Shown here: in pieces, positions 1-9,015 of the stretch
Layout of the letters: every line of letters begins with the position of its first letter
How positions within the stretch are numbered: the first letter of the stretch is position 1
NCBI GenBank assembly: GCA_016212295.1
Contig: JACRGO010000112.1
Location: forward strand, 1 to 9,015
Source of the DNA: Nitrospinota bacterium
Lineage (GTDB): Bacteria > Nitrospinota > Nitrospinia > JACRGO01
DNA length: 9,015 nucleotides
Direction: 5' to 3'
Program-made: the position numbers and the translations under genes
Notes under the pieces: model-generated
What the model was told of the DNA's origin: nothing
What the model saw: only the letters and a program-made list of their open reading frames with translations
Databases searched by the model: none

Positions 1-2
1 CA

Positions 3-137
3 ATTTTACAGATTTTGAGCCTGACCTTGTTCGAGAAAAGTCCATTATTTCAAATACTTACAAAAAGAGAATACAAAATACAGGACTGCTATATGCCTAA
101 CCAATTGAATTTATTCGATAATTTAACCGGACAGTAG
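3..137 (+). CDS. IS4-family-type transposase, C-terminal end only (cut by window start)
   Basis: The frame is open from the first bases of the window to a TAG at 135-137, giving 44 codons. The translation contains ILQILSLTLFEKSPLFQ and, just before the stop, NQLNLFDNLTGQ. From memory, this pairing of an 'LQILS..LFEK.P' segment with a terminal 'NQL.LFD' is how many IS4-family (DDE) transposases of environmental proteobacteria end, so I call it the last part of such an enzyme. The catalytic DDE residues would lie upstream, outside the window, so I cannot tell an intact element from a remnant. The sequence after the stop (138 to about 172, AT-rich) may hold the right end of the element, but no terminal inverted repeat can be paired here. 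It points towards the tail end of the rdgB operon. The assignment rests on the C-terminal pattern only. Confidence 0.6.
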   Translation: MLQILSLTLFEKSPLFQILTKREYKIQDCYMPNQLNLFDNLTGQ

Positions 138-189
138 TGACCAAAAATATAAAAAAGCTGAATAGTTACAAAAATTTTTAATTTAATAC

Positions 190-225
190 CTTCTTCTCCG
201 CGCCTCTGCGTCTCCGCGGTGCATT
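190..225. repeat. Dispersed CGCAGAG-type repeat, copy 1
   Basis: On the minus strand this reads approximately CACCGCGGAGACGCAGAG followed by GCGCGGAGAAG. It is a short GC-rich repeat made of degenerate CGCAGAG/CGGAGA units. A related, oppositely oriented sequence lies at 4840-4866. The minus strand also contains CCGCG and CGCGG, 12 bases apart, which could form a small stem just downstream of rdgB. There is no run of T after it, so I do not call it a rho-independent terminator. Similar repeats are common between genes in many environmental bacterial genomes (recalled, not checked). Confidence 0.6.
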
Positions 226-248
226 TTGAATTTTCAAATACTATATGG

Positions 249-842
249 TCAAAAAAACATTAAACACTCTTGCACGGCCTTTCTCAACGCCATTGCCCTG
301 TGGCTGATCCTGTTTTTTTCCTCGGGCCCCAATTCCGCCATGGTTTTTCCCGTTTCCGCCGCCAGAAAAATTGGATCGTATCCGAACCCATTTTTCCCCT
401 TGGGCCTTATGGCGATGTGGCCTTCGCAAATTCCTTCACAATTATATTTTCTCCCATCCGGCAGGCTTATTGAAAGGACGCACCTGAAACGCGCCGTTCT
501 TTTGGGGTGTTGGACCGATTGCAATAATTTTAACACAATCTCGTTCCTGGCAGTAGAGTCCAAATCAGCGCCTCCGAAGCGGGCGGAGTGGACCCCTGGC
601 TTCCCATCCAGCGCGTCAATCTCAATGCCGGAATCGTCCGCCAAAACTATTTTGCCGCAAGCCTTGGCGACGCTTCTGGATTTTTTCCGCGCGTTTTCCA
701 AATAGTCTGCCCCATCCTCGGCTATTTCTCCGCTGAAGGCAATGTCGTCCAGGGACAGTATTTTAAAATTCTCCGGTCCCAGAACCGCGCGGAATTCCCG
801 GAGTTTTCCTTGATTGCGAGTGGCCACAACGATTTCCGTCAC
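249..842 (-). CDS. rdgB: XTP/dITP diphosphatase (RdgB/HAM1 family)
   Basis: Hydrolyses non-canonical purine nucleoside triphosphates (dITP, ITP, XTP) to the monophosphate and pyrophosphate, keeping deaminated bases out of DNA and RNA; cytoplasmic. The 197-residue product matches the usual family length. It shows the N-terminal TRNQGKLREF nucleotide-binding segment (residues 8-17), the acidic active-site motif ADDSGIEIDAL (68-78) followed by GKPGVHSARFGG (80-91), the GFGYDPIF motif (152-159) and the C-terminal SHRAMALRK (180-188). All key positions are present. The start is a GTG at 842-840. It lies 3 bp after the stop of the tusA-like gene, with a GGAAAGG stretch in that gene's last codons as a plausible ribosome site, so translation is probably coupled. 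It is the last gene of the minus-strand group. Confidence 0.95.
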   Translation of the reverse strand: MTEIVVATRNQGKLREFRAVLGPENFKILSLDDIAFSGEIAEDGADYLENARKKSRSVAKACGKIVLADDSGIEIDALDGKPGVHSARFGGADLDSTARNEIVLKLLQSVQHPKRTARFRCVLSISLPDGRKYNCEGICEGHIAIRPKGKNGFGYDPIFLAAETGKTMAELGPEEKNRISHRAMALRKAVQECLMFF

Positions 843-845
843 GAA

Positions 846-1091
846 TCAAGGACCTTTCCGGACCACGATTTCCCAGTCCGTGTCATTTACCTTTTCCACC
901 CTCAAGACCTCGTTCCCCTCGTTTATCATGCTCTTCGGGACGTTTTCAGTGGCCGGTTGATAATCCACTATGACCCTAAGGACCTTCCCGCTTTCCATCT
1001 CCTCCAAGGCAAGCTTTGACCGCACAAAGGTATAGGGACAAACCTCGCCCTTGATGTTCAATTCCTTGTCGATTTGAATTGCTTCAGGCAT
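846..1091 (-). CDS. TusA-like sulfurtransferase / sulfur-carrier protein
   Basis: Small 81-residue protein of the TusA/SirA/YedF family, which passes persulfide sulfur between enzymes in tRNA thiolation, molybdenum cofactor synthesis or dissimilatory sulfur metabolism. The family's active Cys-Pro is seen in KGEVCPYTFVRSKLALEEM, with Cys18. The rest follows the two-layer alpha/beta pattern (VLRVIVDYQPATENVPKSM, then NEGNEVLRVEK). Start at ATG 1091-1089 is supported by the clearest ribosome site in the window, AAGGAG at 1103-1098. The gene lies 3 bp upstream of rdgB. Having it in the same gene group as moaA would fit a sulfur-delivery role, but that is inference; paralogues in this family differ in function, so I give no symbol. 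Confidence 0.88.
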   Translation of the reverse strand: MPEAIQIDKELNIKGEVCPYTFVRSKLALEEMESGKVLRVIVDYQPATENVPKSMINEGNEVLRVEKVNDTDWEIVVRKGP

Positions 1092-1097
1092 ATTTAT

Positions 1098-1103
1098 CTC
1101 CTT
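1098..1103 (-). promoter_or_regulatory. Shine-Dalgarno site of the tusA-like gene
   Basis: The minus strand reads GAAAGGAGATAAATATG. AAGGAG ends 6 bases before the ATG, close to ideal. None of the other starts in the minus-strand group has a site this good, so this cistron may be translated the most efficiently. Confidence 0.8.
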
Positions 1104-1119
1104 TCATATCATATAGTAA

Positions 1120-1260
1120 CAGGTTTCAGGGGCCAGGTTTCAGGTATCAGGTCGGTGGCCGGTTTTCTTTTCCATGCGCCTTCTAATTGGCGGATAGAAC
1201 AGAAACCCCTTGCAGTTTTTCCCGCCCACTGACACCTGACACCTGAAACCTGAAACCTGT
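1120..1260. repeat. Inverted pair of 7-bp-period repeats (CAGGTTT family)
   Basis: The left arm at 1120-1152 reads as consecutive heptamers: CAGGTTT, CAGGGGC, CAGGTTT, CAGGTAT, CAGGT. The right arm at 1228-1260, read on the minus strand, is CAGGTTT, CAGGTTT, CAGGTGT, CAGGTGT, CAG. The arms face each other around about 75 bp of unique sequence and could form a long, imperfect hairpin in the transcript between ispH-ubiA and the tusA-like gene. They occupy much of the 182-bp gap. There are too few and too degenerate units, and no regular spacers, for CRISPR. Confidence 0.85.
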
Positions 1261-1273
1261 GAGCTATTATCTT

Positions 1274-3013
1274 TCAGTTATAAGTGTTCCACAAAAACGC
1301 GATAAAGCCGGTAAAGATGAAATTCCCGTCCACCAGCATTTCACAGCCAAAACCCTGGGCAATGATTCTTTTCTTGTACAAGAGAAGGTAACTGCATGAA
1401 TAGGCCACGGAGAGCAGTAGAATGAAGCTGATGCTGGATGTCCAATGCATGGAACCTGACACTAAAAGGGTCGCGGCAAGGAGTCCGGCTAGTATGAACA
1501 GCATTACCTTTGTTTTTTCCTTGCCGATGAGTATGGGAATGGTTTCGCGCCCCACCATTCTGTCCCCTTGGATGTCCCGCACATCATACAACAGGCATCT
1601 GATATAAACCAGTATGAAAACAAACAAAAGCGCCGTGGCCAGGGAATAATAATCAGGCGTCGGGTTTTTCGCTGAAAAAAATGGAATCAGGACCGTTGCG
1701 ACGCACCAGGCCATTGACACGGAAAGGTCCTTTGAGGAAGGTATGTCTTTCAGGCGAATGAACTTGACGGGCCTGTCGAAAAAATTTGGAATCATTTTTA
1801 TGCTGTACAAAATCCCCAAGGCCGAGGCGCCCAGCAAAAGCACAAAGGAAACAATGCCCTTGGAAAGGGCTATGCCCAGCGCGACAAGGGCGGAGACGGC
1901 GCCCACAATCAATAGTTCTCCCTTGTGTCTTGAATTGAAATGGTCCTTCATGGGGTCGTTATACCGTATGACCTCCTGATCGGTAAAGGAATTAAGGATA
2001 TACATGGAGAGAAAATAAAGGAAGGACAAAACCTCCAGTTCAGTAGACGGGTCGATGCCCATGATCATGGAGGCGGCGGAAGTCATGAATGCCGCGCCCA
2101 AGGCCACGAAGATATTGCTCATGACAAGGAATCCGGAAAAACGGGCAAGGCCCCGGACCAGCCAGTCCATTTTTCTTAACTTAATTTGTTCCAATTTGGC
2201 TACCACGCGCCGGATCATCCAATTTGGAGTTGAGGCCCCGGCCGCCACGCCAATCACAGTGAATTTCATCATCGTGTCCAGGTCGATTTCCTCCTCGGTC
2301 TCAACCATGAAGGTAGGTATCCCGGTGGATTTGGAAATCTCGGCGAGATGGGTCGTATTTGCGCTGTTCCTCCCGCCTACCACGATCATGGCGTCCACTT
2401 CTCCAGCGAGTTTCCGCACTTCTGTTTGCCTCTCATCCGTGGCGTCGCATATAGTGTTTTCCATGACGCAGTGAGGAAATTTTTCCTTGATTTTTTCCCC
2501 AAGCATCTGGTATTTTCTCCTGTCAAGCGTGGTCTGGGAGACCACGCAAACAGGGTCCATGCAAGGCAATTTTTCCACATCCTCAACGGACGAAACAACG
2601 ACCCCCTTTCCTTCCGCGAATCCTATAAGGCCGATTATTTCCGCGTGACGCGGGTCGCCTATGATGATGGTATGGTACCCTTTCCGGGCGTATTTCTTGA
2701 TAATTGACTGCACGCGCATGACCAGCGGACAGGTGGCGTCCTTGATATGGATGTTTTTTTCTTTTATCTCACGCCGTTTTTCAGGAGTGATTCCGTGGGT
2801 CCTTATGATAAGGGTCTTGTTTTCCAGATTTTCCAGTTCCTCCGCTACCTTTACATTTTTTCCTTCCAGCATATCAATGACCTGGGGGTTGTGTATGATA
2901 GGGCCGTAGGTATAGAGGGTATCATGCAGTTCCTGCGAGGTGTCCATGGCGATATCCATGGCGCGCCTGACTCCCCAGCAAAACCCTCCCTTTTCCGCGA
3001 TCTTGATTTCCAT
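1274..3013 (-). CDS. ispH: IspH (HMBPP reductase) fused to a UbiA-family prenyltransferase
   Basis: One continuous 579-codon frame joins two enzymes. Residues 1 to about 275 are 4-hydroxy-3-methylbut-2-enyl diphosphate reductase, the last MEP-pathway step making IPP and DMAPP. The three Fe-S cysteines are present (C12 in GGFCWGV, C95 in DATCP, C189 in NTICDAT), as are H41, H123 (GDPRHAE), the TVSQ-like VVSQTT segment and the substrate loop GGRNSANTTHL (213-223). From about 285 to 579 there are 8-9 hydrophobic segments and a UbiA second aspartate motif DVRDIQGD (D477, D480, D484) followed by GRETIPILIG. The first UbiA motif is degenerate: N341 and D345 remain, followed by YNDPMKDHF. I chose ATG 3013-3011, which gives the standard IspH N terminus MEIKIAEKGGFCWGV. 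A TTG further upstream at 3043 would add 10 residues encoded by intergenic repeat. There is no clear ribosome site. The prenyl acceptor is unknown. Confidence 0.92.
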   Translation of the reverse strand: MEIKIAEKGGFCWGVRRAMDIAMDTSQELHDTLYTYGPIIHNPQVIDMLEGKNVKVAEELENLENKTLIIRTHGITPEKRREIKEKNIHIKDATCPLVMRVQSIIKKYARKGYHTIIIGDPRHAEIIGLIGFAEGKGVVVSSVEDVEKLPCMDPVCVVSQTTLDRRKYQMLGEKIKEKFPHCVMENTICDATDERQTEVRKLAGEVDAMIVVGGRNSANTTHLAEISKSTGIPTFMVETEEEIDLDTMMKFTVIGVAAGASTPNWMIRRVVAKLEQIKLRKMDWLVRGLARFSGFLVMSNIFVALGAAFMTSAASMIMGIDPSTELEVLSFLYFLSMYILNSFTDQEVIRYNDPMKDHFNSRHKGELLIVGAVSALVALGIALSKGIVSFVLLLGASALGILYSIKMIPNFFDRPVKFIRLKDIPSSKDLSVSMAWCVATVLIPFFSAKNPTPDYYSLATALLFVFILVYIRCLLYDVRDIQGDRMVGRETIPILIGKEKTKVMLFILAGLLAATLLVSGSMHWTSSISFILLLSVAYSCSYLLLYKKRIIAQGFGCEMLVDGNFIFTGFIAFLWNTYN

Positions 3014-3027
3014 GTTTGTATTTAGGA

Positions 3028-3097
3028 TAGTGACGAGTGACAAATAACGAGTCCAAACAGGTTTTTCTCGTCACTTGTTACTCGTCACTCGTTACTA
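3028..3097. repeat. Inverted pair of 7-bp-period repeats (CGTCACT/CGTTACT family)
   Basis: The left arm at 3028-3051 and right arm at 3067-3097 are near-perfect reverse complements of each other, separated by only 15 bases. The unit alternates between CGTCACT and CGTTACT with a 7-bp period. Most mismatches are C/T, which would be tolerated as G-U pairs in RNA. The element fills the purN to ispH-ubiA gap and overlaps the purN stop codon at 3095-3097. In the transcript it would make a strong hairpin just after purN, and might attenuate or process the message; that is inference. Confidence 0.88.
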
Positions 3098-3745
3098 TGT
3101 TTTTAAAATGCGGACCCTCCTGCCTTCCACTTTCACACGGCCCTCCACAAACGCCTGGATAGCCAGGGGATATATCCTGTGCTCCTCCTTAAGTATCCTG
3201 GCGGACAGGGTCTCAACGTCATCGCCGTCCAACACGGGAACAACGCTTTGCATTATTATGGGACCGGTATCAACCCCTTCGTCCACGAAATGGACCGTGC
3301 AGCCGGAAAATTTCACCCCGTGTTCGAGCGCCTTCTTCTGGACGTCCAATCCAGGAAAGGCGGGAAGCAGGGCTGGATGGATATTCATTATCCTTCCGCT
3401 GAAGGAACGGATGAACCCAGGGGATAAAATCCGCATGTACCCGGCGAGGCAGACAAGGTCGGTTTCACGGCTTTTTAGAAGGTCAACCAACGCCGCGTCG
3501 AATTCCATCCTGGCGGGATATGCCTTTGGATCAAGAAAGACGGCTTCGCTGCCATGCTTTCTCGCCCTCTCCAGTCCATGCGCGCTTTGCACGTTGCTTA
3601 CCACGACACGAAGAGAGGCGCTGATGGCGCCGCCTTCCACCGCGTCAATGATCGCCTGCAGGTTGGAGCCCCTTCCTGAGATTAAAACAGCTATATTTTT
3701 TTTGGAGTTTGCCTGGCTCAATGATGGAAGTAAGAGAATATTCAA
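3095..3745 (-). CDS. purN: Phosphoribosylglycinamide formyltransferase 1 (GART)
   Basis: Transfers a formyl group from 10-formyltetrahydrofolate to GAR, the third step of de novo purine synthesis; cytoplasmic. Of 216 residues from the longest start, homology begins near residue 16 with KNIAVLISGRGSNLQ (GRGSN binds the phosphate of GAR). LAGYMRIL (100-107) and the catalytic triad follow: N121 and H123 in MNIHPALLPAFPG, and D159 in HFVDEGVDTGP. The end VEGRVKVEGRRVRI is typical. The start is uncertain: TTG at 3745-3743 lies inside a heptamer repeat, an in-frame TGA is just upstream, no ATG or GTG precedes the conserved region, and a second TTG lies at codon 9. No ribosome site is visible at either, so the first 10-14 residues may be wrong. 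The identity of the enzyme is not in doubt. Confidence 0.95.
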   Translation of the reverse strand: MNILLLPSLSQANSKKNIAVLISGRGSNLQAIIDAVEGGAISASLRVVVSNVQSAHGLERARKHGSEAVFLDPKAYPARMEFDAALVDLLKSRETDLVCLAGYMRILSPGFIRSFSGRIMNIHPALLPAFPGLDVQKKALEHGVKFSGCTVHFVDEGVDTGPIIMQSVVPVLDGDDVETLSARILKEEHRIYPLAIQAFVEGRVKVEGRRVRILKT

Positions 3746-3770
3746 TGGTCATTGGTAAATAGTCAATGGA
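3743..3770. repeat. Short 7-bp-period repeat (CATTGGT family)
   Basis: Four adjacent heptamers, CAATGGT, CATTGGT, AAATAGT and CAATGGA, occupy nearly all of the 32-bp gap between moaA and purN. A small stem (CATTG/CAATG) can form. The longest possible purN start codon lies inside the first unit. The period matches the repeats of the next two gaps downstream, but the sequence differs. Confidence 0.65.
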
Positions 3771-3777
3771 TGCGTAT

Positions 3778-4752
3778 TTATCCGCCCAGCCCGGCCATGC
3801 CGATCATCATCAACGAGTCATGTTCGGCGAATTTGTGGCCGAGAGGCTTTTTTTGGATTGCCGAGAGTATGGCCTCTTTCAACACGCTATCGTCTTTAGT
3901 GGAGCGGATCACTTCCCGCAGATTAAACTGGTTTTCATGCCCCAGGCAAAGGTGAAGCATCCCGTTGGATGTAAGCCGGACCCGGTTGCAGCTCTCGCAA
4001 AAATGCTGGCTGATGGCGGCAATGAAGCCTATGCAAATCCCGTGTCCGGCGATTTGATGATACTTGGCCGGCCCAGGTCCCCGCGTGGTTGTCTCCTGCA
4101 GCGTGAATTCCTTGGCCACCAGTTTCTTGATTTCGGAAATAGGGAAGTGTTTTTCCTTCAGTTCCTTTTGTGCCACGCCCACTGGCATGTATTCGATCAT
4201 CCTCATGAACAGTTTTTTCTCTATGCAAAATCTGATCATGGGGATAATATCGCCAATGTTGATGTCCTTCATGACCACCATATTGATCTTTATGGGGGTA
4301 AGTCCAGCCTCAAGGGCGGCGTCGATTCCACGGAGGACCTTTGAGAGGTCGCCCCCGCCGGTGATTTTACTGAAACGCTCCGGGTCAAGACTATCCAGGC
4401 TCACGTTCAGGCGTTGGAGTCCGGCCTCTTTAAGAGTCTTTGCCGCGTCCTCCATGAGAAGCATGTTGGTGGTCATGGATAGATCGTCAATCCCTGGAAA
4501 CCTTGCCACCTCATGGATCAGTCTCGGCAGGCCCTGGCGCACCAGCGGTTCTCCGCCGGTAAGCCGGATATGCGAAATGCCCAACCGGGTAAAAACGCGG
4601 ATGACGCGGCAGAATTCATCGATAGTCAGTATGTCCTCCCTGGGGTTGCGAAGTTTTTTCTCAGGGGAACAATAGACGCATCGCATGTTGCAGCGCTCGG
4701 TCAGGGAGACCCTGCAATATTTTATGGATCTTCCAAACTGGTCTTTAGTCAC
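3778..4752 (-). CDS. moaA: GTP 3',8-cyclase, molybdenum cofactor synthesis (radical SAM)
   Basis: Radical SAM enzyme that with MoaC converts GTP to cyclic pyranopterin monophosphate, the first step of molybdenum cofactor synthesis. The 324 residues are the normal length. The N-terminal SAM cluster motif is C21-x3-C25-x2-C28 (ERCNMRCVYC), followed by HIRLTGGEPLVR. The C-terminal GTP-binding cluster is C252, C255 and C269 (HFCESCNRVRLTSNGMLHLCLG), and the protein ends in the Gly-Gly tail MAGLGG that the family needs for activity. All clusters are intact. The start is GTG 4752-4750; an in-frame TGA lies five codons upstream and the next ATG (codon 23) is inside the cluster motif. No ribosome site is seen. 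It is the first gene of the minus-strand group and diverges from the giant TIR-NACHT gene. Confidence 0.97.
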   Translation of the reverse strand: MTKDQFGRSIKYCRVSLTERCNMRCVYCSPEKKLRNPREDILTIDEFCRVIRVFTRLGISHIRLTGGEPLVRQGLPRLIHEVARFPGIDDLSMTTNMLLMEDAAKTLKEAGLQRLNVSLDSLDPERFSKITGGGDLSKVLRGIDAALEAGLTPIKINMVVMKDINIGDIIPMIRFCIEKKLFMRMIEYMPVGVAQKELKEKHFPISEIKKLVAKEFTLQETTTRGPGPAKYHQIAGHGICIGFIAAISQHFCESCNRVRLTSNGMLHLCLGHENQFNLREVIRSTKDDSVLKEAILSAIQKKPLGHKFAEHDSLMMIGMAGLGG

Positions 4753-4758
4753 AAGTAA

Positions 4759-4788
4759 AAAATATCAGAAGGGGAAGAGGCAAGTCAA
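4759..4788 (-). promoter_or_regulatory. Candidate sigma70-type promoter for moaA
   Basis: On the minus strand TTGACT (4788-4783, five of six to consensus) is followed after 18 bases by TATTTT (4764-4759, four of six). The expected transcription start falls at or next to the GTG start codon of moaA. With no ribosome site visible, a leaderless message is possible. This is pattern matching only. Confidence 0.3.
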
Positions 4789-4839
4789 TGAAGATGCCTA
4801 TTATTTTATTGCAAACCACTGCATAATAAAAACCATTTC

Positions 4840-4942
4840 ACTGCGGAGAACGCAGAGAGCGCAGAAAAAAATAAAGGCAAACCTGAACTTGCGTTATTCT
4901 TTTGTTTTGGTTTTCTCTGGGTACCCCGCTATCTACGCGGTA
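4840..4942. repeat. Imperfect inverted-repeat element, CGCAGAG type, copy 2
   Basis: The left arm (4840-4866, ACTGCGGAGAACGCAGAGAG then CGCAGAA) matches the dispersed repeat at 190-225 in the opposite orientation. The right arm (4911-4942), read on the minus strand, starts TACCGCGTAGATAGCGGGG and ends in GAGAAAA, a diverged reverse complement of the left arm. About 44 bp of AT-rich sequence lies between. The whole looks like a decayed miniature hairpin element of about 100 bp inserted in the divergent promoter region. Confidence 0.6.
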
Positions 4943-4988
4943 AAAAAGGTTTTGCATTTGGCGGTTTTTGCAGAGAAATTATTTATAC

Positions 4989-5017
4989 TTGACTACTCGC
5001 GCCCTCCGTGCTACCAT
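4989..5017 (+). promoter_or_regulatory. Candidate sigma70-type promoter for the TIR-NACHT gene
   Basis: TTGACT (4989-4994) and TACCAT (5012-5017) are separated by 17 bases. This would give a leader of roughly 50 bases before the ATG at 5076. TACAAT at 5034-5039 is an alternative -10 box but lacks a good -35. No operator-like palindrome is obvious between the promoter and the gene. Confidence 0.35.
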
Positions 5018-5075
5018 GTCGCAATTATTACGCTACAATAATTATATGGCAATAAAACTGCCTATGAGATGAAAA

Positions 5076-8000
5076 ATGAAAAAAAATCCCTTCTATTTCA
5101 GGGTAATACCCATCGACGCGCCCTTTTGCGACCGGGAGTATGAACTGAACGCCCTCACCTCCCACGCCGTGTCCAACACCAACGTGGTTCTCTATTCTCC
5201 CCGGCGCTACGGCAAAACCTCTCTTGTGGCCAGGGTCCAGGACCAACTGGGAAAAAAGGGCCTGGAAACCATCTATATCGATATCTCCAATTGTTCCTCC
5301 TGCGATGAAATTTCTGAAAAGATCGCGGTCAGTATCTACGGCCTCGCCCGAAAAAAAGAATCGCTTCTGCAAAAACTCACCAGCGCCGTCAAAGCCTGGA
5401 GACCGGTTTTTACCCCGGATCCCGCCGGAGGCGTCAGTCTGAGTGTGCAACCAGCCTCGGGGAAAAGAGGGATAGAACTTCTGCAAGAGACCATGGAGTC
5501 GTTTAATAAAATCCTGAAAGAAGACGACCGCCAATTCAACATCGTCATTGACGAATTTCAGGAGATTGCCGGAGTCAAGGACGGAAGCAAAATAGAAGCC
5601 TTATTGAGGGAGCATATCCAACATCAGGAAAACGTCTCCTGGTTCTTTCTCGGAAGCAGGCGAAGGCTTCTCGTTGACATGTTCAACCAAAAAGACCGTC
5701 CCTTTTATAAAAGCAGCATCAACTTTGAGCTGCCGTCCCTGCCAAGGGAAAAAGCCATGGAGTTCGTCATGGCGCGTTTTAAGGAGGGCGGCAAGGAGTG
5801 TCCCCTCGAAATCGCGGAAAGGATCGCCGAAACCACCCAATGCTATCCCTATTATGTCCAGAGGCTTCCCTTTTCCATGTACGAAGTTTCAACCGGAGAA
5901 GACATAACGGACGCCGACTTCACCGCAGGGTTTACAAGGATGATGACCGAGGAAGGGGTCATATTCAGCGCCATGGAGAAGGCCCTTCCGGCGGGACAGA
6001 AAAATCTTTTAAAAGCCCTTGCCTCGGAGCCCACGGATAAGCCCTATGCGGTTTCCTACACAGGCAGGCACAATCTCGGCTCCCTGGGCAGCATACAGAA
6101 TGCGGTGAAAAGACTTGAGGAGCTTGATTATATCGAAAGGGACAAGGAGAAATGTTATAGGATTGCCGACCCCATGTTCGCCTCCTGGCTCGCATCGGGC
6201 AAGGAAGTCCCTTATTCCGCGAATATCGCCAATATGACGGCGGAAAACGTCCCGGCAACTTCCTCCCTCAAGGGGCTGAACGTTCAAAAGGCGATGCAGA
6301 GCGGAGTTGCGGAAATAAACGGGTATAAAACGAAGGAGTTTGAAGAGGTCAAGGGAATCCTGCTCCGGGAAAAATCCGACAAGCTCAAAGTAAAAATCTT
6401 TTTATCTTATTCCCACGACGATAAAATCCTCAAAAGCAGGTTCTTCGAGCTTATTCGCAACCGGCTGAAAACCTCAAAACTCTACGACTTTTCCTTTTCC
6501 GTTGACACGGACATCCTCGTTGGCGAAAAGTGGCATGATGAAATTCAAAAAATGGTAAAGCAATGTGATTTCGGACTCCTTCTCCTGTCCACAAAATTCC
6601 TGAACAGCGAATATATCTCAAACCATGAACTTCCCCGGTTGCTTGAAAAATGTATTCCCGTGGCCCTGGACATCCTCGACTTCAAGCGCCAGGATTTAAA
6701 AGGACTCGAGGAGAACCAGATATTCCGTTACGAAGAAAAGGCCTTCAGCGAGTTGAGGGGAGCGAACCTCACCCGCTTCGTGAACGAACTTGCCAGGCAG
6801 GTGGAGGAAAAGGTCGAAAAGGCGCAAAAAGCCCAGCCCTTCCCGCCGCAAGAGGAAATGGAAGAGCTTTACGAAAAGGCGGGAATAAGAGGCGCCCTTC
6901 AAGGCTATGCCCTGTTGAAGCAAATGCACGAACGGCGCTCAAAAGGATACGAAGAATATTTATTCACCCATCAAAGGGGAATCAGGGGGGCTATAACGCA
7001 TCAGACCCAGGAGAGCGGCGGGGACAAGGTCAACGTCCTTGAGCATCTTCATGCCTGGGCCGTGAATGGCGATAACCCCTTCTTCGCCCTCCTGGGCGAC
7101 TTCGGCGCTGGCAAGACCTTCACCTGCCGGATGCTGGCGCGAAAAATCACCGAAGAGCACAACAGTATGCCCGATGAAATCCCCCTCTGTATCTATATAG
7201 ACCTGCGGTTCGTGTCCACCCGCAACAAGGAAAACAGGGTCCCCTCCCTTGTTGAAATCCTGGATGACGCAATCCGGCAGGCCAAGGACCCCCTGGACAA
7301 ATCCATCGTCAAGGCGGAAGACCTCATCCAACTCACGCGCCAAGGGAAGGCCATGATAATTTATGACGGACTGGACGAAAAGACCGTCCACTTCACCCCG
7401 GACGAAACCAACGAGTTCGTCCGGCAATTGTGGAGCATCCGGGAAATCCGCCCTGAAAAGGACGAGAAGGGGCCGCGACAAGGAAAAATCCTCGTCAGTT
7501 GCAGGACCCATTATTTCCGGGACGTCATCGAGCAAAACAGCCTCTTTCTCGGCAAGGACCGGAAAGGCAGGGGGACAAGGGAGTTTTCCTCCTGCGTGAT
7601 CCTTCCCTTTGACGACAACCAGATCAGGGATTATCTGAAAAAGAGGCTCGGTTGCGATGATGCGGAAATCCACCGGCTTATGGACCTCATGGGCAGCGTC
7701 CATAACCTTACGGAACTTGCCCGTAGACCCTACCTCCTCTCCCTCATGAGCGAGTTTTTCCCGGACATCGAGAAGATGGGCACGGGGGGGCAAATCACCA
7801 ACACCGCGAGCCTTTATGAATTGATGGTCCAGAATTGGCTTTCGCGGGATGATGGCAAGCATGAATTCGGGGTCCCCCACAAAAAAACGCTCATGGAGGC
7901 CATGGCCCTGGAAATCCATCAGCGGGGGGAAAGGAGCATCAAGACCGACGACCTGGAGGAGTGGCTCGACCTATGGCTCCTCCAAAACCCAGCCATCCAA

Positions 8001-9015
8001 TCCGCGTACGCGAACATCAACCGGGAGACGCTGAAAAAGGACCTGAGGACCGCGACCTTCATCATCCGGGAAGAGGACAAGGATTTTCGATTTGCCCACA
8101 CCTCCCTTCAGGAATATTTCCTTGCCCGGCAAATCATAAACCTCCTCTCCCGCAGGGCCTTTGATATGGCAAAGGACATTCAGGGACTCTCCATGCCCTT
8201 TCCCTCATGGGAGACCCTTGATTTCGCGGTGGAAATTCTCGCCAACGAAAAGGGAAAGGCCGCCTTCTGCTTTAAAAACATGGAAGCGCTCCTGGAAAAG
8301 GGTTACGAAAAAGGAGCGAGCGAGTTGTGTCTCGGATTGTGGCAGAGGCTCCGGGACAGGGGGATGGATACCCCGAACCCAAAGACGGTTCGACTGGAAG
8401 GGGCTTTGCTTAAGGGATGGAAGATTCGCGGCCTGGATTTCTCAAAAGCGGTTTTTGACAGGGCCAACCTGGAGGATGCCCGATTCGAGGAGGTCCAACT
8501 CCCAACCGCTTCCTTTGTCTCCGCCACCATGTTCAACGCCGAATTCCTGCATTGCAACCTTGCCGGAGGGGATTTTCCCTCCGCCTTCGCCCAGGGTTCC
8601 GTGTGGAAGGAGTGCAACCTTTCCTCAACCAAATGGGAGGGGGCCAACACCAGGTTGGCGGACTTTGTCCGATGCCAGATGAAGGAGGCCACCCTCGCGC
8701 CGGAAGAAGACAGGGATATCGTTTTCTGTGACGGCATGGAAGCGACCCCAAGGCCCCGCGATTTTCAGCTTGACACCTTTACCGGGCATTCTTTCTTCGG
8801 GGTACGTTCCTGCGCCGTAAGTCCCGATAACCGGAGGATTGTCTCCGCTTCATACGACAATACCCTCAAGGTCTGGGACATTAAAAGCGGAAAATGCCTC
8901 AAGACCTTCCTTCAACTGCCGGAAGGGGAAACGGCGGCATGGGACGGTGAAGGCAAGAAACTCCTTTCCTCCTCCCCTAACGCATGGAGATGGATCGGCC
9001 TTAGTTCCGGCATGA
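5076..9015 (+). CDS. Giant NLR-like protein: STAND ATPase - TIR - NACHT - pentapeptide - WD40 (3' end outside window)
   Basis: 1313 codons are open to the window end. The ATG at 5076 is the first possible start (in-frame TGA at 5070-5072) and gives NPFYFRVIPIDAPFCDREYE, a typical start of COG1672-type ATPases; the ribosome site is weak. Domains: ATPase 1 with Walker A SPRRYGKTSL (41-50) and Walker B IVIDEFQ (156-162); winged helix about 306-375; linker; TIR about 437-580 (IFLSYSHDD 441-449, GEKWHDEI with W486, LLLLSTKF, and E518 in SNHEL at the NADase glutamate position); NACHT from about 640 with Walker A GDFGAGKT (674-681), Walker B DGLDE (764-768), sensor-like VSCRTHYF (807-814) and the C-terminal FRFAHTSLQEYFLARQ (1004 on); pentapeptide-like repeats about 1105-1208 (LDFSKAVFDRANLEDARFEE); a WD40 repeat from about 1229 with TGH (H1238) and LKVWD (W1267). 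No signal peptide or membrane segment is visible. Probably an immune sensor-effector; the function is inferred from domains. Confidence 0.93.
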   Translation, partial: MKKNPFYFRVIPIDAPFCDREYELNALTSHAVSNTNVVLYSPRRYGKTSLVARVQDQLGKKGLETIYIDISNCSSCDEISEKIAVSIYGLARKKESLLQKLTSAVKAWRPVFTPDPAGGVSLSVQPASGKRGIELLQETMESFNKILKEDDRQFNIVIDEFQEIAGVKDGSKIEALLREHIQHQENVSWFFLGSRRRLLVDMFNQKDRPFYKSSINFELPSLPREKAMEFVMARFKEGGKECPLEIAERIAETTQCYPYYVQRLPFSMYEVSTGEDITDADFTAGFTRMMTEEGVIFSAMEKALPAGQKNLLKALASEPTDKPYAVSYTGRHNLGSLGSIQNAVKRLEELDYIERDKEKCYRIADPMFASWLASGKEVPYSANIANMTAENVPATSSLKGLNVQKAMQSGVAEINGYKTKEFEEVKGILLREKSDKLKVKIFLSYSHDDKILKSRFFELIRNRLKTSKLYDFSFSVDTDILVGEKWHDEIQKMVKQCDFGLLLLSTKFLNSEYISNHELPRLLEKCIPVALDILDFKRQDLKGLEENQIFRYEEKAFSELRGANLTRFVNELARQVEEKVEKAQKAQPFPPQEEMEELYEKAGIRGALQGYALLKQMHERRSKGYEEYLFTHQRGIRGAITHQTQESGGDKVNVLEHLHAWAVNGDNPFFALLGDFGAGKTFTCRMLARKITEEHNSMPDEIPLCIYIDLRFVSTRNKENRVPSLVEILDDAIRQAKDPLDKSIVKAEDLIQLTRQGKAMIIYDGLDEKTVHFTPDETNEFVRQLWSIREIRPEKDEKGPRQGKILVSCRTHYFRDVIEQNSLFLGKDRKGRGTREFSSCVILPFDDNQIRDYLKKRLGCDDAEIHRLMDLMGSVHNLTELARRPYLLSLMSEFFPDIEKMGTGGQITNTASLYELMVQNWLSRDDGKHEFGVPHKKTLMEAMALEIHQRGERSIKTDDLEEWLDLWLLQNPAIQSAYANINRETLKKDLRTATFIIREEDKDFRFAHTSLQEYFLARQIINLLSRRAFDMAKDIQGLSMPFPSWETLDFAVEILANEKGKAAFCFKNMEALLEKGYEKGASELCLGLWQRLRDRGMDTPNPKTVRLEGALLKGWKIRGLDFSKAVFDRANLEDARFEEVQLPTASFVSATMFNAEFLHCNLAGGDFPSAFAQGSVWKECNLSSTKWEGANTRLADFVRCQMKEATLAPEEDRDIVFCDGMEATPRPRDFQLDTFTGHSFFGVRSCAVSPDNRRIVSASYDNTLKVWDIKSGKCLKTFLQLPEGETAAWDGEGKKLLSSSPNAWRWIGLSSGM

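What the first reader, a model, noticed from the sequence alone, without database searches (positions are those of the whole stretch)
5076..9015. NLR-like protein with two separate P-loop NTPases flanking a TIR domain
The reading frame encodes a COG1672-type STAND ATPase plus winged helix, then TIR, then a complete NACHT NTPase, then pentapeptide and WD40 sensor-type repeats. Known bacterial NLR-like immune proteins (Avs, bNACHT, TIR-STAND) usually follow effector - one NTPase - sensor. Here a second, differently classed NTPase sits before the TIR effector, and both Walker A and Walker B sets look intact. This could be a two-switch immune protein, in which the NACHT/WD40 half senses and the N-terminal ATPase gates or oligomerises the TIR. 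Membership in the STAND/TIR families is clear from motifs; the immune role is inference.
Basis: partly seen in the sequence, partly recalled or inferred. Interest (0 to 1): 0.85.

Follow-up and report, generated by a model that had tools for sequence, protein, structure and literature searches.

The report
TIR immune-like protein with two NTPases
This bacterial gene really does join two different, apparently intact ATP-driven switch modules around one TIR (NAD-destroying type) domain; the same joined protein recurs in about a dozen green sulfur bacteria, so it is a conserved but apparently undescribed variant of bacterial NLR-like immune proteins.

Summary
One uninterrupted frame (5076 to contig end, 1313 aa) encodes an ATPase_2/COG1672 ATPase with winged helix, a TIR domain, a NACHT module, pentapeptide repeats and one WD40 repeat. 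It is not an assembly join: the same order occurs full length in 8 of 98 genomes of a class that includes Chlorobiaceae (50-56% identity), and broken by contig ends or decay in about four more. Both Walker A/B sets and the TIR glutamate are conserved; the ATPase module is under purifying selection (dN/dS 0.05-0.20). The predicted fold shows two separate STAND-type units, one like archaeal ATPases and ORC/Cdc6, one like animal NLRs, with disordered linkers. The ATPase descends from a widespread stand-alone gene of about 380 aa. Trees support one fusion, then loss in at least two lineages. The host (same genus as a Nitrospinia MAG) probably acquired the gene horizontally. Likely mechanism (inferred): the NACHT/repeat half senses and clusters the TIR for abortive NAD loss; the N-terminal ATPase is an accessory second input. 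That it gates the TIR is not shown, and relatives without it argue it is not essential. The gene is cut at the contig end. New variant of a known kind.

The parts
5076..9015 (+). whole fused gene, 1313 codons, open at the 3' end (contig end)
   Evidence: full-length homologues
5076..6203 (+). aa 1-376: ATPase_2/COG1672 STAND-type ATPase module including C-terminal winged helix (about aa 303-374)
   Evidence: Pfam; PDB 2FNA/2QEN by sequence and by fold; DSSP
5193..5228 (+). Walker A of the first NTPase, aa 40-51 (YSPRRYGKTSLV, K47)
   Evidence: invariant in 14 homologues and in all fused relatives that cover it
5535..5567 (+). Walker B of the first NTPase, aa 154-164 (FNIVIDEFQEI, D159 E160)
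6204..6383 (+). aa 377-436: predicted disordered linker with a short motif (around aa 403-421) kept in fused and ATPase-less relatives
   Evidence: pLDDT mostly below 50; alignment
6384..6752 (+). aa 437-559: TIR domain; putative catalytic E518 at 6627-6629
   Evidence: Pfam TIR_2 4.9e-11; E518 conserved in all 18 family rows
6837..7031 (+). aa 588-652: second predicted disordered linker
7071..8360 (+). aa 666-1095: NACHT NTPase module (Walker A GDFGAGKTF with K680 at 7113-7115; Walker B DGLDE aa 764-768 at 7365-7379)
   Evidence: Pfam; motifs; fold matches to NLRC4, NOD2, NLRP9, NLRP3
8385..8699 (+). aa 1104-1208: pentapeptide-repeat beta-helix
   Evidence: Pfam; NCBIfam; repeated short strands with pLDDT about 95 up to aa 1200, where the model ends
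8769..8909 (+). aa 1232-1278: the only WD40 repeat on this contig
   Evidence: Pfam
8910..9015 (+). aa 1279-1313: conserved C-terminal tail, cut by the contig end; the last 46 bases are shared exactly with contig C136

Best explanation
A single-gene, NLR-like immune receptor. Most likely the C-terminal pentapeptide/WD40 region senses an invader cue, the NACHT module exchanges nucleotide and oligomerises, and the clustered TIR domains hydrolyse NAD+ (or make a cADPR-type signal), giving abortive infection. The N-terminal ATPase_2-winged-helix unit is a second, complete STAND/ORC-like module, captured once from a stand-alone ATPase gene; it most likely acts as an accessory second input (co-sensor or brake) on the same TIR effector rather than as the essential switch. 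Shown here: the architecture, its recurrence, intact motifs, purifying selection, a single fused clade in the N-terminal tree, and ATPase-less relatives nested among fused ones. Inferred: ATPase activity, oligomerisation, NADase activity, antiphage role, and the accessory role of the N-terminal unit.
For: Domain order; same order full length in eight other genomes and partly in about four more; both Walker sets and TIR E518 conserved; dN/dS of the ATPase module 0.05-0.20, like NACHT 0.09-0.15; fused N-terminal modules monophyletic 100/99 within stand-alone ATPases; ATPase-less forms nested within fused ones and without the ATPase elsewhere in the genome; two well-folded units with disordered linkers; N-terminal unit matches 2QEN/2FNA at Z 27.0/25.5, then ORC/Cdc6 and apoptosome/resistosome NTPases; second unit matches animal NLR NACHT modules; effector-NACHT-sensor layout known from bNACHT proteins (PMC12169576).
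Against: No experiment. PADLOC has no defence model covering the protein; only weak partial hits such as ThsB TIR 4.1e-7. The gene sits among housekeeping genes, not in a visible defence island. Only one WD40 repeat and no stop on this contig. In the group that lost the ATPase the TIR is also strongly diverged (TIR 49% vs NACHT 84%), which could mean that ATPase and TIR are functionally coupled.
Confidence: 0.5

Rival explanations
1. Two-switch protein: the N-terminal ATPase directly gates or oligomerises the TIR, and both ATP sites are needed for output.
For: Both NTPase sites are conserved and under purifying selection; the N-terminal unit has the NBD-helical-winged-helix layout of ring-forming STAND proteins; loss of the ATPase in the G261/G371 group coincides with a strongly diverged TIR.
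Against: Six relatives lack the ATPase and no match exists elsewhere in those genomes; in G195/G196 the ATPase is kept next to a very different TIR; the linkers are disordered and no fixed contact is predicted (pTM 0.44).
Confidence: 0.25
2. Integrated bait: the N-terminal module mimics a widespread stand-alone cellular or plasmid ATPase that invaders attack or mimic, and tampering with it triggers the NACHT-TIR half, as in plant NLRs with integrated domains.
For: The module comes from a widespread stand-alone gene also found on plasmids and viral contigs; plant precedent (PMC5067614, title and abstract).
Against: Baits often lose catalytic residues, whereas here they are all kept; no invader factor acting on such ATPases is known from anything found here.
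Confidence: 0.12
3. A non-immune signalling or developmental scaffold protein that uses the same modules.
For: No defence-island context; no PADLOC model covers it.
Against: Patchy distribution (8-12 of 98 genomes of the class), apparent transfer between phyla, varying repeat numbers and changing TIR are typical of conflict proteins.
Confidence: 0.12
4. Assembly or sequencing artefact joining two neighbouring genes.
For: The N-terminal family is otherwise a stand-alone gene of about 380 aa; the genome is a draft of 237 contigs.
Against: The same fusion is full length in eight other genomes, with a recognisable motif in the linker, and the N-terminal and TIR-NACHT trees show the same groupings.
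Confidence: 0.01

Closest known systems
Bacterial NACHT proteins (bNACHT, e.g. bNACHT25; PMC12169576)
   Same: N-terminal effector, central NACHT, C-terminal sensing part; single gene
   Different: A second, differently classed STAND-type ATPase precedes the TIR; sensor made of pentapeptide and WD40 repeats
TIR-NACHT-pentapeptide-WD40 protein of G043 (L044) and the ATPase-less relatives (L189-L193)
   Same: Same order from the TIR onwards; L189-L193 are about 49-52% identical there
   Different: No N-terminal ATPase
Stand-alone ATPase_2 family (PF01637; PDB 2FNA, 2QEN)
   Same: Same fold, same motifs, same length as aa 1-376; closest stand-alone genes 46-50% identical
   Different: Not fused to TIR-NACHT in any of about 100 loci looked at outside the fused group
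nSTAND-TIR protein of G120 (L048, 521 aa)
   Same: An NTPase module placed before a TIR domain
   Different: Different NTPase class, no NACHT and no repeats
STAND conflict proteins reviewed in PMC8195603 and PMC7159879
   Same: TIR, NACHT or MNS NTPases, pentapeptide and propeller repeats as interchangeable modules
   Different: The passages read describe one central NTPase per protein (NACHT or MNS or nSTAND1); two active STAND units around one TIR were not found there

Membership tests
Bacterial NLR-like (bNACHT-type) proteins | central NACHT module with intact Walker A and B | tested here: met
   Pfam NACHT 1.3e-6; motifs conserved in 18 rows; fold matches NLRC4, NOD2, NLRP9
Bacterial NLR-like (bNACHT-type) proteins | effector domain N-terminal to the NACHT | tested here: met
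   TIR_2 at 441-559
Bacterial NLR-like (bNACHT-type) proteins | C-terminal sensor region | tested here: met
   pentapeptide repeats and one WD40 plus tail; relatives have more WD40 repeats
Bacterial NLR-like (bNACHT-type) proteins | tripartite layout with a single NTPase | tested here: not met
   an additional ATPase_2 module at 1-376 with intact motifs
Bacterial NLR-like (bNACHT-type) proteins | protection against phage | not testable with these tools
   needs an experiment
ATPase_2 / COG1672 stand-alone ATPases (N-terminal module only) | sequence and fold of the family including the winged helix | tested here: met
   PF01637 3.7e-15; 2FNA/2QEN by profile and fold Z 25-27
TIR NADases | TIR fold and catalytic glutamate | tested here: met
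   TIR_2 above cut-off; E518 conserved in 18 rows
TIR NADases | NAD+ hydrolysis | not testable with these tools
   needs an assay
Avs (antiviral STAND) | match to an Avs family model | tested here: inconclusive
   no Avs model among the PADLOC hits at E 1 or better, but the 2023 library may lack variants; Avs4 appears at Z 9.6 among the NACHT fold matches
Thoeris ThsB | ThsB TIR with a ThsA partner gene | tested here: inconclusive
   ThsB model matches aa 440-525 only (4.1e-7); upstream neighbours are housekeeping, the downstream side is off the contig

The most novel reading that the evidence does not exclude
A dual-input immune receptor: an ORC/Cdc6-like STAND ATPase with winged helix senses nucleic acid (or an invader factor) at one end, a NACHT/pentapeptide/WD40 unit senses a second cue at the other, and both must agree, through two ATP cycles, before the TIR between them is licensed.
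Probability: 0.18. Interest if true: 0.85.

Novelty: new variant of a known kind. Interest (0 to 1): 0.6.

Why it matters
Bacterial and eukaryotic NLRs are understood as one NTPase switch between one sensor and one effector. A conserved family with two complete STAND-type modules around one TIR, together with natural relatives that lost the first module and others whose TIR differs strongly, offers a ready comparison set for testing whether an immune receptor can integrate two ATP-dependent inputs. Full-length fused copies exist in other assemblies, so bench tests need not start from the truncated contig.

Tried and rejected
Single-protein scan of genome contigs with aa 1-1100 found nothing; the chosen peptide stretches were probably too specific, and the alignment-based scan succeeded. 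Assembly-join idea rejected. Contig contamination by a Chlorobia bin considered: MoaA next to the gene is 76% identical to the same-genus genome and 32% to Chlorobia-class genomes, so the contig fits its bin and the gene was probably transferred. Pre-fusion status of the ATPase-less forms considered and disfavoured: they nest inside fused ones, although some supports are modest (80-99) and the root is uncertain. Internal restart of translation before the TIR: ATG at aa 387 and 407, no clear ribosome site by eye. Defence neighbourhood or conserved partner of the stand-alone ATPase: none seen by eye in 13 loci. No solved structure is a clear sequence relative of the TIR or NACHT parts. The fold lists are filled by one domain each (1-378; 220-665), so the TIR fold was barely tested. 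Papers describing two STAND NTPases around a TIR: none found in the openly licensed library, which misses most subscription journals.

Full report
What is in the sequence. The window is the whole of contig C64 of a 3.74 Mb draft genome in 237 contigs. On the + strand one frame opens at ATG 5076 and stays open to the contig end, 1313 aa. Pfam places ATPase_2 at 17-262 (3.7e-15), TIR_2 at 441-559 (4.9e-11), AAA_22/NPHP3_N/NACHT at about 658-788 (NACHT 1.3e-6, just above its cut-off), pentapeptide repeats from 1107 and one WD40 repeat at 1232-1268. Third-position GC is similar on both sides of the first junction.

The 3' end is missing. The last 46 bases of the contig also occur on contig C136, whose end encodes about seven WD40 repeats and a version of the same tail. 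In the Chlorobiaceae relative L057 the tail ends with a stop about 15 codons beyond the point where our contig stops. So the window gene probably ends just past 9015 and carries only one WD40 repeat, or part of its array was lost in assembly; this is unresolved.

The N-terminal part is a true, complete P-loop module. It aligns along its full length (aa 1-376) with stand-alone genes of about 380 aa in many phyla. Walker A (R43, G46, K47), Walker B (D159, E160) and other positions are invariant among 14 homologues. A profile finds PDB 2FNA (8e-22) and 2QEN (2e-18) over the module including the winged helix. The predicted structure gives Z 27.0 and 25.5 to 2QEN and 2FNA, then ORC/Cdc6 proteins, CED-4, Dark and plant resistosomes at Z of roughly 16-21.

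The fusion is real and recurs. The alignment-based scan of public genomes kept 80 loci; one, L057 (uncultured Chlorobiaceae), encodes the same order, 53% identical over the aligned length; its own WD40 array contains a run of N. A search of the class of G359, 98 genomes including those of L057 and L058, gave full-length fused proteins in eight (G359, G418, G214, G195, G254, G438, G414, G512), with further copies cut by contig ends in G402 (two), G196 and probably G197, and a decayed remnant in G547. By contrast, in 395 genomes of the phylum of a Syntrophus MAG, 24 had the N-terminal module at the threshold used (1e-40) and none was fused.

Evolution. In a tree of N-terminal modules the fused ones form a single clade (100/99) among stand-alone ATPases (also with fewer fused rows). 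Six genomes (G449, G261, G371, G571, G234, G485) have the TIR-NACHT-pentapeptide part without the ATPase, and no match to the ATPase part elsewhere at E 0.001. In the TIR-NACHT and NACHT trees these fall inside fused groups, which favours loss in at least two lineages; one of the six (G449) looks broken further downstream. A short motif before the TIR is kept in fused and unfused forms alike. The TIR of G195 is only 49% identical to that of G359 while ATPase and NACHT are 75% and 71%; the TIR of G371 is 49% identical to that of G438 while NACHT is 84% (trees). This fits exchange or fast divergence of the effector; recombination was not tested formally. dN/dS for related pairs is 0.05-0.20 in the ATPase module, 0.09-0.15 in NACHT and 0.10-0.32 in TIR (pairs with near-saturated synonymous change are rough). 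The number of WD40 repeats varies between relatives.

Host. The same-genus genome G001 holds an ATPase gene identical to one on a record named Nitrospinia bacterium OFTM173, on a contig of the same length, so the window organism belongs to the genus of that MAG. MoaA beside the gene is 76% identical to G001 and 32% to the two Chlorobia-class genomes tested. The fused gene was not found in the other 76 genomes searched in the phylum. Horizontal transfer is the simplest reading; its direction is not proven.

Structure. AlphaFold2 of aa 1-1200 (44 sequences) gives mean pLDDT 81, with most of the ATPase module and the pentapeptide helix above 90, low-confidence linkers at 377-433 (with one short helix) and 588-652, and pTM 0.44, so no fixed arrangement of the modules is predicted. 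A second model of the TIR-NACHT part (mean pLDDT 73) matches NLRC4, NOD2, NLRP9 and other animal NLRs best (Foldseek about 1e-9 to 1e-7; Z about 10-14, mostly with large rmsd over some 330 residues, so similar parts in a different arrangement), with Avs4 lower down.

How it most likely works. By analogy with bNACHT proteins (effector-NACHT-sensor; PMC12169576) and with TIR activation by induced proximity (title and abstract of PMC7414095), the C-terminal repeats would sense, the NACHT would oligomerise, and the TIRs would consume NAD+. The N-terminal unit is a second STAND/ORC-like module. One published proposal is that STAND NTPases serve either as assembly switches or as nucleic-acid sensors, the latter proposed there mainly for inactive versions (PMC8195603). 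Because relatives persist without the module, I rank it as an accessory second input above an obligatory gate. All activities are inferred.

Verdict. This is a conserved, apparently undescribed variant of bacterial NLR-like proteins. The main limits are the truncated gene, the absence of experiments, and a literature search confined to openly licensed papers.

Noticed in passing
G000 contig C136 (L009), 5955-6932, - strand: The end of another contig of the same genome encodes about seven near-identical WD40 repeats plus a version of the same C-terminal tail (87% identical over 80 aa); its 5' part was not found. A second copy or a strain variant.
   Followed up: partly
window 1274-3043, - strand: One frame of 589 aa fuses IspH/LytB (13-285) to a UbiA-type prenyltransferase (374-553).
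   Followed up: no
L148/L144 (G196 contig C75): In G196 a roughly 120 bp insert with inverted ends (TCATTCCATTTC...GAAATGGAATCA) sits in the linker before the TIR, and the ATPase part also carries a frameshift; MITE-like, read by eye.
   Followed up: partly
L037 6515-7702 and 7956-9230 (Geobacter anodireducens plasmid pSD): Two stand-alone ATPase_2 genes in tandem on a plasmid; they are distant from each other in the tree.
   Followed up: no
L048 957-2519, - strand (G120): A different protein with an nSTAND-type NTPase before a C-terminal TIR domain, 521 aa: another case of NTPase preceding TIR.
   Followed up: no
L160 (G449), 793-3618, - strand: The ATPase-less copy of G449 is interrupted between the pentapeptide part and the WD40 tail, so it may be decaying.
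   Followed up: no
L179-L194 (family loci): The TIR domain looks exchanged or fast-evolving between two more stable NTPase modules (G195/G196 and the G261/G371 group).
   Followed up: partly
window 3067-3096: A 14 bp direct repeat (2.1 copies, CTCGTCACTCGTTA) between the ispH-ubiA and purN-like frames.
   Followed up: no
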